Shown: in pieces, positions 1-64,000 of the stretch
Layout: each line of letters starts with the position of its first letter
Position numbering within the stretch: position 1 is the stretch's first letter
Assembly (NCBI RefSeq): GCF_029210365.1
Contig: NZ_JARGES010000027.1
Location: 62,001-126,000 of the forward strand
Direction of reading: 5' to 3'
DNA: 64,000 nucleotides
Origin: Mesorhizobium sp. YIM 152430
GTDB lineage: Bacteria; Pseudomonadota; Alphaproteobacteria; Rhizobiales; Rhizobiaceae
Made by a program: the position numbers and the translations under genes
The notes under the pieces: model-generated
Told to the model about the DNA's origin: nothing
Databases searched by the model: none
The model's input: only the letters and a program-made list of their open reading frames with translations

Positions 1-1
1 C

Positions 2-559
2 ATCAATCGCGCCACTGGCAGGCGGGAAGGCGGCATCCTCGGGCTTTCGTCCGTGCAGGAGCGATATGTCGCCACGGCACGGCAAGACCTGCTCTCGGGC
101 GATCCTGAACGGCTTCGGCACTATCTGAAGCTTGGCCGCCGCAATAAGAGCTACGACCGCACCATCACCGCCGCCATTCGGGACGGCAAGTCGATCCCGG
201 CCACCAAGGTGCAGGAGATCGTCGGCAAGCTATCGGATAGCTATCTGCTTCTGCGGGCCGAAACGATCGCGCGCACAGAGACCATCGGGGCGCTGAACGC
301 ATCCCACTCGGCGACGTTTGATCAGCTCGTGGCAGACGGCAAGGTCACGGCCAACCAGGTCAGGAAGATATGGCGCGCGACGAGGGATTCGCGGACGCGG
401 GACAGTCACGCTGCGCTGGACGGGGAGAGCGTCGGCAAGGACGAGCGGTTCTCGAACGGGCTGATGTTCCCTTGCGAGCCGGGCGGCAATCCATCCGAAA
501 TTTGTAACTGCAGATGCTCGCTCGATTATCGTGTCGACTGGTTTGCGAACCTGACGTGA
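2..559 (+). CDS. Phage head morphogenesis protein (SPP1 gp7/Mu gpF-like), 5' end cut off
   Basis: The frame is open to the left edge, so the gene begins before the window and the GTG at 53 is probably internal. About 185 C-terminal residues are visible. They show helical segments followed by the hallmark end of the SPP1 gp7 / Mu F minor head family: an R-T-E pattern, a D-S-H-A-A-L-D-G-E-S stretch, and a late cysteine cluster E-I-C-N-C-R-C-S-L. Such proteins are minor capsid components, often encoded just after the portal gene. The neck gene starts 4 bases downstream, which fits a late operon. Confidence 0.8.
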   Translation: MNRATGRREGGILGLSSVQERYVATARQDLLSGDPERLRHYLKLGRRNKSYDRTITAAIRDGKSIPATKVQEIVGKLSDSYLLLRAETIARTETIGALNASHSATFDQLVADGKVTANQVRKIWRATRDSRTRDSHAALDGESVGKDERFSNGLMFPCEPGGNPSEICNCRCSLDYRVDWFANLT

Positions 560-563
560 TGTA

Positions 564-983
564 ATGGCCGGTCAACAATCCTTCCAAGCGCAAATAGACC
601 GATGGGTTGCGGAAACCCAAGCGCGGATGGTCGCGGTGTTTCGGGCGAGTGCGCAATTCGTCATTGAGGATGTCCGGGCTCGCACGCCGCGCGATACGGG
701 CTATCTCGTGAACTCCCTCACGACCTCTCTCGACGGCCCGCTTCCAATGCGCGGGACGCAGGGCGATGGATACACCGCGCCGCCGTTCATAGCCGTCATC
801 GCCGGCGCGGACTTGGGCGACGTGATCACGGCAAGCTTCGTCGCGGAATACGCGGCCGCCATCGAGTACGGCGCACGGGGCAGGGAAGGCCGGGGGATGG
901 TCAGGCTCGCCGCGCAGAACTGGCAGGCGCATGTCGACCGCGCCACGGCAGAGGCTAAGGCTGCGGTTCGCTCGCGCGGATAA
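564..983 (+). CDS. HK97 gp10-like neck/minor tail protein
   Basis: This is a 139-residue protein with an N-terminal amphipathic helix and the D-V-R-A-R-T-P-R-D-T-G-Y-L segment typical of the HK97 gp10 / head-tail connector family (T-P-x-D-T-G followed by a beta-rich part). It is expected to act at the head-tail interface. It starts 4 bases after the morphogenesis gene and lies just upstream of the tail terminator candidate, which is the usual place. Residues 68-105 are beta-rich and end in an A-A-I-E-Y-G motif also common in this family. Assignment rests on motif and position. Confidence 0.7.
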   Translation: MAGQQSFQAQIDRWVAETQARMVAVFRASAQFVIEDVRARTPRDTGYLVNSLTTSLDGPLPMRGTQGDGYTAPPFIAVIAGADLGDVITASFVAEYAAAIEYGARGREGRGMVRLAAQNWQAHVDRATAEAKAAVRSRG

Positions 984-1137
984 GCCCCGCCATCGTCATC
1001 ATCAAAGCGGCCCGGCTCGTCTTGAGAGCGGTATCGCCGCGCAACGTCTCGCCTTTCAGATGCTCAAGCTCGAACGCCATCCGGTGGAGGCGGTCAACGA
1101 TATCGTCGTCATTCAAGGGCTTTGGTGTCTGGTTCAC
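955..1137 (-). CDS. Possible small antisense protein (60 aa)
   Basis: A 60-codon frame with a GTG start lies on the minus strand. It overlaps the 3' end of the neck gene by 29 bases and fills an otherwise empty 172-base gap in the plus-strand operon. The composition looks protein-like: D-D-D-I-V-D-R-L-H-R-M-A-F-E-L-E-H followed by a second helix. No good ribosome binding site precedes the GTG, and no family is recognised. It could equally be a chance frame. It is kept because a second, stronger antisense gene occurs at 3051-3335 in the same operon. Confidence 0.3.
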   Translation of the reverse strand: MNQTPKPLNDDDIVDRLHRMAFELEHLKGETLRGDTALKTSRAALMMTMAGLIRASEPQP

Positions 1138-1155
1138 GCGCAGAAGGTAGCAGCT

Positions 1156-1404
1156 ATGCGAGTTTCTTCAAATCCCGACGATCCAGGCTATCGCCAGTTC
1201 ATGGTCGCCATAGAGAACGGCAAAGCCGTGCACCCCTTCCTTGATGGCGTCGAGGTAAAAGGGTGCACGACAGCCGATGAGGAAAAGGGCTTCGTCATCC
1301 GGTGCGTGCTCGATAGCGACGGCAAGGCCCAGATCGACCCGAACGACCCTGAGCGCGTATGGGAAGAGCGCGTCGAGGGCCGTGTCGAGATCAAGATCGT
1401 CTGA
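1156..1404 (+). CDS. Small conserved phage protein, function unknown
   Basis: An 82-residue protein. The ATG at 1156 is chosen because AGAAGG lies 8 bases upstream; the open frame extends further left, but that part reads as low-complexity Arg-rich sequence overlapping the neck gene. The product is hydrophilic and rich in Asp/Glu, with alternating beta-like segments (C-T-T-A-D-E-E-K-G-F-V-I-R-C-V). It lies between the neck protein and the tail terminator and ends 2 bases before the next start. No family recognised. A role in head-tail completion is only inferred from position. Confidence 0.6.
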   Translation: MRVSSNPDDPGYRQFMVAIENGKAVHPFLDGVEVKGCTTADEEKGFVIRCVLDSDGKAQIDPNDPERVWEERVEGRVEIKIV

Positions 1405-1406
1405 CC

Positions 1407-1820
1407 ATGCCATCGATCCCCGAGGATATCGAGACGGCGCTCTTCACGCGCGCCGCTGGACTGGCTGCGCTGACGGGTCTGCCCCTGGCCTGGCCTAACG
1501 TTTCATTTTCTGCGCCGCCGAGCGGCCGCTATCTGCGCGTGTCGCACCTGCCGAACCAGACGCAGCGCCTGTTCATCAACTCCGCCGCCCATCGCCGGCC
1601 CGGTATCCTCCAGATCAGCGTCGTCGTTCCGCTCAACGTGGGCGCCAGCGCTGCCACACGCATCGCAGGGCAGGTCGCAGAGCATTTCCCGATGGATCTG
1701 CGCATGACCTCTGGCGGCGTGTCCGTGCGGGTCACTAAGGCCCCAGACATCGCGCCAGCGATCAAGGAAGACGCGGCGTGGATTGTCCCTGTTTCCGTCT
1801 CGTTCGAGGCGCTCGCCTAA
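1407..1820 (+). CDS. Tail terminator-like protein (DUF4128 type)
   Basis: A 137-residue protein starting at ATG 1407, 2 bases after the previous stop. A helix (I-P-E-D-I-E-T-A-L-F-T-R-A) is followed by a beta-rich core with the Y-L-R-V-S-H-L-P-N pattern and a C-terminal V-P-V-S-V-S-F-E-A strand. This is the layout of lambda gpU-like tail terminators and the DUF4128 group. Such proteins form the ring that stops tail tube growth and joins the tail to the head. Its place directly before the tail tube gene supports the call. Confidence 0.7.
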   Translation: MPSIPEDIETALFTRAAGLAALTGLPLAWPNVSFSAPPSGRYLRVSHLPNQTQRLFINSAAHRRPGILQISVVVPLNVGASAATRIAGQVAEHFPMDLRMTSGGVSVRVTKAPDIAPAIKEDAAWIVPVSVSFEALA

Positions 1821-1862
1821 ACCGCCCCTTCGGCAAGGGCTTTCACAGCACAGGAGGCCGAC

Positions 1863-2315
1863 ATGGCCCTTTATCCAGTTGCCGGAAGCAAGCTGTTCAT
1901 CGGCGGCGTTCTGGCAGACAAGAGCACCGATTTCGTCGAGGCGGACTTCACCACCGAAACGTGGCAAGAGATCGATGGCTGGTCGACCATGGGCTCATCC
2001 GGCGACACTGCGGCGCTGATCACCACGCCGCTGATCAACCGCGGTCGCGACGTGAAGCAGAAGGGCACCTGGAACGCGGGCCAGATGCAGAACACCTTCG
2101 CCATCATCGAAACCGATCCGGGCCAGATCGCGCTCATCGCGGCGTCCAAGACGCGTGACAATTACGCGTTCAAGATCGAGCTTTCGAGCGGCGGCGAGCG
2201 CCTGTTTATCGGCCTTGTCATGAGTGCCGAGGAAGCCGGCGGAGATGCCAACACCATCAACAACCTCTCGGCGACGATCGAGATCAACTCCAACATCGTG
2301 AAGGTGGCCGCCTGA
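1863..2315 (+). CDS. Major tail tube protein
   Basis: A 150-residue protein with a strong AGGAGG site 6 bases before the ATG, consistent with high expression. The sequence is beta-strand rich, with an acidic first half, a T-T-E-T-W-Q-E-I-D-G-W-S-T-M-G segment and a closing beta hairpin (L-S-A-T-I-E-I-N-S-N-I-V). This resembles rhizobial siphophage tail tube proteins that stack into the tail lumen. It sits between the terminator and the chaperone pair, exactly where the major tail protein is expected. It overlaps the next gene by one base. Confidence 0.75.
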   Translation: MALYPVAGSKLFIGGVLADKSTDFVEADFTTETWQEIDGWSTMGSSGDTAALITTPLINRGRDVKQKGTWNAGQMQNTFAIIETDPGQIALIAASKTRDNYAFKIELSSGGERLFIGLVMSAEEAGGDANTINNLSATIEINSNIVKVAA

Positions 2316-2767
2316 TGGATATCGCATCTCTCAAGCGCGACAGCTCCAAGGTCGAAGCCGGCGATTGGGTCAGCGACATCCCCGGCATGGGCAACGTTCG
2401 TCTGCGTGTCCGCGGCCTCTCCAGCCCGACCGTCGTTGCGCTGCGCTCGCGCAAGGAGCGCAAGGTCACTCGGGAAGAGCGGGAGCGTGACGGTTCGCTC
2501 AAGCCCGAAGCCGCCATGCGCATCTTCGGCGAAGTGCTGCACGAGGCGGTACTGTTCGATTGGGATGGGCTCACGAAGGACGGCAAGCCGCTGCCCTTTG
2601 ATGCCGACCTCGCGAAGGAATGGTTGACCAACCCCGATTACGTCGCCTTCGCCGATGCCGTCGTCTGGGCTGCCCAGATCGTCGACAAGGGCCGCGCAGG
2701 GGAGACGGAAGACATGGGAAACGGCTCCAAGCGGTCGTCGCGCGCAGCCTCGCCGGCGACGACCTGA
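2315..2767 (+). CDS. Tail assembly chaperone, short form (gpG-like)
   Basis: The zero-frame product is 150 residues and starts at ATG 2315, overlapping the tail tube stop. It is mostly charged and helical (K-E-R-K-V-T-R-E-E-R-E-R-D), with a conserved-looking D-W-D-G-L-T-K-D-G-K-P-L-P-F motif. This is the position and size of lambda gpG, which helps tape measure and tube proteins assemble. The last 14 codons after the slippery site are Ser/Ala-rich and end at TGA 2765. A longer product is made if ribosomes slip back one base at 2716-2722. Confidence 0.75.
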   Translation: MDIASLKRDSSKVEAGDWVSDIPGMGNVRLRVRGLSSPTVVALRSRKERKVTREERERDGSLKPEAAMRIFGEVLHEAVLFDWDGLTKDGKPLPFDADLAKEWLTNPDYVAFADAVVWAAQIVDKGRAGETEDMGNGSKRSSRAASPATT

Positions 2768-3054
2768 TCCTTGAAGGCGATCTGCTGCCCGGCACCTTGG
2801 ACTGGCTTCATGCCTTCTGGGAGCTTTGCACCGATCGCCAAATAGGCATGGGCGTCGGGGCCATCCCGGCGTCCGCCATCAACTCGTGGGCGGCACAGTC
2901 CGGGTTGGACGATGTCGAGACGGCGACTTTCCGGGCCTGCATCAGGGCTATGGACGGCGCCTATCTCGAATATGCCAACAAGCCTGAAGCGGAGCGCAAA
3001 AAGGTCGAAAGCCGGCCGCTCAGCGGCGAGCTGTTCGATGCGTTGTTCAGCTAG
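2315..3054 (+). CDS. Tail assembly chaperone, frameshifted long form (gpGT-like)
   Basis: Joining the zero frame (2315-2722) to the -1 frame (2722-3054) gives about 246 residues. The -1 frame lacks a convincing start of its own: its upstream part before 2720 is an Arg-rich shadow of the zero frame. After the slip it becomes protein-like, with L-I-L-E-G-D-L-L-P-G-T-L-D-W-L-H-A-F-W-E-L. This matches the lambda G/GT arrangement, in which the T extension recruits the tail tube protein. The gene precedes the tape measure gene as usual. The coordinates span both frames; the joint is at 2722. Confidence 0.75.
2716..2764 (+). promoter_or_regulatory. Programmed -1 ribosomal frameshift signal
   Basis: The heptamer G-GGA-AAC (2716-2722) is in zero-frame phase and fits X-XXY-YYZ. 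After a -1 slip the codons read GGG AAA CGG, leading into the T-like frame. Ten bases downstream, nine-base arms at 2733-2741 and 2756-2764 are perfect complements with a 14-base loop, a good stimulatory stem. The zero-frame stop follows at 2765-2767. Confidence 0.8.
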
Positions 3055-3335
3055 AGCGTGGGATCGCGACGTCCTGTCGGCAGTGTCTGCGGGGCAGGGG
3101 CTGATGCAGGTCGCTGCGCGCCTGCCAGCTTCGAAAGGTGGCGCTCGATCAGAGCGACATAGGCGATCATCCCGCAGGCCAGAGCAGCCACGAGGACGCC
3201 AACGGCTCCACCGAAGAACACGCCGAAGGGCGAGCCGTTGAACAGCCGATAACCGATCACGACTCCGGCAGCGATGATGGCTATGGCGATCAGACCGTTC
3301 AGCGCAGTCAGCGTCTCTGCAAGCAATCTGTTCAA
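3051..3335 (-). CDS. Antisense small membrane protein within the tail operon
   Basis: A 94-residue frame on the opposite strand fills the gap between the chaperone and tape measure genes. The TTG at 3335 is chosen because GGGAGA lies 5 bases upstream of it; ATG 3398 would lie inside the tape measure gene. The protein has a charged N-terminus, two clear hydrophobic segments (about residues 11-30 and 40-64) and a Pro-rich tail. Its stop overlaps that of the chaperone gene. The coherent membrane topology argues for a real gene. The function is unknown; a lysogenic-conversion or superinfection role is only a guess. Confidence 0.6.
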   Translation of the reverse strand: MNRLLAETLTALNGLIAIAIIAAGVVIGYRLFNGSPFGVFFGGAVGVLVAALACGMIAYVALIERHLSKLAGAQRPASAPAPQTLPTGRRDPTL

Positions 3336-3390
3336 TTTGCTCTCCCGTTCCCGCGCGGAGAATAGACCGGCCGTGCCCGGGAGGTAAACA

Positions 3391-5733
3391 ATGGACATTG
3401 CGACCCTGGGCATTGCGGTCCGCTCCGAGCAGGTCGACCAGGCCAATGCCTCTCTTCAGCGTTTTGCGCAGGCATCAGGCGCAGCGGAACGCGCCGCCAA
3501 GAACGTCGGTACAGAAGCCACCAAGGCCGGGCGCATGGCGGCTGCAGCCAATGACAATGCCGCAGCATCCGCCAGCCGCGCGGCGCAGGCCTATGGCGGG
3601 TGGGAAAAGTCTGCCGCGATGGCCGCTCGCGCGATCGGCGCCGTTGTCGGCGCGCTGGCGACGAACGCGCTTATCCAGTTCGCTGATACATGGTCCGACA
3701 TCAACGCGCGCGTCGGCCTTGCTGTGAGAAACATGGACGCCAGCGGGGCCGTTCTCGATCGCTTGGCAGTAATCGCCCGCCGCACCTATTCGGCTCTGGA
3801 CCTGACGGCCGAAAGCTTCATCCGCAACGCCACGGTTCTGCGCGAGCTCGGCAAGAGCACCGCCGACCAGCTCGACTACACCGAGGCGCTGAACCTTGCG
3901 CTGGTCGTCTCTGGCGCCCGTGCCGATCGCGCAGCCCGCGTGCAGGATGCACTTGGCAAGGCCATGGCACGCGGCAAGCTGAGCGGCGATGAACTGAATA
4001 CAGTCATCGAGACGGGCGGCCGCGTGGCGGAGGTCTTGGCTGAAGAGCTTGGCATCGGCGTCAATCAGCTCCGCCAGTTCGGTGCTGACGGCAAGATCAC
4101 CGGCGACGTCATCTACAACGCCCTGACCAAGCGCATGGAAGGCCTTCGCGCTGAGGCGGAACTGATGCCGGCCACGATCGGCGATGGCATGATGCTGATC
4201 CGCAACTCGTTGATGCAGTTCATCGGCACGATGGACCAAGCCGCTGGCGCGTCTGAGACTTTCGCGTCCGGTCTGATCTTTGTCGCGGACAACATCGGCC
4301 GCATCGTCACGACCACCGCAACCGCGGTCACGATGTACGGCAGCTACTACGTCGCGGCATTCGTGGCAGCCAATGTGGCCACCATGACATTGGCCGGCTC
4401 GCTCACATTCTTGCGGGCCGCCCTGATCCGCACTGGCATCGGCGCCGTCGTCGTTCTTCTCGGCGAGCTCGTCTATCAGCTCATTGAAGCGCGCCAGCAC
4501 GTCGAGAGCTGGGGCCAAGCGTTCGAAGACGTGTTCGAGCGGTCGAAGGCTATTGCGGCGGCATTCGGTTACGGTTTCGAATCGATCGTGGCCGGGATGC
4601 AGTCGGTTTGGGCTTCGTTCCTCGCCGATATGGTCGAGGGCTTTGAAAGCTCGTTCGGCGGCATCCTGCGTGCGTTCGGCATCGGCGTTGAGCAGGTGTC
4701 GGGCATGGTCTACAAGCTGCGCAACGAGGCGGAGCTTGCGACGGCGCTTTCCGAGGCGTCGGGCAATCTGGCGCAACTGGCATGGAACCATGGCACGCGT
4801 CCGCGTGAGGGAGCGGCTGTCGAGCTTCCGGGCGGTGGTGGGTCTGGCATCAGGCCGAGCGGCGAAGTCGACAAGGCGGCGCAGCGTGCAGCGGAACGGG
4901 CGGCGAAGTCCTACGAGCGCATCACGCGCTCCGCCCAGCAATACATCGAAGCGCAGAAGCTGGAAGCGCAAGCCATCGGCATGACCGAGCGCGAGGCCAA
5001 CCGGCTTCGCTACACGCAGGACCTGCTTAACCAGGCGCAGGATGCGGGGATCAAGCTCACTTCGGCCCAGAAAGCCGAGCTGGAAGGCTTGGCCTCCGCC
5101 ATGGCTGATGCCGAGGCGAACACCACTGCGCTGCGCGATGCGTTCGACTTCGCCAAAGAGGTCACGTCGGGCTTCCTCAACGACTTCAAGTCGGGCCTGG
5201 AGCAAGGCAAGGGCGTGCTGCGGTCATTCGCCGACGCGGCGCTCGGCGCGCTCAACAAGATCGCTGACAAGCTCATCGACATGGCCGTCAACAGCCTGTG
5301 GGCCAATGCCTTCGGCGGGTCGAGTGGCGGCGGCCTGATGAGCCTGTTCGGCGGCATGTTCGGTGGTGGCGGCCGCAACTGGGGCGCCATGTCAGCATCC
5401 GGTAAGTATCTGTTCGATAGCGGCGGCTGGACGGGTGGAGGGTCACGCTCTGGCGTTGCTGGTCTTGTCCACGGCCAGGAGTTCGTAGTTCGGGCAGGGC
5501 CAGCCGCTCAGCACCGGCAACTGCTCGAGGCCATCAACTCCGGGCGGCCGGTCAGCGCCAACAACAACCAGCCCGGCGCGGCGAACCAAAACGGCGGCAC
5601 ACAGACAGTTCGCATCGAGCTCGCCGACGGTCTCAAAGCTGAAATCATCGGGGAGGCGAACCAAAACGCCGTCCAGATCGTGCGCCAGAACAACGCTGCC
5701 CAGCAGAACTATCGCCAGAATGGTGGCAACTGA
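3391..5733 (+). CDS. Tail tape measure protein
   Basis: A 780-residue protein with GGGAGG 8 bases before the ATG. Residues 1-70 are Ala-rich helix. Residues about 75-260 have the tape-measure domain pattern (L-G-K-A-M-A-R-G-K-L-S-G-D-E-L-N-T-V-I-E and Q-L-R-Q-F-G-A-D-G-K-I-T-G-D). Hydrophobic segments lie near 305-365, a coiled coil near 490-570, and the C-terminus is Gly-rich with a G-L-V-H-G-Q-E-F-V-V motif typical of tape measures. It sets tail length and helps DNA entry. Its length implies a fairly short siphovirus tail. It overlaps the next start by one base. Confidence 0.9.
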   Translation: MDIATLGIAVRSEQVDQANASLQRFAQASGAAERAAKNVGTEATKAGRMAAAANDNAAASASRAAQAYGGWEKSAAMAARAIGAVVGALATNALIQFADTWSDINARVGLAVRNMDASGAVLDRLAVIARRTYSALDLTAESFIRNATVLRELGKSTADQLDYTEALNLALVVSGARADRAARVQDALGKAMARGKLSGDELNTVIETGGRVAEVLAEELGIGVNQLRQFGADGKITGDVIYNALTKRMEGLRAEAELMPATIGDGMMLIRNSLMQFIGTMDQAAGASETFASGLIFVADNIGRIVTTTATAVTMYGSYYVAAFVAANVATMTLAGSLTFLRAALIRTGIGAVVVLLGELVYQLIEARQHVESWGQAFEDVFERSKAIAAAFGYGFESIVAGMQSVWASFLADMVEGFESSFGGILRAFGIGVEQVSGMVYKLRNEAELATALSEASGNLAQLAWNHGTRPREGAAVELPGGGGSGIRPSGEVDKAAQRAAERAAKSYERITRSAQQYIEAQKLEAQAIGMTEREANRLRYTQDLLNQAQDAGIKLTSAQKAELEGLASAMADAEANTTALRDAFDFAKEVTSGFLNDFKSGLEQGKGVLRSFADAALGALNKIADKLIDMAVNSLWANAFGGSSGGGLMSLFGGMFGGGGRNWGAMSASGKYLFDSGGWTGGGSRSGVAGLVHGQEFVVRAGPAAQHRQLLEAINSGRPVSANNNQPGAANQNGGTQTVRIELADGLKAEIIGEANQNAVQIVRQNNAAQQNYRQNGGN

Positions 5734-6386
5734 TGGTGACGGTCATCGATCTTCCGCTGATCCGGGGCTGGGAACAGGTCACGTTCGACCCGATCCAGCC
5801 CCGTAGCGCATCGCGCATGGAGGGACGCCGGACTGAGGCGCAGGCATTCGGGACGCCGTATTGGGTCGCAAACTACACGCCGGGATGGCTGCAAGAGCGC
5901 GATTACGGGCTGATGGATGCCTTCATGATGCGGGCAGGGGACGGGCAGGAGGTCTTTCGGGCATACGACCCGTTCCGTCCTCGTCCGACCGCGCATGACA
6001 GCGGACAGCCCCTGTCGGGCACGAGGGCGGCCGGTGGGGCATTCGACGGCACGGCGACCATTACGGCGCGCACCGCGAACAGCCTGACCATCTCCGGCCT
6101 GCCAGCACTCTTCCAATTCCGCGCCGGCGACTATGTCGAGGTGCGCAAGTCGGCGTCGATGATCTCGCTGCACCGGGTCATGGCCGACGTCGCTGCCAAC
6201 GGCTCGGGCGTCGTCACGCTGGGGATCCGCCACAACCTAGACCTCCAGACTTTCACGCTGCCCCTGACGGCGAACTTCGAAAAGCCGGCCTGTCTGATGC
6301 AGATCGATGCGGGCTCCTATCAGGGGCAAAAGTCCTGGTCGTCGCGTTCGCCGTCGTTTTCGGCAACCGAGGTGTTTTTCTCATGA
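5733..6386 (+). CDS. Distal tail-type protein
   Basis: A 217-residue beta-rich protein that starts within the tape measure stop. Features are an early W-E-Q-V-T-F-D-P segment, a Y-D-P-F-R-P-R-P motif, and a second half like a carbohydrate- or hub-binding beta domain (D-G-T-A-T-I-T-A-R-T-A-N-S-L-T-I). The place after the tape measure and before the DUF2163-type gene matches distal tail/baseplate hub proteins of alphaproteobacterial siphophages and gene transfer agents. No catalytic motif is seen. Overlaps the next gene by 4 bases. Confidence 0.6.
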   Translation: MVTVIDLPLIRGWEQVTFDPIQPRSASRMEGRRTEAQAFGTPYWVANYTPGWLQERDYGLMDAFMMRAGDGQEVFRAYDPFRPRPTAHDSGQPLSGTRAAGGAFDGTATITARTANSLTISGLPALFQFRAGDYVEVRKSASMISLHRVMADVAANGSGVVTLGIRHNLDLQTFTLPLTANFEKPACLMQIDAGSYQGQKSWSSRSPSFSATEVFFS

Positions 6387-6973
6387 GCCTTGACCCAGCC
6401 GTAGAAGCCGCGCTCGACAGCGGGCAGATCAAGCGCCTCGACCTGATCCGGTTCGATCTACCGGGCAAGAGCGTCGGCTATCATCGGGGTGGCCGGCCTT
6501 ATACCTACAACGGGCTTGTGTATCATCCGAACCGGTGGCTCCAGACGGGCGGCATGAACTCGGCGCTCGGGGTGGCCGTGACGACGCGCACGATCGTGTT
6601 CTCGAACGTGCCGACCGCGAACCCCGACGACGCAATCGCCACGCTGGAGAGCTACGCCTATCAGAACGCGCCGGTCATCATCGCGCATCTGGCTGGCGAT
6701 CCGGTCACCGACGAAGTGCTCGGTATCCTCGCCTCGTCCATCTACGAGATCGACCAGGTGTCCTATCAAAAGGGCGCGGCAGGCGAGAACGGCGAACGCA
6801 CGCTGACCATCTCGATCGATCTCCAGCCGCCCGGTCGATCCGCGCGCGGGGCCACGCTGGTGAAGCGCTCGCCGGCAGAGCAGAACTTCGACAATTCCGC
6901 GACCGACACGAGCCTCGAATACGTGGCCGTCAATGCACAGTGGCCGCTCGAATGGGGGCAAAGGCAGGGATGA
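6383..6973 (+). CDS. Tail hub protein, DUF2163-type
   Basis: A 196-residue protein starting in an ATGA-type overlap with the previous gene. It has the D-L-I-R-F-D-L-P-G-K-S-V-G-Y-H-R-G-G-R-P-Y-T-Y-N-G-L-V-Y segment seen at the N-terminus of baseplate hub proteins, followed by beta-rich sequence. In gene transfer agents and related phages a DUF2163 protein precedes an NlpC/P60-type cell-wall peptidase and a large tip protein, which is the order here. The family is inferred from order plus this N-terminal pattern. Confidence 0.55.
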   Translation: MSLDPAVEAALDSGQIKRLDLIRFDLPGKSVGYHRGGRPYTYNGLVYHPNRWLQTGGMNSALGVAVTTRTIVFSNVPTANPDDAIATLESYAYQNAPVIIAHLAGDPVTDEVLGILASSIYEIDQVSYQKGAAGENGERTLTISIDLQPPGRSARGATLVKRSPAEQNFDNSATDTSLEYVAVNAQWPLEWGQRQG

Positions 6974-7365
6974 CCCGGTTCGAGATCGTCAGTGCCGTCC
7001 TCGATCAGGAGATGGCAAAGCCGTATCGCTATGGCAGCGCGGATTGCTTCTTCCTCGGGCTGCGCATGGCGACGGCGTTCGGACACAAGGGTTTGATCAC
7101 CCGCTATCGTCGCCGCTACACCACCTTGCGGGGCGCACAGCGCGCGTTGCGCAAGGTCGGGCACAAGACGCTCGCCACGTTCTTCGCGGCGCTCCTGGCG
7201 CCCTGTGCGCCTGCCATGGCCCGGATCGGGGATATCGGCATCGTCCAAATCGGCAACGCCGAGCACGTCGCGATTTGCCTCGGCGCTCGCTGGATCACCA
7301 AGACCGAGCGCGGGCCGGCCACCCACGACATCACCGCCGTGACTGCGGCCTTCCGGGCGGGGTAA
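6970..7365 (+). CDS. Tail-associated NlpC/P60-like protein (DUF6950 type)
   Basis: A 131-residue protein that starts in an ATGA overlap with the hub gene. It contains Y-R-Y-G-S-A-D-C-F-F-L, placing a Cys at the N-terminus of a helix as in NlpC/P60 peptidases, and later N-A-E-H-V-A-I-C-L-G with a candidate catalytic His. The segment between them is shorter and more basic than in classic P60 enzymes. A role in cell-wall opening during injection is the usual reading. Catalytic activity is not certain because the third polar residue is not obvious. Confidence 0.65.
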   Translation: MTRFEIVSAVLDQEMAKPYRYGSADCFFLGLRMATAFGHKGLITRYRRRYTTLRGAQRALRKVGHKTLATFFAALLAPCAPAMARIGDIGIVQIGNAEHVAICLGARWITKTERGPATHDITAVTAAFRAG

Positions 7366-7371
7366 GCTTTC

Positions 7372-10362
7372 ATGGCGATCTTTACGGCTATCGGCGGTGC
7401 TATCGCCGGGGCGCTCTTTGCTGGCTCGGCTCTGGCGGCAACCGTCATTTCCGGGGCGCTGGCATTCGGAGCGAACCTGCTCGTCAGCTACCTGACGCGG
7501 CCGAAGAAGCGCAGCTACACGGCTGTTCAAGGCGAGGTGCAGTTCGGCGGCAATATCCCTGTCGGCGCGATGTATGGCCCCGGCCTCGTCAAGGGGCAGC
7601 GCGCCTACTACGTGAAGTGGGGCAGCGGCAACAAATACAATGCCGAACTGTTCCTGCTCTCCAACGGCTGGTGCGACGGGCTGGAACCGGAGGTCTATTT
7701 CTATGGCAATCGCTATACGCTGATCCCGACCGCGACAGTTTCGAACGAGGTCGCGCGCTATCAGGTCTCCGGCTTCGGCGAGAAGCTGACGATCCGCTTC
7801 TATGACGGCCGGCCGGGACAGGCTGCCGATGGCCGGCTCGTCTCGGTGTCGTCGTCTTCCGGCACGCCATGGAAGGCGACCAGCACCTGCGCCGGCATGG
7901 CCTATGTCGTCGTCGAGCGCGAATATGACGAGGCGCTGTTCGAACAGGGCGTTCCCGAGATCAGCTTCATTCTGCGCGGGCTTCGGCTTTACGATCCGCG
8001 CAAGGACTCGACGGTTGCCGGCGGCTCCGGTGCGCATCGCATCAATGATCGCGCGACGTGGGAGTTCAGCCAGAACCCGGCGCTCCAGCGACTGAACTAC
8101 CAGCTCGGGCTGCGCGGCCTGATCTCGTCGCGCACGCTGATCGGCGAAGGCAAGTCGCTCGGGCAACTCGACCTCGGCACTTATTTCGCGGCGATGAACG
8201 TCTGCGACACGATCCGCGCCGGCAAGCCGACCTATCAGTCCGCGCTCTATGTCGTGTCCGACGACGACCATACGGAGGTGCTGAAAGAGTTCGACGACGC
8301 GATGGCAGGCTATGGCCTCAACCGTCGCGGCCTGTCCGGTGTGCTGGTTGGGGCGCCGCAGATCCCTGTCGCCACCATCACGGCCGACGACATCCCGACC
8401 GATCGCGCCCAACAGGTGCAACTGCGCAAATCGTCCTTCGACCTCTACAATCACCTGTCCGGTCAGTTCATCTCGAAGGAGGATCAGTGGAACCCGGCCA
8501 GCCTGAAGCCGGTCTACGTCAATGCCGACATCGCAGCAGACGGCAGGACGCGGCAGACCTCGAACGACTTTCTCCAGGTCTCCGATCCCGACATCGCGCA
8601 ATATCTGATTTCGATCCGCTATCGGCAGAACCGCAAGGGCGGCTCGGCAACGGTGCCTGTCTCGCGTCGTCTCGGCCTGCGCGTCCAGGAGGGCGAGTGG
8701 GTCACGTTCGAAGGCCGCACCTGGCTGATCCGCGAATGGCAGTGCGACGAGAGCTTCAACGTCACGCTCGTCCTGGCAGAGACCGGCGCGGACATCTATT
8801 CGGAAGCGGGCATCGAGCCTGGCCCGATCGTCCTGCCTTCGACGCCACCGGTCAACCCGTCGCTGTTGTCGACCGTCCAGAACTTCGCCGTCGAAGTCGG
8901 CATGATCGAAGGTGGCGAGGGGTTTCAGGTTCCGGCGCTGCGCTTCACCTGGACGCCGCCGGAAGACCCGACGATCCGCACGGTGCGGTTTCAGTATGTG
9001 ACCGCGACGATCATCAGCCAGGAGCCCAACCCCGCCGACGCCTTCGAAGACGCGACAGCCGACGTCGAGCGGGGCGAGTACATCACGACCAAGAACGTCG
9101 TCTCGGGCCTCTACTACATCGCCCGCGCGACCATCACGACGCGGCCCGATCGCTTCAAGACGTGGACCCCATGGTTTACGACGGCGCAGCGGACCGGATT
9201 GCTTACGGTCTATATCGACGGCGTTGTCGACCAGATCAACGAGTTCATCGGGAACGCACTGCAATTCATCGGGCCGGGCGTTCGCGACCTGAAGGACGAA
9301 CTGATGCTCGTCGCCACGACGAGCGCCGACCAGGCCCTCGGCCACTATGACGACCGGCAGAAGATCAGGATCGAGCTGACGTCGGGTCTGGAGAATGTCC
9401 GCGCCGACGCCATGGTCGCGATCGACGTGGCGACAGGACCGGAGTCCGCGCTTGCGCAACTCGTCGCCTCTGTCGATGCCAAGGTCGGCGACGTCGAGGC
9501 CGGCGCGGTCGAGGCGCTGGTCGCCCAGGTCAACGGCGATGGCGGCATCGCGCAATCGGTGACCGCGCTGAGCGTCGCCATGGGCGGCGACGGCGCGAGC
9601 GTCAATGTGCGGATGCTCGCGCAGGGATCGCCGGGCGCGGGCTATACGTCACGATATGCGGTTCAGGCGCGGGCGGGCGTCGGTGATGCCTTCCGGGACG
9701 CGTCGTTGTTTATTGACGTGCCGGAATCGGCCGCGCAGCCGACACGTATCGTCCTCAGTGCCGAGCAATTGGTGCTGACCAACCCGACAGCATCGGCAAC
9801 GCCCTTCGTGTTCCAGGATGGTGTCTTGCGGCTCGGCGGCGGCGTCCGCGCGGCATGGGCGCAGATCGACGACGTCTCGATCGTCTGGGCGCAAATCCAG
9901 AATGCCGTGGTGAACAACTTCGTCGCGACGGAAGCAAATATCGGCAACCTGACGGTCGACACGATCCACATCAAGAATGGAGCCATCACGTCGGGCGGTT
10001 CCGCCGTCGCCCCGGCAACACAGACCGCGTCGGGCGTCTGGCAAACGGTCGCATCCTTCACCATCAACAACACGCAGGGCGCGAATGTCCTGTTCCAGTA
10101 CGACGTCGTGCTGGCGCTGAGCGGAGCGTCCCAGACCGGCCAGTTCCGTGTCCTGCGCAACGGCGCGCAAATCGCCAGCGGCAGTCACACAAACCCTGCC
10201 GGTAGTGGCAGTTCACAAGCATTCAACCGCCTGCTGCTCGACGGCGCACCGGCCGGCAGCGTGATCTACACGCTCCAGGGGCTTGGCACGAATGTCGTCG
10301 GGCCGGGCGGAACCAGCTTCAGCATCAGCGGAACGATCGTCGGCCAGTACTGGAAGAAGTAG
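7372..10362 (+). CDS. Tail tip/host specificity protein (gpJ-like)
   Basis: A 996-residue protein following the peptidase gene by 6 bases. Residues about 5-42 are Ala/Gly-rich and hydrophobic and end in a T-R-P-K-K-R boundary. Then comes a long baseplate-hub-like body, a fibronectin-like region near 500-600 (F-T-W-T-P-P-E-D-P-T), a helical neck near 620-740, and a C-terminal DUF1983-like central fibre part with a beta-sandwich end (G-T-S-F-S-I-S-G-T-I). It is the likely host-contact organelle. Its length is close to that of lambda gpJ (about 1130 residues). Confidence 0.8.
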   Translation: MAIFTAIGGAIAGALFAGSALAATVISGALAFGANLLVSYLTRPKKRSYTAVQGEVQFGGNIPVGAMYGPGLVKGQRAYYVKWGSGNKYNAELFLLSNGWCDGLEPEVYFYGNRYTLIPTATVSNEVARYQVSGFGEKLTIRFYDGRPGQAADGRLVSVSSSSGTPWKATSTCAGMAYVVVEREYDEALFEQGVPEISFILRGLRLYDPRKDSTVAGGSGAHRINDRATWEFSQNPALQRLNYQLGLRGLISSRTLIGEGKSLGQLDLGTYFAAMNVCDTIRAGKPTYQSALYVVSDDDHTEVLKEFDDAMAGYGLNRRGLSGVLVGAPQIPVATITADDIPTDRAQQVQLRKSSFDLYNHLSGQFISKEDQWNPASLKPVYVNADIAADGRTRQTSNDFLQVSDPDIAQYLISIRYRQNRKGGSATVPVSRRLGLRVQEGEWVTFEGRTWLIREWQCDESFNVTLVLAETGADIYSEAGIEPGPIVLPSTPPVNPSLLSTVQNFAVEVGMIEGGEGFQVPALRFTWTPPEDPTIRTVRFQYVTATIISQEPNPADAFEDATADVERGEYITTKNVVSGLYYIARATITTRPDRFKTWTPWFTTAQRTGLLTVYIDGVVDQINEFIGNALQFIGPGVRDLKDELMLVATTSADQALGHYDDRQKIRIELTSGLENVRADAMVAIDVATGPESALAQLVASVDAKVGDVEAGAVEALVAQVNGDGGIAQSVTALSVAMGGDGASVNVRMLAQGSPGAGYTSRYAVQARAGVGDAFRDASLFIDVPESAAQPTRIVLSAEQLVLTNPTASATPFVFQDGVLRLGGGVRAAWAQIDDVSIVWAQIQNAVVNNFVATEANIGNLTVDTIHIKNGAITSGGSAVAPATQTASGVWQTVASFTINNTQGANVLFQYDVVLALSGASQTGQFRVLRNGAQIASGSHTNPAGSGSSQAFNRLLLDGAPAGSVIYTLQGLGTNVVGPGGTSFSISGTIVGQYWKK

Positions 10363-10384
10363 GCCGCTTCAAAGGACCATCATC

Positions 10385-10570
10385 ATGACCAAGACGACCC
10401 CGGCCGCCGACGAAGTGTCGGCAGGCGCTCCAGCCATGCGTTCCGTCCAGATCGACCCACTGGTCGCCTTGGCTGAAGCGCAGGCGCTTTGCGAATTCTA
10501 CCGCAATCGCTGCCTGATCCTGGCCAATGAAAACCACGTCCTGCGCACCGCTGCCAAGGAGTATGGCTGA
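10385..10570 (+). CDS. Small hypothetical phage protein (61 aa)
   Basis: The ATG at 10385 follows AAAGGA by 9 bases. The product has a disordered N-terminus and one amphipathic helix (L-V-A-L-A-E-A-Q-A-L-C-E-F-Y-R-N-R-C-L-I-L-A-N-E-N), suggestive of a short coiled coil. Its TGA overlaps the ATG of the fibre gene, so the two are translationally coupled. It is not recognised. A small fibre chaperone or clamp is possible from position alone. Confidence 0.6.
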   Translation: MTKTTPAADEVSAGAPAMRSVQIDPLVALAEAQALCEFYRNRCLILANENHVLRTAAKEYG

Positions 10571-11517
10571 TGGCTCTGATCTCCTACTACGACATCGGTG
10601 TCGCATCGGTCGCAAACGGCGAGACGTTCGTCACCGGAACCGGCACGCAATGGCTGACGGCGCTACGCGAGAACGACATCTTCGTCGGCAAGGATGGCCG
10701 GTCTGCGCGCGTCGCCTCGATCGAGAGCGCCACGTCGCTGACACTGGCCCGGCCGTGGCCCGGCGACAGCCAGACCGACGATGTCTATGAAGTCCGCATC
10801 ACGCCGGCGCCGTCCGAGATCACAGCGTCGGTTCGTGAGCTGCTGGAGAAGCTGCGGCAGGGCTTGTGGCTCACCCCAAACGCCACCGGGACGCTTGCCG
10901 AGCGCGCCGGCTATGACAGCGCTCGTCGCGGCTTCATCTACATGCAGACCGACGTCGAGCCCTTCGTCGTCTTCGTCAAGCAGACGGATACGGCGGGCGA
11001 CTGGTCGCCTGGAACGTCACCACAGGCCGGGCCGCAGGGCGAGCAGGGCGATCAAGGCATTCAAGGTGAACTCGGCCCCCGTGGCTGGACGATGGAACTG
11101 GAGGCGGTCACCGATGGCCCCGACCGCGACGTTCTCCGCGTTGTCGGATGGGTCGGCGGCGAGGGCGACCCACCCACAGAAGGCATCGGTTCATATATCG
11201 GTCCGGGTGGACTTGTCGCAACGGCAGCCCAAGCACTGAACATCAAGGGCAATATCGGCGATCGCGGCCCGACCGGCATCAACTGGCGCGGCGCCTGGGA
11301 AAGCGATGAAACCTATCAAGACCGCGACATCGTGACCGATCCCGACATCAACGACGGCCCGGCTGCCTGGATTGCGACCGCGTCAAACCTCAACAGTCGC
11401 CCGCGCGACAATCCCGCCGACTGGCAGTTCTTCCCCGGCGCATTCCCCGCGACCGCCGATTACGGCGTGATCGCCGAAAGCCCTGACACAACCCGCGACT
11501 ATGGAGTGCTCGCATGA
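10570..11517 (+). CDS. Tail fibre with short collagen-like repeat
   Basis: A 315-residue protein. Residues 1-75 form a beta-rich attachment module (G-V-A-S-V-A-N-G-E-T-F-V-T-G-T-G-T). Near 152-175 there is a run of G-x-x triplets (G-P-Q-G-E-Q-G-D-Q-G-I-Q-G), and a second short G-x-x stretch lies near 227-236. Such repeats form trimeric collagen-like shafts in phage fibres. The C-terminus contains W-R-G-A-W and D-I-V-T-D-P-D motifs like those of fibre carbohydrate modules. It overlaps genes on both sides by a few bases. Confidence 0.75.
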   Translation: MALISYYDIGVASVANGETFVTGTGTQWLTALRENDIFVGKDGRSARVASIESATSLTLARPWPGDSQTDDVYEVRITPAPSEITASVRELLEKLRQGLWLTPNATGTLAERAGYDSARRGFIYMQTDVEPFVVFVKQTDTAGDWSPGTSPQAGPQGEQGDQGIQGELGPRGWTMELEAVTDGPDRDVLRVVGWVGGEGDPPTEGIGSYIGPGGLVATAAQALNIKGNIGDRGPTGINWRGAWESDETYQDRDIVTDPDINDGPAAWIATASNLNSRPRDNPADWQFFPGAFPATADYGVIAESPDTTRDYGVLA

Positions 11518-12140
11518 GCCAGCAAATTCGCCGCCGGCGCGGCACGACTGCGCAACACGCCGGCTTTACAGGGGCTGGAGCCGAACTGACGGTAGATACC
11601 GACAAGAACACGGTCGTCGTTCACGATGGCGCCACGGCTGGTGGTCATCCGCTGGCGAAAGAGGCGGCACTGGCCGATAAGGCTGACGCAACTGCCACTG
11701 CTGATGCGTTGGCGACTCTCGATCAGAACGTCAACGTTCGCCTGCGTTTCGACACGGCTCAGTCGCTGACCAACTCCCAGAAGCAGCAGGCAATGGCAAA
11801 CGCCGGAGTTCCCCTGTCCGAGTTTTACGAAAGCGGGGAACTGACGATCACGTCCGGGTCGTTCATCACCCTGACGCACGGGCTTTCCGGGATTCCGCGA
11901 CTGGCGACTGGCGTGTTGCGGTGCAAGACCGCAGAGCATGATTACTCGGTCGGCGACGAAATACTGGCGATGACGATCGAAAGCGCCGACTACGGCTCAA
12001 TAATTGTGCTGCGACCGACACAGGTGGTTGTTCTCTACGGGACAAACCCAAGCGTCTTCACGGCAAAACACTCAAGCACACGTGCTGGCGTTCTCCTGAC
12101 GAATGCCAACTGGCGATTGATTGTGAGGGCATGGAGATGA
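11514..12140 (+). CDS. Tail fibre/receptor-binding module
   Basis: A 208-residue protein starting in an ATGA overlap. The first 50 residues (R-R-R-G-T-T-A-Q-H-A-G-F-T-G-A-G-A-E-L-T-V-D) match the N-terminal fold found on many fibre and major tropism determinant proteins, with the usual V-V-V-H-D-G-A-T-A-G-G-H-P-L. A helical linker follows (about 52-95), and then a beta-rich end. It probably carries host-binding specificity. It lies right beside the putative glycan-modification cassette, so fibre and lysogen surface could be linked functionally. Confidence 0.7.
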   Translation: MSQQIRRRRGTTAQHAGFTGAGAELTVDTDKNTVVVHDGATAGGHPLAKEAALADKADATATADALATLDQNVNVRLRFDTAQSLTNSQKQQAMANAGVPLSEFYESGELTITSGSFITLTHGLSGIPRLATGVLRCKTAEHDYSVGDEILAMTIESADYGSIIVLRPTQVVVLYGTNPSVFTAKHSSTRAGVLLTNANWRLIVRAWR

Positions 12141-12523
12141 GCGAGGTTCGATATTTCGTCGACAAGGCGGGGCGGTATCTTGGCGCGACCGATGGCGAGC
12201 CGCTTTCGGCTTATGAGGTCGAGGAAGGCCCGCATCACGTCTCACAAGTGTGGAATGGTTCGGCGTGGTCTGCCCCGTCGACCATTGAGCAGGTCACCGT
12301 CGTTTTCCCCGCCGATTTGTGGCGGCGCGCGACGGACGAAGAGGCCGAGGCGATCGATCAGGCCATGGGGGCGCAGCCGCTGCGCATCCGCCGCATCTTC
12401 CAGAATGCGCAGTCCTATCAGTCCGATGACGAGCTTTGGCCCTTGCTCATGGGGGCGGCGATTCAGTTGTTTGGCGAAGCCAGGGCGGCAGTGCTCTTAG
12501 AGTCCTCGTTGCCGGGGGCGTAA
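12131..12523 (+). CDS. Fibre-associated hypothetical protein
   Basis: A 130-residue protein that overlaps the fibre gene by 10 bases. The start may be ATG 12131 or ATG 12137; GGAG 2 bases before the latter is too close, so 12131 is kept. The N-terminus reads like a fibre tip strand (R-Y-F-V-D-K-A-G-R-Y-L-G-A), and the C-terminal half is helical, as in tail fibre assembly proteins. No exact family recognised. It ends 5 bases before the convergent membrane-protein gene. Confidence 0.55.
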   Translation: MEMSEVRYFVDKAGRYLGATDGEPLSAYEVEEGPHHVSQVWNGSAWSAPSTIEQVTVVFPADLWRRATDEEAEAIDQAMGAQPLRIRRIFQNAQSYQSDDELWPLLMGAAIQLFGEARAAVLLESSLPGA

Positions 12524-12528
12524 CCGAG

Positions 12529-13965
12529 TCATTCCTGGGCGCCTTTTGCGAGAGTTTCCAGTCGGCTAGCAGCTAATCGGCCAGCGAACTCGATCAACTC
12601 GATCAACACGATCAAGCTGGCGAGTACGGTCGCGGCAATCATCCAGTGTGAGTACCGGAAGTCGGCCGATCCCGTCGCAAAAAACAAACCCACCATATGA
12701 AGGCAGCCGCTTCCAAAGAGTGCCGTCGCTACGGCAAAAGTCAGTCTATTTGTTGCAGCAAAGAACGCAACGGAAACAATCAGGCCGACGACACTGGCCA
12801 TCAAATAATAGTATGGCTTGAAGATATCGGCGGCGGCGAGCTCATTAAGGGTTTCGAAATAGAAGGTTTCGTGGTCGCTGGGTCTGCTTTGAACCCCGAG
12901 GTCGTTCTCATCAATACGGCTGAACACCGGACCCCAAAGCATTTCAAACGGGGGCAACCCGACGAGGCTCGCGAACACAGCTGATCTGTGTGCAAGATAT
13001 TCCCAAGGAAACTCGGCAACTAGCTGCATCCAGGTCTCCGCGAGAGCGGTTCGCGCACTCGGGTTTTCCTGAAAATGATCATACTGAAAGGGCGTTGCGC
13101 TTTTGGACGGCCTTCCTCCTTCATCCTCATGAACCTGCCTGCCGACCATGAGCGGCACAAGCGAGCGCGGTGTGTACAACGTTCGGACGTCTTCGAGTGT
13201 TTGCGGGGCTAGAACCGAAATATCAACATCACCGGTGCTGGCTGCGGCAATTCCGGCGATGTCGTACTGAGCGATGACAGTCCACAGATGGGCTCTTTTC
13301 TCGACGATTTGCGAACTGACGATGCTGGCAAGCGCCAGCAAGCAGACTGCAACGGCCGCCCCGCCGAAAACAGAGACAAAGAAGCGCGCGACGAATCGCA
13401 AACGGCCCTCCAGGGCCATGAAAACGACAGCTGCTGCGATCGGCACTACCGCGGCGCCGGCGTTGTGCCGCATGGAAATGGCAAGGAAGAGAAAGAGGAA
13501 GGAGATTGCCAGAAGCAGCGTTCGACGCTGCGCGTGTTGGTAGGATGCCGTGGCAGTTCCGAGCGCCATCAACAGGAAACCAGCCATGAAGATATCCGAC
13601 CAGATTACCCCGATGATCCCTAACAGCGGTGGCCAAAAACTGAAGATCAGAAAGCCTAGCGCCAACGCCGCGCCGCGAAACAGGGACGCGAGCGTCAGTG
13701 CAGCCCCAAGGGAATATAGAAGCAACTGTAGCAACAGCATCAGCTGAGGCCCCGGCGAGACTTTGTCCAAGGGTGCCCAGAGGAGCGCCAAGTACGGCGA
13801 CCAGGCGTCACTGAGATCGCCGGTACGCGCCTGGCGCAATATCTCTATGCTGTCGGTTGACATCGAACCTGGATACCAGATGAAGAGCATCAAAACCGAC
13901 CAGACCAGAGACAAGCCGGCAGCGGCCGTGAATGACGTTCCCTCTGAAAATCCTTGCGCTGTCAT
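12529..13965 (-). CDS. Polytopic membrane protein, probable GT-C-type glycosyltransferase
   Basis: A 478-residue protein with about ten hydrophobic segments. GGAAGGAGC lies 6 bases before the ATG. The first loop carries W-Y-P-G-S-M-S-T-D-S-I-E, where an acidic residue follows the first membrane segment, as in GT-C lipid-linked sugar transferases. A large non-membrane part lies near residues 230-340. It is divergent from the GT2-DUF2304-flippase genes and resembles the serotype-specific Gtr transferase of gtr clusters by role and topology, not by clear homology. Base composition is visibly lower in G+C than in the tail genes. Confidence 0.6.
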   Translation of the reverse strand: MTAQGFSEGTSFTAAAGLSLVWSVLMLFIWYPGSMSTDSIEILRQARTGDLSDAWSPYLALLWAPLDKVSPGPQLMLLLQLLLYSLGAALTLASLFRGAALALGFLIFSFWPPLLGIIGVIWSDIFMAGFLLMALGTATASYQHAQRRTLLLAISFLFLFLAISMRHNAGAAVVPIAAAVVFMALEGRLRFVARFFVSVFGGAAVAVCLLALASIVSSQIVEKRAHLWTVIAQYDIAGIAAASTGDVDISVLAPQTLEDVRTLYTPRSLVPLMVGRQVHEDEGGRPSKSATPFQYDHFQENPSARTALAETWMQLVAEFPWEYLAHRSAVFASLVGLPPFEMLWGPVFSRIDENDLGVQSRPSDHETFYFETLNELAAADIFKPYYYLMASVVGLIVSVAFFAATNRLTFAVATALFGSGCLHMVGLFFATGSADFRYSHWMIAATVLASLIVLIELIEFAGRLAASRLETLAKGAQE

Positions 13966-14039
13966 GTATAGCTCCTTCCGTCGGGCTACCGACGCACTTG
14001 CACGAAGCGGGAGGTCATGTCACGTACCGATGTGACAAC

Positions 14040-14045
14040 AAGGGG
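14040..14045 (+). promoter_or_regulatory. Ribosome binding site that favours a TTG start
   Basis: AAGGGG lies 9 bases before TTG 14055, the first start codon ahead of the conserved V-W-I-V-I-P-A-F-N-E segment. The only upstream ATG in this frame (13932) lies inside the divergent gene. Confidence 0.55.
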
Positions 14046-14054
14046 ACTGTCCTT

Positions 14055-14732
14055 TTGAAAAATGTTTGGATCGTCATCCCGGCTTTCAACGAAGGCGAAG
14101 TTCTCGGCGATGTCGTTCGCTCGGCCGTCGCTCGCGGGTTCTCGGTCGTGGTCGTAGATGACGGGTCGAAGGATCTGTCAGGGGAGATTGCCTATCGGGC
14201 AGGAGCGCATGTTTGCCGTCATCCGATCAATCTCGGCCAGGGAGCCGCACTCCAAACCGGCATCGACTTTGCGCTCGGCCACGACGCGGATGCCGTTGTC
14301 ACCTTTGACGCAGACGGTCAGCATTCGCTCGACGACGCGTCAGCAATGGTTTCCCGCCTAGCACGAGGCGACGTCGATGTCGTGCTCGGGTCGCGCTTTC
14401 GAGGCGAGGTCGTAGGCATGGCATCGTCGAGAAGGTGGCTTCTGCGGGCAGCGACGATATATACCCGAATGACTTCGGGACTGCGCGTCACGGACACCCA
14501 CAATGGACTGCGCTGCCTAAGCCAGCGAGCTGCGCTGCAAATTCGAATTCGGCAGAACAGAATGGCTCATGCTTCGGAGATCCTGAACAAGATCGGGTCG
14601 CTGGGTTTGCGCTATGTGGAGGTTCCTTGCACCATCGCCTACACTGACTATTCCCGCGCGAAGGGGCAGAGAATGTCGGGCGCCCTGACCATTTTGGTCG
14701 ATCTCGCAATGGGAAGGCTCTATCGATCATGA
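14055..14732 (+). CDS. Family 2 glycosyltransferase (dolichol-phosphate mannosyltransferase-like)
   Basis: About 225 residues from TTG 14055. It shows the GT2 signature: I-P-A-F-N-E-G near the start, V-V-V-D-D-G-S-K-D, then V-T-F-D-A-D-G-Q-H with the metal/nucleotide-binding D-A-D, and G-S-R-F-R-G. It lacks the C-terminal membrane pair of GtrB, so it is closer to soluble DPM1-like enzymes. These charge polyprenyl phosphate with a sugar. The DUF2304 gene starts in an overlap with its stop, and such proteins often partner small GT2 enzymes. Substrate unknown. Confidence 0.85.
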   Translation: MKNVWIVIPAFNEGEVLGDVVRSAVARGFSVVVVDDGSKDLSGEIAYRAGAHVCRHPINLGQGAALQTGIDFALGHDADAVVTFDADGQHSLDDASAMVSRLARGDVDVVLGSRFRGEVVGMASSRRWLLRAATIYTRMTSGLRVTDTHNGLRCLSQRAALQIRIRQNRMAHASEILNKIGSLGLRYVEVPCTIAYTDYSRAKGQRMSGALTILVDLAMGRLYRS

Positions 14733-15049
14733 TCAAGTTCATACTTGGAGCGCTTCTTCTCCTCCTCCTGATGTATGCGATAGCCCAGTTCCGCCGATCC
14801 CGTCCGATCTCGATCGCTATCATTCTGTGCTGCGTTGTCGGATTCGTGTTCGTGATCTCTCCCGACCTCAGCACGTCAGTGGCCAACTACCTGGGCGTGG
14901 GGCGCGGCGCCGATCTCGTCATTTATCTGGTCGCGATTGTCACGCTCGCCGGAATTTTCAACCTCCATCTACGAATTCGTGCGTCCGACCATTTGGTCAC
15001 TGAGCTTGCACGAGCGTTCGCAATCTCGACCGCACGCGTGCCCAAATGA
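14729..15049 (+). CDS. DUF2304-type small membrane protein
   Basis: A 106-residue protein with three hydrophobic segments (about 3-17, 28-45, 64-82) and a short positively charged C-terminal tail. This pattern, together with its place right after a DPM1-like GT2 gene, fits the DUF2304 family, which accompanies polyprenyl-phosphate sugar transferases. It overlaps both neighbours by 4 bases, so coupled translation is likely. A role as membrane anchor for the soluble GT2 is an inference. Confidence 0.7.
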   Translation: MIKFILGALLLLLLMYAIAQFRRSRPISIAIILCCVVGFVFVISPDLSTSVANYLGVGRGADLVIYLVAIVTLAGIFNLHLRIRASDHLVTELARAFAISTARVPK

Positions 15050-15399
15050 CAATCTGGCTTTACGCGGCTTGTTTGTCGTTTGCAGTCATCATGGGCGTCG
15101 GGCAAATGATGTTCAAGTTCGCTGCTCAGGACATCCGCATACGCGCCGAGATTTCGCCGGTCTTCGCTGCGTTTTCGCCTTGGTTGATCGCCGCCATCGT
15201 TCTCTATGCAGCAAGCACGGTTCTTTGGGTCGGAATACTCATGTACGTTCCGCTCAGTAAAGCTTATCCGTTCGCTCTTCTCGGCGCCGCATTGGTTCCA
15301 ATCTTGGCTGTTCTCGCTTTGGGCGAGACGCTATCCATCTACTATCCCCTGGGATTGGGCCTGGTCGTCATCGGCGTTATGATTACCCAGTTGGGCTAA
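15046..15399 (+). CDS. EamA/SMR-type transporter, probable lipid-linked sugar flippase
   Basis: A 117-residue protein with four membrane segments. It has the second-half pattern of ArnE/ArnF and EmrE-like proteins: V-P-L-S-K-A-Y-P-F-A-L-L-G-A-A, then L-G-E-T-L-S. In the Arn and Gtr systems such proteins move undecaprenyl-phosphate sugars across the inner membrane. It is the last gene of a tightly overlapping trio and thus supplies the flipping step expected after the GT2. A short G-C-rich hairpin follows before the convergent methyltransferase. Confidence 0.8.
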   Translation: MTIWLYAACLSFAVIMGVGQMMFKFAAQDIRIRAEISPVFAAFSPWLIAAIVLYAASTVLWVGILMYVPLSKAYPFALLGAALVPILAVLALGETLSIYYPLGLGLVVIGVMITQLG

Positions 15400-15427
15400 G
15401 CGCACTCACCATGGTGCGTGTCGAATG

Positions 15428-16282
15428 TCATTTGCGCGTGACAACAGCCGCCAACATACCTGTGGGCAAGGGCGCGGAGAGAGTCGGCGGCAACATGCGA
15501 GCCACCGCACGCAGCCTGAGAACTTCAAGCAAATATCTGACGCTATAGCCCACATTCAGTCGTTGGACCCGAACGTCGACGTCGATGCCTTTCATCTGAG
15601 CTTGACGCTGGAGACACAAGTCCGCGCCTGTGCGCGTGGGCACGGTTATGTGTTCGCCAGGCTCGAAGTAGGGCCAGGATCGGCCCAAAACCTTTCGCGC
15701 GAACGATCCATAGTCAGGACAGATGAGGATAAGTCGCCCCTTGTTCGCCACCAGCGACAGGCACTCATGCGCAAAGCTCGATGGCGTGAGAACATGCTCC
15801 CAGACGGCTACGGAAAACACGGTGTCGAACTCTCGACCAATGCTCTCACTCCATCCATTCCGGTTCATGTCGACACTTGAGTATTCTACCGTCCGGTCCA
15901 ACCCCCCTGGCCGAGGCCCGATATCTGCGGCTGAGCCGTTTGGCCGTGTGCGTGCGAGCTTGTTGGCTACTTCAGCATGGCCAGCGCCAACGTCCAGCCA
16001 GCTTCGGCCCACAAGATGTCTTTCTATAAAATCGGTGTAAAACACATACTGGGCATCAAGCGCGCCCGAGCGAGCGCCCTCCTTGTACCACAGAGGCCGG
16101 AATTGCTCGTAGTGCTGATAGAACTCGGATAGCCGCAGTTCGCTCGGTGGGTTCGCGGTCCCCAACGAACCACAATGATTGCATCGGAACAGATCAAAGG
16201 GGCCAAAGGTCGTGTCGACCTTGTGGCTCATCCCCCGATAGACAAGGCGTGTGTTGTCCGACCCGCAGTAATCGCAATGCAT
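15428..16282 (-). CDS. Zinc-ribbon class I SAM-dependent methyltransferase
   Basis: A 284-residue protein. An N-terminal C-D-Y-C...C-N-H-C zinc ribbon (residues 3-38) precedes a methyltransferase domain with S-W-L-D-V-G-A-G-H (motif I) near 95-103 and F-S-V-A-V-W-E-H-V as the post-motif. Zinc-ribbon methyltransferases of this type often act on nucleotide- or lipid-linked sugars or on glycan ends. It converges on the flippase gene and lies between the sugar genes and the amidase, so it probably belongs to the same cassette. Substrate unknown. Confidence 0.8.
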   Translation of the reverse strand: MHCDYCGSDNTRLVYRGMSHKVDTTFGPFDLFRCNHCGSLGTANPPSELRLSEFYQHYEQFRPLWYKEGARSGALDAQYVFYTDFIERHLVGRSWLDVGAGHAEVANKLARTRPNGSAADIGPRPGGLDRTVEYSSVDMNRNGWSESIGREFDTVFSVAVWEHVLTPSSFAHECLSLVANKGRLILICPDYGSFARKVLGRSWPYFEPGEHITVPTRTGADLCLQRQAQMKGIDVDVRVQRLNVGYSVRYLLEVLRLRAVARMLPPTLSAPLPTGMLAAVVTRK

Positions 16283-16408
16283 GAGAACGCCCTTCTGAAT
16301 GGCCCAGACTGATCGCAGCTATCCAGCCGACCCGACCGGCCCCTGAACACCCCATAGATTGCCCTTCGAACAACTTCAATCACCCGGAAACGGGGGAAAG
16401 GCATAGCC

Positions 16409-17251
16409 GTGACCATCATCCCGACCGAGTGGATGCCGCTCGTGCCCATGGCCCGCATCATCGGCCACTGGACCGCCGGCAATCACAAAGCCAGCGACAC
16501 CGACAGGCGCGCTTATCACGTCCTCGTCGAGGGCGACGGCAAGGTGATCCGCGGCGTTCCGTCGATCGACCTCAACTCGGGCTCGATCAAGAGCGGCTAC
16601 GCGGCGCACACGCTCAACTGCAACACCAATTCCATCGGTGTCTCGATGTGCGGCATGGCAGGGGCCGTCGAGGTGCCTTTCAGTGCCGGGCGCGCGCCGC
16701 TGACGCAGGTGCAGTGGAATGCCTTCGTGCAGGCCGTCGCTGCCCTCGCGCGGCGCTACGGCATTCCGGTTACGCCGAAGATGATCCTTTTCCATGCCGA
16801 GGTGCAGGGCACGCTGGGGATCACGCAACGCAACAAGTGGGACGTGATCCGGCTGCCGTTCGATCCATCCGGCACCGGCGCCAAGGCCGTCGGCGACAAG
16901 CTCCGCAGAGAGGTGACCAAAGCCATGTCTGGAGTGAACATCGCGCCGCCCGATCCGGTGCCTGCCGGGGGCGTGGGTCGCGTCATTCCGCCCGCGCTCA
17001 ACACCCGCAACGGGCCGAACGGCGAGGTGACCGGGGCGCTGCGAGAGGGAACACGCGTCGAGATCATCGGCCAGAACGGCAACTGGCTGAATATCGAGAC
17101 GCCGGCCGGGTTCAGCGTGTGGGCGCATCGGGACTTCATCGAGGTGGTCGACGGCCCGCCTGCGCTCGAGCCGACGAAGCCAGATCCTCGACGCGCCATC
17201 ATCGATCGCATCCGCCGCGATCTCGACGAACTTGAAACCATGGGAGCATGA
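16409..17251 (+). CDS. Endolysin: N-acetylmuramoyl-L-alanine amidase with SH3b domain
   Basis: A 280-residue protein with a GTG start after a GGGGGAAAGG site. The amidase domain (about 1-175) shows I-I-G-H-W-T-A-G (zinc His20), Y-H-V-L-V (second His near 37) and I-L-F-H-A-E-V (third His near 131). Residues about 190-250 form a bacterial SH3 domain (L-N-T-R-N-G-P-N-G-E-V and W-A-H-R-D-F) likely to bind peptidoglycan. No signal peptide is seen, so export depends on the adjacent holin. It overlaps the holin gene by 4 bases. Confidence 0.88.
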   Translation: MTIIPTEWMPLVPMARIIGHWTAGNHKASDTDRRAYHVLVEGDGKVIRGVPSIDLNSGSIKSGYAAHTLNCNTNSIGVSMCGMAGAVEVPFSAGRAPLTQVQWNAFVQAVAALARRYGIPVTPKMILFHAEVQGTLGITQRNKWDVIRLPFDPSGTGAKAVGDKLRREVTKAMSGVNIAPPDPVPAGGVGRVIPPALNTRNGPNGEVTGALREGTRVEIIGQNGNWLNIETPAGFSVWAHRDFIEVVDGPPALEPTKPDPRRAIIDRIRRDLDELETMGA

Positions 17252-17619
17252 CCATGTGGCAAACCGTATTCGAAATCCTCGCGCCCGTTCTGACGGCGCT
17301 GCTCGCAATCCTCGTGCCGGCGCTCATCACGGCCCTGTTCCGATGGTTCCAGAAGCTCGGGCTCGACATCGAGGCAACCCATCGTGAGGCTCTGCAATCG
17401 GCCCTCACGAACGCTGCGCTGATCGCGCTCGCCAAAGGAGGCGTGAAGCCCTCGGCCGGCGCTGCAATCGACTATGTGCGAGCGTCTGTCCCTGATGCGG
17501 TCAAGACGTTCGGTCTAGACGACAAGCGCATCCTTGACCTGGTGCTGCCGAAGATCACGGCCGCCCGTCTGGCGCGCCCATCAGACCGGCCAGCGGCAGA
17601 TGCGGAGCCCGTAGGTTGA
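17248..17619 (+). CDS. Holin-like protein
   Basis: A 123-residue protein with one strong N-terminal membrane segment (about 7-31, I-L-A-P-V-L-T-A-L-L-A-I-L-V-P), then an amphipathic helical region and an Ala-rich tail. This is the pattern of LLH-type phage holins. It starts in an ATGA overlap with the amidase gene and is followed by two more membrane proteins, a compact lysis module. It is expected to open the inner membrane for the endolysin. The fold is assigned from topology and context. Confidence 0.7.
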   Translation: MTMWQTVFEILAPVLTALLAILVPALITALFRWFQKLGLDIEATHREALQSALTNAALIALAKGGVKPSAGAAIDYVRASVPDAVKTFGLDDKRILDLVLPKITAARLARPSDRPAADAEPVG

Positions 17620-18080
17620 TGTTCACGCACATCGCGGCGTCGTTCCGCAAGACCTTCCCCGGCCGGCAGACGGAATGGCTCCTGACGAGTGTCCTGATAG
17701 GCTGGGCGGCCATGCTCATCATCAACCCCGACATGTTCAGGACGACCGCGACCTATGCCAATTTCGGCGAGATCATGTCGCAAAGCATGTGGGCCATGGC
17801 CTGCCTCTATGTCGGGGTGGCGCGGCTGGCCGTCCTGATCGTCAACGGAGCGTGGCGGCGCTCTCCACATCTGCGGGCGGGGCTGGCGTTCCTGACATGC
17901 CTGTTCTGGTATCAGATCACGGTCGGGATGCTCCAGTCGGGCACCCTCTCGACCGGGCTTGCGGTCTATCCCGCGTTCTTCCTCTTCGATGCGATCAACG
18001 TCATTCGGGCCATGGGTGACGCCGCCGTCACCGATCATCACTACGAGAAACAGGCGGCGGCTGATGGAACTTCCGAATGA
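17619..18080 (+). CDS. Small polytopic membrane protein of the lysis module
   Basis: A 153-residue protein with about four hydrophobic segments. The start is ATG 17619 inside the previous stop; TTG 17616 is an alternative. The first 20 residues are basic, then W-L-L-T-S-V-L-I-G-W begins the first segment. It lies between the holin and a one-helix protein, so a pinholin, antiholin or accessory lysis role is possible. No family is recognised with confidence. Confidence 0.6.
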   Translation: MFTHIAASFRKTFPGRQTEWLLTSVLIGWAAMLIINPDMFRTTATYANFGEIMSQSMWAMACLYVGVARLAVLIVNGAWRRSPHLRAGLAFLTCLFWYQITVGMLQSGTLSTGLAVYPAFFLFDAINVIRAMGDAAVTDHHYEKQAAADGTSE

Positions 18081-18369
18081 CTGGCTTGGGGCGCTCGTCA
18101 CGGCGACCATCATCATCGTCCTGGCGATCGCAAACTACATCCGAACGAAGTCGGCATCGCCCGATAATTCAAAGCTCGTCACGGCCTTTGGGCTTGGCTA
18201 TGCCGAGCGCGAACAGGTTGAACGCCTGATCGCCGAGGTGAAGCGCATCGCGGACGCGCTCACGGACAAGAACACGGAAGGCATCAACCATCGGCTGGAC
18301 GATCTTCTGGAGCGCATGGACCGGTCCGAGCAGCGCGGGCATATCCAGAAGCCGCGCGCGCCGCGCTGA
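18064..18369 (+). CDS. One-helix membrane protein with coiled coil, spanin-like
   Basis: A 101-residue protein overlapping the previous gene by 17 bases. One N-terminal membrane segment (about 7-24) is followed by a periplasm-size soluble part with heptad-like helices (V-E-R-L-I-A-E-V-K-R-I-A-D-A-L and H-R-L-D-D-L-L-E-R-M). This is the layout of i-spanin Rz proteins, but no embedded Rz1 lipoprotein frame was found. A transcription terminator follows, so this ends the late operon. The spanin role is an inference. Confidence 0.55.
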   Translation: MELPNDWLGALVTATIIIVLAIANYIRTKSASPDNSKLVTAFGLGYAEREQVERLIAEVKRIADALTDKNTEGINHRLDDLLERMDRSEQRGHIQKPRAPR

Positions 18370-18387
18370 ACGTATTCCTCCCCAACT

Positions 18388-18425
18388 GGCCCTGTCGTCT
18401 CTTCGGAGCGGCAGGGCCTCTTTTT
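18388..18425 (+). terminator. Intrinsic terminator of the phage late operon
   Basis: GGCCCTG (18388-18394) pairs with CAGGGCC (18412-18418), followed by TCTTTTT. It starts 18 bases after the stop of the last lysis-module gene. Confidence 0.8.
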
Positions 18426-18429
18426 GCGT

Positions 18430-18621
18430 TCAGGCTTCGCGATCATCAGGCCGCTGTAGCACAGCCGTCCGCGTCGCCGCATCATGGCCCAGCGTTTCCT
18501 TCAGTGCGCTTTCGAGAAGATAATCGAGAACCTGCGCATCCAGTTCGATCGCCAGTTTGCGCGCGTCCATGATGTGCCGGGCTATCTGAATGCGGCGAGG
18601 ATCGGCCAGTGCATCGTTCAT
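18430..18621 (-). CDS. Small hypothetical protein (63 aa)
   Basis: The ATG at 18621 has AAAGGGAA 5 bases upstream, which decides this start over longer versions. The protein is fully helical and charged (R-R-I-Q-I-A-R-H-I-M-D-A-R-K-L-A-I-E-L, then L-D-Y-L-L-E-S-A-L-K-E-T-L). It reads like a small regulatory or partner protein. It lies just beyond the late terminator on the opposite strand, where lysogen-expressed accessory genes are often found. Function unknown. Confidence 0.6.
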   Translation of the reverse strand: MNDALADPRRIQIARHIMDARKLAIELDAQVLDYLLESALKETLGHDAATRTAVLQRPDDREA

Positions 18622-18695
18622 CAGGTTCCCTTTCGGCATGTTCGCGCGAGACGGATCGCCTATCGGCGCTGATCGAATCGCGGCATCTTTTCCTA

Positions 18696-18998
18696 ATGTC
18701 CAGCCGACGATACAAGCCCGACCTGCCACCCGTCACCCTCGGTGAGGTTCGTGCGCTCGGAATATCGCTCAGCTTCAGATGCTCGATCTGCAACAGCATC
18801 AAGGACATCGACCCGCGCGATCTGCCTCAATCCGACGCGGCGACGATGCACGACCTGGTCGAGGTCGCCCATTGCACGAGATGCAACAGGACGCGCGGCG
18901 GGATCAGCGTCAATCCCGATCTCAAGCCGTGGGTGAAACACCTGCGGGAGACAGGGCAGGATGATCGGGTGCCATACATCGTGCGCGGGACGATGTGA
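18696..18998 (+). CDS. Small four-cysteine zinc-ribbon protein
   Basis: A 100-residue protein from ATG 18696. The Cys pairs C-S-I-C (near 30) and C-T-R-C (near 66) are about 33 residues apart, a likely zinc ribbon, separated by an acidic loop (D-I-D-P-R-D-L-P-Q-S-D). The C-terminus is basic and amphipathic. The ribosome site is weak. It is the last gene before tRNA-Val and divergent from the 63-residue gene, so it may be a prophage accessory (moron) gene. Nucleic acid binding is possible, not shown. Confidence 0.6.
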   Translation: MSSRRYKPDLPPVTLGEVRALGISLSFRCSICNSIKDIDPRDLPQSDAATMHDLVEVAHCTRCNRTRGGISVNPDLKPWVKHLRETGQDDRVPYIVRGTM

Positions 18999-19062
18999 CG
19001 AAGCCTCGGTCCATCAAACCTGCGGAACACTTCGTAAATCGTGCTGAAAGCCTTGGAAAACA

Positions 19063-19138
<76 letters not shown>

Positions 19139-19151
19139 TCACGAGGCTGGA

Positions 19152-19180
19152 GATTTAGGCGCTTAGCTCTGTGCGCGCAA
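19152..19180 (-). promoter_or_regulatory. Probable promoter of tRNA-Val
   Basis: On the minus strand TTGCGC, 17 bases and TAAATC are followed 13 bases later by the tRNA 5' end. Spacing fits a housekeeping sigma factor; the -35 is imperfect. Confidence 0.4.
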
Positions 19181-19261
19181 GACCGAATTGGCTGGATGAC
19201 GGGCTTCCGCTGCGTAGCATCGGATGGCTCGGGAAATAACCATTCGCCGCGCTTCGGGCGC

Positions 19262-19289
19262 TTGACACCTCCGGTCGAACCGCTTAATT
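19262..19289 (+). promoter_or_regulatory. Probable promoter of tRNA-Asp
   Basis: TTGACA (19262-19267), a 16-base spacer and TTAATT (19284-19289) lie 44 bases before the mature tRNA. The -35 box is consensus. Confidence 0.55.
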
Positions 19290-19333
19290 CAGCCACCAAC
19301 GCGGGCCGCACGAACGTGCCGCAAGCGCCAAGC

Positions 19334-19410
19334 GCGGGTGTAGCTCAGTCGGTTAGAGTGCCGGCCTGTCACGCCGGAGGTCGCGGGTTCGAGCCCCGTC
19401 ACTCGCGCCA
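19334..19410 (+). tRNA. tRNA-Asp (anticodon GUC)
   Basis: A 77-base cloverleaf with encoded CCA. The acceptor GCGGGTG pairs with CACTCGC (one G-U), the D arm is GTAGCTCAGTCGGTTAGAGT, and the anticodon stem CCGGC/GCCGG holds CTGTCAC, giving GUC. The T arm is GCGGGTTCGAGCCCCGT. Confidence 0.96.
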
Positions 19411-19680
19411 TATCTTCCAAGGCTCTCAGCAAATCGCTGCCAAGAAGTTCAACTCGTTTTCGAGCCGAGTTTTGACTTGTCGATTCGCTCTGTTCCGAGT
19501 CCACCAGATCGCAACCCGTCAACTGTCAAGCTTCGGCCCTTCGAAACTTCACCGGACCTGACCGGGATATTGGTTTGTCAATGCCGTTTCATCAAACCGG
19601 CGGGGTCACATTCTTGCGTTTGGAGCATTGACCTTCCTGCCAATGGAAGGCGCAGCGTCCCAAATCGAAAGGATGACGCC

Positions 19681-19806
19681 ATGATGAAAAGCGAAGAAAT
19701 GATGATGGACGGCATGGGTTGGGGAATGGGACTTGGCGGCTTGCTGGCATTGTTGCTGGTCGTGCTGATCGTCGCAGCCTTGGTGAAGTATGTGTTCTTC
19801 CGGTAG
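19681..19806 (+). CDS. Met/Gly-rich one-helix membrane protein (41 aa)
   Basis: ATG 19681 (or 19684) follows AAAGGA by 7 bases. The N-terminus is acidic and Met-rich (M-M-K-S-E-E-M-M-M-D-G-M-G-W-G-M-G), then one membrane helix (L-G-G-L-L-A-L-L-L-V-V-L-I-V-A-A) and a basic end K-Y-V-F-F-R. Small proteins of this form are common in rhizobia and often lack a SHOCT tail. The Met-rich face could bind copper, but that is speculation. The 270 bases between tRNA-Asp and this gene show nothing else. Confidence 0.6.
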   Translation: MMKSEEMMMDGMGWGMGLGGLLALLLVVLIVAALVKYVFFR

Positions 19807-19911
19807 CCGCATTGCGGGCGAATGTGCCGTCAGGAATGTTAGATCCGGCTCAGGTAATTGGCGTGCCGCGCCGGAGGTTTGCGGTTCGATCGCCACCTCA
19901 CATTTTCAACT

Positions 19912-20073
19912 TTATGGCTGCTCTTCGACATTCTCCATACCCCGATGGACCTCTTCGGTTCCATCCGGGTCGGGCTGTTGCGCCTGTTGGGTCAGAAGCA
20001 GCAGGACAAGCGCAATTCCGGCGAGCACCTTCCACAGTCCAGCCGCCAGTCGTTTGCCGGGGTCGTTGATCAT
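19912..20073 (-). CDS. Small one-helix membrane protein (53 aa)
   Basis: From ATG 20073 the product is M-I-N-D-P-G-K-R-L-A-A, then one hydrophobic helix (L-W-K-V-L-A-G-I-A-L-V-L-L-L-L) and a Gln/Asp/Glu-rich tail. An ATG 27 codons upstream would also work but has no better ribosome site. The GGGAC 9 bases before ATG 20073 is weak. It lies downstream of the bmt terminator and so is probably a separate unit. Not recognised. Confidence 0.4.
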   Translation of the reverse strand: MINDPGKRLAAGLWKVLAGIALVLLLLTQQAQQPDPDGTEEVHRGMENVEEQP

Positions 20074-20117
20074 GGTCGACTGTCCCGCGTGCTCGCACGC
20101 CATGCAAGGCTGAAACG

Positions 20118-20143
20118 AAAAAGGCCGGGCTTGTCGCCCGACC
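20118..20143 (-). terminator. Intrinsic terminator downstream of bmt
   Basis: On the minus strand GGTCGGGC, a five-base loop and GCCCGGCC (one G-T pair) are followed by TTTTT. It lies about 100 bases after the bmt stop. Confidence 0.75.
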
Positions 20144-20244
20144 TTCAAAGTCTCGACGGCGGTGCCAGTACATCCGTGGTCACCGGCCGGAGACGATCTC
20201 TCGTAGCACCATAGATGGGAATCGATTCCCCATCCTGCAAGGGG

Positions 20245-21255
20245 TCATCCGCGCGGCCGTCGCCGCTCGCGGCGGTTTCCCTCGCCGCCGCTTTGCGAGG
20301 CCAGCTTGTTGCGCATCGGGCCGATCCGCGCCTCGATCGTCTCGACGCTGGGGCGCTCGCCCTTGGTATGGCCATCGATGGCCGCGCGCATCGCTGCCAG
20401 ATGGCCGAACGACGTGCCGCAGCAGCCGCCGACGATCCGCGCTCCGCCATCCACCGCCAGGCGCGCATAGTCGGCCATCAGTTCGGGCGTGCCCGAATAA
20501 TGGATCTCCGAGCCTCGAAATTCGGGAATGCCGCAATTGCCCTTGACGATAATGGTCGCCTCGGGCCGCGCCGCGCTCATGTCGAGGAGCGAGGCGAGAA
20601 TATCGGCCGCGCCGACGCCGCAATTCGCCCCCACCGCGACGGGATGTTCGGAAAGCTCGTCGCCGACACTGTGGATCGCGTCCGGCGCGAGCCCCATCAT
20701 GGTGCGCCCGGCCGTGTCGAACGATCCGGTATAGGTATAGGGCAAGCCGACCTTGATCGCGGCCTCCGCGGCCGCCTTGATCTCGTCGGGCGCGGACATG
20801 GTTTCGATCCAGGCGACTTCCGCGCCGCCGGCCTTCAGCCCCTCGATCTGCTCGACGAAGGCGGCGACCGCCTCGTCATAGGTCATGGCGCCGAGCGGGA
20901 CGAGGAGTTCGCCGGTCGGCCCCACGGAGCCCGCCACGATGACGCGCCGTCCGGCCTTGTCGGCGACGCCACGCGCGATCTCCGCCGCCTTGCGGTTGAT
21001 CTCGTGGACGCGGTCCTGCGCATGGTGCAGTTTCAGCCGGTGTCGCGTGCCGCCGAAGGAATTGGTGAGGATGATGTCCGCGCCCGCATCGACGAAACCC
21101 TGATGCAGGGCTTCGATCTTCTCCGGTGCGGTCTCGTTCCACAGCTCCGGCGCCTCGCCGGCCTCCAGCCCCATCGCGAAGAGATTGGTGCCAGTGGCCC
21201 CGTCTGCGAGGAGCACGCCCTTTTGGGCGATCAGGACGTCGATCGGATTTTCCAT
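20245..21255 (-). CDS. bmt: Betaine-homocysteine S-methyltransferase
   Basis: A 336-residue homocysteine methyltransferase-family protein. ATG 21255 begins M-E-N-P-I-D-V-L; the longer frame lacks family similarity. The TIM-barrel opens with L-L-A-D-G-A-T-G-T-N-L and has N-S-F-G-G-T-R. The zinc ligands are Cys212 (G-A-N-C-G-V-G) and Cys278/279 (G-G-C-C-G-T-S). It transfers a methyl group from glycine betaine to homocysteine, giving methionine and dimethylglycine. The FAD/GcvT gene at 24124 could consume the dimethylglycine. The regulator gene lies 53 bases upstream, with a palindrome in the gap. Substrate choice among methylated donors is not provable here. Confidence 0.8.
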   Translation of the reverse strand: MENPIDVLIAQKGVLLADGATGTNLFAMGLEAGEAPELWNETAPEKIEALHQGFVDAGADIILTNSFGGTRHRLKLHHAQDRVHEINRKAAEIARGVADKAGRRVIVAGSVGPTGELLVPLGAMTYDEAVAAFVEQIEGLKAGGAEVAWIETMSAPDEIKAAAEAAIKVGLPYTYTGSFDTAGRTMMGLAPDAIHSVGDELSEHPVAVGANCGVGAADILASLLDMSAARPEATIIVKGNCGIPEFRGSEIHYSGTPELMADYARLAVDGGARIVGGCCGTSFGHLAAMRAAIDGHTKGERPSVETIEARIGPMRNKLASQSGGEGNRRERRRPRG

Positions 21256-21283
21256 GGAAGGTCTCGATTTGCTGTTTGGATAT

Positions 21284-21305
21284 GATATAAAGAAATCCTT
21301 ATATC
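21284..21305. promoter_or_regulatory. Candidate operator between regulator and bmt
   Basis: GATATAA (21284-21290) and TTATATC (21299-21305) form a perfect 7-base inverted repeat with an 8-base spacer, a typical size for a dimeric XRE regulator. It lies 29 bases before the bmt start and just after the regulator stop. Confidence 0.5.
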
Positions 21306-21308
21306 CGG

Positions 21309-22154
21309 TCAATCGATGGGGCTCTCGGCGAGTTGCCGGCAATAGCCGGCCGCCTCATGGGCGTTGATCTCGGCGGCACGGATGAGATTGTCGAAATGCC
21401 GCGTCAGCGTGCGCACCGGCGTCACGGCGTTCAGCACCAGATACATCTCGCCGACATAGATCGCTGCGCGAATTTGCCCGAAGATGGTGTAGGGGATCGA
21501 ATAGCGCTGGCGTCCGTCGTAAAGGTAGAGCCGGAAGCTTGGATAAAGATCGTCGACCAGCCGCGCCATATGGACCAGTTGCTCGCGACGCGCCGCATCG
21601 GCCAGTCCGCTCCACACGCCGTTCCCCCTGGCAAAGATTTCCAGCATGTGCCGCGGCATACAGACCTCCATATCGGTCTCCGGTCGCCGGTTGTAGTCGA
21701 TCCGGTAGTCCTTCTCGTCGATCTGGCTGTCGCGGTTCTTGCGCGTCATCTCCGCCTCGTAGTCGATCACCGCGTCGGTGCGCAGAAGATCGGGAATACC
21801 CGCCGGCACATAGCGGATCTTGGTGCCGGCGGCTTCCGCGTGCCATGAGGCGAGCAGCGTGCGGTCGAAACTGCCGGTGCCTTCCTCGATTTCGAGGCTC
21901 CCGCGGATTTCGGAAGCGAGACCCTCATCTTGGCTGATGCCGAGCAGCCAGTCGAGCGAGACATTGTAAGTGGCTGCCATGTTGAGCAGGGTTTCGGCGC
22001 GGGGAAGTCGCGTCGACTGGCCCGAAAGAAGCTGCGACAGGGCCGAACGATCGATTCCGACGCTGGCGGCGAAGGCCGACTGGTTCTGTCCGCTGCGAGC
22101 CAGCATCAGCTTCAGCCGTTCGCGGAAAAGTTGGGAGAGGTCACGTTTGTCCAT
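21309..22154 (-). CDS. XRE-family transcriptional regulator with C-terminal sensor domain
   Basis: A 281-residue protein. Residues about 8-70 form a helix-turn-helix (Q-N-Q-S-A-F-A-A-S-V-G-I-D-R-S-A-L-S-Q-L-L). The rest (about 90-275) is not a cupin but a mixed alpha/beta domain with D-Y-N-R-R-P-E-T-D-M-E-V and Y-L-Y-D-G-R-Q-R-Y-S-I-P-Y, possibly ligand-binding. It is co-directional with bmt and divergent from the desaturase-like gene, so it probably controls one or both. The ligand is unknown; a methylated amine or SAM-cycle metabolite would fit the neighbours. Confidence 0.75.
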   Translation of the reverse strand: MDKRDLSQLFRERLKLMLARSGQNQSAFAASVGIDRSALSQLLSGQSTRLPRAETLLNMAATYNVSLDWLLGISQDEGLASEIRGSLEIEEGTGSFDRTLLASWHAEAAGTKIRYVPAGIPDLLRTDAVIDYEAEMTRKNRDSQIDEKDYRIDYNRRPETDMEVCMPRHMLEIFARGNGVWSGLADAARREQLVHMARLVDDLYPSFRLYLYDGRQRYSIPYTIFGQIRAAIYVGEMYLVLNAVTPVRTLTRHFDNLIRAAEINAHEAAGYCRQLAESPID

Positions 22155-22324
22155 GCGACAGCATATCGCATTTGTTTACTAAAAAAAACATTTGCCGCGC
22201 TCGATTTTCACTATCAACGTAATATGCGCAAAGTCACATTGGTGCGGGCCTCATTTGATGTCAGCATTCTGTCAGCAGGATCGGGGGATTCGGCTGGTTG
22301 GATGAAGTGGGGCGGGAAATAAGG

Positions 22325-23353
22325 ATGCAACGAGACGGACTTCGGGCCGCGCCGAGCGCGCGTGTGCGGCCCTTTTTCTTGGCGATCGAATGGCCGACAG
22401 TCATGCTGGTCGCAGGGTGCTATGGCATCTGGTTGGCATCGGGGACCATTGGCTGGACCTTCTCGCCTTTCCTCGCGATCGTCGGCCTTACCGTCGCCAT
22501 CGCGCTCCAGTCCTCGCTCATGCACGAGGCCGCCCACGGCCACCCGACCCGCAACGGCTTCGTCAACGAAATCCTGGTCGGCCTGCCGATCGGCCTTGTC
22601 TATCCCTACCGTCGTTTCAAGAAGCTTCATTTGTGCCATCATGCCGATGAGCGGCTGACCGACCCTTTCGACGACCCGGAGAGCTACTATCAGGCCTTCT
22701 GGAAATATGAGGCGCTGCCGGGCTGGCTGCGCACACTGCTCACCTTCAACAACACGATGGTCGGCCGGTTCCTGCTCGGCCCGGCTCTGTCGAACGCCGC
22801 ATTCGTGGCATCCGACCTGCAACTCCTGCGCGCCGGCGATCCTGGCGTGCGACGGGCCTGGCGCAACCACCTTGTCGGCCTTGCGGTGCTGCCGCCGCTC
22901 CTCGTCTTCGTGTTTCAGATGCCGCTCTGGCTCTATCTCGTGCCGGTCTATTTCGGCCAGTCGCTGATCGCGATCCGGACCTTCGCGGAGCATCAGTGGT
23001 CGGAGCGACCCGATGGCCGCACGATCATCGTCGAGCGGTCGCCGCTGTCATTGCTCTTTCTCAACAACAATCTCCACCTCGTCCACCACAAGCAGCCAAC
23101 CGTGCCCTGGTACGAACTGCCGCGTCTTTTCCGCGCCCGACGCGAGGAATGGGTGCGGATGAATGACGGCTATGTCTTCCCGAACTATCTGGCACTCTTC
23201 CGCGCTTTTGCGGTGAAGCCGAAGGAACCGGTCGTCCACCCCGCGCTGCGCCGCCAGCCGGAACAGGGCAGGGCATTCCGCCCGCGCATCCGTGCCCGCT
23301 CCGTCCACGGCCTCGGCTCCGCGCCCGTCCTGGCCGAGCCGTCGACCGAATAG
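22325..23353 (+). CDS. Membrane fatty-acid-desaturase-family di-iron protein
   Basis: A 342-residue protein. ATG 22325 is chosen over TTG 22298 because GGGGCGGG precedes it. The three histidine boxes are H-E-A-A-H (67-71), H-L-C-H-H (102-106) and a later H-L-V-H-H-K-Q-P. Four or more membrane segments lie between them. The family includes acyl desaturases, hydroxylases and membrane demethylases. Because neighbours handle betaine and methylamines, an oxidative role on a small amine or lipid head group is possible, but simple lipid desaturation is equally open. Confidence 0.75.
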   Translation: MQRDGLRAAPSARVRPFFLAIEWPTVMLVAGCYGIWLASGTIGWTFSPFLAIVGLTVAIALQSSLMHEAAHGHPTRNGFVNEILVGLPIGLVYPYRRFKKLHLCHHADERLTDPFDDPESYYQAFWKYEALPGWLRTLLTFNNTMVGRFLLGPALSNAAFVASDLQLLRAGDPGVRRAWRNHLVGLAVLPPLLVFVFQMPLWLYLVPVYFGQSLIAIRTFAEHQWSERPDGRTIIVERSPLSLLFLNNNLHLVHHKQPTVPWYELPRLFRARREEWVRMNDGYVFPNYLALFRAFAVKPKEPVVHPALRRQPEQGRAFRPRIRARSVHGLGSAPVLAEPSTE

Positions 23354-23391
23354 GGCTTGCATCCCGCCTTCGCGGCATCCGATAAGTCGCC

Positions 23392-24123
23392 ATGACCCAT
23401 CAGATTGCCGCCCTTCCCATGTATGACTGGCCGGAAGTCCGCGCCGCGACGGATGCGCAATGGACGCGGATTCGCCATGTGTTGCGGGAATCGGGCATTG
23501 ATGCTCCCGATGCTCTGACGCGCGAGACCGGCGACCTCTACGACTTCTGGCGCCGGCCCGACATCCTCTTCGCGCAAACCTGCTGGGGGCCGATGGGCGA
23601 TGGCCTTGCGGAGTGCGTCCATGTCATTGGCCAGCCGGACTATTCGGATGTGGAAGGCGGAGAGGGGGAGTTTTATCGCAGCGTGGTTCTGATGCGGAGC
23701 GATGATGAAACGTCGCGCTCCGTCACCTCTCCCTCTGTCCTGGAGCGCCTACCTTCAATCACTTCCCGTCAGGAAGCGATCCGTAACAGGCGCTTTGCCT
23801 ACAACGTCCCCGACTCCATGTCCGGCTATCTCGCCCTAAAGGCCGATCTCGGCTCCCTCGACCTCTTCCGCGAGCAAATCCCCACCGGCGGTCACCGCGC
23901 CTCGATCCGCGCCGTTGCCGCCAACCGCGCGGATATCTGCGCCATCGACTGCCGCTCCTGGGCGCTGGCGCAATGCCACGAACCGGCCGCAGCCGAACTC
24001 GTTCCCAGCGGCTGGACGAGCCCGCGCAAGGGCCTTCCCTACATCACCAGCCGCCAGACGCCGCCCGAAACCGTGTCCGCGATGCGCTCTGCACTGATGG
24101 ATGCCGGCCTGATCGTCGGCTGA
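23392..24123 (+). CDS. PhnD-like substrate-binding protein without signal peptide
   Basis: A 243-residue protein with the PhnD/SsuA-type fold signature: A-A-L-P-M-Y-D at the start, L-F-A-Q-T-C-W-G-P, Y-R-S-V-V-L-M-R and D-I-C-A-I-D-C. The first residues M-T-H-Q-I-A lack a signal peptide, so it is probably cytoplasmic. No permease or ATPase accompanies it. Such orphan proteins may sense or carry a ligand instead of feeding a transporter. It starts 38 bases after the desaturase and converges on the FAD/GcvT gene with no gap. Confidence 0.65.
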   Translation: MTHQIAALPMYDWPEVRAATDAQWTRIRHVLRESGIDAPDALTRETGDLYDFWRRPDILFAQTCWGPMGDGLAECVHVIGQPDYSDVEGGEGEFYRSVVLMRSDDETSRSVTSPSVLERLPSITSRQEAIRNRRFAYNVPDSMSGYLALKADLGSLDLFREQIPTGGHRASIRAVAANRADICAIDCRSWALAQCHEPAAAELVPSGWTSPRKGLPYITSRQTPPETVSAMRSALMDAGLIVG

Positions 24124-26700
24124 TCACCCCCGCATCTTCTCGCCCGCCGGGTCGAAAGGCGGCTCGACGGCGATCCGCGCCGGTCGGCGCCGGCCGAGAA
24201 TTTCGATCTCGAACAGGCCCTCGCTCGCGTCTTCCGAAAGCGCCGCCGGCACATAGCCCTGCGCCATCGATTTTTCGACGTAATGCGCATAGCCGCCCGA
24301 CGTCACCCAGCCGACCACCGACCATTCGCCGTCGTGAATGCCGCGCACCGCCGAGGCATCGGTCGCGGCCTGCGATCCGCGCACGTCCTTGCCGTCCGCG
24401 CCGAAGCGGGGCGCGCCATAGCCGTGAGGCTCGCCGACCGTGCCGAAATCCTGCCCGTTCGCCTTCGCCCAGATCGGCTCGTCGCCCATCACGTCGGCAT
24501 CGAGCGCATCGACCGTGAACGACACGCGCCGCAGCTTGGGCCCCTCGGCCTGCTCCTTCGCCGCGGCCTCGCGGCCGATGAAGTCGTTCTTCTCCAACTT
24601 GATAAAGCGGTCCATCGCGCCCTCGAACGGCCCGTAGATCGGTCGCAGCTCGCGGAACCAGGTCGGGAAGTTCTTTTCGAGCCGCATCGAAAGCAGCGCC
24701 CGCATCCCGAAATCGACGATGCCGAACGCCTCACCCTCGCGCTTGATCGCTTCGTAGACGAGCCGCTGATAGGCCGGCTCCATCCAGATTTCATAGCCGA
24801 GATCGCCTGTATAGGAGATGCGGTTGACCATGCACGGCGCGCCGGCCACCGCCATCTCGCGGAAATCCATGAACCTGAACGCGCCGTTCGACACGTCGAC
24901 ATCGACCAGCTTTGCCAACAAGTCGCGCGAGCGCGGCCCGGCGATGGAAAGTCCTACCAGCGTCTGGTCGAAGCGGATGATCCGCACCGAGCGGTCCTTC
25001 GGCAGATGCTTTTCGAACCAGCGCATGTGGTATTTCTGCGCCGCCGACGAACCCCAGACCATGAAGCGGTCGTCGTCGGCCTTGGCGATGGTGAAGTCGC
25101 CGATCAGCTTGCCGAACTCGTTCAGCATCGGCGTCAGCACGATGCGGCCGACCTTCGGCATCCTGTTGGTCATCAGCCGGTTGAGGAAGTCCTCCGCTCC
25201 GGTCCCAGCAACTTCGTATTTGGCGAAATTGGCGATCTCCGTCACGCCTACGCGTTCACGCGTTGCGCGAACCTCCGCCCTGATATGCTCGAAATCGTTG
25301 GACCGATGGAACGAAACGACATCCTTCGGCTCCGCTCCCTTCGGCGCGAACCAGAGCGGCGTTTCCAGCCCCCACGAGTCGCCCATGACGGCATTGTTGT
25401 CGCGCAGCATGACATCGTAGAGCGGCGTCGTCTGCGCCGGCCGCGCTGCCGGCAGTTCCTCGTTCGGGAAGCGGATCGAGAAGCGTCGCGAATAGTTCTC
25501 GCGCACCTTGGCGCTGGTGTAGCGCAGGCTCGCCCATTCGCCGAAGCGCGCGACGTCCATGCCCCAGACGTCGAAGCCGGGATCGCCGTTCACCATCCAG
25601 TTGGACAGCGCCAGCCCCACGCCGCCCCCCTGGCTGAACCCCGCCATCACCGCGCAGGCACACCAGAAATTCGTCAGCCCCTGAACCGGCCCGACGAGCG
25701 GATTGCCGTCCGGCGCGAAGGTGAACGGCCCGTTGATGATCTGCTTGATGCCGGCCTTTTCGATACCGGGGAAATGTTTGAAACCTACCTCCAGCGACGG
25801 CGCGATGCGGTCGAGATCCGGCTGCAAGAGTTCGTGACCGAAATCCCAGGGCGTGTTGACCGGCGACCACGGCTTGCACGCCTTCTCATATGTTCCAAGA
25901 AGCACGCCGTTGCGTTCCTGCCGCGTGTAGATCTCGCCCTTGAAGTCGAGCACCCCGACCATTTCCCGGCCGGTGCGCGCGTTGAATTCCTCGACCTCCG
26001 GCATCGGCTCGGTGAGCAGATACATGTGCTCCATCGCCAGCAGCGGCAACTCGACGCCGACCATCCGCCCGACCTCGCGCGCCCAAAGCCCGCCGCAATT
26101 GACGACATGCTCGGCCTTCACGGTGCCGTTCTTTGTCACGACGTTCCACGTCCCGTCGGCCTCCTGCGTCAGTTCGATCACCGGATTGCGCAGCACGATC
26201 TCCGCGCCGAGCGTCTTCGCCGCCTTGGCATAGGCGTGTGTCGTGCCGGATGGATCGAGGTGGCCTTCCACCGGATCCCACATCGCGCCGACAAAGTTCG
26301 CCTCGTCCATCAGCGGGAACATCGCCTTGGCTTCTGACGGTGTGATGAGCTCGGTGTCCATGCCGAGATAGCGGCCCTTGGCATGGGCGAGACGCAGGAA
26401 ATCCATGCGTTCGGGCGTATCCGCCAGCATCACGCCGCCGGTCAGGTGCAGCGAGCAGGACTGGCCGGAAATCTCTTCCAGTTCCTTGTAGAGCTGGACC
26501 GTATAGGCTTGCAGCCTGGCGACGTTCGGATCGCCGTTCAGCGTATGAAACCCGCCCGCCGCGTGCCAGGACGAGCCGGACGTCAGTTCCGACCGCTCGA
26601 TCAGCATCACATCCGCCCACCCGGCCTTCGCCAGATGATAGAGCACCGAGCACCCGACGACGCCCCCGCCGATCACAACCGCTTTTGCATGGGATTTCAT
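24124..26700 (-). CDS. FAD-dependent demethylase with GcvT domain (dimethylglycine/sarcosine dehydrogenase-like)
   Basis: An 858-residue protein. The N-terminus has the Rossmann G-G-G-V-V-G (11-16) and S-G-S-S-W-H-A-A-G, whose His46 matches the residue that binds FAD covalently in dimethylglycine dehydrogenase. Residues about 20-370 form the oxidase domain; from about 430 to the end lies a GcvT-type folate domain (aminomethyltransferase). It should oxidise an N-methyl group and pass formaldehyde to tetrahydrofolate. The MttB homologue lies 49 bases upstream in the same direction, probably one operon. Exact amine unknown. Confidence 0.8.
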   Translation of the reverse strand: MKSHAKAVVIGGGVVGCSVLYHLAKAGWADVMLIERSELTSGSSWHAAGGFHTLNGDPNVARLQAYTVQLYKELEEISGQSCSLHLTGGVMLADTPERMDFLRLAHAKGRYLGMDTELITPSEAKAMFPLMDEANFVGAMWDPVEGHLDPSGTTHAYAKAAKTLGAEIVLRNPVIELTQEADGTWNVVTKNGTVKAEHVVNCGGLWAREVGRMVGVELPLLAMEHMYLLTEPMPEVEEFNARTGREMVGVLDFKGEIYTRQERNGVLLGTYEKACKPWSPVNTPWDFGHELLQPDLDRIAPSLEVGFKHFPGIEKAGIKQIINGPFTFAPDGNPLVGPVQGLTNFWCACAVMAGFSQGGGVGLALSNWMVNGDPGFDVWGMDVARFGEWASLRYTSAKVRENYSRRFSIRFPNEELPAARPAQTTPLYDVMLRDNNAVMGDSWGLETPLWFAPKGAEPKDVVSFHRSNDFEHIRAEVRATRERVGVTEIANFAKYEVAGTGAEDFLNRLMTNRMPKVGRIVLTPMLNEFGKLIGDFTIAKADDDRFMVWGSSAAQKYHMRWFEKHLPKDRSVRIIRFDQTLVGLSIAGPRSRDLLAKLVDVDVSNGAFRFMDFREMAVAGAPCMVNRISYTGDLGYEIWMEPAYQRLVYEAIKREGEAFGIVDFGMRALLSMRLEKNFPTWFRELRPIYGPFEGAMDRFIKLEKNDFIGREAAAKEQAEGPKLRRVSFTVDALDADVMGDEPIWAKANGQDFGTVGEPHGYGAPRFGADGKDVRGSQAATDASAVRGIHDGEWSVVGWVTSGGYAHYVEKSMAQGYVPAALSEDASEGLFEIEILGRRRPARIAVEPPFDPAGEKMRG

Positions 26701-26749
26701 GTGGATATGCCTGTCTTCGGAATCAGAATGTCATGTTCGGACTATGATA

Positions 26750-28324
26750 CTAGAAATCCGTCGGGGCGCCGCCCTCGGCGATCCGCCGCTCGACGAAATC
26801 GTTGACGGCCTCTTCGACCGCCGGGTCGATCGCCGGCTTTTCCCACGCCGCAAGCCGCTCCTTCCACACGTGATTTGCCTTTTCGACCGCCGTCGGGCTG
26901 CCCGCCAGTTGCCAGCTCTCGAAATTGCGCCAGTCCGACAGGATCGGCGAATAGAACGCATTCTTGTAGCGATCCTGCGTGTGCTGGGTTCCGAAGAAAT
27001 GCCCCCCCGGTCCCACATCGCGGATCGCCTCAAAGGCCAGCGCATCCTCCGAAAGATCGAGCGGGGTCAAAAACTCGGCCACCATCTGCAACAGGTCGAT
27101 GTCGAGGATCATCTTCTCGTAGGAGCAGCGCAGCCCGCCTTCGAGCCATCCCGCGGAGTGCAGTATGAAATTCGCCCCAGCCTGCACCGCGCCCCAAAGC
27201 GAAAAGACGCTCTCATAGGCCGCCTGCGCATCGACGGCGTTGGCCGCGCAGACGTTCGACGTTCGGTAAGGGATGCCGTATCGCCGGGCGAGTTGCCCGC
27301 CGATAAGCTGCGCCTTCATGTATTCCGGCGTGCCGAAGGCCGGCGCGCCGGACTTCATGTCGACATTGGACGTGAACCCGCCATAGCCGACCGGCGCACC
27401 TTTTCGCACCATTTGCGCGAATGCGATGGCCGACAGCGCCTCGGCGTTCTGCTGGACAAGCGCCCCCGCGATCGTCACCGGCGCCATCGCGCCCGACAGC
27501 GTGAACGGCGTGACGATCACGATCTGCCCGCGGCTCGCCATCTGGATGATGCCTTCCATCATCGGAATGTCGAGCTTCAGCGGCGAATTGGTGTTGATGA
27601 TCGTGTAGACGGACGGCTCGGCGAGAAGCTGTTCTTCCGAGATTCCGCGCGCCAGACGTGCGATCTCGATGCCGTCGACATTGCGCTCACATCCGAGCGA
27701 ATAGATGTGGAACGGCTTGTCGGTGATCAGCGCCAGGTCGCGCACGCATTCCAGATGCCGGATCGACGGGTGGATGTCGGTCGGCTCGACCGGATAGCCG
27801 CCGGTCGCGTGGATGATGTTGTGAACCTGCGCCAACTTCAGGAAATTGCGGAAATCCTGCTGGTTGCCCGGCCGGCGTCCGCGGTCGAGGTCGGAGCAGT
27901 TCGGCGCCGAGGCGACCTGCGCGAAGAAGAGGTTGCGTCCGCCGAAATGAACGTCATGCGCGGGGTTGCGCGCGTGCAGCGTGAACTCAGACGGGCAATG
28001 CGAGACGAATTCGAGGATCATGTCGGCGTCGAAGCGGACGCGCTCCGACCCCTCGCGCACGTCGGCGCCCGCGTCCTTCATGATCCGCCGCGCCTCGTCA
28101 TGCAGAACGTCGACGCCGATTTCCTTCAGCACCCGCAGCGAGGCGAGGTGGATGGATTCCAGTTCGTCTGCCGAGAGAAGTTCGGTCGGCTGGAAAGGGA
28201 TCGTATGCCGGCGATAGGGCGGCTGCTCGAAGGCGGCCGATCCGCCCGCACGCTTGCCCGCCCGTCCGCCGCGCCGGCCGCGTTCTGTCGAAAGCGCCTC
28301 GGTGGGCATGGTCAGATCGGTCAT
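26750..28324 (-). CDS. Trimethylamine methyltransferase (MttB) family protein, non-pyrrolysine
   Basis: About 524 residues from ATG 28324, which has AGAGG upstream; the longer frame lacks support. It has the MttB barrel pattern (L-K-E-I-G-V-D-V-L-H-D-E-A, then G-Y-P-V-E-P-T-D-I, G-A-M-A-P-V-T-I-A-G). There is no in-frame amber codon, so it is a non-pyrrolysine member like glycine betaine methyltransferase MtgB. Those need a corrinoid protein, but none is encoded nearby. It is the first gene of a two-gene unit with the FAD/GcvT demethylase. Substrate probably a quaternary amine. Confidence 0.8.
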   Translation of the reverse strand: MTDLTMPTEALSTERGRRGGRAGKRAGGSAAFEQPPYRRHTIPFQPTELLSADELESIHLASLRVLKEIGVDVLHDEARRIMKDAGADVREGSERVRFDADMILEFVSHCPSEFTLHARNPAHDVHFGGRNLFFAQVASAPNCSDLDRGRRPGNQQDFRNFLKLAQVHNIIHATGGYPVEPTDIHPSIRHLECVRDLALITDKPFHIYSLGCERNVDGIEIARLARGISEEQLLAEPSVYTIINTNSPLKLDIPMMEGIIQMASRGQIVIVTPFTLSGAMAPVTIAGALVQQNAEALSAIAFAQMVRKGAPVGYGGFTSNVDMKSGAPAFGTPEYMKAQLIGGQLARRYGIPYRTSNVCAANAVDAQAAYESVFSLWGAVQAGANFILHSAGWLEGGLRCSYEKMILDIDLLQMVAEFLTPLDLSEDALAFEAIRDVGPGGHFFGTQHTQDRYKNAFYSPILSDWRNFESWQLAGSPTAVEKANHVWKERLAAWEKPAIDPAVEEAVNDFVERRIAEGGAPTDF

Positions 28325-28651
28325 CGCGGCCTCTGCGGGATTCGGGAATCTCGCCGCATACTGAACTGCCTGCGATCCTTCCAACAACGAACCGGCGACC
28401 CGCAGAACGAGGGAATCGACACATGCGGGACGGTGCTATCGATGCAACGACATCGTCGCATCGGCCGCGCGCTTGAACCGCAGCCTGGGCGACGCTACAA
28501 GCGATCCATGCGCCGTCCTGTCAAAAGACATGCCCATGCCTCGACGCCGTCGCTGCGCACGCGGCACGCCGAGCTTTTGCGCCTGTGTGCCCGGATCGGA
28601 TATTCGCCGCCGCTCTCCGCCTGAACCCCTCGTTCAACGGAGAGACATCCC
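28325..28651. other. Intergenic region between divergent mttB-like and aminotransferase genes
   Basis: No convincing gene is seen in these 327 bases. A 38-codon plus-strand frame at about 28508-28624 is Arg-rich and looks spurious. The region should hold the promoters of both divergent genes, with no clear consensus boxes. Confidence 0.5.
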
Positions 28652-30028
28652 ATGACCTACCAGAACTATTCCCTGAAGCAGCTTCAGGAGATCGATGCAG
28701 CCCATCATCTCCACCCCTTCACCGACCACAAGGATCTGCGCGGCACCGGTTCGCGCATGATCACGCGCGCAGAAGGCCCGTTCGTCTATGACAGCGAAGG
28801 CAAGGAAATCCTCGACGGAATGGCCGGTCTCTGGTGCGTGAATATCGGCTATGGCCGCAACGAACTCGCCAAGGCCGCCTATGCGCAGATGAAGGAACTG
28901 CCCTATTACAATTCCTTCTTCAAATGCACGACGCCCACGCCGGTCCTGCTGGCGAAGAGGCTGGCCGAAATCGCGCCGTCCAACATGAACCAGGTCTTCT
29001 ACGGCTCGTCGGGCTCGGAGGCCAACGACACAGCCCTGCGCCTCGTGCGCCACTACTGGGCGCTCGAAGGCAAACCGCAGAAGAACCGTATCATCTCGCG
29101 AAACTGGGCCTATCACGGCTCGACCATCACCGGCACGTCCCTCGGGGGCATGGCGGCAATGCACGGCCAGTTGAACGGCGCGGTGCCGAACATCGTCCAC
29201 GTCATGCCGCCCTATGCGTTCGAACTGGCAAAGCCCGGCGAGAGCGACCACGATTTCGGCCTGCGTGCCGCAAAGGCCGTCGAGGATGCGATCCTCGAGG
29301 CCGGCGCGGAAAACGTTGCTGCTTTCATCGGCGAGCCGGTCATGGGGGCAGGGGGCGTCAAGATCGCGCCCGACAGCTACTGGCCCGAAATCCAGCGCAT
29401 CTGCCGCAAGCACGACGTGCTCCTGATGCTCGACGAGGTCATCACCGGCTATGGCCGCACCGGCGAATGGTTCGCCGCGCAGTCGCTCGGCATCGAGGCC
29501 GACACGATCACCACCGCCAAGGCGCTGACCTCCGGCTACCAGCCGCTGTCGGCGCTCCTCGTCGGCGACCGGATCTCCTCGACGCTGGTCGAAAAGGGCG
29601 GCGAGTTCTATCACGGCTACACCTATTCGGGCCATCCGGTCGCCTGCGCCGTAGCGCTTGTCAATCTCGACATCATCGAAAAGGAAGGGCTGATCGATCG
29701 CGTCCGCGACGAAACGGGACCGTATCTCGCCAAGGCGCTTGATGAATGTCTTGCCGGCCACGGCATCGTCGGCGAGGTGCGCAGCATCGGCCTGATGGCG
29801 GCGATCGAGATCGTCAAGGACAAGGATAGCAGGGCGCGGTTCGAAAATGGCGGCTTTGCCGCCGCCACGGTCCGCGACCATGCCATCGCGGGCGGCATGA
29901 TGATGCGCGCGGTCGGTGACACGATGATCCTTTCGCCACCATTGATCTGGACGAAGGACACGATCGACATGGCCTGCGATCGCATCGGCAAGGCGCTCGA
30001 CCTGGCGGAACGCGACCTGCGCAAGTAG
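28652..30028 (+). CDS. Class III PLP-dependent aminotransferase (omega-amino acid/polyamine:pyruvate type)
   Basis: A 458-residue protein with GGAGAG before the ATG. It has F-Y-G-S-S-G-S-E-A-N-D-T, the L-D-E-V-I-T-G-Y-G-R-T-G motif with the PLP-binding Asp, and the Schiff-base lysine Lys290 in T-T-A-K-A-L-T-S-G-Y. The length and W-C-V-N-I-G-Y-G-R motif match the putrescine-, beta-alanine- or taurine-pyruvate aminotransferases of rhizobia. It is divergent from the MttB gene. The amine donor cannot be settled from sequence. Confidence 0.85.
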   Translation: MTYQNYSLKQLQEIDAAHHLHPFTDHKDLRGTGSRMITRAEGPFVYDSEGKEILDGMAGLWCVNIGYGRNELAKAAYAQMKELPYYNSFFKCTTPTPVLLAKRLAEIAPSNMNQVFYGSSGSEANDTALRLVRHYWALEGKPQKNRIISRNWAYHGSTITGTSLGGMAAMHGQLNGAVPNIVHVMPPYAFELAKPGESDHDFGLRAAKAVEDAILEAGAENVAAFIGEPVMGAGGVKIAPDSYWPEIQRICRKHDVLLMLDEVITGYGRTGEWFAAQSLGIEADTITTAKALTSGYQPLSALLVGDRISSTLVEKGGEFYHGYTYSGHPVACAVALVNLDIIEKEGLIDRVRDETGPYLAKALDECLAGHGIVGEVRSIGLMAAIEIVKDKDSRARFENGGFAAATVRDHAIAGGMMMRAVGDTMILSPPLIWTKDTIDMACDRIGKALDLAERDLRK

Positions 30029-30139
30029 CGCCCCCCAGCGCCCTTTCGCGGTCCATGGAGGGGCGCCACTTCACCTTGGAACATCGCCGCGCGTGACGCG
30101 TTTTGTGCGGCGCAATATCGCGCTCGGGGATAGTATTCG

Positions 30140-30505
30140 ATGTCGATCAAGCCAACTGCCCGTTCGGTGAAGGCCGCAGCGGTCTTAACGAGCAATCTCA
30201 TGCTTGCGCCGGCCGTCATCGCCTTGCGTATGCCCATGCTGACCGCCGAGGCGAACAGTTCCAATCCTTACCGCGTCGAGACGACTCGCGCGGTAACGGA
30301 AAAGATGTCGGCGATGGTCGAGGGCGCGCTTGCGGCCCAGATGGCGTTTGCGCAGGCGACCATTCAGTTCTGGCCTGAACTCATGTCCGGGCGAACCCCG
30401 TCGCTGGTCAGCGGCGTGGCCATCGAACGGGCATTTCAGGCCGCGCTCGGTCCCTCCGGGCGGGCCGTCAAGAGCAACCATAGGCGGTTAAGTCGAGTTA
30501 AGTAG
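30140..30505 (+). CDS. Hypothetical helical protein, phasin-like
   Basis: A 121-residue protein from ATG 30140 with GGGGAT upstream. The body is all-helical (T-R-A-V-T-E-K-M-S-A-M-V-E-G-A-L-A-A-Q-M-A-F-A-Q-A-T), and the end is basic (K-S-N-H-R-R-L-S-R-V-K). The spacing of A-Q-A-T-I-Q-F-W and the size resemble phasins or granule-associated proteins, but this is a weak likeness. It is a monocistronic unit followed by a hairpin. Function unknown. Confidence 0.6.
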   Translation: MSIKPTARSVKAAAVLTSNLMLAPAVIALRMPMLTAEANSSNPYRVETTRAVTEKMSAMVEGALAAQMAFAQATIQFWPELMSGRTPSLVSGVAIERAFQAALGPSGRAVKSNHRRLSRVK

Positions 30506-30519
30506 ACTGGAATGCAAAA

Positions 30520-30547
30520 ACCGCGCTCTCTGGAAGAGAAACGCGGT
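30520..30547 (+). terminator. Weak hairpin after the phasin-like gene
   Basis: ACCGCG-CTCT pairs with AGAG-AAA-CGCGGT, preceded by AAAAA. The T tract on the plus strand is poor, so termination may work mainly on the minus strand for mmsB. The 180 bases that follow hold no gene. Confidence 0.4.
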
Positions 30548-30734
30548 CTTGCCACAAAGACGCATGGCACTTCGCGACAAGATACTTGCGAAGGGTACTG
30601 CTCCGGTACGCAATACCTGATCCGGAGCGGGAGGCGGCTGCGACGACCGCCTTGTGACCTGTTTTAGCGGGACAATCTTACCAGCGGGTTAGCAGTCGCT
30701 TAAGCAAAAATGAATCCACACAAAATGTCCTTGA

Positions 30735-31619
30735 TCATTGGGCTTTTCCGCGCAGGAAGTTGATGATGCCGGAAAAATCGGTCCCGCCCTGGCCGATCGC
30801 GTTGAAAAGCGCGTAAAGCTGCGTCGCTTCGGCACCGAGCGGTGTCACCGCCCCGGCGCTCTGCGCGGCCTCCTGGGCAAGCTTCAGGTCCTTCAGCATC
30901 AGGGCGGCGGCGAAGCCGGGCTTGTAGTCGCGATTGGCCGGCGAGTTCGGAACCGGGCCGGGCACGGGGCAATAGGTCGTCAGCGACCAGCACTGGCCCG
31001 ACGAGGTGGAGGCGACGTCGTAGAGCGCCTGGTGCGACAGGCCGAGCTTTTCGGCCAGCACGAAGGCTTCGCCGACGCCGATCATCGAGATGCCGAGAAT
31101 CATGTTGTTGCAGATCTTCGCCGCCTGTCCCGCGCCGGCGTCGCCGCAATTGACCACCTTGCCGGCCATCGGTTTCAGGATCGGGTCGGCCTTGGCGAAA
31201 GCGTCCGCGCTGCCGCCGGCCATGAAGGTCAGCGTGCCGGCCTCCGCCCCGCCGACGCCGCCCGAAACCGGCGCATCGACCGAAAGCATCCCGGCATCGG
31301 CAGCGATCTTGTGCGCCTTGCGGGCCGAGTCGACGTCGATGGTGGAGGAATCGATGAAGAGCGTCCCCTTGGCCGCGGCCGGCACGATGTCCTCATAGAC
31401 CGAGACGACATGCTTGCCCGCCGGCAGCATGGTGATGACCACCTCGGCGCCGGAAACCGCCTCTCGCGCGCTGGCTGCAACAGTTGCGCCATTGGCCTTG
31501 GCGGTTTTCAGATTCGCCTGCACGAGATCGAAACCCGTCACCTTGTGGCCTGCCTTGACGAGATTGGCGGCCATGGGATTGCCCATATTGCCGAGGCCGA
31601 TGAATGCGATTGTGGTCAT
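30735..31619 (-). CDS. mmsB: 3-hydroxyisobutyrate dehydrogenase
   Basis: A 294-residue protein. ATG 31619 follows GGGAGGAA by 4 bases; the longer frame is translated repeat. The NAD-binding G-L-G-N-M-G-N-P starts at residue 8, D-A-P-V-S-G-G-V-G-G-A is the substrate loop, and G-A-G-Q-A-A-K-I-C-N-N carries the catalytic lysine. It oxidises 3-hydroxyisobutyrate to methylmalonate semialdehyde in valine breakdown. The acyl-CoA dehydrogenase gene upstream in the same direction fits this pathway. A repeat-rich 162-base gap separates the two. Confidence 0.9.
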   Translation of the reverse strand: MTTIAFIGLGNMGNPMAANLVKAGHKVTGFDLVQANLKTAKANGATVAASAREAVSGAEVVITMLPAGKHVVSVYEDIVPAAAKGTLFIDSSTIDVDSARKAHKIAADAGMLSVDAPVSGGVGGAEAGTLTFMAGGSADAFAKADPILKPMAGKVVNCGDAGAGQAAKICNNMILGISMIGVGEAFVLAEKLGLSHQALYDVASTSSGQCWSLTTYCPVPGPVPNSPANRDYKPGFAAALMLKDLKLAQEAAQSAGAVTPLGAEATQLYALFNAIGQGGTDFSGIINFLRGKAQ

Positions 31620-31638
31620 GTGGTTCCTCCCGCGGTCG

Positions 31639-31785
31639 GTGAATAGTGAATGGTGAATGGTGAATGGCGAGCGGGTGAGAAGCGTCGATGACTGCGAGAA
31701 CTGGTGACCATGTTGCGCGAAGCGACAGGCGATGAGATTTTCCCATTCACCATTCACCATTCACCATTCACCATTCACCATTCAC
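31639..31785. repeat. Heptamer tandem repeats in inverted pairs
   Basis: Four units of GTGAAT(A/G) run from 31639 to 31666. Six exact CATTCAC units run from 31744 to 31785. The two blocks are reverse complements separated by 77 bases, so they could fold into a long stem. The distal block supplies the TGA of the acyl-CoA dehydrogenase gene. Confidence 0.9.
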
Positions 31786-32957
31786 CTACCGATCAAACTC
31801 CGCGCGATGATCACCCGCATGATCTCGTTCGTGCCTTCCAGAATCTGATGCACGCGCAGATCGCGCACGATTTTCTCGACGCCGTAATCGTGCAGATAGC
31901 CGTAGCCGCCATGGACCTGGAGCGCCTCGTTGGCGACGTCGAAGCAGGTGTCGGTGACGAAGCGCTTGGCCATCGCCGACCATTTGCCGGCGTCATGCGC
32001 CTTGCGGTCGAGCTTCGAGGCAGCGGCGTAAAGCAGCATCCGTGACGCGCTCAACTCCGTTTCCATGTCGGCGAGCTTGAATTGCAGCGCCTGAAACTGG
32101 TCGATGGATTTGCCGAAAGCCTGTCTTTCGCCGGCATAGGCGAGCGCCTTGTCGAGCGCGGACTGCGCCCCGCCGAGCGAGCAGGCGGCGATGTTGAGCC
32201 GCCCGCCGTCGAGCCCGGCCATGGCGATCTTGAACCCTTCTCCTTCGCCTGAGAGAAGATTTTCTGCCGGCACCTTGCAGTCGTCGAAAATCACCTGACG
32301 GGTCGGCTGCATGTGCCAGCCCATCTTGTTCTCGCTCGCGCCGAAAGAAAGGCCGGGCGCATCCTTGGGGATGACCAGCGTCGAGACGCCCTTGGGCCCG
32401 TCCTCGCCAGTGCGCACCATGGCGACATAGACGTCCGATTCGCCCGCGCCCGAGATGAACTGCTTGGCGCCGTTGACGATATAGTCGCTGCCATTGCCGC
32501 CCGTGCGGGTTGCGCGCGTCTTCAGCGCGGCGGCGTCGGAGCCTGCGCCCGGCTCGGTCAGGCAGTAGCTCGCGATCCATTCGAGCGAGGTCAGTTTCGG
32601 CAGGAAGCGCTGGCGCTGCGCCTCGTCGCCGAACCTGTCGATCATCCAGGTCGCCATGTTGTGGATCGAGATGAAGGACGAGAAGGCCGGGCACGCGGCC
32701 GCCAGCGCCTCGAAGATCAGCACCGCGTCGAGCCGTCCGAGGCCCGAACCACCGACGTCCTCGCCGATATAGATGCCGCCGAACCCGAGCGGTCCCGTCT
32801 CGCGGATCACGTTTGCCGGGAAATGGCGCTCGCGATCCCAGTCGAGCGCATAGGGCGCGACGCGCTCGGCGGCGAAGCCGGCCGTCATCTCCTGGATGGC
32901 GCGTTGATCCTCGTTGAGTTCGAACTGGCTGGCCGTGGCGTCGGTCGCGGCGTCCAT
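31782..32957 (-). CDS. Acyl-CoA dehydrogenase (isobutyryl-CoA dehydrogenase-like)
   Basis: A 391-residue protein. ATG 32957 follows AGGGAGGT by 5 bases. It has the family signatures Y-C-L-T-E-P-G-A-G-S-D-A, the F-G-K-S-I-D-Q-F-Q-A-L-Q-F-K helix, and Q-V-H-G-G-Y-G-Y and Q-I-L-E-G-T-N-E-I with the catalytic Glu. The neighbour mmsB acts in valine catabolism, which suggests isobutyryl-CoA as substrate. The FAD-dependent reaction gives methacrylyl-CoA. The last codon runs into the heptamer repeat. Substrate is inferred from context. Confidence 0.85.
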   Translation of the reverse strand: MDAATDATASQFELNEDQRAIQEMTAGFAAERVAPYALDWDRERHFPANVIRETGPLGFGGIYIGEDVGGSGLGRLDAVLIFEALAAACPAFSSFISIHNMATWMIDRFGDEAQRQRFLPKLTSLEWIASYCLTEPGAGSDAAALKTRATRTGGNGSDYIVNGAKQFISGAGESDVYVAMVRTGEDGPKGVSTLVIPKDAPGLSFGASENKMGWHMQPTRQVIFDDCKVPAENLLSGEGEGFKIAMAGLDGGRLNIAACSLGGAQSALDKALAYAGERQAFGKSIDQFQALQFKLADMETELSASRMLLYAAASKLDRKAHDAGKWSAMAKRFVTDTCFDVANEALQVHGGYGYLHDYGVEKIVRDLRVHQILEGTNEIMRVIIARSLIGR

Positions 32958-33076
32958 GCCGACCTCCCTGTCGCAATGGATTTTCCTCGCCCGGCAATCT
33001 AGACCATTGTCCGACGCGCGCAACGTCAACCCTGTGCGCGGGGCGACAAGGGGATGTGCATGGGTTCGAGTCGGAG

Positions 33077-34549
33077 ATGCATCGTTTGACCCGCGCCATG
33101 ATGCTTCAGGGCACCGGCTCCGATGTCGGCAAGACGCTTCTCGTCGCCGGGCTTTGCCGTGTCGCGCTGCGTCGCGGCATGAAAGTCCGCCCGTTCAAGC
33201 CGCAGAACATGTCGAACAATGCCGCGATTGCCATTGGCGAGAACGGTGCGCCGGGCGAGATCGGCCGGGCGCAATGGCTTCATGCGCGCGCCTGCAAGGT
33301 CACGCCCTCGGTCGACATGAACCCGGTCCTGCTCAAGCCGCAAAGCGACGTCGGCGCCCAGATCGTCATCCACGGCCGCATGGCGGGCGAGGCGGCCGCG
33401 CGGAATTTCGGCGCGCAGAAGGAGCGGCTGATGACGGCCGTCATGCAATCCTGGCATCGCCTCCGCAAGGATGCCGATCTCGTCATCGTCGAGGGCGCAG
33501 GTTCACCCGCCGAAATCAATTTGCGCGACCGCGACATCGCCAATATGGGCTTCGCCACGGTCGCAGACGTGCCTGTCATCCTCGTCGGCGACATCGACCG
33601 CGGCGGCGTCATCGCCTCCATCGCCGGCACCCACCTCATCCTGCCGGATGAAGACCGACGCATGATCGCCGGCTTCATCGTCAACAAGTTCCGCGGCGAG
33701 CTTTCGCTTTTCGGCGACGGTCTTGCCGCCATAGAACGCTTCACCGGCTGGCGCTCCTTTGGCGTCGTGCCGTGGCTGAAGGAAGCCGCGCTACTGCCCG
33801 CCGAGGATGCCGTCGTGCTCGACCGTGCCCCGCGCGGCGGCAAGGGGCGGCTGACGGTCGCCGTTCCCATGCTCTCGCGCATCGCCAATTTCGACGATCT
33901 CGACCCGCTGCGCGCCGAGCCGGACGTGGATGTCGTGTTCGTGCCGCCCGGCAGGCCGCTTCCGCCAGTCGAAATCATCGTCCTGCCGGGCTCCAAATCG
34001 ACCATCGCCGATCTCGCTTTCCTGCGGGCGCAAGGCTGGGACCGTAACATCGCCCGCCACCATGCCGAGGGCGGCATCATCATCGGCCTGTGCGGCGGCC
34101 TCCAGATGCTCGGCCGGAACGTGCGCGACCCGAATGGGACCGAGGGGCCGGAGCGCGATGCGCCCGGCCTCGGTCTCCTCGACGTCGAAACGACGCTGGA
34201 ACCGAACAAGACCTTGCGCGAGGCGACCGCCCGCTCGCTTCGCCACGATTCTGAAACCTCGGGCTACGAAATCCATCTTGGACGCACCACCGGCCCGGAT
34301 TGCGGGCGCCCCGTCTTCGAGATCGACGGCGCGCCGGATGGCGCAAGCTCAATCGATGGCCGCGTCTGGGGCACCTATCTGCACGGCCTCTTCACCGGCG
34401 ACGCCTTCCGCCGCCGCTTCCTCGCCGAACACGGCGTCGAAGCCTCGCCGTTCGGCTTCGAGCAGCGCATCGACGATGCGCTGGACGCCATCGCCGAAGC
34501 GCTCGAAACCCATCTCGACTGCGACGGTCTCCTCGCCGCCGCGCGCTGA
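33077..34549 (+). CDS. cobQ: Cobyric acid synthase
   Basis: About 490 residues. The start could be GTG 33056, ATG 33077 or TTG 33086; GGAG at 33073 is best spaced for the TTG, which would give M-T-R-A-M-M-L-Q-G like other CobQ proteins. The P-loop is G-T-G-S-D-V-G-K-T. The amidotransferase domain has the nucleophile Cys339 in G-L-C-G-G-L-Q-M and the late His in G-T-Y-L-H-G-L-F. It amidates four side chains of adenosylcobyrinate diamide. No other cobalamin genes are in the window, and no cobalamin riboswitch is seen upstream. Confidence 0.93.
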   Translation: MHRLTRAMMLQGTGSDVGKTLLVAGLCRVALRRGMKVRPFKPQNMSNNAAIAIGENGAPGEIGRAQWLHARACKVTPSVDMNPVLLKPQSDVGAQIVIHGRMAGEAAARNFGAQKERLMTAVMQSWHRLRKDADLVIVEGAGSPAEINLRDRDIANMGFATVADVPVILVGDIDRGGVIASIAGTHLILPDEDRRMIAGFIVNKFRGELSLFGDGLAAIERFTGWRSFGVVPWLKEAALLPAEDAVVLDRAPRGGKGRLTVAVPMLSRIANFDDLDPLRAEPDVDVVFVPPGRPLPPVEIIVLPGSKSTIADLAFLRAQGWDRNIARHHAEGGIIIGLCGGLQMLGRNVRDPNGTEGPERDAPGLGLLDVETTLEPNKTLREATARSLRHDSETSGYEIHLGRTTGPDCGRPVFEIDGAPDGASSIDGRVWGTYLHGLFTGDAFRRRFLAEHGVEASPFGFEQRIDDALDAIAEALETHLDCDGLLAAAR

Positions 34550-34553
34550 CCCG

Positions 34554-34949
34554 TCAGCCGTTCTCCTTGAACCAGTCGACGATGGCCGGCATGTTGCGCT
34601 CGAACCCGCCGGGGATGAAGAAGTTGAGAAGGCCGGCGCGCGCGTAGGTCCGGTTCTCGAAATCGTGGATCGTGCCGGCCGGGATGCGCAGGAAATCGCC
34701 CGGGGCTATGTCGTGCCATTCCTCGCCGGCGCGAACCGCCATCACGCCGCCGATGCCGTAGAACACCTCGTCATTGGTTTCGTGACTATGCGCGCCGGGT
34801 CCGGTCTGACGGGCGTCGAGCCACCATTCGGAGACGCTGTAGGCTTCCTTCGTCTCCGCCTCGTCCGCCTTGAAGATCGCCCTCATCCCCGGCATCTCGT
34901 AGATGCGGCCGGTTCCGGCGGTAAGCTTGATGACCTGCGGATCTGCCAT
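34554..34949 (-). CDS. Cupin-domain protein
   Basis: A 131-residue single cupin. Motif 1 is G-P-G-A-H-S-H-E-T-N-D-E-V-F-Y-G and motif 2 is P-G-D-F-L-R-I-P-A-G-T-I-H-D-F. The His-x-His, Glu and final His could bind a metal. Its N-terminus (R-I-Y-E-M-P-G-M-R-A-I-F) is also common to sugar- or ectoine-type cupins, but no function is clear. It converges on cobQ with a 4-base gap. Confidence 0.75.
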   Translation of the reverse strand: MADPQVIKLTAGTGRIYEMPGMRAIFKADEAETKEAYSVSEWWLDARQTGPGAHSHETNDEVFYGIGGVMAVRAGEEWHDIAPGDFLRIPAGTIHDFENRTYARAGLLNFFIPGGFERNMPAIVDWFKENG

Positions 34950-35120
34950 TCGTTCCTCCCTCGTTCGGCGTCAGGATAGCGCGATCCTTGCTCGCCGGAA
35001 GGGGACACTCACCACAAGCGCGCCATGTGGCCATGTATAAATGGTTCGTAAGCTTCATTCAGGTAGCAAAGAAAGATGCGGCGCAGCCGTGACATGCACA
35101 TCGGGGGTTGATCAGAGCGG

Positions 35121-35471
35121 ATGACGGACCAGGACCTAAAAATGCCGGTCGAAACCTTGCTCATTCTCGCGATCATCCTGCGCGAGGGCGACAGGCTGGA
35201 TCAGTTCGGCCCGTTGTCTGAACGGGTCTATGACTGGTTGGCGCTCGGGCCGCAGGAGCGCGAAATTCTCGCGACCGAGTTACAGACGTATCATGCGGGG
35301 GTCAGTTCGGCTGCCAGCATACTGACCTTGCGGGGATTGCCGGCCGGACAGCGCCGGCTCCTCGCGCGCCAGGTGCTGGATTTCGCCGCGGTCGATCCGC
35401 TGCTCGGTCCCCACCAGCGCCGTCTCACCGTCCGCGTCGAGGATATTCTGGCCGTGGACGATCCGGCTTAG
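35121..35471 (+). CDS. Hypothetical protein (116 aa)
   Basis: A mostly helical, Leu-rich protein from ATG 35121. Segments include V-E-T-L-L-I-L-A-I-I-L-R-E-G-D-R-L-D and G-P-Q-E-R-E-I-L-A-T-E-L, with a Pro-rich turn near the middle. No family recognised. It is divergent from the cupin gene. Its TAG is the first three bases of the palindromic element that follows, so the natural end of the protein may once have been further on. Confidence 0.5.
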   Translation: MTDQDLKMPVETLLILAIILREGDRLDQFGPLSERVYDWLALGPQEREILATELQTYHAGVSSAASILTLRGLPAGQRRLLARQVLDFAAVDPLLGPHQRRLTVRVEDILAVDDPA

Positions 35472-35559
35472 GGTATGTTGAGATTCAGGTCTGTGCGCGC
35501 CGAAAGCGCAGAAAGCTGCCATTTGCAGGCCGCTCAGGCGTGAATCTCAACACACCCTA
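35469..35559. repeat. Palindromic element with termini that form stop codons
   Basis: The 19-base arms 35469-35487 and 35541-35559 are reverse complements with one mismatch, around a 53-base loop. The left end supplies TAG to the plus-strand hypothetical gene and the right end supplies TAG to the minus-strand ATPase gene. A related module occurs at 46904-46950. Confidence 0.85.
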
Positions 35560-37218
35560 GCCGATGGCGGTTTGACGCCTTCGCGCCAGCGCGCGGTCGA
35601 GATCGGGCGAAGCGGCGACAAGCATCCTTCCCGCCTCCGATCGGGGAGCGTCGAGCACCGCGCCGGTGTCGCCGCGCTCGACGATTTCGCCTTCGTGCAT
35701 CACCATCACCTGATCCGTGATCGCCCGCGCGACCACCAGATCATGCGTGATGAAGAGGTAGGCGACGCTCAGACGCTGATTCAGATCGGCGAAGAGGTCG
35801 AGCACCTGCGACCGGATAGACACGTCGAGCGCGGACACCGGTTCGTCGGCGACGATCAGCTTCGGCCGCGTGATCAGCGCCCGCGCGATGGAGAGCCGCT
35901 GCCGCTGCCCGCCCGAAAACTCGTGCGGATACTTGTCCATGTCCGCCGCCGACAGCCCGACCTCGGCGAGCGCCTGCGCGACGCGCTCGCGCCGTTCGGC
36001 TCGCGAGGGTTGGCTTTCCAGAAGATGCAGCGGCTCGGCCACCAGCCGCTCGACCTTGTGTCGCGGATTGAACGAACCGTAAGGGTCCTGGAAGACCACC
36101 TGCATGTTGCGCCGCGATGGCCGCAGTTCCGCCTCGCTCTTCGTCGTCAGTTCCGCCCCGCCGAACCTTATCGAGCCGGATGTCGGCCGGTCGAGCGCGA
36201 GGATCATGCGCGCCAGCGTCGACTTCCCGCACCCCGATCGCCCCACCAGCGCCATCGACTGCCCTTCGTAGAGGTCGAATGAAACGCCGCTGACGGCCCG
36301 GAACGGCTCGGCCCTGGAAAACAACGAGAGCCGACGGCTGGCATAGTCGCGGGTGACGTCGCGAATCTCCAGCAGCGCTGGACCTGCGCCCGGCACACCC
36401 CCCTTGTGGGGAGGGGTGCGGGGTGGGGATATGAAGCGCGAAGTTCTCTCCGGCACATGCGTCGAAGCCTCGGCCAGTTGCCGTGTATAGGGATGCGTCT
36501 TTTCCGTCAGGATTCGCCCCGTCTCACCCGTATCCATCACCTCGCCATGGCGCATGATCGTCACCCGGTCGGCCATGTCGGCGACGACGGCCAGATCGTG
36601 CGAAATCAGAAGTAGCCCCATCTTCTGCTCATCGACGAGATCGCGCAGAAGCTGCAGAATCTGAGCCTGCAACACCACGTCGAGCGCCGTCGTGGGCTCG
36701 TCGGCGACGAGCAATTTGGGATGAAGGGCGCAGGCAATGGCGATGACGACGCGCTGCCGCTGGCCGCCTGACAATTCGTGCGGGTAGCGCGTCAGCGGAA
36801 ATTTCGCCTCGGGCAGTCCCACCCGGTCGAGCATCGCGCGGGCGCTGTTCTCCGCGTCCTTCCGGTTGACACCTCGATGCCAGCGGATGCCCTCCGCCAC
36901 TTGCTCGCCGATCGTCTTGACCGGGTTCAGTGCCGTCATCGGTTCCTGGAAGACCATGCCGATATCGTCGCCGCGCAGCCGGTTCATCGCCGTTTCGGGC
37001 GCGTTCAAGATGTCGATGCCGTCGAAACTCACGCGCCCGCTCGTCCGCGCCAGATCGGGCAAAAGCCTCATCAAGGTCAGCGCCGTCATCGACTTGCCCG
37101 ACCCCGATTCCCCGACCAGCCCCAGCACCTCGCCCTGCTCGATATGCAGGTCGACGCCTTTCAAAATCTCGAAATTGCCGATCGACAGGCGCAGGCTTTC
37201 GATTTCGACGAGGCTCAT
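35557..37218 (-). CDS. Fused dual ATPase of a peptide ABC importer (DppD-DppF type)
   Basis: A 553-residue protein with two full ATPase domains. The first has G-E-S-G-S-G-K-S (Walker A) and L-S-G-G-Q-R-Q-R; the second has G-R-S-G-C-G-K-S and F-S-G-G-Q-R-Q-R. Between them lies a linker (near 260-275) containing P-P-R-T-P-P-H-K-G-G-V-P, encoded by an inserted palindromic repeat. Each half is usually a separate DppD or DppF, so this is a fusion common in rhizobia. It starts in a 4-base overlap with the dppC-like permease. Confidence 0.88.
   Translation of the reverse strand: MSLVEIESLRLSIGNFEILKGVDLHIEQGEVLGLVGESGSGKSMTALTLMRLLPDLARTSGRVSFDGIDILNAPETAMNRLRGDDIGMVFQEPMTALNPVKTIGEQVAEGIRWHRGVNRKDAENSARAMLDRVGLPEAKFPLTRYPHELSGGQRQRVVIAIACALHPKLLVADEPTTALDVVLQAQILQLLRDLVDEQKMGLLLISHDLAVVADMADRVTIMRHGEVMDTGETGRILTEKTHPYTRQLAEASTHVPERTSRFISPPRTPPHKGGVPGAGPALLEIRDVTRDYASRRLSLFSRAEPFRAVSGVSFDLYEGQSMALVGRSGCGKSTLARMILALDRPTSGSIRFGGAELTTKSEAELRPSRRNMQVVFQDPYGSFNPRHKVERLVAEPLHLLESQPSRAERRERVAQALAEVGLSAADMDKYPHEFSGGQRQRLSIARALITRPKLIVADEPVSALDVSIRSQVLDLFADLNQRLSVAYLFITHDLVVARAITDQVMVMHEGEIVERGDTGAVLDAPRSEAGRMLVAASPDLDRALARRRQTAIG
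36392..36428 (-). repeat. In-frame palindromic repeat inside the ATPase linker
   Basis: On the minus strand the sequence follows the same pattern as the 39086-39225 element: a C-rich arm, then CCCTCCCCACAAGGGGGG. It adds the Pro/Lys-rich linker without breaking the frame, between the two ATPase domains. Confidence 0.7.
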
Positions 37219-38087
37219 CGCTGGCGCCTCAGTCGGGGGTCGAGCACGTCGCGCAGTCCGTCGCCGAGAAGGTTGAGGCCGAGAACAGTGACGACGATGG
37301 CAAGGCCAGGGAAGATCGCCAGATGCGGCGCGACCATCATCCGCGTCTGCGCGTCGAAAAGCATCCGGCCCCAGCTCGTCATCGGCGGCTGCGCCCCGAG
37401 CCCGAGATAGGAGAGCCCGGCTTCCGCGAGGATGCCGAGCGCGAACTGGATCGTGCCCTGGACGAGCAGGAGCGAGGCGATGTTGGGCAGTATGTGTTCG
37501 ATGGTGATGAGCGTGGCGGATTTTCCCGACGCCCGCGCGGCCAACACATATTCCCGCGGCCAGAGCGCCATCGCGCCGGCGCGGGCGACGCGCGCGAAGA
37601 CCGGAATGTTGAAGATGCCGATGGCGACGATGGCGTTGACCGCGCCGGGGCCAAAGATCGCGGTAATCATGATCGCCGAGAGCAGGGCAGGGAAGGCAAA
37701 GACGAGATCGTTGAAGCGCATCAGCGCCTCGTCGATCCAGCCGCCGCGCGCGGCAGCCCAGCAGCCTAGCGGCACGCCGATCCCCATGCCGATGCCGACG
37801 GCGACGAAGGCGACCGCGATCGAATTGCGCGCACCCATCATGATCAGCGAAAGGATATCGCGACCGAAATGATCGGTCCCGAACCAGTGCTGCGCCGAAA
37901 TCGGCTGCATCCGGTTCGCGACCGTCAGGTTGATGACGTCGTATGGCGTCCAGACGAAGGAGACCAGCGCCATCAGCGCGATCAGCGCTGTGATGACGAA
38001 GCCGGTCACGAACGACGCATTCGAAAACGCCGCGCGGACGAACTGCCCGGCATCCTCGACCGGCGGGGAGGCGGGTTCGGCGCTCAT
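37215..38087 (-). CDS. Peptide ABC transporter permease (DppC-like)
   Basis: A 290-residue permease from ATG 38087; the longer frame has low-complexity Arg-rich sequence. It has an N-terminal single segment, H-W-F-G-T-D-H-F-G-R-D typical of DppC/OppC, and five more segments. The EAA-like loop is E-Y-V-L-A-A-R-A-S-G-K-S-A. It overlaps DppB-like and ATPase genes by 4 bases each, so all are co-translated. It forms the membrane pore together with the next permease. Confidence 0.9.
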   Translation of the reverse strand: MSAEPASPPVEDAGQFVRAAFSNASFVTGFVITALIALMALVSFVWTPYDVINLTVANRMQPISAQHWFGTDHFGRDILSLIMMGARNSIAVAFVAVGIGMGIGVPLGCWAAARGGWIDEALMRFNDLVFAFPALLSAIMITAIFGPGAVNAIVAIGIFNIPVFARVARAGAMALWPREYVLAARASGKSATLITIEHILPNIASLLLVQGTIQFALGILAEAGLSYLGLGAQPPMTSWGRMLFDAQTRMMVAPHLAIFPGLAIVVTVLGLNLLGDGLRDVLDPRLRRQR

Positions 38088-39031
38088 GCGCGCGACCTCA
38101 ACCGCGGATCGACCATCGCATAGGCGATGTCGACGAGAATGTTGACAAGGACGACGCTGGCGACGAGCAGCATCACCACCCCCTCGACGACGATCAGGTC
38201 GCGTTGGTTGATCGCCTGGAAGAGGAGCCGGCCGAGCCCCGGCAGGTAGAAGACGTTCTCGATGATGATCGTCCCGGCGAGCAGGAAGGCGAATTGCAGG
38301 CCGAGGATGGTCAGGACCGGGATCATCGCGTTGCGCAGCGCGTGCCGCCACAGGACGGTGCGGCGTGGCATCCCCTTGGCGCGCGCGGTGCGGATATAGT
38401 CCTCGCCGAGCACTTCGAGCATGGCCGAGCGCGTGACGCGGGCGAGGATCGCGGCCTGCGGAAGCGCGAGCGCGACGGCGGGCAGGATCAGCGCCTTCAG
38501 CCCCGGCCAGATGCCGCCCGCCCAGCCCGGAAATCCGCCGGCCGGCACCAGTCGCAGCCAGACCGCGAAGACGTAGATCAAGAGAAGCGCGAACCAGAAA
38601 TTGGGGATCGCAACGCCGATCTGCGCCGTCCCCATCGAGACCGTGTCGCCCATGCGCCCGCGCCGTGCGGCGGCGAAGATGCCGACCGGAATGGCGATCA
38701 TGGTCGAAAGCGCCAGTGAGATCACCGCCAGCGGCAGCGAGACGATGGCTCGCTCCGCGATGAGGTCGATGACGGGAGAGCGATAGGTGTAGGAATTGCC
38801 GAAGTCACCCACCGCCATGCCCGTGACCCAGTTTGCGTAGCGCTCCAGAAGCGGCACGTTGAGCCCCATCTGCTCGCGCAGCGTCGCCAGCGCCTCGGGC
38901 GTCGCATTCATCCCCAGCATGATCCGCGCCGGATCGCCCGGCAGGATTTCCATGACGGAGAACACGACGACCGACGCGACGAGCAGCGTGATGAGGCCGA
39001 TGACGACGCGCTTGAGGAGGAAGAGGGTCAT
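38084..39031 (-). CDS. Peptide ABC transporter permease (DppB-like)
   Basis: A 315-residue permease. ATG 39031 starts M-T-L-F-L-L-K-R-V-V, the normal DppB beginning; the longer frame reads through the palindromic repeat. It has G-D-P-A-R-I-M-L-G near residue 38 and the EAA loop E-D-Y-I-R-T-A-R-A-K-G. Six membrane segments are seen. It lies between the binding-protein gene and DppC, the canonical order. Confidence 0.9.
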   Translation of the reverse strand: MTLFLLKRVVIGLITLLVASVVVFSVMEILPGDPARIMLGMNATPEALATLREQMGLNVPLLERYANWVTGMAVGDFGNSYTYRSPVIDLIAERAIVSLPLAVISLALSTMIAIPVGIFAAARRGRMGDTVSMGTAQIGVAIPNFWFALLLIYVFAVWLRLVPAGGFPGWAGGIWPGLKALILPAVALALPQAAILARVTRSAMLEVLGEDYIRTARAKGMPRRTVLWRHALRNAMIPVLTILGLQFAFLLAGTIIIENVFYLPGLGRLLFQAINQRDLIVVEGVVMLLVASVVLVNILVDIAYAMVDPRLRSRA

Positions 39032-39085
39032 AGCTGCGGCGCACAGCGCCAGTTTCGGCGATGGCTCTCGTCCTTCGACCGCGCC

Positions 39086-39225
39086 CCCCCACTCTTTATC
39101 CCTCTCCACAAGGGGGAGGGAACCGTCAGCGTCATGCCACACCCGGATATGTTGCGGAACGATGACGGCATAAGCGCGCCGTCAATGTCTCCCTCCCCCT
39201 GGTGGGGAGGGATAAAGGGTGGGGG
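39086..39225. repeat. Long imperfect inverted repeat between binding protein and permease genes
   Basis: Arms 39086-39121 and 39190-39225 (36 bases each) match as reverse complements at 33 of 36 positions, with a 68-base spacer. Each arm also holds its own small C-rich/G-rich hairpin. The element separates dppA-like from dppB-like, so it may stop or stabilise the message. Confidence 0.88.
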
Positions 39226-39255
39226 TTCAAGGGCGAACACGATGCAGACTGGCCG

Positions 39256-40734
39256 CTACTCCGCCCACTTCACCTGCGTCAGATCGATCGCGGGGATCGG
39301 TGAATTCTCCCACATGCCTTCGAGCTTCGCGTCCCAGACGCCGATCTTCGGCAACTGGAACAGGAATCCGACCACGGCATCCTCTGCCAGAATCCGCTGC
39401 GCCTCGCCGTAAAGTTCGTTGCGCTTTTCCTCGTCGGACGTCGAGTCGAGTTCGGCGATGATCGCGTTGAACGACTCATTCTGGTAGTTGAAGTAGTAAT
39501 CCGGCCGCGAATAGATATCGATGTCGTTCGGCTCGGTGTGCGAGACGATCGTCATGTCGTAGTCCTTCTCGGTGAAGACCTGGGACAGCCAGTCGGCCCA
39601 TTCCACCGGGATGATTTCGAGCTCGATGCCGACCTGGCGAAGCTGCGAGGCGATCACCTGTCCGCCTTCGCGCGCATAGGGCGGAGGCGGCAGTTTCAGC
39701 GTCGCCGAAATGCCGTCTGCAAATCCCGCATCGGCAAGCAATTGCTTGGCCTTCTCCGGATCGTAGGGATAGGTGTCGGTCAGGTCGACATAGGCCGCGT
39801 TGGCCGGTGAGAAGTGCGAGCCGATCGGCGTGCCGAGGCCCGAGCCGTTGCCGGCGATGATTTCCTCGCGGTTGAGCGCGTGGGCGATCGCCTGGCGCAC
39901 TTCAAGCCTGTCGAACGGCTCCTTGCCGTTGTTGATCGAAAGCAGCGTCTCGCCCTCGGTCGAGCCGATCACGACTTCGAAGCGGTCGTCGGACTGGATC
40001 TGCGCGAGCGCGTCGCCGGCCGGCATGTTGGGGAAGGCGTGGACGTCGCCCGAAAGCAGCGCCGGAATGGCGGCTGCCGCATCCGGCACGATGCGGAATT
40101 CGGCGCGTTCCAGCGCGACCGCCTCGCCCCAATAATCCGGGTTCCTGACGAGAACGACGGAGGAGCCCCTGGCCCAGCTATCGAACTTGAACGGGCCGGT
40201 GCCGACCGGCGTTTCCATGTTACCGGCAGCCGTTGCCTCCGACACGATCACCGCGTCGCCCCAGCCCATATTGTAGAGGAACGAGCCCTGCGGGCGCGAC
40301 AGCGTCACGGTCACCGTCGTCGGGTCCGTCGCCTCGACATTTTCGATGGCCGCGAAGAGTCCTTTCTGCGCATTCGTGGAATCCTCGGCGCGGGCGCGGT
40401 CGAGCGAGAATTTCACGTCGGCGGAGGAAAACTCCGCCCCGTCGTGGAATTTCACGCCCTCATGCAGCTTGAAGGTATAGGTCAGCCCGTCCTCTGAGAC
40501 TTCCCAGCTTTCCGCCAGCGCGGGGAGCACTTCGCCCGTCGGCCCGATCCTGGTCAGGCCCTCGAAGAGATTCGCATAGACGACTTCGTCGATCGCTGCG
40601 GCTGCGCCTGCGGTCGGGTCGAGATGCGGGGGTTCCAGCACGACGCCGATCACGACATCGGCGCGTTGCGCGAAAGCGGTGCCGGAGGCAAGCGCGATGG
40701 CTGCTGCGGCAAGCACAGGAACGATGATCTTCAT
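39256..40734 (-). CDS. Peptide ABC transporter substrate-binding protein (family 5)
   Basis: A 492-residue protein. ATG 40734 gives a signal peptide M-K-I-I-V-P-V-L-A-A-A-A-I-A-L-A-S-G-T-A-F-A, likely cut after A-F-A. The family-5 pattern follows: D-P-T-A-G-A-A-A-A-I-D-E, L-A-E-S-W-E-V-S-E-D-G-L-T-Y-T-F and V-K-F-H-D-G-A-E-F. It binds the imported peptide or peptide-like ligand. The upstream M20 deacylase suggests an N-acylated ligand. The 106-base gap to the deacylase shows no strong promoter. Confidence 0.9.
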   Translation of the reverse strand: MKIIVPVLAAAAIALASGTAFAQRADVVIGVVLEPPHLDPTAGAAAAIDEVVYANLFEGLTRIGPTGEVLPALAESWEVSEDGLTYTFKLHEGVKFHDGAEFSSADVKFSLDRARAEDSTNAQKGLFAAIENVEATDPTTVTVTLSRPQGSFLYNMGWGDAVIVSEATAAGNMETPVGTGPFKFDSWARGSSVVLVRNPDYWGEAVALERAEFRIVPDAAAAIPALLSGDVHAFPNMPAGDALAQIQSDDRFEVVIGSTEGETLLSINNGKEPFDRLEVRQAIAHALNREEIIAGNGSGLGTPIGSHFSPANAAYVDLTDTYPYDPEKAKQLLADAGFADGISATLKLPPPPYAREGGQVIASQLRQVGIELEIIPVEWADWLSQVFTEKDYDMTIVSHTEPNDIDIYSRPDYYFNYQNESFNAIIAELDSTSDEEKRNELYGEAQRILAEDAVVGFLFQLPKIGVWDAKLEGMWENSPIPAIDLTQVKWAE

Positions 40735-40840
40735 GTCAGGCAGGCTCCCAGGGATTTTGGTGTGTTTTGCCGGATTGAAGCGCGAAAACCGGCCGGAGTA
40801 AATCGTGATTGTGCTTTGCACACCCGATGCGCGGGAAACG

Positions 40841-42118
40841 TCAGTTCCGCCCTGCGCCGAGAAGATGGCCGAGCCCGATGGCCATCACCTTGGCCGACTG
40901 GACCATGTCCTCGATGCCCACCCATTCGTCCGGCTGGTGGGCAAGGTCGAGGATGCCGGGGCCATAGGCGATGCAACTGAACAGATGTCCGATCCGCGAG
41001 ACGTGCTTCTGGTCATAGGTGCCGGGCGAAACGACGTAGTCCGGCTCGCGGTCGAAGATGTCGCGAATGCCGGACGCGACGGCCTTGACCACCGGCTCAT
41101 CCATTTCCGTCATCAGCGGCAGCACTTCCATCATGTCGCGGATCGAGTAGTCGAATTTCGGCCGCTCCTGCTTCAGCCGGTCGAGAATGGACGTGACCTC
41201 GCGCTTCACGTCGCCGATGTCTTCTTCGAGCAGGAAGCGCCGGTCGATCACGGTCCGGCAGGTGTCGGCCACGTTCGGCGAGGGCAGGCCGGGAAAGAAG
41301 TCCTCCGTCTGGCCGCCATGGATCGAGTTGATGTTCATCGTCGAGCGCCGCGCGCCTTCCGGCACGACGGGCGTGCGCGTCTGCTTCCGGTCGAGTGCGG
41401 GGAAAAGCTCGTCCTCGAAGGCTGCCAGCACCGCACCCATGTGGCGAATGGCCGAATCGCCGAGGAACGGCATCGAACCGTGCGCGATTCGCCCCTTGGT
41501 CTCGATCTCCGCCCACCAGACGCCGCGATGGCCAAGGCAGATCCGGTCCTTGTTGAGCGGTTCGGGAATGATGACGTGGTCGACGCGCGGCTTGGAAAAA
41601 TAGCCCTTGCTGGCGAGGTAGGCGACGCCGCCGAACCCGCCCGATTCCTCGTCCACCGTCCCGGAAATCTCGATGGCGCCGGCGAAATCCGGGTTGGTGG
41701 CGATGAAGGCTTCGGCCGCGATGACCGAGGCGGCGAGCCCGCCCTTCATGTCGCACGCCCCGCGGCCATAGACACGCCCGTCCTTCACGACGCCCTCATA
41801 GGGATCGACCGTCCAGCCTTCGCCCGCCTCGACGACGTCGATATGCGAGTTGAAATGCACCGTCTCGCCCGGTCTCTTGCCCTCGTAGCGGGCGATGACG
41901 TTGGTGCGCGGATAGCGGTCGCTGTCGCCCGGCGTGCCTTCCCCGCGCACATATTCGATTTCGAACCCCGACCGCTTCAGCCGCTCGCCGAGATATTCGG
42001 CGCAAGGCGTATAGGCTTCGCCCGGCGGGTTGATCGTCGGAAAGCGGATCAGATCCCGCGTCAATGCCACAAGGTCATCGGTGCGGCCGTCGACCGCCTT
42101 CATCAATTGGTCTCTCAT
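40841..42118 (-). CDS. M20 family deacylase/peptidase (ArgE/DapE-like)
   Basis: About 425 residues from ATG 42118; TTG 42154 and ATG 42103 are alternatives. Metal ligands are seen in N-S-H-I-D-V-V (His-x-Asp), G-A-C-D-M-K-G-G (Asp) and T-V-D-E-E-S-G-G (Glu-Glu pair). The final region Y-D-Q-K-H-V-S supplies the last His. It should remove acyl groups or cleave small peptides. It is the first gene of the peptide-import operon and divergent from soeABC, so it likely processes the imported compound. Confidence 0.85.
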   Translation of the reverse strand: MRDQLMKAVDGRTDDLVALTRDLIRFPTINPPGEAYTPCAEYLGERLKRSGFEIEYVRGEGTPGDSDRYPRTNVIARYEGKRPGETVHFNSHIDVVEAGEGWTVDPYEGVVKDGRVYGRGACDMKGGLAASVIAAEAFIATNPDFAGAIEISGTVDEESGGFGGVAYLASKGYFSKPRVDHVIIPEPLNKDRICLGHRGVWWAEIETKGRIAHGSMPFLGDSAIRHMGAVLAAFEDELFPALDRKQTRTPVVPEGARRSTMNINSIHGGQTEDFFPGLPSPNVADTCRTVIDRRFLLEEDIGDVKREVTSILDRLKQERPKFDYSIRDMMEVLPLMTEMDEPVVKAVASGIRDIFDREPDYVVSPGTYDQKHVSRIGHLFSCIAYGPGILDLAHQPDEWVGIEDMVQSAKVMAIGLGHLLGAGRN

Positions 42119-42288
42119 ATCCGCAATGTGAGCGGGCGAGGAAACGCTTGGCAAGTGCGGCAGATGCCGGATCGGGCTGGACCAGCGATTTCGGTGCGTT
42201 GGCGCGCGTCAAGGCATGGAGAACCACGCGACCCCATTTTCTTGGCATCAGGTCTTGTATAAGAGTCGAACAAAGCAAAAAGGTTTCC

Positions 42289-45129
42289 ATGTCCAGCCAA
42301 CACCGCGTCGATCTGTCCCGACCCGTCTCGGACGAAGTGCGCAAGACGACCTGCTACATGTGCGCCTGCCGGTGCGGCATTGACGTTCACCTGAAGGACG
42401 GCAAGATCCGCTACATTGAGGGCAACCGGGACCATCCGGTCAACAGGGGCGTGCTCTGCGCCAAGGGCTCGGCCGGCATCATGCAGCACTATGCGCCGGC
42501 GCGGCTTCGGGCGCCGATGCTGCGCACCGGCCCGCGCGGCTCGGGCGAATTCAGGGAAATCTCGTGGGACGAGGCGCTGGCGCTGGCGACCGACTGGCTC
42601 GGTTCCGTTCGTGCGAGCGACCCGAAGAAACTCGCATTCTTCACCGGCCGCGACCAGTCGCAATCGCTGACCGGTTTCTGGGCGCAGCAATTCGGCACGC
42701 CCAACTATGCCGCCCATGGCGGCTTCTGCTCCGTCAACATGGCGGCGGCCGGCATCACCACAATCGGCGGCGCGTTCTGGGAGTTCGGCCAGCCCGACTG
42801 GGACCGCACGAAGCTCTTCATCCTGTTCGGTGTCGCCGAGGACCACGATTCGAACCCGATCAAGATCGGCATCTCGAAAGTGAAGGCGAAGGGCGCGCGC
42901 TTCGTCTCGGTCAATCCGATCCGCACCGGCTATTCGGCGGTTGCCGACAACTGGATCGGCATCCGCCCCGGCACCGATGGTCTCCTGATCCTGTCGCTCA
43001 TCCACGAACTCCTGAAGGCGCGGCGCATCGATGTCGACTATCTGATGCGCTATTCCAACGCGCCCTGGCTGGTGATCGACGCGCCGGGCACTGCCGAACA
43101 CGGCCTTTTCGCCCGCGACAAGGAGGGGTGCCCGCTCGTCTTCGAAACGGTGACGGAACGCGCCGTCCCCTCCGGCTCGAAAGGCGCGCGCCCCGCGCTC
43201 CATGGCCGCTTTACGCTGCCGGACGGCCGCGCCGCGCGCCCATCCTTCGAGCTTCTGGCCGCCGAATATCTCGATCCGAAATACGCCCCGGAGAACGTCG
43301 CAACGCAGACCGGTCTCGACGCCGACACCATTCGCGGCCTCGCCGCCGAAATCGGTCGCGTCGCCTTCGAGGAAACGATCGAGATCCACCAACCCTGGAC
43401 CGACGTGAACGGCCAGCGGCACGAAAGCTTTGTCGGCCGTCCGGTCTCGTTTCACGCCATGCGCGGCATTTCGGCCCATTCCAACGGTTTCCAGACTGCG
43501 CGTGCGCTGCACATGCTTCAGGTGCTGATCGGCGCGATCGACTGCCCCGGCGGCTTCCGCTACGAGCCGCCATACCCCAAGCCCGTCGAAGCCCATCCCC
43601 GCCCGCACGGCAAGGCCGAGCATTTCGGCTCCAACCAGCCGCTCTCCGGCCCGCATCTGGGCTTTCCGCTCGGGCCGGAAGACCTCCTGATCGACGAGGA
43701 CGGCAAGCCAACGCGCATCGACAAGGCATTCTCTTGGGATGCCCCGCTCTCGGCCCACGGCCTGATGCACATGGTCATCGCCAATGCCCATGCCGGCGAT
43801 CCGTACCCCGTCGACGTTCTGTTCCTCTACATGGCCAACATGGCCTGGAACTCGTCGATGAACACGGCCGGCACGATCAGGATGCTGGAGGAAAGGGACG
43901 AGGCGGCCGGCGAATACCGCATTCCGAAGATTATCTATTCCGACGCCTATTCGTCCGAGATGGTCGCCTATGCCGATCTCGTCCTGCCCGATACGACCTA
44001 TCTCGAGCGCCACGACTGCATCTCACTGCTCGATCGGCCGATCTCCGAGCCCGATTCGGTCAACGACGCGATCCGCTGGCCGGTGGTGCAGCCCGACCGT
44101 GACGTGCGCCCGTTCCAGAGCGTCCTGATCGATCTCGGCGCGCGCCTCAAGCTGCCCGGCTTCGTCGACCATCGCGGCAAGGCGCTCTACGCCGACTACG
44201 CCGACTACATCGTCCGTCACGAGCGTCGGCCGGGTATCGGCCCGCTGGCGGGCTTTCGCGGCACTGAGGGAGATCGAGCGGGCAGGGGCGCGGCCAATCT
44301 CGACCAGATCGAGCGCTATATCGAAAACGGCTCCTTCTTCTCCGCGCACATCCCGGCCGACGCGCTCTTTTTCAAGCACGCGAACCAGGCCTATCAGGAC
44401 TTCGCGGTGAAGATGGGCTTCTTCGACAAAGCCCAGCCCGTCACCTTCCAGCTCTATTCGGAAATCCTGCAAAAATTCCGCCTGTCGGCCGAAGGCACGC
44501 GCGCCCCCTTCGCGCCGCAGGAGCACCGCCAGCGCATCCTCGCCAGCTTCACGCCGCTGCCGTCATGGTACATGCCGCTGGAGGAAGCCGGCGTCGACCG
44601 CGACGAATACCCCTATCACGCGATCACCCAGCGCCCGATGGCGATGTACCATTCCTGGGGCTCGATGAACGCCTGGCTGCGCCAGATCCACACCAGGAAT
44701 CCGCTTTACGTCCCCGGTGCGATCTGCGACGCGCACGATCTGAAGGACGGCGACTGGGTCTGGCTCATCTCCCATCACGGCCGCATCAAGGTCGAGATCA
44801 CCCGCTCCAACGTAGTCAATCGCGACACGATCTGGACCTGGAACGCCGTTGGCAAGCGCGGCGGCGCCTGGGCGCTCGACCCGAAATCGCCCGAGGCCCG
44901 CAAGGGCTTCCTGCTCAACCACCTCATCCACGAACTCTTGCCGCCCAAGGGCGATGGAATGCGCTGGTCCAATTCCGACCCGGTCACCGGCCAGGCGGCC
45001 TGGTACGATCTGCGCGTTAGGATCGAGAAGGCCGAGCCGGGAGCGGTGAGCGAACCGCATTTCGCCGAACAGCGACGTGTGGTGCAAGCGCCGGATGAAA
45101 TTCGCTACGGACAGGAGTGGAGCGCATGA
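42289..45129 (+). CDS. soeA: Molybdopterin oxidoreductase, sulfite dehydrogenase catalytic subunit
   Basis: A 946-residue protein from ATG 42289 with AAAAAGG 5 bases upstream; the longer frame is low complexity. The N-terminal iron-sulfur site is Cys22-x2-Cys25-x3-Cys29...Cys57, in T-C-Y-M-C-A-C-R-C-G. Later parts carry the MGD-binding patterns of the DMSO-reductase superfamily. No Tat signal is seen, so it should act on the cytoplasmic face, as SoeABC does. With the SoeB- and SoeC-like genes it oxidises sulfite to sulfate and feeds the quinone pool. Size and gene order match SoeABC. Confidence 0.82.
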   Translation: MSSQHRVDLSRPVSDEVRKTTCYMCACRCGIDVHLKDGKIRYIEGNRDHPVNRGVLCAKGSAGIMQHYAPARLRAPMLRTGPRGSGEFREISWDEALALATDWLGSVRASDPKKLAFFTGRDQSQSLTGFWAQQFGTPNYAAHGGFCSVNMAAAGITTIGGAFWEFGQPDWDRTKLFILFGVAEDHDSNPIKIGISKVKAKGARFVSVNPIRTGYSAVADNWIGIRPGTDGLLILSLIHELLKARRIDVDYLMRYSNAPWLVIDAPGTAEHGLFARDKEGCPLVFETVTERAVPSGSKGARPALHGRFTLPDGRAARPSFELLAAEYLDPKYAPENVATQTGLDADTIRGLAAEIGRVAFEETIEIHQPWTDVNGQRHESFVGRPVSFHAMRGISAHSNGFQTARALHMLQVLIGAIDCPGGFRYEPPYPKPVEAHPRPHGKAEHFGSNQPLSGPHLGFPLGPEDLLIDEDGKPTRIDKAFSWDAPLSAHGLMHMVIANAHAGDPYPVDVLFLYMANMAWNSSMNTAGTIRMLEERDEAAGEYRIPKIIYSDAYSSEMVAYADLVLPDTTYLERHDCISLLDRPISEPDSVNDAIRWPVVQPDRDVRPFQSVLIDLGARLKLPGFVDHRGKALYADYADYIVRHERRPGIGPLAGFRGTEGDRAGRGAANLDQIERYIENGSFFSAHIPADALFFKHANQAYQDFAVKMGFFDKAQPVTFQLYSEILQKFRLSAEGTRAPFAPQEHRQRILASFTPLPSWYMPLEEAGVDRDEYPYHAITQRPMAMYHSWGSMNAWLRQIHTRNPLYVPGAICDAHDLKDGDWVWLISHHGRIKVEITRSNVVNRDTIWTWNAVGKRGGAWALDPKSPEARKGFLLNHLIHELLPPKGDGMRWSNSDPVTGQAAWYDLRVRIEKAEPGAVSEPHFAEQRRVVQAPDEIRYGQEWSA

Positions 45130-45887
45130 CCTCCCTCCCATCGCTTCCCACACCGAAGAAACTCGGTCTCGTCATCGACCTCGACGTCTGCGTTGGCTGC
45201 CATGCCTGCGTCATCTCCTGCAAGGAGTGGAATACCGGCGGCTACGGCGCGGCCCTGTCCGACCAGGACCCCTACGGTGCCGACGTCTCCGGCACCTTCC
45301 TCAACCGGATTCATTCCTTCGAAGTCTTGCCGGAAGGCGCTGAAAAGATTGGCGAAACCGGTGATGCGCGCATCGTCCATTTCCCCAAATCCTGCCTCCA
45401 TTGCGAGGATGCGCCCTGCGTCACCGTCTGCCCCACCGGCGCGTCCTACAAGCGCTCGGACGACGGTATCGTGCTCGTCGACGAGGACATGTGCATCGGT
45501 TGCGGCCTGTGCGCCTGGGCCTGTCCCTATGGCGCTCGAGAAATGGACCTCGCTGCCGGCGTCATGAAGAAATGCACGCTCTGCGTCGACCGCATCTACA
45601 ACGAGACCATCGCCGAAATCGACCGCGTCCCGTCCTGCGTGCGAACCTGCCCCGCCAACGCCCGCCATTATGGCGACCTCGCCGATCCGCAGTCACACGT
45701 CTCGAAAATGGTCGCCGCGCGCGACGGCTTCGACCTGATGCCGGAGCAGGGCACGAAACCGGTCAACAAATACTTGCCCCCCCGTGCGCGCACCGCCCTT
45801 GCCGAAAGCGCGATTCCGCTCGCGGAGAACTCCGCCGGCGCATCCGGTTTTTTTGCCTGGCTCGATGGAATGCTGGAGCGGATTTGA
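45126..45887 (+). CDS. soeB: Iron-sulfur electron transfer subunit
   Basis: A 253-residue ferredoxin-type protein, starting at ATG 45126 in an ATGA overlap with soeA. AGGAGTGGAG lies upstream. Four cysteine clusters are seen: C-V-G-C-H-A-C-V-I-S-C (22-32), C-L-H-C-E-D-A-P-C, C-I-G-C-G-L-C-A-W-A-C-P, and C-T-L-C...C-V-R-T-C-P. It relays electrons from the molybdenum subunit to the membrane subunit. The fourth cluster is complete, so four [4Fe-4S] centres are expected. Confidence 0.88.
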   Translation: MTSLPSLPTPKKLGLVIDLDVCVGCHACVISCKEWNTGGYGAALSDQDPYGADVSGTFLNRIHSFEVLPEGAEKIGETGDARIVHFPKSCLHCEDAPCVTVCPTGASYKRSDDGIVLVDEDMCIGCGLCAWACPYGAREMDLAAGVMKKCTLCVDRIYNETIAEIDRVPSCVRTCPANARHYGDLADPQSHVSKMVAARDGFDLMPEQGTKPVNKYLPPRARTALAESAIPLAENSAGASGFFAWLDGMLERI

Positions 45888-45888
45888 G

Positions 45889-46821
45889 ATGCACCCAGCC
45901 CTCTCCATCATCGTCTTCACCACCCTGTCGGGCATGGGTTACGGCCTCGCAGCGCTGCTCGGCCTCGGCCTCTTCGACCCTGCCGCCCTCGCGACCAAGA
46001 TCGGCTATGTCCTCGCTCTGGCCCTCATCGCCGGCGGGCTGGTTTCTTCCACACTCCACCTCGGCAACCCGCAACGCGCTTGGCGCGCACTGTCCCAATG
46101 GCGCACGAGTTGGCTGTCGCGCGAGGGCGTCCTGGCGATCCTCGCTTTCATCCCTCTGACGATCTGCGCCTATGCCGCGATTTTTCACGACCGTCATCTC
46201 ATCCTGCCCGGTCTCGCTGCTGCGGGCCTGGGCCTCGTCACCGTCTATTGCACCGCGATGATCTACGGCTCGCTGAAGACCGTCCAGCTATGGTCGCAGC
46301 GCCTGACGCCCGTCACCTATCTGCTCTTCGCTCTTGCCAGCGGCGCGACGCTGGGCACGCTTCTGGCCGTCTCGGGCGCGGCGCAGCCATGGCTGATTGC
46401 GTTTCTCGCCGTCTCGTTCACGGTCGCCGCCTGGCTGGCAAAGCGCCGCTGGCGGAACGATGGCAAGGCTCTGGCTCCGCTTTCGACGCCGGAAACCGCG
46501 ACCGGCCTCGGCTCGATCGGCCGCGTGCGGCTCTTCGAGCGGCCGCATATCAACGACAATTACCTGACCCGCGAAATGGGCTTTCAGGTCGCCCGCAAGC
46601 ACGCCGACAAGCTGTTCGGCATCGCGATCCTGCTTGGCGGGTTGATCCCGGCGGCGCTCGTCGTCGTCGCAGCGCTTGCCGCAGGCGCGATGGGCCCCGG
46701 TCTGACGGCTTTTCTGGCGGCTTTTCTGGCCGTGCTGTCGCATTATGCGGGTGTCTTCGTCGAGCGCTGGCTCTTCTTCGCCGAGGCCCGCCACGCCGTC
46801 ATGAACTATTACGGCCGCTGA
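45889..46821 (+). CDS. soeC: Membrane anchor subunit (DmsC/NrfD type)
   Basis: A 310-residue protein with about eight membrane segments from ATG 45889, immediately after the soeB stop. It has H-L-G-N-P-Q-R-A-W-R-A-L-S-Q-W-R-T-S-W-L-S-R-E, the DmsC-family motif. It takes electrons from SoeB and reduces quinone. The gene ends the operon; a repeat follows. Without it the complex would be soluble, so presence of all three subunits supports a quinone-linked enzyme. Confidence 0.82.
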   Translation: MHPALSIIVFTTLSGMGYGLAALLGLGLFDPAALATKIGYVLALALIAGGLVSSTLHLGNPQRAWRALSQWRTSWLSREGVLAILAFIPLTICAYAAIFHDRHLILPGLAAAGLGLVTVYCTAMIYGSLKTVQLWSQRLTPVTYLLFALASGATLGTLLAVSGAAQPWLIAFLAVSFTVAAWLAKRRWRNDGKALAPLSTPETATGLGSIGRVRLFERPHINDNYLTREMGFQVARKHADKLFGIAILLGGLIPAALVVVAALAAGAMGPGLTAFLAAFLAVLSHYAGVFVERWLFFAEARHAVMNYYGR

Positions 46822-46860
46822 GGCAGTTCCGTGGCTCGATGTGCCGAAAACGGTGGCTTT

Positions 46861-46950
46861 CGAGAACCGGAGCGGAGTGTACATTTGGGTACATGAGCAC
46901 CGGAAGCGCAGGAAGACGCCGTTTGCAGGTCATCGAGCCGCGAATCTCAG
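46861..46950. repeat. Second copy of the 35469 element family, downstream of soeC
   Basis: A module at 46904-46950 matches 35504-35550 at about 35 of 47 positions. Just before it, TGTAC-ATTTGG-GTACA (46878-46893) is a palindrome. Its right end supplies the TGA of the lpxXL gene. Confidence 0.7.
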
Positions 46951-47888
46951 TCCGACCAGCGCTTGTGGAACCACATCCATTGCCCCGGATGCTCGCGCAC
47001 CCAGCCCTCGACGATGTCGTTCATCATCTGGCAGCTTGCGTGAATGTCGATCGCGCCGGACGCATTGCGCGGGAATTCTATCTTCTCTTGAAGTTCCAGC
47101 CGGAACGTATTGTCGGGCAAACGGATCGAGCGCGCCGGATAGACGTCGCATTCGAACTGACGGGCGAGCTTCGGCACCAGCGGGTTCGTGCGGCATTCGC
47201 GGCCGAAGAAACTCGTCTTCTGGCCCTTGTGGAATTTCTGGTCGACGAGCACGCCGATGTTTCCGTCTCGGTCCAGAACCCGCGCGAGCGCGAAGGCGGC
47301 GCCGGCGCGTGAGGCCAGCAATTCGCCCATCGTGTCGCGCCGCGTGTTGAAGACATATTCGGCCATGTAGGGATTGTTCGGCGCGCGGAAGAGGGCGGTC
47401 ACCGGCAGGTCGTAGGCCATCGCCGCCACCGGCAGCAGCTCGAAATTCCCCGAATGGGCGGTGAAGATGATGTGCGGGCGCTTTTCCTCGCGGATGCGCA
47501 GGAAAATCTCCTCGCCGATCACTTCGACGCGGTTTGGTGCCTTGCCGGGCTCATGGTCGAAGATCTGGTCGAGGAAGATGTATTCCGCAGCCAGCCGGGC
47601 CATGTTGCCCCACATGTCCGAGGCGATCGCCTGGATTTCGGCTTCGGATTTTTCGGGATAGGCGCGTTTCAGATTGTTGACCGCGACGCGATGCCGGCCG
47701 AATTTCGGCCCCAGCCTGCGTGCCGTCCGGTCGGCGAAGTCGAGCGCCTTGTCAGCCGGCAGTTTGCGCAGACCCCACATCGCCGCCATCGCCAGCCGCG
47801 CCGTTGTCCAGTATTCCGCCTGTTTCAGCGCGCCGGCCGACTTGTAGACCAGCGGCCGCAGGAATGCCGGCAGCCTGTCGCCCTTCAT
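46947..47888 (-). CDS. lpxXL: Very-long-chain acyltransferase of lipid A biosynthesis
   Basis: A 313-residue LpxL/HtrB-family protein from ATG 47888, overlapping the dehydrogenase stop by 4 bases. It has the acyltransferase motif A-H-S-G-N-F-E-L-L and later D-Q-K-F-H-K-G and F-F-G-R-E-C-R-T-N. It should transfer the long hydroxy fatty acid from AcpXL to the lipid A precursor at the membrane. It is the last gene of the acpXL operon in rhizobia, as here. The stop codon lies in the repeat. Confidence 0.88.
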   Translation of the reverse strand: MKGDRLPAFLRPLVYKSAGALKQAEYWTTARLAMAAMWGLRKLPADKALDFADRTARRLGPKFGRHRVAVNNLKRAYPEKSEAEIQAIASDMWGNMARLAAEYIFLDQIFDHEPGKAPNRVEVIGEEIFLRIREEKRPHIIFTAHSGNFELLPVAAMAYDLPVTALFRAPNNPYMAEYVFNTRRDTMGELLASRAGAAFALARVLDRDGNIGVLVDQKFHKGQKTSFFGRECRTNPLVPKLARQFECDVYPARSIRLPDNTFRLELQEKIEFPRNASGAIDIHASCQMMNDIVEGWVREHPGQWMWFHKRWSD

Positions 47889-48913
47889 GACACGCGCAGG
47901 ATGATCTTGCCGAACACGTCGCGGCCTTCCATGCGCTCCAGCGCGCGGCCGATGCCGTCGAAATCGACTTCCGTGTCGATGACGGGCGCAACCTGGCCGG
48001 TTGCCATTTTCTGCATCGCGTCCGCCATGTTCTCCATCCGGCAGCCGAACGAGCCGAATATCTTGAGTTGCTGCTGGAAGAGCTGCATCAGGTTCATCGA
48101 TGTCGAGACGCCCGAGGTCGAGCCGCATGTCACGAGCCGTCCGCCGCGCTTCAGGCACAGCATCGAGCCCGCCCAGGTGTCGGCCCCGACATGCTCGAAC
48201 ACGACGTCGACGCCCTTCTTCTTGGTGATCTTGCGCACCGCGCCCTCGAAGCGGTCGGTGCGGTAGTTGATGACGTGGTCGGCGCCGAGCGCCTTGGCCG
48301 GTTCGATCTTGCCGTCGGACCCGACCGTGGTGATGATCGTGCAGCCCATGCGCCGGGCAAGCTGGATCGCCGCCGAACCGATGCCGGACCCGCCGGCATG
48401 GATCAGGATAGTCTCTCCGGGCTGAAGCTTGGCATTGTCGAACAGCATATGCTCGACCGTGCCGAAGGTGACGGGCGCGACTGCCGCGCCGATTTCCGTG
48501 ACGCCGGGCGGGGCGGGGACGAGCAGCCGCGCCGGCAGGTTCATGTATTCCTGCGCAAAGCCGTCGAGATGGAAGCCGTGAACGCCGGAGACGTTCTCGC
48601 ATAGATTGTCGCGCTTCTCGCGGCACGCCTTGCAAAGCCCGCAGGTGCGCGCGCCGTAGATCGAGACGAGTTGGCCTTCGCGCAAATTCGATACGCCCGG
48701 TCCGACCGCGACGACCTCGCCCGAAGCTTCCGCACCCACGGTCAGCGGCATCTTCCGCTTTGCGAACGCCATGCCCCGCCAGCCCCACACGTCGATATGA
48801 TTGAGCGCGACGGCGCGGATGCGCAGCGTCACCTCGCCCTGGCCGGGCGCTTGGGGCTCGGCAATATCGACGGTTTCGAGGCGGCGATCCTCGATCAGTT
48901 GCAATGCGCGCAT
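47885..48913 (-). CDS. adh2XL: Zinc-type alcohol dehydrogenase of the VLCFA cluster
   Basis: A 342-residue MDR-family protein. The structural zinc site is the C-G-L-C-K-A-C...C cluster (near residues 91-105), and the Rossmann motif is H-A-G-G-S-G-I-G-S. In the acpXL cluster of rhizobia the enzyme is thought to act in elongation, as an enoyl or alcohol reductase, but the reaction is not proven. It lies between fabF1XL-like and lpxXL-like genes, the standard order. Confidence 0.85.
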   Translation of the reverse strand: MRALQLIEDRRLETVDIAEPQAPGQGEVTLRIRAVALNHIDVWGWRGMAFAKRKMPLTVGAEASGEVVAVGPGVSNLREGQLVSIYGARTCGLCKACREKRDNLCENVSGVHGFHLDGFAQEYMNLPARLLVPAPPGVTEIGAAVAPVTFGTVEHMLFDNAKLQPGETILIHAGGSGIGSAAIQLARRMGCTIITTVGSDGKIEPAKALGADHVINYRTDRFEGAVRKITKKKGVDVVFEHVGADTWAGSMLCLKRGGRLVTCGSTSGVSTSMNLMQLFQQQLKIFGSFGCRMENMADAMQKMATGQVAPVIDTEVDFDGIGRALERMEGRDVFGKIILRVS

Positions 48914-48943
48914 GGTCTCTTCCGTATTGATATCGGAGCGGAG

Positions 48944-50212
48944 CTAGAACGCTTCGCGCGCCATGACAAGACAAGTGTTTTGCCCGCCGAAGCCGAACGA
49001 GTTCGACAAAACGGTCTTCACGTCCGCCGACCGCTTGGCGTTCGGCACCACGTCGAGGTCGATGGCGGGGTCGGGATTGTCGTAATTGATAGTCGGCGGC
49101 AGCACGCCTTCGCGCATCGTCATCAGTGAAAACGCGGCCTCGATCGCCCCGGCGGCGGAGAGTGTATGCCCGATCATCGACTTGTTCGAGGAGACCGGCA
49201 TCCGCTTAAGGTTCTCGCCGAAAACCGTCGAAAGCGACAGATGCTCCATCTTGTCGTTCTCCGGTGTCGAGGTGCCATGAGCATTCACATAGGAGATGCC
49301 ATCCTGTCCAAGTCCGGCATCCTCGAGCGCAGCGCGGATCGCGCCGATGGCCGGCGAGCCGTCGGGCTTGGAGCGGGTGCGGTGGAAATCATCGGCCTTT
49401 TCGCCGCAGCCGCGCAAAATACCGAGCACCGTCGCTCCGCGCCGCGTGGCGCTTTCGAGCGATTCCAGCACAAGCGCGGCCGATCCCTCGGCCAGCACGA
49501 AGCCGTCGCGATCCTTCGAGAAGGGCTTGGATGCCTTGGTCGGGTCGTCGTTGGCAGTGGACAAGGCCGAGAGCAGCGAGAACCGGATCAGCGCTTCGGC
49601 CGTCGCCGAACCGTCGGCGCCGACGGCCAGTGCCCGCTCGCACTCGCCGCGCCGGATCGCCTCGACGCCGAGTTGGATCGCCGTCGCGCCCGAGGCGCAG
49701 GCGGTCGACAACGTGATCGGGAGGCCGCGTGCTCCGTATTTTTCGGCGAGCCGGTCGGCGATGGTTGCGAATTGCGCCTCGTCGAAAATCTCGGCGGTGA
49801 GCTTCTCGCGGGCGACCTTCAAGAGGCGCTGATATCCCTGTTCATCGTTCGACGAGGCATAGAGCGAAAGCCGGTCCTGCCAGCCGAGTTCGACCGGCGG
49901 CGAGGCGAGGAAGAGCGGTCCGTCGAACCGGCCGCGTGCAATGCCCGACATGCCGACGGCCTCGTCGGCGGCAAGATCGGCCAGTTCCTGCGTCAGCGCG
50001 GATGCGCCTTCCTTGCTGGAAGCCAGATAGTCGACCGTGCCGGAGATCGTCGTCGCCAGATGATCGGTCGGAAAGCGCGTGATCGGGTGGATACCCGACC
50101 GGCCGGACGTCAGCGCCGTCCAGTTCGCGTCGATCCCCTGGCCGAGCGAGGTCACGACGCCGATGCCGGTGACGGCGACGATGGGGCGCCCAAGATGATC
50201 GGTGGTCTTCAC
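48944..50212 (-). CDS. fabF1XL: Ketoacyl-ACP synthase of the VLCFA cluster, catalytically complete
   Basis: A 422-residue KAS protein with the full triad: Cys172 in S-T-A-C-A-S-G, His312 in N-A-H-G-T-S-T-P and His349 in M-I-G-H-T-L-S. It is close to FabF in length. It should carry out the condensation steps that elongate AcpXL-bound chains to about C28. It is followed by the dehydrogenase gene and preceded by a partner with a damaged active site, 11 bases away. Confidence 0.88.
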   Translation of the reverse strand: MKTTDHLGRPIVAVTGIGVVTSLGQGIDANWTALTSGRSGIHPITRFPTDHLATTISGTVDYLASSKEGASALTQELADLAADEAVGMSGIARGRFDGPLFLASPPVELGWQDRLSLYASSNDEQGYQRLLKVAREKLTAEIFDEAQFATIADRLAEKYGARGLPITLSTACASGATAIQLGVEAIRRGECERALAVGADGSATAEALIRFSLLSALSTANDDPTKASKPFSKDRDGFVLAEGSAALVLESLESATRRGATVLGILRGCGEKADDFHRTRSKPDGSPAIGAIRAALEDAGLGQDGISYVNAHGTSTPENDKMEHLSLSTVFGENLKRMPVSSNKSMIGHTLSAAGAIEAAFSLMTMREGVLPPTINYDNPDPAIDLDVVPNAKRSADVKTVLSNSFGFGGQNTCLVMAREAF

Positions 50213-50223
50213 GGCGATCTCCT

Positions 50224-51411
50224 CTATGCCCGCGTCAGCATGGCCGCGCCCTCGAAGCGATTGTAGCCGATCGCCGTCGCCACCGCCTTGTCAGGCTCCA
50301 CGCGGGCTGCGACTTCGTTCTCGGCATCGAAGGGCGGGTAGGCGGCATTGTTCGACAAGGCCAGCGCCGCAAGCGCGATGGCGAAGGGGAACTGCGCTTC
50401 CTTCATGTGGCCGGTGAGCGTGGAGAAGGCGCGCACGGCATGGCTGCCCTGCTCGCGCAGCGCCTGGCGTTCGGCGCCTGTCGCGGCATGGGCACCCGAT
50501 GCGCCGGAAATCACGAGTTCGGTTCCAGCGAAAGCGGGCAGGGTCCGCAACAGACCGGAGACGGCCGCCGCAAGGTCGTTGTCATCGCGCCGCGCCCGGC
50601 CGGACGCGACGGCGTCGATCCGCGCATAGGCTTTGCGGCCGCGAGCCTCGGCATGTTCGCGCGATTCGAGCACGAGGAACGCGCCGCCCGAACCGGTGAT
50701 GACGCCGCCGCCATCATTCGCGCCGCGCTGCCAGACGGATTTCCAGCGCTTGCGATGGAGATGCCCGCCAAGTTCGTAGCCGAGCAGCATGTCGGGATGT
50801 TCGGTCTGGAACGCGCCGCCGACGAGAACATGCGTCGACTGGCCGGAACGGATGCGCGCCGCCGCCGTCTCGATCGCCGAAACGCCCGCGCCTTCCTCGC
50901 CCATGAAGGTGCGCGATGAGCCGGTGACCTTGTGGACGATGGAGATGTTACCGGCCAGAAGGTTCGAAAGCTGGGCAAGGAAGAGCGTCGGTCGCAGTTC
51001 GGTCGTCAGCTTCTCGTTGAGCAGCAATTCGTGGTCGTTTCGCGTGCGCGAGGCTTCCAGAATGATCTCGTCCACCGAAACGTCGCGCTCGCCGCCGCCG
51101 GCGGCCACCACCATGTCCATCGAGGCGCACAGTGCCTCGTCATCCTTGATGCCGGCGTCGGCCAGCGCCAATCCGGCCGTGTAGGTGCCGAGCCGTTGCC
51201 AGGTTTCCATCTGCCGCTGGTCCCCGCGTTTGGGAATCTGCTGGCTCCAGTCCATTTCGGGCAGGGGGTGGATCGTATAGGGCGAAAACCGCTCGCCGTC
51301 ATAGACAGGCTTTGCACTGCCGGAAGACAGTGCAGACCAGTGCGTCTCCGCCCCTTCGCCGAGGCAGGAAACGAGGCCGATGCCGGTGATGACGACGTCG
51401 TTGGCGCTCAT
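50224..51411 (-). CDS. fabF2XL: Ketosynthase-like partner without catalytic cysteine
   Basis: A 395-residue KAS-fold protein. In the place of the active cysteine it has M-G-E-E-G-A-G (residues 170-176), so Glu replaces Cys. The N-A-H-G-T region has become I-S-G-A-S-G, and only the final His335 in T-G-H-M-K-E remains. It thus resembles chain-length factors, the inactive halves of type II ketosynthase pairs. It is next to the intact ketosynthase and 12 bases after acpXL. A role in setting chain length is an inference from this pairing. Confidence 0.82.
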   Translation of the reverse strand: MSANDVVITGIGLVSCLGEGAETHWSALSSGSAKPVYDGERFSPYTIHPLPEMDWSQQIPKRGDQRQMETWQRLGTYTAGLALADAGIKDDEALCASMDMVVAAGGGERDVSVDEIILEASRTRNDHELLLNEKLTTELRPTLFLAQLSNLLAGNISIVHKVTGSSRTFMGEEGAGVSAIETAAARIRSGQSTHVLVGGAFQTEHPDMLLGYELGGHLHRKRWKSVWQRGANDGGGVITGSGGAFLVLESREHAEARGRKAYARIDAVASGRARRDDNDLAAAVSGLLRTLPAFAGTELVISGASGAHAATGAERQALREQGSHAVRAFSTLTGHMKEAQFPFAIALAALALSNNAAYPPFDAENEVAARVEPDKAVATAIGYNRFEGAAMLTRA

Positions 51412-51423
51412 TTCAGATCGGCC

Positions 51424-51705
51424 TCAGGCGGCCTTGGCGGCGACGAGTTGGTCGATCTTTGCGCAAAGGTTTTCCATGACGAAGTATTCTTCGGTCGTCG
51501 CCTTGCCTTCGTTGACTTCCTGCGTCCACTTCTCGAGCGGAATCTTGATGCCGAATTCCTTGTCGATCGCGAAGACGATGTCGAGGAAGTCGAGCGAATC
51601 GATGCCGAGATCGTCGATGGTGTGGCTCTTCGGCGTGATGGTCTCGCGATCGATCTCGCTCGTTTCGGCGATGATGTCGGCAACCTTGTCGAAAGTGGAT
51701 GTCAC
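51424..51705 (-). CDS. acpXL: Acyl carrier protein for very-long-chain fatty acids
   Basis: A 93-residue acyl carrier protein with Ser37 in G-I-D-S-L-D for 4'-phosphopantetheine. It has the four-helix ACP pattern and is longer than housekeeping AcpP, as AcpXL is. It carries the 27-hydroxyoctacosanoate chain. It starts the cluster; the next gene is 12 bases away and no fabZXL-like dehydratase lies between, although rhizobial clusters often have one there. The 125 bases upstream show no clear promoter boxes. Confidence 0.92.
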
Positions 51706-51830
51706 GGGCAGTCCCTCGATGCGAGGTTGAAAAAGGTGGTTCGCGCGCTCTCTAATCGCTTTTTGGCGGCAGGAAAAGGGCGCGGGGCATTTTGCACTGA
51801 AGGCTACCTTCCGTCTTGCGCACCGTCATT

Positions 51831-52385
51831 TTAGTTGAAGACGATCCGGGCTGCCGCATGAAGTCCGTTTTCGTTCACATTGACGACGATCGCCTCGCCC
51901 TCGCGCGAGCGCGCGCCGAGCACGGACTGGATGAAATCGCCGTGCGTCACCAGCACCAGAATGCCCGAGCCGGTATAGTCCGCGACGGTTTCGCGCAGCA
52001 GTTCGGAGCGTTCGTCGGCTTCCTCGCCGTCCGGCTCGAACGGATCGAGCCAATCGACGGTCTCGACCAGCGATGCGCCAAAGGCGAGTTCGGCCGTTTC
52101 CTTCGTCCGGCAATAGCGGCTTGCCAGAACCTCCTGCACCGGCGCCGCGCGCGCCGCGAAAAGGGCACCGATTCGCCTGGCCTGCTGGCGGCCCTGTTCG
52201 GAAAGGTTGCGTTGCGTGCGGCAGACCTCGATGTCGAACGAGGCCGGTTCGCCCGAGCCCGGTGCATTGGCGTGGTTCAAGAGCACGACCTGGCCGCCGT
52301 TCCGCAGGAGCGCCCAGCCTGCCTCGGTCGCATGTGCCGGCAGGGCCATTGCCAGCGCCGCGATGATGATGAGCGCCCTGATCAT
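51831..52385 (-). CDS. Secreted histidine-phosphatase-like protein
   Basis: A 184-residue protein from ATG 52385, which has GGGAG 5 bases upstream; ATG 52406 is less likely. Residues 1-20 form a signal peptide (M-I-R-A-L-I-I-I-A-A-L-A-M-A-L-P-A-H-A). The fold has S-R-Y-C-R-T-K-E-T-A and V-T-H-G-D-F of the phosphoglycerate mutase-like family. At the usual L-R-H motif it reads L-L-N-H-A-N-A-P-G, with Asn in place of the catalytic Arg. It may have altered activity. Location is probably periplasmic. Confidence 0.7.
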   Translation of the reverse strand: MIRALIIIAALAMALPAHATEAGWALLRNGGQVVLLNHANAPGSGEPASFDIEVCRTQRNLSEQGRQQARRIGALFAARAAPVQEVLASRYCRTKETAELAFGASLVETVDWLDPFEPDGEEADERSELLRETVADYTGSGILVLVTHGDFIQSVLGARSREGEAIVVNVNENGLHAAARIVFN

Positions 52386-52511
52386 TGCGTCTCCCATTGG
52401 TTTCATGACGACTCATATAGGCTGAACGGCCTGAAGCGAAACCGTGCGCCCGCCGCCTTTTGACGCGGCTGGACCATTGCGGCCCGGTTCCGGCCGGGCT
52501 ACTGCCCGATC

Positions 52512-53462
52512 ATGTCGCCTTTGACCGAGACAATCTTCTTCGTCTTCGGACTTGTCGCGCTCGGCTACGTCTCGGGCTGGACGGGCCTGTTGAAAACCGC
52601 GATCGGCGATGCGCTGACCGCCTTCGCCGTCGCGATCGCGGTCCCGATGCTGCTCTTTCGAACGCTCATCGAGGCTGATTTTCAAGGTTCCGCGCCATTA
52701 TCGCTGTGGGCCTGCTATTTCTTCGCGGTCGCCGCCGCTTGGGCCTGCGGCCAGTTCGTCACGCAGAAGGTTTTCGGGCGCGATGCCCGCGCCGGTGTCG
52801 TCGGCGGCGTATCGGCGGCATTCTCGAACCTCGTCCTTCTCGGCCTTCCTCTGGTGCAGGGCGTATTCGGCAGGCCGGGCCTGGAAGTCCTGTCGCTCAT
52901 CGTCGCTGTCCACCTGCCGATCATGATGGCGATGTCGATCGCGCTCTTCGAATGGGCCAATCGCAATTCGGCCGAAAGCGCCGGCATCCTCGCCGCGCTG
53001 ACGGATTTCCTGAGGAAGCTCGTGTCCAACCCGCTCATTGTCGGAATTCTGGCCGCGCTGATCTGGCGGCTGACCGGGTTCGAGATGCCCTCGCTGGGAA
53101 TGCGCTTCGTCGATGCGCTCGCCAATGCGGCCGGCCCGCTGGCGCTGTTTGCCATGGGCCTGTCGCTGCGACGCATGGGCATTTCCGGCAATGTGAAGGC
53201 CGGCCTCGCCCTTTCGGCGGTCAAGCTTTTCGTGATGCCTGTTGTGGCGCTGGGCGCCGTGCTCGTCATCGGCCTGCCGCCGCTCGCCGCCATGGTCGTC
53301 GTCACCGCCGCCGCGCTGCCCGCCGGCGTCAATCCCTACCTGATCGCGACGCGGTTCGGCACCGGGCAGGCGCTCGCATCCAACGTCATGACGATCTCGA
53401 CGCTCGTCGCCGCCGGATCGAGCTTCCTCTGGCTCGCCGTGGCTCAACGCCTTTTTGGCTGA
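52512..53462 (+). CDS. AEC family transporter
   Basis: A 316-residue protein with about ten hydrophobic segments in two halves. It has F-A-V-A-I-A-V-P-M-L-L-F and a later V-T-A-A-A-L-P-A-G-V-N-P-Y typical of auxin efflux carrier family exporters. The family moves small organic acids or amino acids, often malonate or malate-like, but the substrate cannot be read here. It precedes the GabD-like gene by 76 bases on the same strand, so it could share its transcript. Confidence 0.8.
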   Translation: MSPLTETIFFVFGLVALGYVSGWTGLLKTAIGDALTAFAVAIAVPMLLFRTLIEADFQGSAPLSLWACYFFAVAAAWACGQFVTQKVFGRDARAGVVGGVSAAFSNLVLLGLPLVQGVFGRPGLEVLSLIVAVHLPIMMAMSIALFEWANRNSAESAGILAALTDFLRKLVSNPLIVGILAALIWRLTGFEMPSLGMRFVDALANAAGPLALFAMGLSLRRMGISGNVKAGLALSAVKLFVMPVVALGAVLVIGLPPLAAMVVVTAAALPAGVNPYLIATRFGTGQALASNVMTISTLVAAGSSFLWLAVAQRLFG

Positions 53463-53538
53463 TTGTCTTGGTCCTGCCGGCCGGTTGCCTTACATCTTCC
53501 ATCACGCAATCCATTTTGAACGAATGAGGGAGGGCATC

Positions 53539-54996
53539 ATGCTCAAGAAGACCAGTCATTTTCTCCGCGAGGCCAATCTGATCGGCGGTGAGTGGGTGCA
53601 GGCCGATTCGGGTCAGACCATCGACGTGACCAATCCGGCCAACGGCCAGAAGATCGGCGTCATCCCCAAATCCGGCGCCGCCGAAACCCGACGCGCCATC
53701 GAGGCCGCGCATGAGGCGTTCAAGACCTTCCGCAAGACCAGCGCGCTCGAGCGTTCCAAGATGCTGCGCAAGCTGCACGACGCGATCATGGACAATCAGG
53801 ATGTGCTCGCCGAACTCCTGACCATGGAGCAGGGCAAGTCGCTGACCGAATCGAAGGGCGAGGTCGGCGCATCGGCCGCCTATATCCTCTGGTTTGCCGA
53901 AGAAGCGCGCCGCACCTATGGCGACGTCATCCCGTCGCCCTGGGCCGACCGCCGCATCCTGGTGACGAAGGAGCCGGTCGGCGTCGTCGCGGCGATCACG
54001 CCTTGGAATTTCCCGTCCTCGATGCTGTCGCGCAAGATCGGCCCGGCCATCGCCGCCGGCTGCACCGCCGTCGTCAAGCCGGCGACCCAGACGCCCTATT
54101 CGGGCCTTGCCTGGGGCGCGCTGTGCGAGGAAGTCGGCATCCCGAAGGGCGTCGTCAACGTTGTCACCGGCGGCGCGAGCGAAATCGGCAAGGAACTTTC
54201 CACCAACCCGCTGGTCAAGAAAATCACCTTCACCGGCTCGACGGAGGTCGGCAAGATCCTGATCCAGCAGTCGGCGTCGACGGTCAAGAAGGTGTCGATG
54301 GAACTTGGCGGCAACGCGCCGTTCCTCGTCTTCGACGACGCCGACATCGACCGCGCGGTCGAGGGTGCCGTCGCCGCGAAATACCGCAATTCCGGCCAGA
54401 CCTGCGTCTGCACCAACCGCTTCTTCGTCCAGTCCGGCATCTACGATGCCTTCGTCGACAAGCTCGCCAAGGCTTCGAACAAGCTGAAGGTCGGCCCCGG
54501 CCTCGAGGAGGGCGTCCAGCAGGGCCCGCTGATCGATGAGAAGGCCGTCGAAAAGGTGGAGGAATTCGTCGCCGACGCCAAGGCGAAGGGCGGCAAGGTT
54601 GTCGCCGGCGGCAACCGCCACAAGCTCGGTGGCTCCTTCTTCGAGCCCACCGTCATCGCCGATGCCACGCCCGACATGAAGTTCATGAAGGACGAGATTT
54701 TTGGCCCCGTCGCCCCGGTCTTCCGTTTCGAGAAGGAGGAGGAGGCGGTCGAGATGGCCAACGATACCGAATTCGGCCTCGCCTGCTACTTCTACACCGG
54801 CGACCTCGGCCGCGCCTTCCGGGTCATGGAGGGCCTGAAATACGGCATGGTCGGCGTCAACGAAGGCATCATCACCACCCCCGAAGCCCCCTTCGGCGGC
54901 GTCAAGGAATCCGGCCTCGGCCGCGAAGGCGGACATCAGGGCATCGAGGATTATCTCGACACCAAATATGTCTGCATCGGCGGGCTGGGGCTTTAG
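53539..54996 (+). CDS. gabD: NAD(P)-dependent succinate-semialdehyde dehydrogenase-like
   Basis: A 485-residue aldehyde dehydrogenase. ATG 53539 has GAGGGAGGG before it. N-F-P (in T-P-W-N-F-P-S-S) and F-T-G-S-T-E-V-G are cofactor-binding motifs; the catalytic parts are M-E-L-G-G-N-A-P-F (Glu) and N-S-G-Q-T-C-V-C (Cys). The overall pattern (E-A-P-F-G-G-V-K-E-S-G-L-G-R-E) matches GabD. It would oxidise succinate semialdehyde from GABA or polyamine breakdown. The aminotransferase at 28652 could supply such a substrate, but it lies far away. Substrate inferred. Confidence 0.8.
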   Translation: MLKKTSHFLREANLIGGEWVQADSGQTIDVTNPANGQKIGVIPKSGAAETRRAIEAAHEAFKTFRKTSALERSKMLRKLHDAIMDNQDVLAELLTMEQGKSLTESKGEVGASAAYILWFAEEARRTYGDVIPSPWADRRILVTKEPVGVVAAITPWNFPSSMLSRKIGPAIAAGCTAVVKPATQTPYSGLAWGALCEEVGIPKGVVNVVTGGASEIGKELSTNPLVKKITFTGSTEVGKILIQQSASTVKKVSMELGGNAPFLVFDDADIDRAVEGAVAAKYRNSGQTCVCTNRFFVQSGIYDAFVDKLAKASNKLKVGPGLEEGVQQGPLIDEKAVEKVEEFVADAKAKGGKVVAGGNRHKLGGSFFEPTVIADATPDMKFMKDEIFGPVAPVFRFEKEEEAVEMANDTEFGLACYFYTGDLGRAFRVMEGLKYGMVGVNEGIITTPEAPFGGVKESGLGREGGHQGIEDYLDTKYVCIGGLGL

Positions 54997-55025
54997 AGAC
55001 CAGGCTGGGGAAGGTGGCGCTCTAC

Positions 55026-55158
55026 GGCGCCCCCCTCTGGCCTGCCAATCCTTGTAGAGAATGGCATCTCCCCCGCAAGTGGGGAGATTAGTCTCGTCAT
55101 CGCCGTGCGTGATCTCCCCCCTCGCGGGGGAGATGCCCGGCAGGGCAGAGGGGGGCGC
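55026..55158. repeat. Cloverleaf-like palindromic element after gabD
   Basis: An outer stem of about 20 bases (55026-55046 with 55139-55158, one mismatch) encloses two inner hairpins: ATCTCCCC/GGGGAGAT near 55066-55088 and GATCTCCCCC/GGGGGAGAT near 55111-55134. It lies between convergent gabD and putR and may end both messages. Confidence 0.85.
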
Positions 55159-55186
55159 GACGAAGCGTTGACCTATCCGGGATCGA

Positions 55187-55636
55187 TCACCGATCTTTCA
55201 CCGTCTCCATCGCCACGAATGTCGACGTCTGCGCCACATGGGGCAGCGCCGAAATCCGCTCCCCCAACACCCGCCGATACGAGACAATGTCCCGCGTCCT
55301 GACCTTCAGCAGATAGTCGAAGCTCGACGCCATCATGTGGCATTGCTCGATTTCGCGGATCGTCATCACCGCCTTGTTGAACTCGGCCAGCGCCGCTGAC
55401 CGCGTATCCGACAGCTTCACCTGCACGAAGGCGATATGCCCTTCGCCAAGCCGTTCGCGGTCGACGATTGCCGAATAGCCCCGAATATAGCCGTCCGCCT
55501 CCAGCCGCTTCACCCGCGCCGCGACCGGCGTCTTCGACAGCCCCACCTGGCCCGCCAGTTCCGCAATCGACAACCGCGCATCCTTCGAAAGCGCGGCGAT
55601 GATGTTGAGGTCGATGCGATCGATTTGGTCCGGCAT
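55187..55636 (-). CDS. putR: Lrp/AsnC-family regulator, probable PutR
   Basis: A 149-residue regulator. The N-terminal HTH reads L-S-I-A-E-L-A-G-Q-V-G-L-S-K-T-P-V-A-A-R-V-K-R-L-E, and the C-terminal RAM-type domain follows. It is divergent from putA; in alphaproteobacteria PutR activates putA in response to proline. Its start lies 146 bases from the putA ATG, and two CGTTTGGCC repeats lie in the gap. Identity rests on the putA neighbourhood. Confidence 0.85.
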   Translation of the reverse strand: MPDQIDRIDLNIIAALSKDARLSIAELAGQVGLSKTPVAARVKRLEADGYIRGYSAIVDRERLGEGHIAFVQVKLSDTRSAALAEFNKAVMTIREIEQCHMMASSFDYLLKVRTRDIVSYRRVLGERISALPHVAQTSTFVAMETVKDR

Positions 55637-55684
55637 CGCCGATTATCCAGTCGGAATGATTGTTGAGTGGCCATATCATCAGTC

Positions 55685-55715
55685 CGTTTGGCCTGCAAAG
55701 CGCTTTCGTTTGGCC
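55685..55715. promoter_or_regulatory. Direct repeats in the putR-putA intergenic region
   Basis: CGTTTGGCC occurs at 55685-55693 and 55707-55715, 22 bases apart, about two helical turns. This spacing would place a dimeric Lrp-type regulator on one face. Candidate PutR sites; only two copies are seen. Confidence 0.4.
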
Positions 55716-55781
55716 ATGCCGCGATTCTGCGCCATGCTATTCTCGCGTCACCCAGGTCATACTGCTTTTCGAGGCTCACCC

Positions 55782-58700
55782 ATGCTCGACGCCAACCGTG
55801 ACACGCGCGCCGCCATCCGCCGCAACTACCTCGCCGACGAAGGCGAGGTGCTTCAGAGCCTCGTCCATCAGGCCGGCCTGTCGCCCGAACAACGCGCGCA
55901 CATCTCCACCCGCGCGACCGGGCTCATCCGCCAGGTCCGCGGCCATGCCGAACCGAAGCTGATGGAAGTCTTCCTCGCCGAATACGGGCTGTCGACCAGC
56001 GAGGGCGTCGCGCTGATGTGCCTTGCCGAAGCGCTCCTGCGCGTCCCCGACGCCGATACGATCGACGAACTGATCCGCGACAAGATCGCCCCGCATGACT
56101 GGTCGGCCCATTCCGGCGGTTCCGGCTCGATCTTCGTCAACGCCTCGACCTGGGCGCTGATGCTCACCGGCAAGGTGCTGGACGAAGGCGAGGGCGGTAT
56201 CGAGCGGACGCTGCGCGGCATGGTCCGCCGCGTCGGCGAGCCCGTCATCCGCCGCGCCGTCGCGGCCGCCATGCGCGAGATGGGCGAGAATTTCGTCCTC
56301 GGCCGCAACATCACCGAGGCGGTCAAGCGCGGCGCCGGCGAAATCCGCAAGGGCAATCTCTATTCCTACGACATGCTGGGCGAGGCCGCCCGCACCGAGG
56401 ACGACGCGCTGCGCTATTTGAAGTCCTATGCCGACGCGATCCGGGCACTGGCGAAGGAAGCCCGCTCGGACGACATCCGCAAAAACCCCGGCATTTCGGT
56501 CAAGCTCTCCGCGCTCCACCCGCGTTACGAGCGCCCGCAGCGCGCGATCATGCTGCCGGTCATGACCGAACGCCTCCTGTCGCTGGCGCTGGCCGCGAAG
56601 GATGCCCGCATGGGCCTCAACGTCGATGCGGAGGAAGCCGACCGGCTCGACCTCTCGCTCGACGTCATGGAGGTCGTGCTCTCCGATCCGCGCCTTGCCG
56701 ACTGGGACGGGTTCGGCGTCGTCGTCCAGGCATACGGCCTGCGCGCTGCGCCGGTGCTCGACTGGCTGCACGATCTGGCGACCCGGCTCGACCGCCGCAT
56801 CATGGTCCGCCTCGTCAAGGGCGCCTATTGGGACACGGAGATCAAGCGCGCGCAGGTCATGGGCCTTGCCGGCTATCCCGTCTTCACCCGCAAGCCGAAC
56901 ACGGACGTGTCCTACATCGCATGTGCCGGCAAGCTTATCGGCATGACCGACCGCATCTACCCGCAATTCGCCACCCACAATGCCCACACCGTCGCCGCCA
57001 TCCTCGAAATGGCGACCGACCGCGACGCCTTCGAGTTCCAGCGCCTCCACGGCATGGGCGACGCACTGCATGAGGCTGTGCGCAAGGCCGAGGGCACGCG
57101 CTGCCGCATCTACGCCCCGGTCGGCGCCCATTCCGACCTGCTCGCCTATCTCGTGCGCCGCCTGCTCGAAAACGGCGCCAACTCCTCCTTCGTCCACCAG
57201 ATCGTCGACGAGAGTGTCCGCCCCGAGGAGATCGCCCGCGATCCGTTCGATGTCGTCGCGCAGCAGGGCGCGGCCCGCAATCCAGCGCTCCCCAACCCAT
57301 CCGAGATCTTCGGCGCCGGCCGCGTCAACGCCAAGGGCTTCGACATCACCGATCCCGTGACCGAAGACGCCATCGAAGCCGGACGCGCGAAATTCGCCGC
57401 GCCGCACCGCTGGAAAGCGGGCGTCACAGGCCAATCGCGCGAAATCGTCAATCCGGCGAATCCCGCTGACATCGTCGGCGAAATTGTCGAGGCCGATGCC
57501 GCCATCGTCACCGCCGCCATCGACCGCGCCTCGTCCGCCACTCCTGCATGGGCCGCAACGCCCGTCGGCGACCGCGCCAACATGCTCCGCCGCGCCGCCG
57601 ATCTTTACGAAGAACACGCCGTCGAGTTCTTCGCGCTGGCCACCCGCGAAGCCGGTAAGTCCGTGCCGGACGGCATCGCCGAAGTCCGCGAGGCTGTCGA
57701 TTTCCTGCGCTACTATGCGGCGCAAGCTGGCGAAGCGGAAAAGGCGGGCGCGGCGCGCGGCGTCATCGCCTGCATCTCGCCGTGGAACTTCCCGCTGGCG
57801 ATCTTCACCGGACAGGTCGCAGCCGCGCTCGTCACCGGCAATACGGTCGTCGCCAAGCCCGCCGAGCAGACGCCGCTCATCGCCGCCCGCGCCGTCGAGC
57901 TTCTTCACGAAGCCGGTATTCCAGCCGACGTGCTGCAACTCGTCATCGGTGACGGGCCGAATGTCGGCGCGCCGCTGACGGCCGATCCGCGCATCGCCGG
58001 CGTCTGCTTCACCGGCTCGACCGAGGTCGCGCGGGTCATCGAACGCCAGCTTGCCGAAACCGCCGCGCCCGATGCCATGCTGATCGCCGAGACAGGCGGC
58101 CTCAACGCCATGATCGTCGATTCGACGGCACTCGCCGAACAGGCGGTGCGCGACATCGTCGCTTCCGCCTTCCAGTCCGCCGGCCAGCGCTGCTCGGCGC
58201 TGCGGATGCTTTACGTTCAAAAGGACGTCGAGCCGCACATGCTGGCGATGCTCAAGGGCGCGCTCGCCGCCATGCGCATCGGCGATCCGTGGTCGATGGC
58301 GACCGATATCGGCCCCGTCATCGACGCCGAGGCGCAGCAGGGTATCGCGGATTATTGCCGTAGGCTCGAAGGCGAGGGCAGCCTGATCGCAAGGCTCGAC
58401 GCCCCGATGGATGGCCGCTTCGTCGCCCCGCACATCTTCCGCGTGAAGGGCATCGACGAACTGGAGCGCGAAGTCTTCGGCCCGGTCCTCCATGTCGCGA
58501 CCTTCGAAGCCGACCAGATCGATCAGGTCATTTCCGCCATCAACAGAACGGGTTACGGCCTCACCTTCGGGCTTCACACCCGCATCGACGCGCGCGTCCA
58601 GCACGTCATCGACCGCATCGACGCCGGCAACATCTACGTCAACCGCAACCAGATCGGCGCGGTCGTCGGCTCACAGCCCTTCGGCGGCGAGGGCCTGTCC

Positions 58701-59381
58701 GGCACCGGCCCCAAGGCCGGCGGCCCGAATTATCTGCGCCGTTTCCGAAAAGCCGATACGCGCACCGAAACCGTCGAACCGGGCCCGGAAGTCTCCCTGA
58801 CCGCGCTACGCGACCATCTACCAGATTTTCGAAAGGGAGACTGGGCAACCCGCACCGACCGCATCGCGGTCCTGCGCAAGCATTTGCGCGGAAAGGGCTC
58901 CGATGCCATCTCGGCCGCCGCCTCGCTCGAATACGGCCCGGTCGATCTGCCGGGGCCGACGGGCGAGGGCAATGCGTTGTCGCTCGGGCCTCGCGGCCGC
59001 GTGCTGTGCCTCGGTCCTTCGGAAGACGCGCTTCTCGCGCAGGTCGTGCAGGCGCTCGCCGCCGGCAATGCGGTGCTCGCCGTCGCCCCACGCGCCAACG
59101 CGATCCTGAAGCCGCTGACGGCCAAGGGCCTGCCACTCGCCGCGCTCGACGGCCATGTCACGCCGCTCGATCTCATCGATCTGGGCGTCGATCTCGTCGC
59201 AAGCTCAGCCGATGACGCCACGCTCCGCTCGATCCGGCGGGCACTGGCGCAGAAATCCGGTCCGATCGTGCCCCTCGTCACCGAGATGATCTACCCGGCC
59301 GCTTACACCCACGAGCGTTCCGTCTGCGTCGACACCACCGCCGCCGGCGGGAATGCGAGCCTCCTGGCAGCGGCGCAGTAG
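55782..59381 (+). CDS. putA: Bifunctional proline dehydrogenase/L-glutamate gamma-semialdehyde dehydrogenase
   Basis: A 1199-residue protein from ATG 55782 with GAGG 7 bases upstream. The PRODH barrel (about 150-440) has R-L-V-K-G-A-Y-W-D and G-A-H-S-D-L-L-A-Y-L-V-R-R-L. The aldehyde dehydrogenase domain (about 530-970) has P-W-N-F-P-L-A, F-T-G-S-T-E-V-A, and Q-S-A-G-Q-R-C-S-A-L with the catalytic Cys. There is no N-terminal ribbon-helix-helix DNA-binding domain, so control depends on PutR. A C-terminal domain of about 200 residues follows, as in other alphaproteobacterial PutA proteins. It converts proline to glutamate. Confidence 0.95.
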   Translation: MLDANRDTRAAIRRNYLADEGEVLQSLVHQAGLSPEQRAHISTRATGLIRQVRGHAEPKLMEVFLAEYGLSTSEGVALMCLAEALLRVPDADTIDELIRDKIAPHDWSAHSGGSGSIFVNASTWALMLTGKVLDEGEGGIERTLRGMVRRVGEPVIRRAVAAAMREMGENFVLGRNITEAVKRGAGEIRKGNLYSYDMLGEAARTEDDALRYLKSYADAIRALAKEARSDDIRKNPGISVKLSALHPRYERPQRAIMLPVMTERLLSLALAAKDARMGLNVDAEEADRLDLSLDVMEVVLSDPRLADWDGFGVVVQAYGLRAAPVLDWLHDLATRLDRRIMVRLVKGAYWDTEIKRAQVMGLAGYPVFTRKPNTDVSYIACAGKLIGMTDRIYPQFATHNAHTVAAILEMATDRDAFEFQRLHGMGDALHEAVRKAEGTRCRIYAPVGAHSDLLAYLVRRLLENGANSSFVHQIVDESVRPEEIARDPFDVVAQQGAARNPALPNPSEIFGAGRVNAKGFDITDPVTEDAIEAGRAKFAAPHRWKAGVTGQSREIVNPANPADIVGEIVEADAAIVTAAIDRASSATPAWAATPVGDRANMLRRAADLYEEHAVEFFALATREAGKSVPDGIAEVREAVDFLRYYAAQAGEAEKAGAARGVIACISPWNFPLAIFTGQVAAALVTGNTVVAKPAEQTPLIAARAVELLHEAGIPADVLQLVIGDGPNVGAPLTADPRIAGVCFTGSTEVARVIERQLAETAAPDAMLIAETGGLNAMIVDSTALAEQAVRDIVASAFQSAGQRCSALRMLYVQKDVEPHMLAMLKGALAAMRIGDPWSMATDIGPVIDAEAQQGIADYCRRLEGEGSLIARLDAPMDGRFVAPHIFRVKGIDELEREVFGPVLHVATFEADQIDQVISAINRTGYGLTFGLHTRIDARVQHVIDRIDAGNIYVNRNQIGAVVGSQPFGGEGLSGTGPKAGGPNYLRRFRKADTRTETVEPGPEVSLTALRDHLPDFRKGDWATRTDRIAVLRKHLRGKGSDAISAAASLEYGPVDLPGPTGEGNALSLGPRGRVLCLGPSEDALLAQVVQALAAGNAVLAVAPRANAILKPLTAKGLPLAALDGHVTPLDLIDLGVDLVASSADDATLRSIRRALAQKSGPIVPLVTEMIYPAAYTHERSVCVDTTAAGGNASLLAAAQ

Positions 59382-59750
59382 TCAGGCGTCCTCGGTCGGC
59401 ATCCCGAATTTGAGCAGATTGCCGTCCGGGTCCCACACGTAGAACTCGGTCATGCCCCAGTCGCGGGCCATGACCGGGCTCACCTTCTCCGCGCCGCGCG
59501 CCTTGAAGTCGGCATGAAGCGCCAGCGCATCGCGCCCGCGAATATAGGCCGAGGAGACCGGAGGAAGCTTCTCGTCGTCGGTCCGCCAGAAGTGCAACTC
59601 GATCTCGCCGCGCCTGACGATGAGATAGTCTTCGTCCGCATAGTGCTCGCCCGAGAACCCCAGCCGCTCCTCGTAGAAGCTGCGCGTCCGCTGGATGTCC
59701 AGCGACGGCAGGACGGGAATCGCGCGGGCGGTCTCCTCCAGCATCCTCAT
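59382..59750 (-). CDS. VOC (glyoxalase/bleomycin-resistance) family protein
   Basis: A 122-residue protein in an ATGA overlap with the monooxygenase gene, so start 59750 is favoured. It has the VOC fold pattern: V-L-P-S-L-D-I-Q-R-T-R-S-F-Y-E-E-R-L-G-F, L-H-F-W with a metal-type His, and F-Y-V-W-D-P-D-G-N-L-L-K-F. It could bind a ligand or detoxify a small molecule. It converges on putA with no gap and is last in the TonB operon. Function unknown. Confidence 0.7.
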   Translation of the reverse strand: MRMLEETARAIPVLPSLDIQRTRSFYEERLGFSGEHYADEDYLIVRRGEIELHFWRTDDEKLPPVSSAYIRGRDALALHADFKARGAEKVSPVMARDWGMTEFYVWDPDGNLLKFGMPTEDA

Positions 59751-60061
59751 GCGCCTTCGACGATCGAAAACCCCTCGAACTGCGGGTGCCCGATATAGGC
59801 CGGCTTGGTCGTGCCGGCATTTTTGTGGGCATCGCGGAAATTCTGCGACTTCGTCCAGGCCAGGAAGTCGTCACGGCTGGCCCAGACGGTGTGCGAGGCG
59901 AAGAGCGTATAGCCTTCCTCTTCGTTCACCGGCCCGCGCAGTAGATGGAACTCGCGGAACCCTGCCATTTCAGAAAGCTTCGAATCGCGGTTCTTCCAGA
60001 TATCCTCGAACTCGGTCTCAGAGCCATTCTTCACCTTGAATCGGTTCATCGCGATATACAT
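59747..60061 (-). CDS. ABM-fold heme oxygenase-like protein (HmuQ/HmuD type)
   Basis: A 104-residue protein in the antibiotic biosynthesis monooxygenase fold, from ATG 60061. It starts M-Y-I-A-M-N-R-F-K-V and has G-F-R-E-F-H-L-L-R-G-P, Y-T-L-F-A-S-H-T-V-W-A-S and the final H-P-Q-F-E-G-F, which resemble the Bradyrhizobium HmuQ/HmuD heme-degrading proteins. It would release iron from heme. Its operon contains ExbB/ExbD/TonB and a TonB receptor, which fits heme import. No HmuTUV genes are in the window. Confidence 0.75.
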   Translation of the reverse strand: MYIAMNRFKVKNGSETEFEDIWKNRDSKLSEMAGFREFHLLRGPVNEEEGYTLFASHTVWASRDDFLAWTKSQNFRDAHKNAGTTKPAYIGHPQFEGFSIVEGA

Positions 60062-60333
60062 CAGACTTGTCCTTTCGCTGTTTCGGCATTGTCCGCATCG
60101 CACGCAACCTGCGCCGTGCGGGGTTTGAAATCGATGACGTTGCCGGGTCGGAATGCGCCGGGCAGGGGTGCCGGATTGGGTCCGGCCTGCACGATCTCGC
60201 CGCGCCAACCCACGAGATCGGCGATGCGGGTGTCGCTTTCCATCGCCCGCCTGGCCTCCATCAGCGCCCGCAATTCCGGGTGAAGCCCGTCTCCATGCGC
60301 CGCCGCCAGGGCGTGAAAGCCGAGAAGCAACAT
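60061..60333 (-). CDS. Small protein of the TonB operon (90 aa)
   Basis: From ATG 60333 with GAGG 9 bases upstream. The N-terminus (M-L-L-L-G-F-H-A-L-A-A-A-H-G) may be a short signal or membrane segment. The body holds H-P-E-L-R-A-L-M-E-A-R-R-A-M-E and ends in an acidic tail. It lies between tonB and the HmuQ-like gene, overlapping the latter by one base, and similar small proteins occur at this place in rhizobia. Not recognised beyond context. Confidence 0.6.
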   Translation of the reverse strand: MLLLGFHALAAAHGDGLHPELRALMEARRAMESDTRIADLVGWRGEIVQAGPNPAPLPGAFRPGNVIDFKPRTAQVACDADNAETAKGQV

Positions 60334-60338
60334 TGCGG

Positions 60339-61364
60339 CTACCTCGAAAAGACCAGCGGAACGGTGAAGGGCCAGGAGTTGCGCCCCGCCGCCGCGGGAA
60401 TGGCCGGGAAGGGCGCCGCGCGCTGGACGGTTGCGATCGCCGCCTGGTCGAGCACCGGCGAGCCGGAACTGCGGGCGATGCTGATGCCGCCCACGCCGCC
60501 GCCGGCATTGACGGTGAACCGCACATGCACCTCGCCGCGAATGCCCTGCCGCTGCGCCTCGCGCGGATAGCGCAGCGAACGGCGAAGCCGGCTCGCGACC
60601 TGTCCGGGATAGTTCGAAACGGCCGCATTGCCGGCGGCATTCGCCTGCGCGGCCTGGCCCGACGAGGTTCCGCCCGTCGATGCCGTCGTCCCCTCCGTCG
60701 TGCCGCGGCGCGCGTCGGCCTGGTTCTGTCCGCCTGAACCCTGGCGCGGAGCCTGCCGGGCAGCCTGCTGCTGGCGCGGCTGTTCCGTGCGCTGCGGCGG
60801 GGGCGGCGGCGTATAGGCCGGACGCGGCGTCGGAATTGGTACGTCGACCAGCGCCAGTTCGTCCTCGGGCAGCGGTTCGAGCGTTTCCGGCTCGACGGCG
60901 GCCACGCTGTCCTGCTCCTCGGCCAGCGCGGCCTCCGGCTCGACGGCCTCGGCCTGTTCGGCCTCTTCCTCTTCGCGCTGTGCCGGCAGAACGGGAACGG
61001 CGGTGGCGTCCTCCACGGGTTCGGCTTTGATCGCCTCCACCTCGGGCGCGGGCGCCTCTTCGATCGGCGGCACCTGCGCTGCTTCGGTCGGCGGTGTCTC
61101 GGCCACCTGCGGCTGCACCGCCGCCATGTCCTGTGCCGTCTCGACCGGCTCGACCGTTTCGGTTTCGCTCGGCGTCAGGGTTTCCGAGACGTCGCCCGCC
61201 GCAACCTGATCCTCGAAGGCATTGCCGATCACGGCAAGTTCGGTCGGTTCGCCGCCGGCGATCTTGATCTCCTCGTTGGGCGACAGGAAAAGCCCCACCG
61301 CACCGGCGTGGATTGCGGCGGAGATGGCGAAGGCGGCCGTCCATTTGAACAGGCGCGATCTCAT
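60339..61364 (-). CDS. tonB: TonB energy transducer
   Basis: A 341-residue protein. Residues about 10-28 form the membrane anchor, 60-170 an acidic Glu/Pro-rich periplasmic stretch, then a Pro-rich P-T-P-R-P-A-Y-T-P-P-P-P-P and a Gln/Gly-rich section. The C-terminal domain (about 255-340) has Y-P-G-Q-V-A-S-R-L-R-R-S-L-R-Y-P-R-E-A and R-F-T-V-N-A-G-G-G. It couples ExbBD to the outer-membrane receptor. It overlaps exbD by 4 bases. Its spacer is longer and more acidic than in E. coli TonB. Confidence 0.9.
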   Translation of the reverse strand: MRSRLFKWTAAFAISAAIHAGAVGLFLSPNEEIKIAGGEPTELAVIGNAFEDQVAAGDVSETLTPSETETVEPVETAQDMAAVQPQVAETPPTEAAQVPPIEEAPAPEVEAIKAEPVEDATAVPVLPAQREEEEAEQAEAVEPEAALAEEQDSVAAVEPETLEPLPEDELALVDVPIPTPRPAYTPPPPPQRTEQPRQQQAARQAPRQGSGGQNQADARRGTTEGTTASTGGTSSGQAAQANAAGNAAVSNYPGQVASRLRRSLRYPREAQRQGIRGEVHVRFTVNAGGGVGGISIARSSGSPVLDQAAIATVQRAAPFPAIPAAAGRNSWPFTVPLVFSR

Positions 61365-61762
61365 GGAACTGCCCGCTCGGTGATCACGCGGATGGTGCCG
61401 GCACCGGCGGCGCGCAGTTCCGCAACGACGTCGATGAGCTTGTCGGCGGCCAGGTTGCGGTCGGCCGCAAGCTTTATCTCCACCGCATCTGCGGCCGACT
61501 GGCGCTCGCTCTCGCGGGCCACGTAGTCGGCCGCGCTCATTTCGACGCCGCGGCTGCGCATCGTGCCTTCGGCCGTCACGAAAAGCGCGTCCGGCGGTTC
61601 GGACCCGTCCGCATCGGCCGTGGAGATGAACGAGACCTCCGGGTCGATCGGCGGCGTGAGCGATCCGGCGATCAGGAAGAAGATCAGCATCAGGAAGACG
61701 ATGTTGATCAGCGCGATCGTGCTTTCTCCCTTTCGGGTGGGGCGTGGCCTTGCAAGCTTCAT
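61361..61762 (-). CDS. exbD: ExbD-type proton-channel subunit (second copy)
   Basis: A 133-residue protein with a basic N-terminus, one membrane helix (I-A-L-I-N-I-V-F-L-M-L-I-F-F-L-I-A-G) and a periplasmic domain. The expected membrane acidic residue is Asn/none at the usual Asp position (I-N-I-V-F-L), so it may not carry protons itself. The other ExbD copy in the operon has Asp there. It overlaps tonB by 4 bases. Two different ExbD genes in one unit are known in several alphaproteobacteria. Confidence 0.82.
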   Translation of the reverse strand: MKLARPRPTRKGESTIALINIVFLMLIFFLIAGSLTPPIDPEVSFISTADADGSEPPDALFVTAEGTMRSRGVEMSAADYVARESERQSAADAVEIKLAADRNLAADKLIDVVAELRAAGAGTIRVITERAVP

Positions 61763-61766
61763 CGTT

Positions 61767-62153
61767 CTACCTGGCTACCGAAAGCGTGAGTTCCGTTTCG
61801 CGCCGGATGCGCTCGACCGCGCCGACCAGCATCTGCGAGGTCACATCCGCGCCGCGCACGAGCACGACGGCGCTTTCCGCACCCGCCTCGTGCAGGCGGG
61901 CAAGTTCGGGCATCGCGTCGTTCTCGGTGAATGTCGCGCCGTTCACCTGCCAGCCCTCGGCGGAAAGCCGGATCAGCACGTCCGGCCGTTCCGCCGCGCT
62001 TGCCGTCGCCGCCCGTCCGCCGGTGATCTCGACTTCCGCGAACCGCGTGAAGGTCGAGGACAGCATGAAGAACAGAAGCAGCAGGAAGATGACGTCGATC
62101 AGCGAGGTCAGCGACAAGGGCCGCCGTCGCTTGACCGCCTGTTCAATGCGCAT
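61767..62153 (-). CDS. exbD: ExbD-type proton-channel subunit (first copy)
   Basis: A 128-residue protein with one membrane helix (S-L-I-D-V-I-F-L-L-L-L-F-F-M-L) containing the conserved Asp needed for proton flow, and a periplasmic domain. It overlaps exbB by 11 bases and lies 4 bases before the second exbD. It should form the ExbB-ExbD motor that drives TonB. The presence of Asp here and its absence from the other copy suggests a mixed complex. Confidence 0.87.
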   Translation of the reverse strand: MRIEQAVKRRRPLSLTSLIDVIFLLLLFFMLSSTFTRFAEVEITGGRAATASAAERPDVLIRLSAEGWQVNGATFTENDAMPELARLHEAGAESAVVLVRGADVTSQMLVGAVERIRRETELTLSVAR

Positions 62154-62820
62154 GGCTCCGCTCCGCCGTGAAATCTGCGCGAACGGGCTGCGTCGTGCCG
62201 ATCTCGCGCTGCGAAAGCAGCGAGGTGGTCATCGTCTCGATCGCCACGCGCTCGTTTTCGAGCCGCGTCTCGAACCATGTCAGGACCAGCGACACCGGCA
62301 TTGCGACCGCAAGGCCGACCGCCGTGGTAAGCAGCGCCACCCAGATGCCGCCCGCGAGCAGCGAGGGGTCGACGGCGTTGCCCGCGCCCTGGAGCGCCTG
62401 AAACGCTTCGATCATGCCGAGCACCGTGCCGAACAGGCCGAGCAGGGGCGCGATCTGCGCGATGGCGTCGAGCGCGCGGAATCCTTTTTGCAATTCGTGG
62501 AGCCGACCGAGCGCGATGCGCCCGACCTCGTCTTCGATCACCGCCTTGGAGGTGGTGCGATTGGCCGACAGCCGCATCGCGGTCGAAAGCGCCGAGCCGA
62601 GCGCCGAGCGGTCCTCGTCGAGAAGATGACGCGCATCGCCGTATCCGCCATGGAACCAGGCGTGCAGCGCCTTCTTGGCGCGGCCGTGCCGGCCGACCCC
62701 TTCGCGCCAGAACTGCCAGAACTTCAGGACGATGATGGCGACCGCGAAGACGGACAGGACGAGCAGGATGGCGACGACCGCGCCGCCCAGCTCCAGAAAC
62801 CAGCGGATTGTCTCGACCAT
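62143..62820 (-). CDS. exbB: ExbB/TolQ/MotA-family proton-channel protein
   Basis: A 225-residue protein with an N-terminal membrane helix (about 12-34) and two more (about 130-150 and 165-190). It has I-A-Q-I-A-P-L-L-G-L-F-G-T-V-L-G-M-I and A-L-L-T-T-A-V-G-L-A-V-A-M-P, the ExbB/TolQ pore motifs. It energises TonB using the proton gradient. It is followed directly by the first exbD. A TolQ role is less likely because TonB, not TolA, is in the operon. Confidence 0.9.
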   Translation of the reverse strand: MVETIRWFLELGGAVVAILLVLSVFAVAIIVLKFWQFWREGVGRHGRAKKALHAWFHGGYGDARHLLDEDRSALGSALSTAMRLSANRTTSKAVIEDEVGRIALGRLHELQKGFRALDAIAQIAPLLGLFGTVLGMIEAFQALQGAGNAVDPSLLAGGIWVALLTTAVGLAVAMPVSLVLTWFETRLENERVAIETMTTSLLSQREIGTTQPVRADFTAERSHAH

Positions 62821-62826
62821 CTGAGG

Positions 62827-63264
62827 TCAGCTCCCGAATTCGACCGACGACGATTTGGTCGCGGTCTTGAGATTGCGAATGCAGGCGTCCGGCGCGATGC
62901 CGTCGCCGGCGCAGTCCGTCGCATCGTTGATGAGCACGCGGCCGAGCTGGTCGCAGGGCGTGCCCTTGAAGTCGAACTGGCGCACCTTGGTCTTGTCGGC
63001 CGGCAGGTCTTGGAAGTCGACGACCGTCATCCGGTCGACCAGGCCCTCGGCATTGAACAGGACGAGCTCGAACGCCGCGCGGCTGACATCGGCGCCAAGG
63101 CCGTTCTCCACGACGAAGGTCAGCCGGCATCCGCCCTCGGAGGGCTGCAAGGCGTTGAGTTCGAGCGAGAGCGCAGGCGCGGTCGCCTCCTGCGCTGCCG
63201 CCGGCCCCCAGGCGAGCGCAACGGCGGCGATGCCGAGCGATGCACGCTTCCAGGTCGATGTCAT
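62827..63264 (-). CDS. Secreted hypothetical protein of the TonB operon
   Basis: A 145-residue protein. ATG 63264 has GGAGA upstream and begins a signal peptide M-T-S-T-W-K-R-A-S-L-G-I-A-A-V-A-L-A-W-G, ending A-A-A-Q. The mature part is beta-rich with two likely disulfide pairs (C-R-L-T-F, C-D-Q-L, C-A-G-D, C-I-R-N). The conserved placement next to the receptor and exbB genes suggests periplasmic help in uptake. It ends 6 bases before exbB. Not recognised as a named family. Confidence 0.65.
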   Translation of the reverse strand: MTSTWKRASLGIAAVALAWGPAAAQEATAPALSLELNALQPSEGGCRLTFVVENGLGADVSRAAFELVLFNAEGLVDRMTVVDFQDLPADKTKVRQFDFKGTPCDQLGRVLINDATDCAGDGIAPDACIRNLKTATKSSSVEFGS

Positions 63265-63355
63265 GAATGTCTCCGAATAGGTGTTGACCAGATGGATGGA
63301 CGAGCCGGGGCGACGCCGGTGGAGGCCAGGCGAATGCACGTCGCCCCGGTCTCCA

Positions 63356-64000
63356 TCAGCCGCCCCACCGCACCGTTGCGCCGACCTTGACCGACAGGCC
63401 CGGTTCGAAAACCGTCGTCGTCGTCGAGGCGTTGAGCGGATTTGCGTATTTCACATCGAACAGGTTGTCGACGCGAAAGTCGAGCCTGACGTTCTCGCTC
63501 GCCTGGTAGTTGGCGAACAGGTTCACCAGCGTGTAGTCATCGGCAAAGCTTGCGCCGCTGGGCGGGACGTTGTGCTGCACTTCGCCGCCGAAGGTCAGCC
63601 GGCCTTCATAGGCGCGCATTCCAAGCTGCGCCGTCACCTGGCTCGAGGGGATGGTGACGAGGTCGGCGCGCACGCCGTTCTGTTCGGTGAAGCCGTCGAT
63701 GATCGATGCCGAAAGCCCGCCGAAGAAACGTCCCTGGTCGTAGAGCGCCTCGAACTCGAAGCCGCGGATCTCGGCGGACGCGAAGTTCTGGTACTGGAAG
63801 CAGATCGGGATGCGCGAAGCGCCCGGCGTGAACCGACACCCTGATCCCGGCACGAAGGGCGACAGGTTCACGCCGCCGATATAGTCCTGGACATCGTTGT
63901 GGAAATAGGCGGCCTTGATGCGCAGGCTGTCATTGCCGTTGAAGATGCCGTCGCGGCTGTAGTTGATGCCGGCTTCCCAGGTCTTCGCCGTTTCCGGGCG
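63356..64000 (-). CDS. TonB-dependent outer-membrane receptor, C-terminal part (heme-type likely)
   Basis: The frame is open to the window edge, so the 5' part is missing; about 214 C-terminal residues are seen. They read P-E-T-A-K-T-W-E-A-G-I-N-Y, then A-A-Y-F-H-N-D-V-Q-D-Y-I, and further beta strands with R-G-F-E-F-E-A. The end R-V-D-N-L-F-D-V-K-Y-A-N-P and a final aromatic strand are typical of TonB-dependent barrels. Loop cysteines in G-C-R-F and I-C-F-Q are present. The operon partners suggest a heme or hemoprotein receptor, but the ligand is inferred. Confidence 0.85.
   Translation of the reverse strand, partial: RPETAKTWEAGINYSRDGIFNGNDSLRIKAAYFHNDVQDYIGGVNLSPFVPGSGCRFTPGASRIPICFQYQNFASAEIRGFEFEALYDQGRFFGGLSASIIDGFTEQNGVRADLVTIPSSQVTAQLGMRAYEGRLTFGGEVQHNVPPSGASFADDYTLVNLFANYQASENVRLDFRVDNLFDVKYANPLNASTTTTVFEPGLSVKVGATVRWGG

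Follow-up and report, generated by a model that had tools for sequence, protein, structure and literature searches.

A candidate transmembrane glycosylation cassette with a DUF2304 protein in a Mesorhizobium prophage

The phage gtrABC genes bring about O-antigen serotype conversion (PMC3688519). They are prophage morons that charge polyprenyl phosphate, flip it and transfer the sugar outside, and they include one variable polytopic protein. Here, we describe five genes in a prophage of Mesorhizobium sp. YIM 152430 that resemble this plan. They differ from the gtrABC genes, as far as these are described in the source cited, by an ArnE/F-like protein in place of GtrA, a tail-less GT2 glycosyltransferase accompanied by a DUF2304 protein, a methyltransferase and at least three transcription units. 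A soluble GT2 with a GacJ-type membrane partner feeding a GT-C transferase is found in Streptococcus (GacI/GacJ/GacK/GacL) and Lactococcus (WpsA/WpsB) (PMC10821137, PMC8035078, PMC8327497). The biochemistry of GacI/GacJ and WpsA/WpsB is covered by the first two of these sources, and the GacJ-type partner is named DUF2304 in the third. These systems are chromosomal and Gram-positive and use a Wzx-type flippase, and the accounts cited mention no methyltransferase, whereas our genes belong to a prophage and include an SMR-type flippase candidate. The Mycobacterium tuberculosis set PpgS (Rv3631), Rv3632 and Rv3779 is similar in that PpgS is the best NCBIfam match of our GT2 and the set has a small membrane partner and a polyprenyl-P-GalNAc-using transferase (PMC3485146). 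However, our GT2 scores 223 of 370 bits, and the M. tuberculosis transferase gene is far off by locus number. In the three-component pentofuranose system of Citrobacter, the small 4-TM ArnE/EmrE-like ORF14 is the proposed undP-sugar flippase for a GT-C, but the donor is made from PRPP, the genes are chromosomal and the account cited mentions no DUF2304 (PMC11127046). Other such systems offer precedents for a DUF2304-type partner as well as for a small 4-TM flippase resembling ArnE (PMC8327497, PMC8035078, PMC10821137, PMC11127046).

The ArnC/ArnE/ArnF/ArnT pathway has its GT2 and flippase families in common with our genes. It uses two flippase subunits and another sugar and is not known to include a DUF2304 protein. 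ArnT, FlmK and RgtABCD are examples of the modification of lipid A or the inner core, and routes of this sort act on the lipid A and core of rhizobia.

Five genes in a complete-looking prophage

We analysed a window of 64,000 nucleotides, to which positions refer unless stated otherwise. An initial annotation of this DNA had described a five-gene block at 12529-16282, and all five ORFs are indeed open there. The first gene (12529-13965, minus strand) encodes a polytopic membrane protein of 478 aa with about 10 TM segments by hydropathy, our candidate GT-C. It is separated by a divergent region of 89 bp (13966-14054), the presumed site of both promoters, from three plus-strand genes. These encode a GT2 of the PpgS/GacI type (14055-14732), a DUF2304 protein of 106 aa and 3 TM that is a candidate GacJ-like partner of the GT2 (14729-15049), and an EamA/SMR 4-TM protein of 117 aa that is a candidate ArnE/F-like flippase (15046-15399). 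The last gene (15428-16282, minus strand) encodes a zinc-ribbon SAM methyltransferase of 284 aa, a candidate sugar methyltransferase. The 4-base overlaps claimed for the middle trio are present as ATGA at both the GT2/DUF2304 and the DUF2304/EamA-SMR junctions. The GT2 probably starts at the TTG at 14055, 8 bases upstream of which we recognized AAGGGGA by eye; the mechanical ORF start is 13932. There was no match to the sigma-70 consensus in 12300-16600. Since the trio is on the plus strand and both flanking genes are on the minus strand, against the phage late genes, the block is not one operon and has at least three transcription units.

The five genes sit inside a complete-looking prophage of approximately 50 kb at a tRNA-Val gene (19063-19138, minus strand). 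A 58-bp direct repeat has one copy at the right end of the prophage (19051-19108), overlapping the 3' part of the tRNA gene, and its left copy outside the window at contig position 30960-31017. PHROGs identified an integrase, DnaB, terminase, portal, protease, capsid, tape measure and tail proteins. These att repeats, integrase and structural genes indicate carriage on a temperate phage. The block lies among late genes, between those for the fibre and those for lysis, as had been proposed. To its left are a tail protein with an Mtd_N domain (11514-12140, plus strand) and a small ORF with no family match over cut-off (12131-12523, plus strand). To its right is an N-acetylmuramoyl-L-alanine amidase endolysin (16409-17251, plus strand; Amidase_2 5e-15, PHROG endolysin 1.6e-39). 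We also considered an anti-phage defence system and rejected it because no PADLOC model matched any of the five proteins at E ≤ 0.1.

The mean G+C content is 56.5% in the five genes versus 63.8% in 22 prophage late ORFs of our choice. GC3 is between 0.643 and 0.673 in the five genes (mean 0.653) and averages 0.791 in the late ORFs (minimum 0.665). The shift is common to all five genes, which confirms the lower G+C noted earlier and supports the separate origin deduced from it. DUF2304 was found over cut-off in one of 101 genomes, solely the source genome, and a close GT2 in none of 100 relatives.

Families and motifs of the five proteins

The GT2 matches Glycos_transf_2 (8e-25) and its best NCBIfam match is PpgS (3e-66), with 223 bits where the equivalog NF058614 has a cut-off of 370. 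Its catalytic part matches a GtrB-like PHROG (3e-18). It has 0 TM by hydropathy versus 2 in the corresponding protein of another endolysin-upstream locus (L145, see below), and so lacks the C-terminal TM helices of GtrB, in line with the initial annotation. When aligned with 13 chosen relatives, D36, D85, D87, Q89, H90, H149-G151 and R169-E175 are invariant. ArnC was the only solved relative at E ≤ 1e-5. In the tree, the GT2 is placed among Pseudomonadota without finer resolution, the nearest rows being mostly Nitrobacteraceae. Family and motifs point to a GT-A-type component that would charge polyprenyl phosphate. The added DUF2304 protein is borne out by a match to PF10066 (1e-16) and by the overlap of its gene with that of the GT2; a tail-less GT2 followed by such a partner is the GacI/GacJ-type arrangement. 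The next protein matches EamA and, under cut-off, the NCBIfam families ArnF (1.1e-8) and ArnE (1.1e-5). It does not match GtrA (PF04138), as had been anticipated, and is of the 4-TM SMR type instead of the Wzx type. Its resemblance to ArnF and ArnE, below cut-off, makes it a putative flippase.

The polytopic protein had been called GT-C-like. It is polytopic, but the GT-C part of the name is tentative: no family of Pfam, PHROGs or NCBIfam matched it at E ≤ 1, and its fold model, built from four sequences, is poor (pLDDT 52.5). Foldseek with this model returned nothing at E ≤ 0.001, and the family profile had no match to PDB sequences at E ≤ 10. In the family alignment of 11 sequences, P32, D38, D124 and D235 are kept; one member matches DUF6020 (1.3e-4) and one PMT_2 (0.013). 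We think that the protein probably acts as a GT-C transferase.

In the methyltransferase (Methyltransf_23, 1.4e-11), C3, C6, C34 and C37 and the methyltransferase motifs are invariant relative to 13 chosen module methyltransferases. The top 14 Foldseek matches of its model (pLDDT 62.8) are chains of KijD1, MtmC and TcaB9 (E from 2e-6 to 4e-5, TM about 0.5), among 83 matches at E ≤ 0.001 that include other methyltransferases. In the comparison with these NDP-sugar C-methyltransferases, which have a zinc-binding N-terminus, the window protein is about 120 aa shorter. Since they are the closest folds, methylation before flipping is likelier. Of the earlier proposal, the zinc-ribbon methyltransferase itself is confirmed, and the capping of the sugar by this protein is tentative.

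Co-occurrence in chromosomes and at the endolysin

We analysed the loci of the best 80 of 581 confirmed GT2 relatives, a sample by similarity. DUF2304 is within 400 bp of the GT2 gene in 69 of these 80 loci, and 18 have an SMR gene within 2.5 kb. A member of the methyltransferase family is found at up to the same distance in 23 (57 have none near); 19 of the 23 are strong matches, to a profile trained partly on the same loci. The window methyltransferase is only remotely similar to the chromosomal ones, scoring 28.9 bits against a profile built without it. A GT-C-family HMM matches in 4/80 loci, and 42/80 have DUF2304 alone of the families sought. The SMR, methyltransferase and DUF2304 matches were absent from 32 control loci (25 distinct, 371 kb). 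All five families occur together in three proteobacterial loci among these best 80, so the genes' co-occurrence elsewhere, the complete lack of which had been named beforehand as a refutation, was found in chromosomes (L011, L004 and L012). In L011 the five families are recognized by HMM; the polytopic gene is recognized by hhalign only in L012 (93%) and L004 (90%). The neighbours in L011 are epimerase, UDP-GlcNAc 2-epimerase, Polysacc_synt_2 and RmlD genes, and those in L004 are Polysacc_synt and GT2 genes. The methyltransferases of the window and of L011 are 26% identical over 62 aa, and the gene order of the prophage differs from that of the three loci. Six of 132 polytopic ORFs exceed 50% in hhalign, although three of these had themselves gone into the query alignment. 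Each of the six has a GT2 gene or the accompanying DUF2304 gene no further away than about 1.3 kb (L011, L004, L012, L025, L026 and L031). None of seven distant polytopic relatives has a PpgS-type GT2, DUF2304 or SMR gene within the 10-14 kb fetched; one has a weak GtrA-like match alongside (1.8e-4).

Scans of viral contigs with the GT2 alone, the GT2 alignment and the polytopic protein confirmed no copy. With tblastn (E ≤ 0.01), neither the polytopic protein nor the DUF2304 protein matched any of 50,697 phage records; for DUF2304 the search is insensitive, as it missed a gene that HMMs found in MT835786. This record has the best GT2 match (52%). We dropped it as phage evidence because its GT2 groups with Actinomycetota (100/98) and, by eye, we recognized no phage gene among the ORF starts; it looks bacterial.

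In a genome of the same genus (G004), gtrA (PF04138, 2.6e-15), a 2-TM GT2 and a 466-aa polytopic gene immediately precede the gene of an endolysin that is 72% identical, and DNA similarity begins inside the endolysin gene (16416). The two polytopic proteins show no relation (hhalign 0.2%). Two further genomes have Acyl_transf_3 genes upstream of related endolysins. The endolysin loci are candidate prophages (this nature is doubtful by eye for L150, L153 and L157), and 34 of the 36 fetched are distinct and have upstream sequence: the endolysin scored for L168 was that of L146, and only 164 bases precede the one in L170. Glycan-modifying genes precede the endolysin in three of the 34 (L145, L153 and L156), which weakens the idea of a general hot spot for such genes. 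Outside this count, G531 has Acyl_transf_3 acyltransferases upstream of a partial second endolysin copy.

Proposed function and alternatives

The five genes very likely form a glycan-modifying cassette. The best explanation as a whole, which we find quite likely, is a multi-component transmembrane glycosylation cassette working through the following steps. We infer each of these steps, and likewise which sugar is used, what accepts it and what benefit results. The GT2, which the DUF2304 protein would hold at the membrane and stimulate, would load undecaprenyl phosphate with a sugar taken from a host UDP-sugar. The sugar is perhaps a HexNAc, given the likeness of the GT2 to PpgS and GacI. The methyltransferase would methylate it while it is still in the cytoplasm, bound to either the nucleotide or the lipid; we lean towards the view that this protein belongs to the pathway. 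The 4-TM ArnE/F-like protein would flip the lipid-linked sugar, and the polytopic protein, as a GT-C, would attach it to a glycan of the periplasm or the cell surface, the likeliest acceptor being the O-antigen or core of LPS. Such a modification would alter phage receptors. Receptor change or superinfection exclusion has, in our view, an even chance of being the selected benefit. Our analysis supports the gtr-like logic of surface-glycan modification put forward earlier, with a tail-less GT2, DUF2304 and a flippase other than GtrA. A cassette function is likely, and its phenotype is hypothetical.

The functional unit might be smaller. The plus-strand trio alone would make polyprenyl-P-sugar and flip it to serve a host-encoded transferase, next to unrelated morons encoding the polytopic protein and the methyltransferase. 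Only the trio is co-directional with 4-bp overlaps, more than half of the best 80 of 581 loci (42) have DUF2304 alone of the families sought, and the seven distant polytopic relatives are not near such a trio. Yet the polytopic family is close to GT2 or DUF2304 in six loci, the composition shift extends to all five genes and strong methyltransferase matches accompany the GT2 in 19 of those 80 loci, under the partly trained profile. We therefore regard the trio alone as quite unlikely. Still less probable is passenger DNA, with genes of host origin that the prophage picked up and that are silent or confer no benefit. It would fit the missing promoter match and the 100 relatives without a close GT2 or an over-cut-off DUF2304, the latter suggesting that the acquisition may be recent. 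But all five frames are open with GT2 and methyltransferase motifs kept, the set is maintained despite a gene order unlike that of the three five-gene chromosomal loci, and three other genomes have glycan-modifying genes at this phage position.

The target could also be lipid A or the inner core, with resistance to cationic peptides or environmental stress as the benefit instead of phage exclusion. ArnF and ArnE are the nearest families of the flippase candidate, the solved GT2 relatives at E ≤ 1e-5 are ArnC only, and in rhizobia both lipid A and core undergo modification of this type. We consider it unlikely, if less so than the trio alone, since polysaccharide genes adjoin L011 and L004, two of the three chromosomal loci with all five families, and the counterpart in G004, of the same genus, is gtrA/gtrB-like, of the kind described for O-antigen conversion in the source cited (PMC3688519).

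To return to the five-gene cassette, its parts differ from the well-known phage sugar-adding kits, and its sugar is perhaps methylated. Tentatively, and with somewhat less than even confidence, it may be a second, independently built serotype-conversion machine made of a GacI/GacJ-type synthase, an ArnE/F-like flippase, a GT-C and a methyltransferase, which would put a methylated sugar on the lysogen, related phages having gtr or acyltransferase genes instead beside the lysis module. If so, phages can convert the serotype by means other than the GtrA/GtrB pair, and searches based on gtr would miss such cassettes. The DUF2304-type synthase of Gram-positive cell-wall polysaccharides and mycobacteria would also have entered a Gram-negative phage. 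The compact set lends itself to the study of how DUF2304, an SMR-type flippase and a GT-C are paired. The attachment of other phages to the lysogen would possibly be changed, and such cassettes could let phages generate variation at the surface of rhizobia-like bacteria.

The cassette within its prophage

A 58-bp repeat, found at 19051–19108 of the window and at 30960–31017 of C19 (the contig that includes the window, in a genome of 3.83 Mb), bounds an element of about 50 kb integrated in tRNA-Val. An integrase gene adjoins the left repeat. Nine prophage proteins were searched against PHROGs, which recognised among them a DnaB helicase, a terminase, portal, protease and capsid proteins, a tape measure and a tail fibre. 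The cassette sits between the late tail genes and the endolysin, an N-acetylmuramoyl-L-alanine amidase (16409–17251, +). ORF calls on the window recovered the five genes of the initial annotation as open: polytopic (12529–13965, −), GT2 (probable start 14055, end 14732, +), DUF2304 (14729–15049, +), SMR (15046–15399, +) and methyltransferase (15428–16282, −). They also confirmed the 4-bp overlaps reported at both junctions within the trio GT2-DUF2304-SMR. The polytopic gene and the trio diverge across 89 bp, and the methyltransferase gene is convergent with the trio. Because strands are mixed, the cassette is not a single operon. Its lower G+C, also noticed initially, was borne out against 22 late ORFs that we selected as reference: the five genes average 56.5% versus 63.8%, and their GC3 is 0.643–0.673 versus a mean of 0.791 and a minimum of 0.665.

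We made three further observations on this prophage. The C-terminal residues 478–579 of the portal protein (locus L096, 13491–15329, +) match a PHROG 'RNA ligase' family (1e-15) and are apparently a fused extra domain. The tail protein adjoining the cassette (11514–12140) has an Mtd_N domain (2e-14), known from the tropism determinant of a Bordetella phage. Between the replication genes and the terminase, two predicted minus-strand ORFs with a reduced GC3 of 0.66 (C19 52230–53851, window −9770 to −8149) are possibly another moron, or not genes at all.

Five protein families and their chromosomal association

The GT2 protein matches Glycos_transf_2 and the PHROG GtrB-like family (3e-18); its best NCBIfam match is PpgS (223 bits, under the cut-off of 370). 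Its catalytic motifs are common to the 13 relatives that we chose for an alignment, and hydropathy gives zero TM helices, in agreement with the proposed lack of a membrane tail. DUF2304 matches its family at 1e-16, while SMR matches ArnF (1e-8) and ArnE (1e-5), both below the cut-off. The methyltransferase matches Methyltransf_23. The 13 chromosomal relatives aligned with it (from 19 strong ones) all retain its four zinc-ribbon cysteines as well as other motifs. Its predicted model (moderate, pLDDT 62.8) first matches 14 chains from three proteins, KijD1, MtmC and TcaB9, at a TM of about 0.5, followed by other methyltransferases. By their record titles, KijD1 and TcaB9 methylate sugars at C-3; MtmC is another such enzyme. 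The family search with the polytopic protein gave zero matches. Its family alignment shows a conserved D38 after the first TM helix, plus other acidic residues, a pattern that fits a GT-C enzyme, short of proof.

We surveyed the best 80 of 581 GT2 relatives in bacterial and archaeal genomes. With profiles trained partly on the same hits they counted, DUF2304 was adjacent in 69 of the 80 loci, the methyltransferase family was near in 23 (among 19 strong matches, 17 visibly have the zinc ribbon), SMR in 18 and GT-C in 4; 7 loci had none of these families. Single window proteins as queries (E 0.01) found DUF2304 in 72, SMR in 17 and the methyltransferase in 17 of 95 loci. The same three families had zero matches in the control set of 32 loci (25 distinct, 371 kb). 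The five families were sought together elsewhere, as suggested at the outset, and were found in three chromosomal loci. In Ramlibacter (L011) they lie on a single strand in the order methyltransferase-SMR-GT2-DUF2304-polytopic, shared by Pandoraea (L004), and polysaccharide genes adjoin both loci. The third is an alphaproteobacterial MAG (L012). In the latter two the polytopic gene was recognised by profile comparison only (90% in L004, 93% in L012). In L025, L026 and L031 the trio occurs with the polytopic family but the methyltransferase is missing; SMR lies about 3.4 kb from GT2 in L025 and is weakly matched in L026. Different polytopic genes lie near the GT2 in other chromosomal loci; among ten tested against Pfam, including those of L004, L012 and L031, two are DUF2142 and eight had no match. 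Distant relatives of the polytopic protein count against a fixed partnership: all seven lack trio-type genes within the 10–14 kb fetched. One of them (L113) has a weak GtrA-like neighbour.

The endolysin site and the spread of the genes

In a genome of the same genus (G004), a 72%-identical endolysin is immediately preceded by gtrA, a GT2 that has TM helices and a polytopic gene encoding 466 aa; the similarity of that phage to the one in the window starts inside the endolysin gene. Acyltransferase-3 genes occupy this place in L153 and L156. Counting the G004 set and these two, glycan-modifying genes occur in 3 of the 34 distinct endolysin loci having upstream sequence, and therefore the position is used repeatedly, but not generally; L149 (genome G527), with related tail genes, showed none upstream of its endolysin. 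Separately, locus L168 (3–6731, genome G531) has an endolysin, an acyltransferase-3 gene (−), a short endolysin-start fragment, another acyltransferase-3 gene (−) and, last, the endolysin again in a copy matching residues 1–132, an arrangement that looks like the addition of acyltransferase genes by duplication where the endolysin begins. Besides a related endolysin, genome G584 (L151) contains 91 bp that match the att end in tRNA-Val (window 19048–19138) with 92% identity, perhaps from a phage sharing this site.

GT2 has matches of some kind in at least 91 of 101 genomes, own included; among the matches listed, the best outside its own genome reaches 38% across 201 residues (E 2e-29), with short partial matches up to 50%. 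DUF2304 exceeds the cut-off in its own genome only, with weak matches in two others of the 101, and the polytopic protein is present in 8 genomes, own included, out of 385 from the class (E ≤ 1e-10). By tblastn, the window DUF2304 had zero matches in phage records, and that of scaffold MT835786 (L099) matched only itself. This scaffold, filed as bacteriophage, was set aside as probably bacterial DNA; its GT2 groups with Actinomycetota. A GT2-DUF2304 pair also occurs in 27-kb plasmid records of Lawsonia intracellularis (NC_008012, NC_020128, NZ_CP107057), the GT2 being about 52% identical to ours.

A putative sugar-modification pathway

In the accessible parts of the literature covered (most subscription journals lie outside it), DUF2304 was found only in a review that treats the cell-wall polysaccharides of Gram-positive bacteria as phage receptors, in a passage about bacterial genes. 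Within the same coverage, the one match for rhizobial lysogenic conversion of LPS describes a Sinorhizobium prophage with a single predicted LPS glycosyltransferase, and the match for prophage GtrA or O-antigen in Rhizobium concerns acyltransferases. One review left room for hybrid systems as a general possibility: 'Combinations of these two systems might also exist' (PMC8035078). As far as the available text of these sources goes, a small membrane partner activates the GT2 in GacI/GacJ and WpsA/WpsB, giving GlcNAc-P-C55 (PMC10821137), PpgS makes polyprenyl-P-GalNAc (PMC3485146), ArnE-like proteins are flippases of undP-sugars (PMC11127046) and phage gtr cassettes bring about serotype conversion (PMC3688519). 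The identity of the sugar, its acceptor and the effect on phages are what we infer. Because of these analogies, the cassette most likely acts on one sugar, which would be charged onto the carrier, methylated, flipped and transferred.
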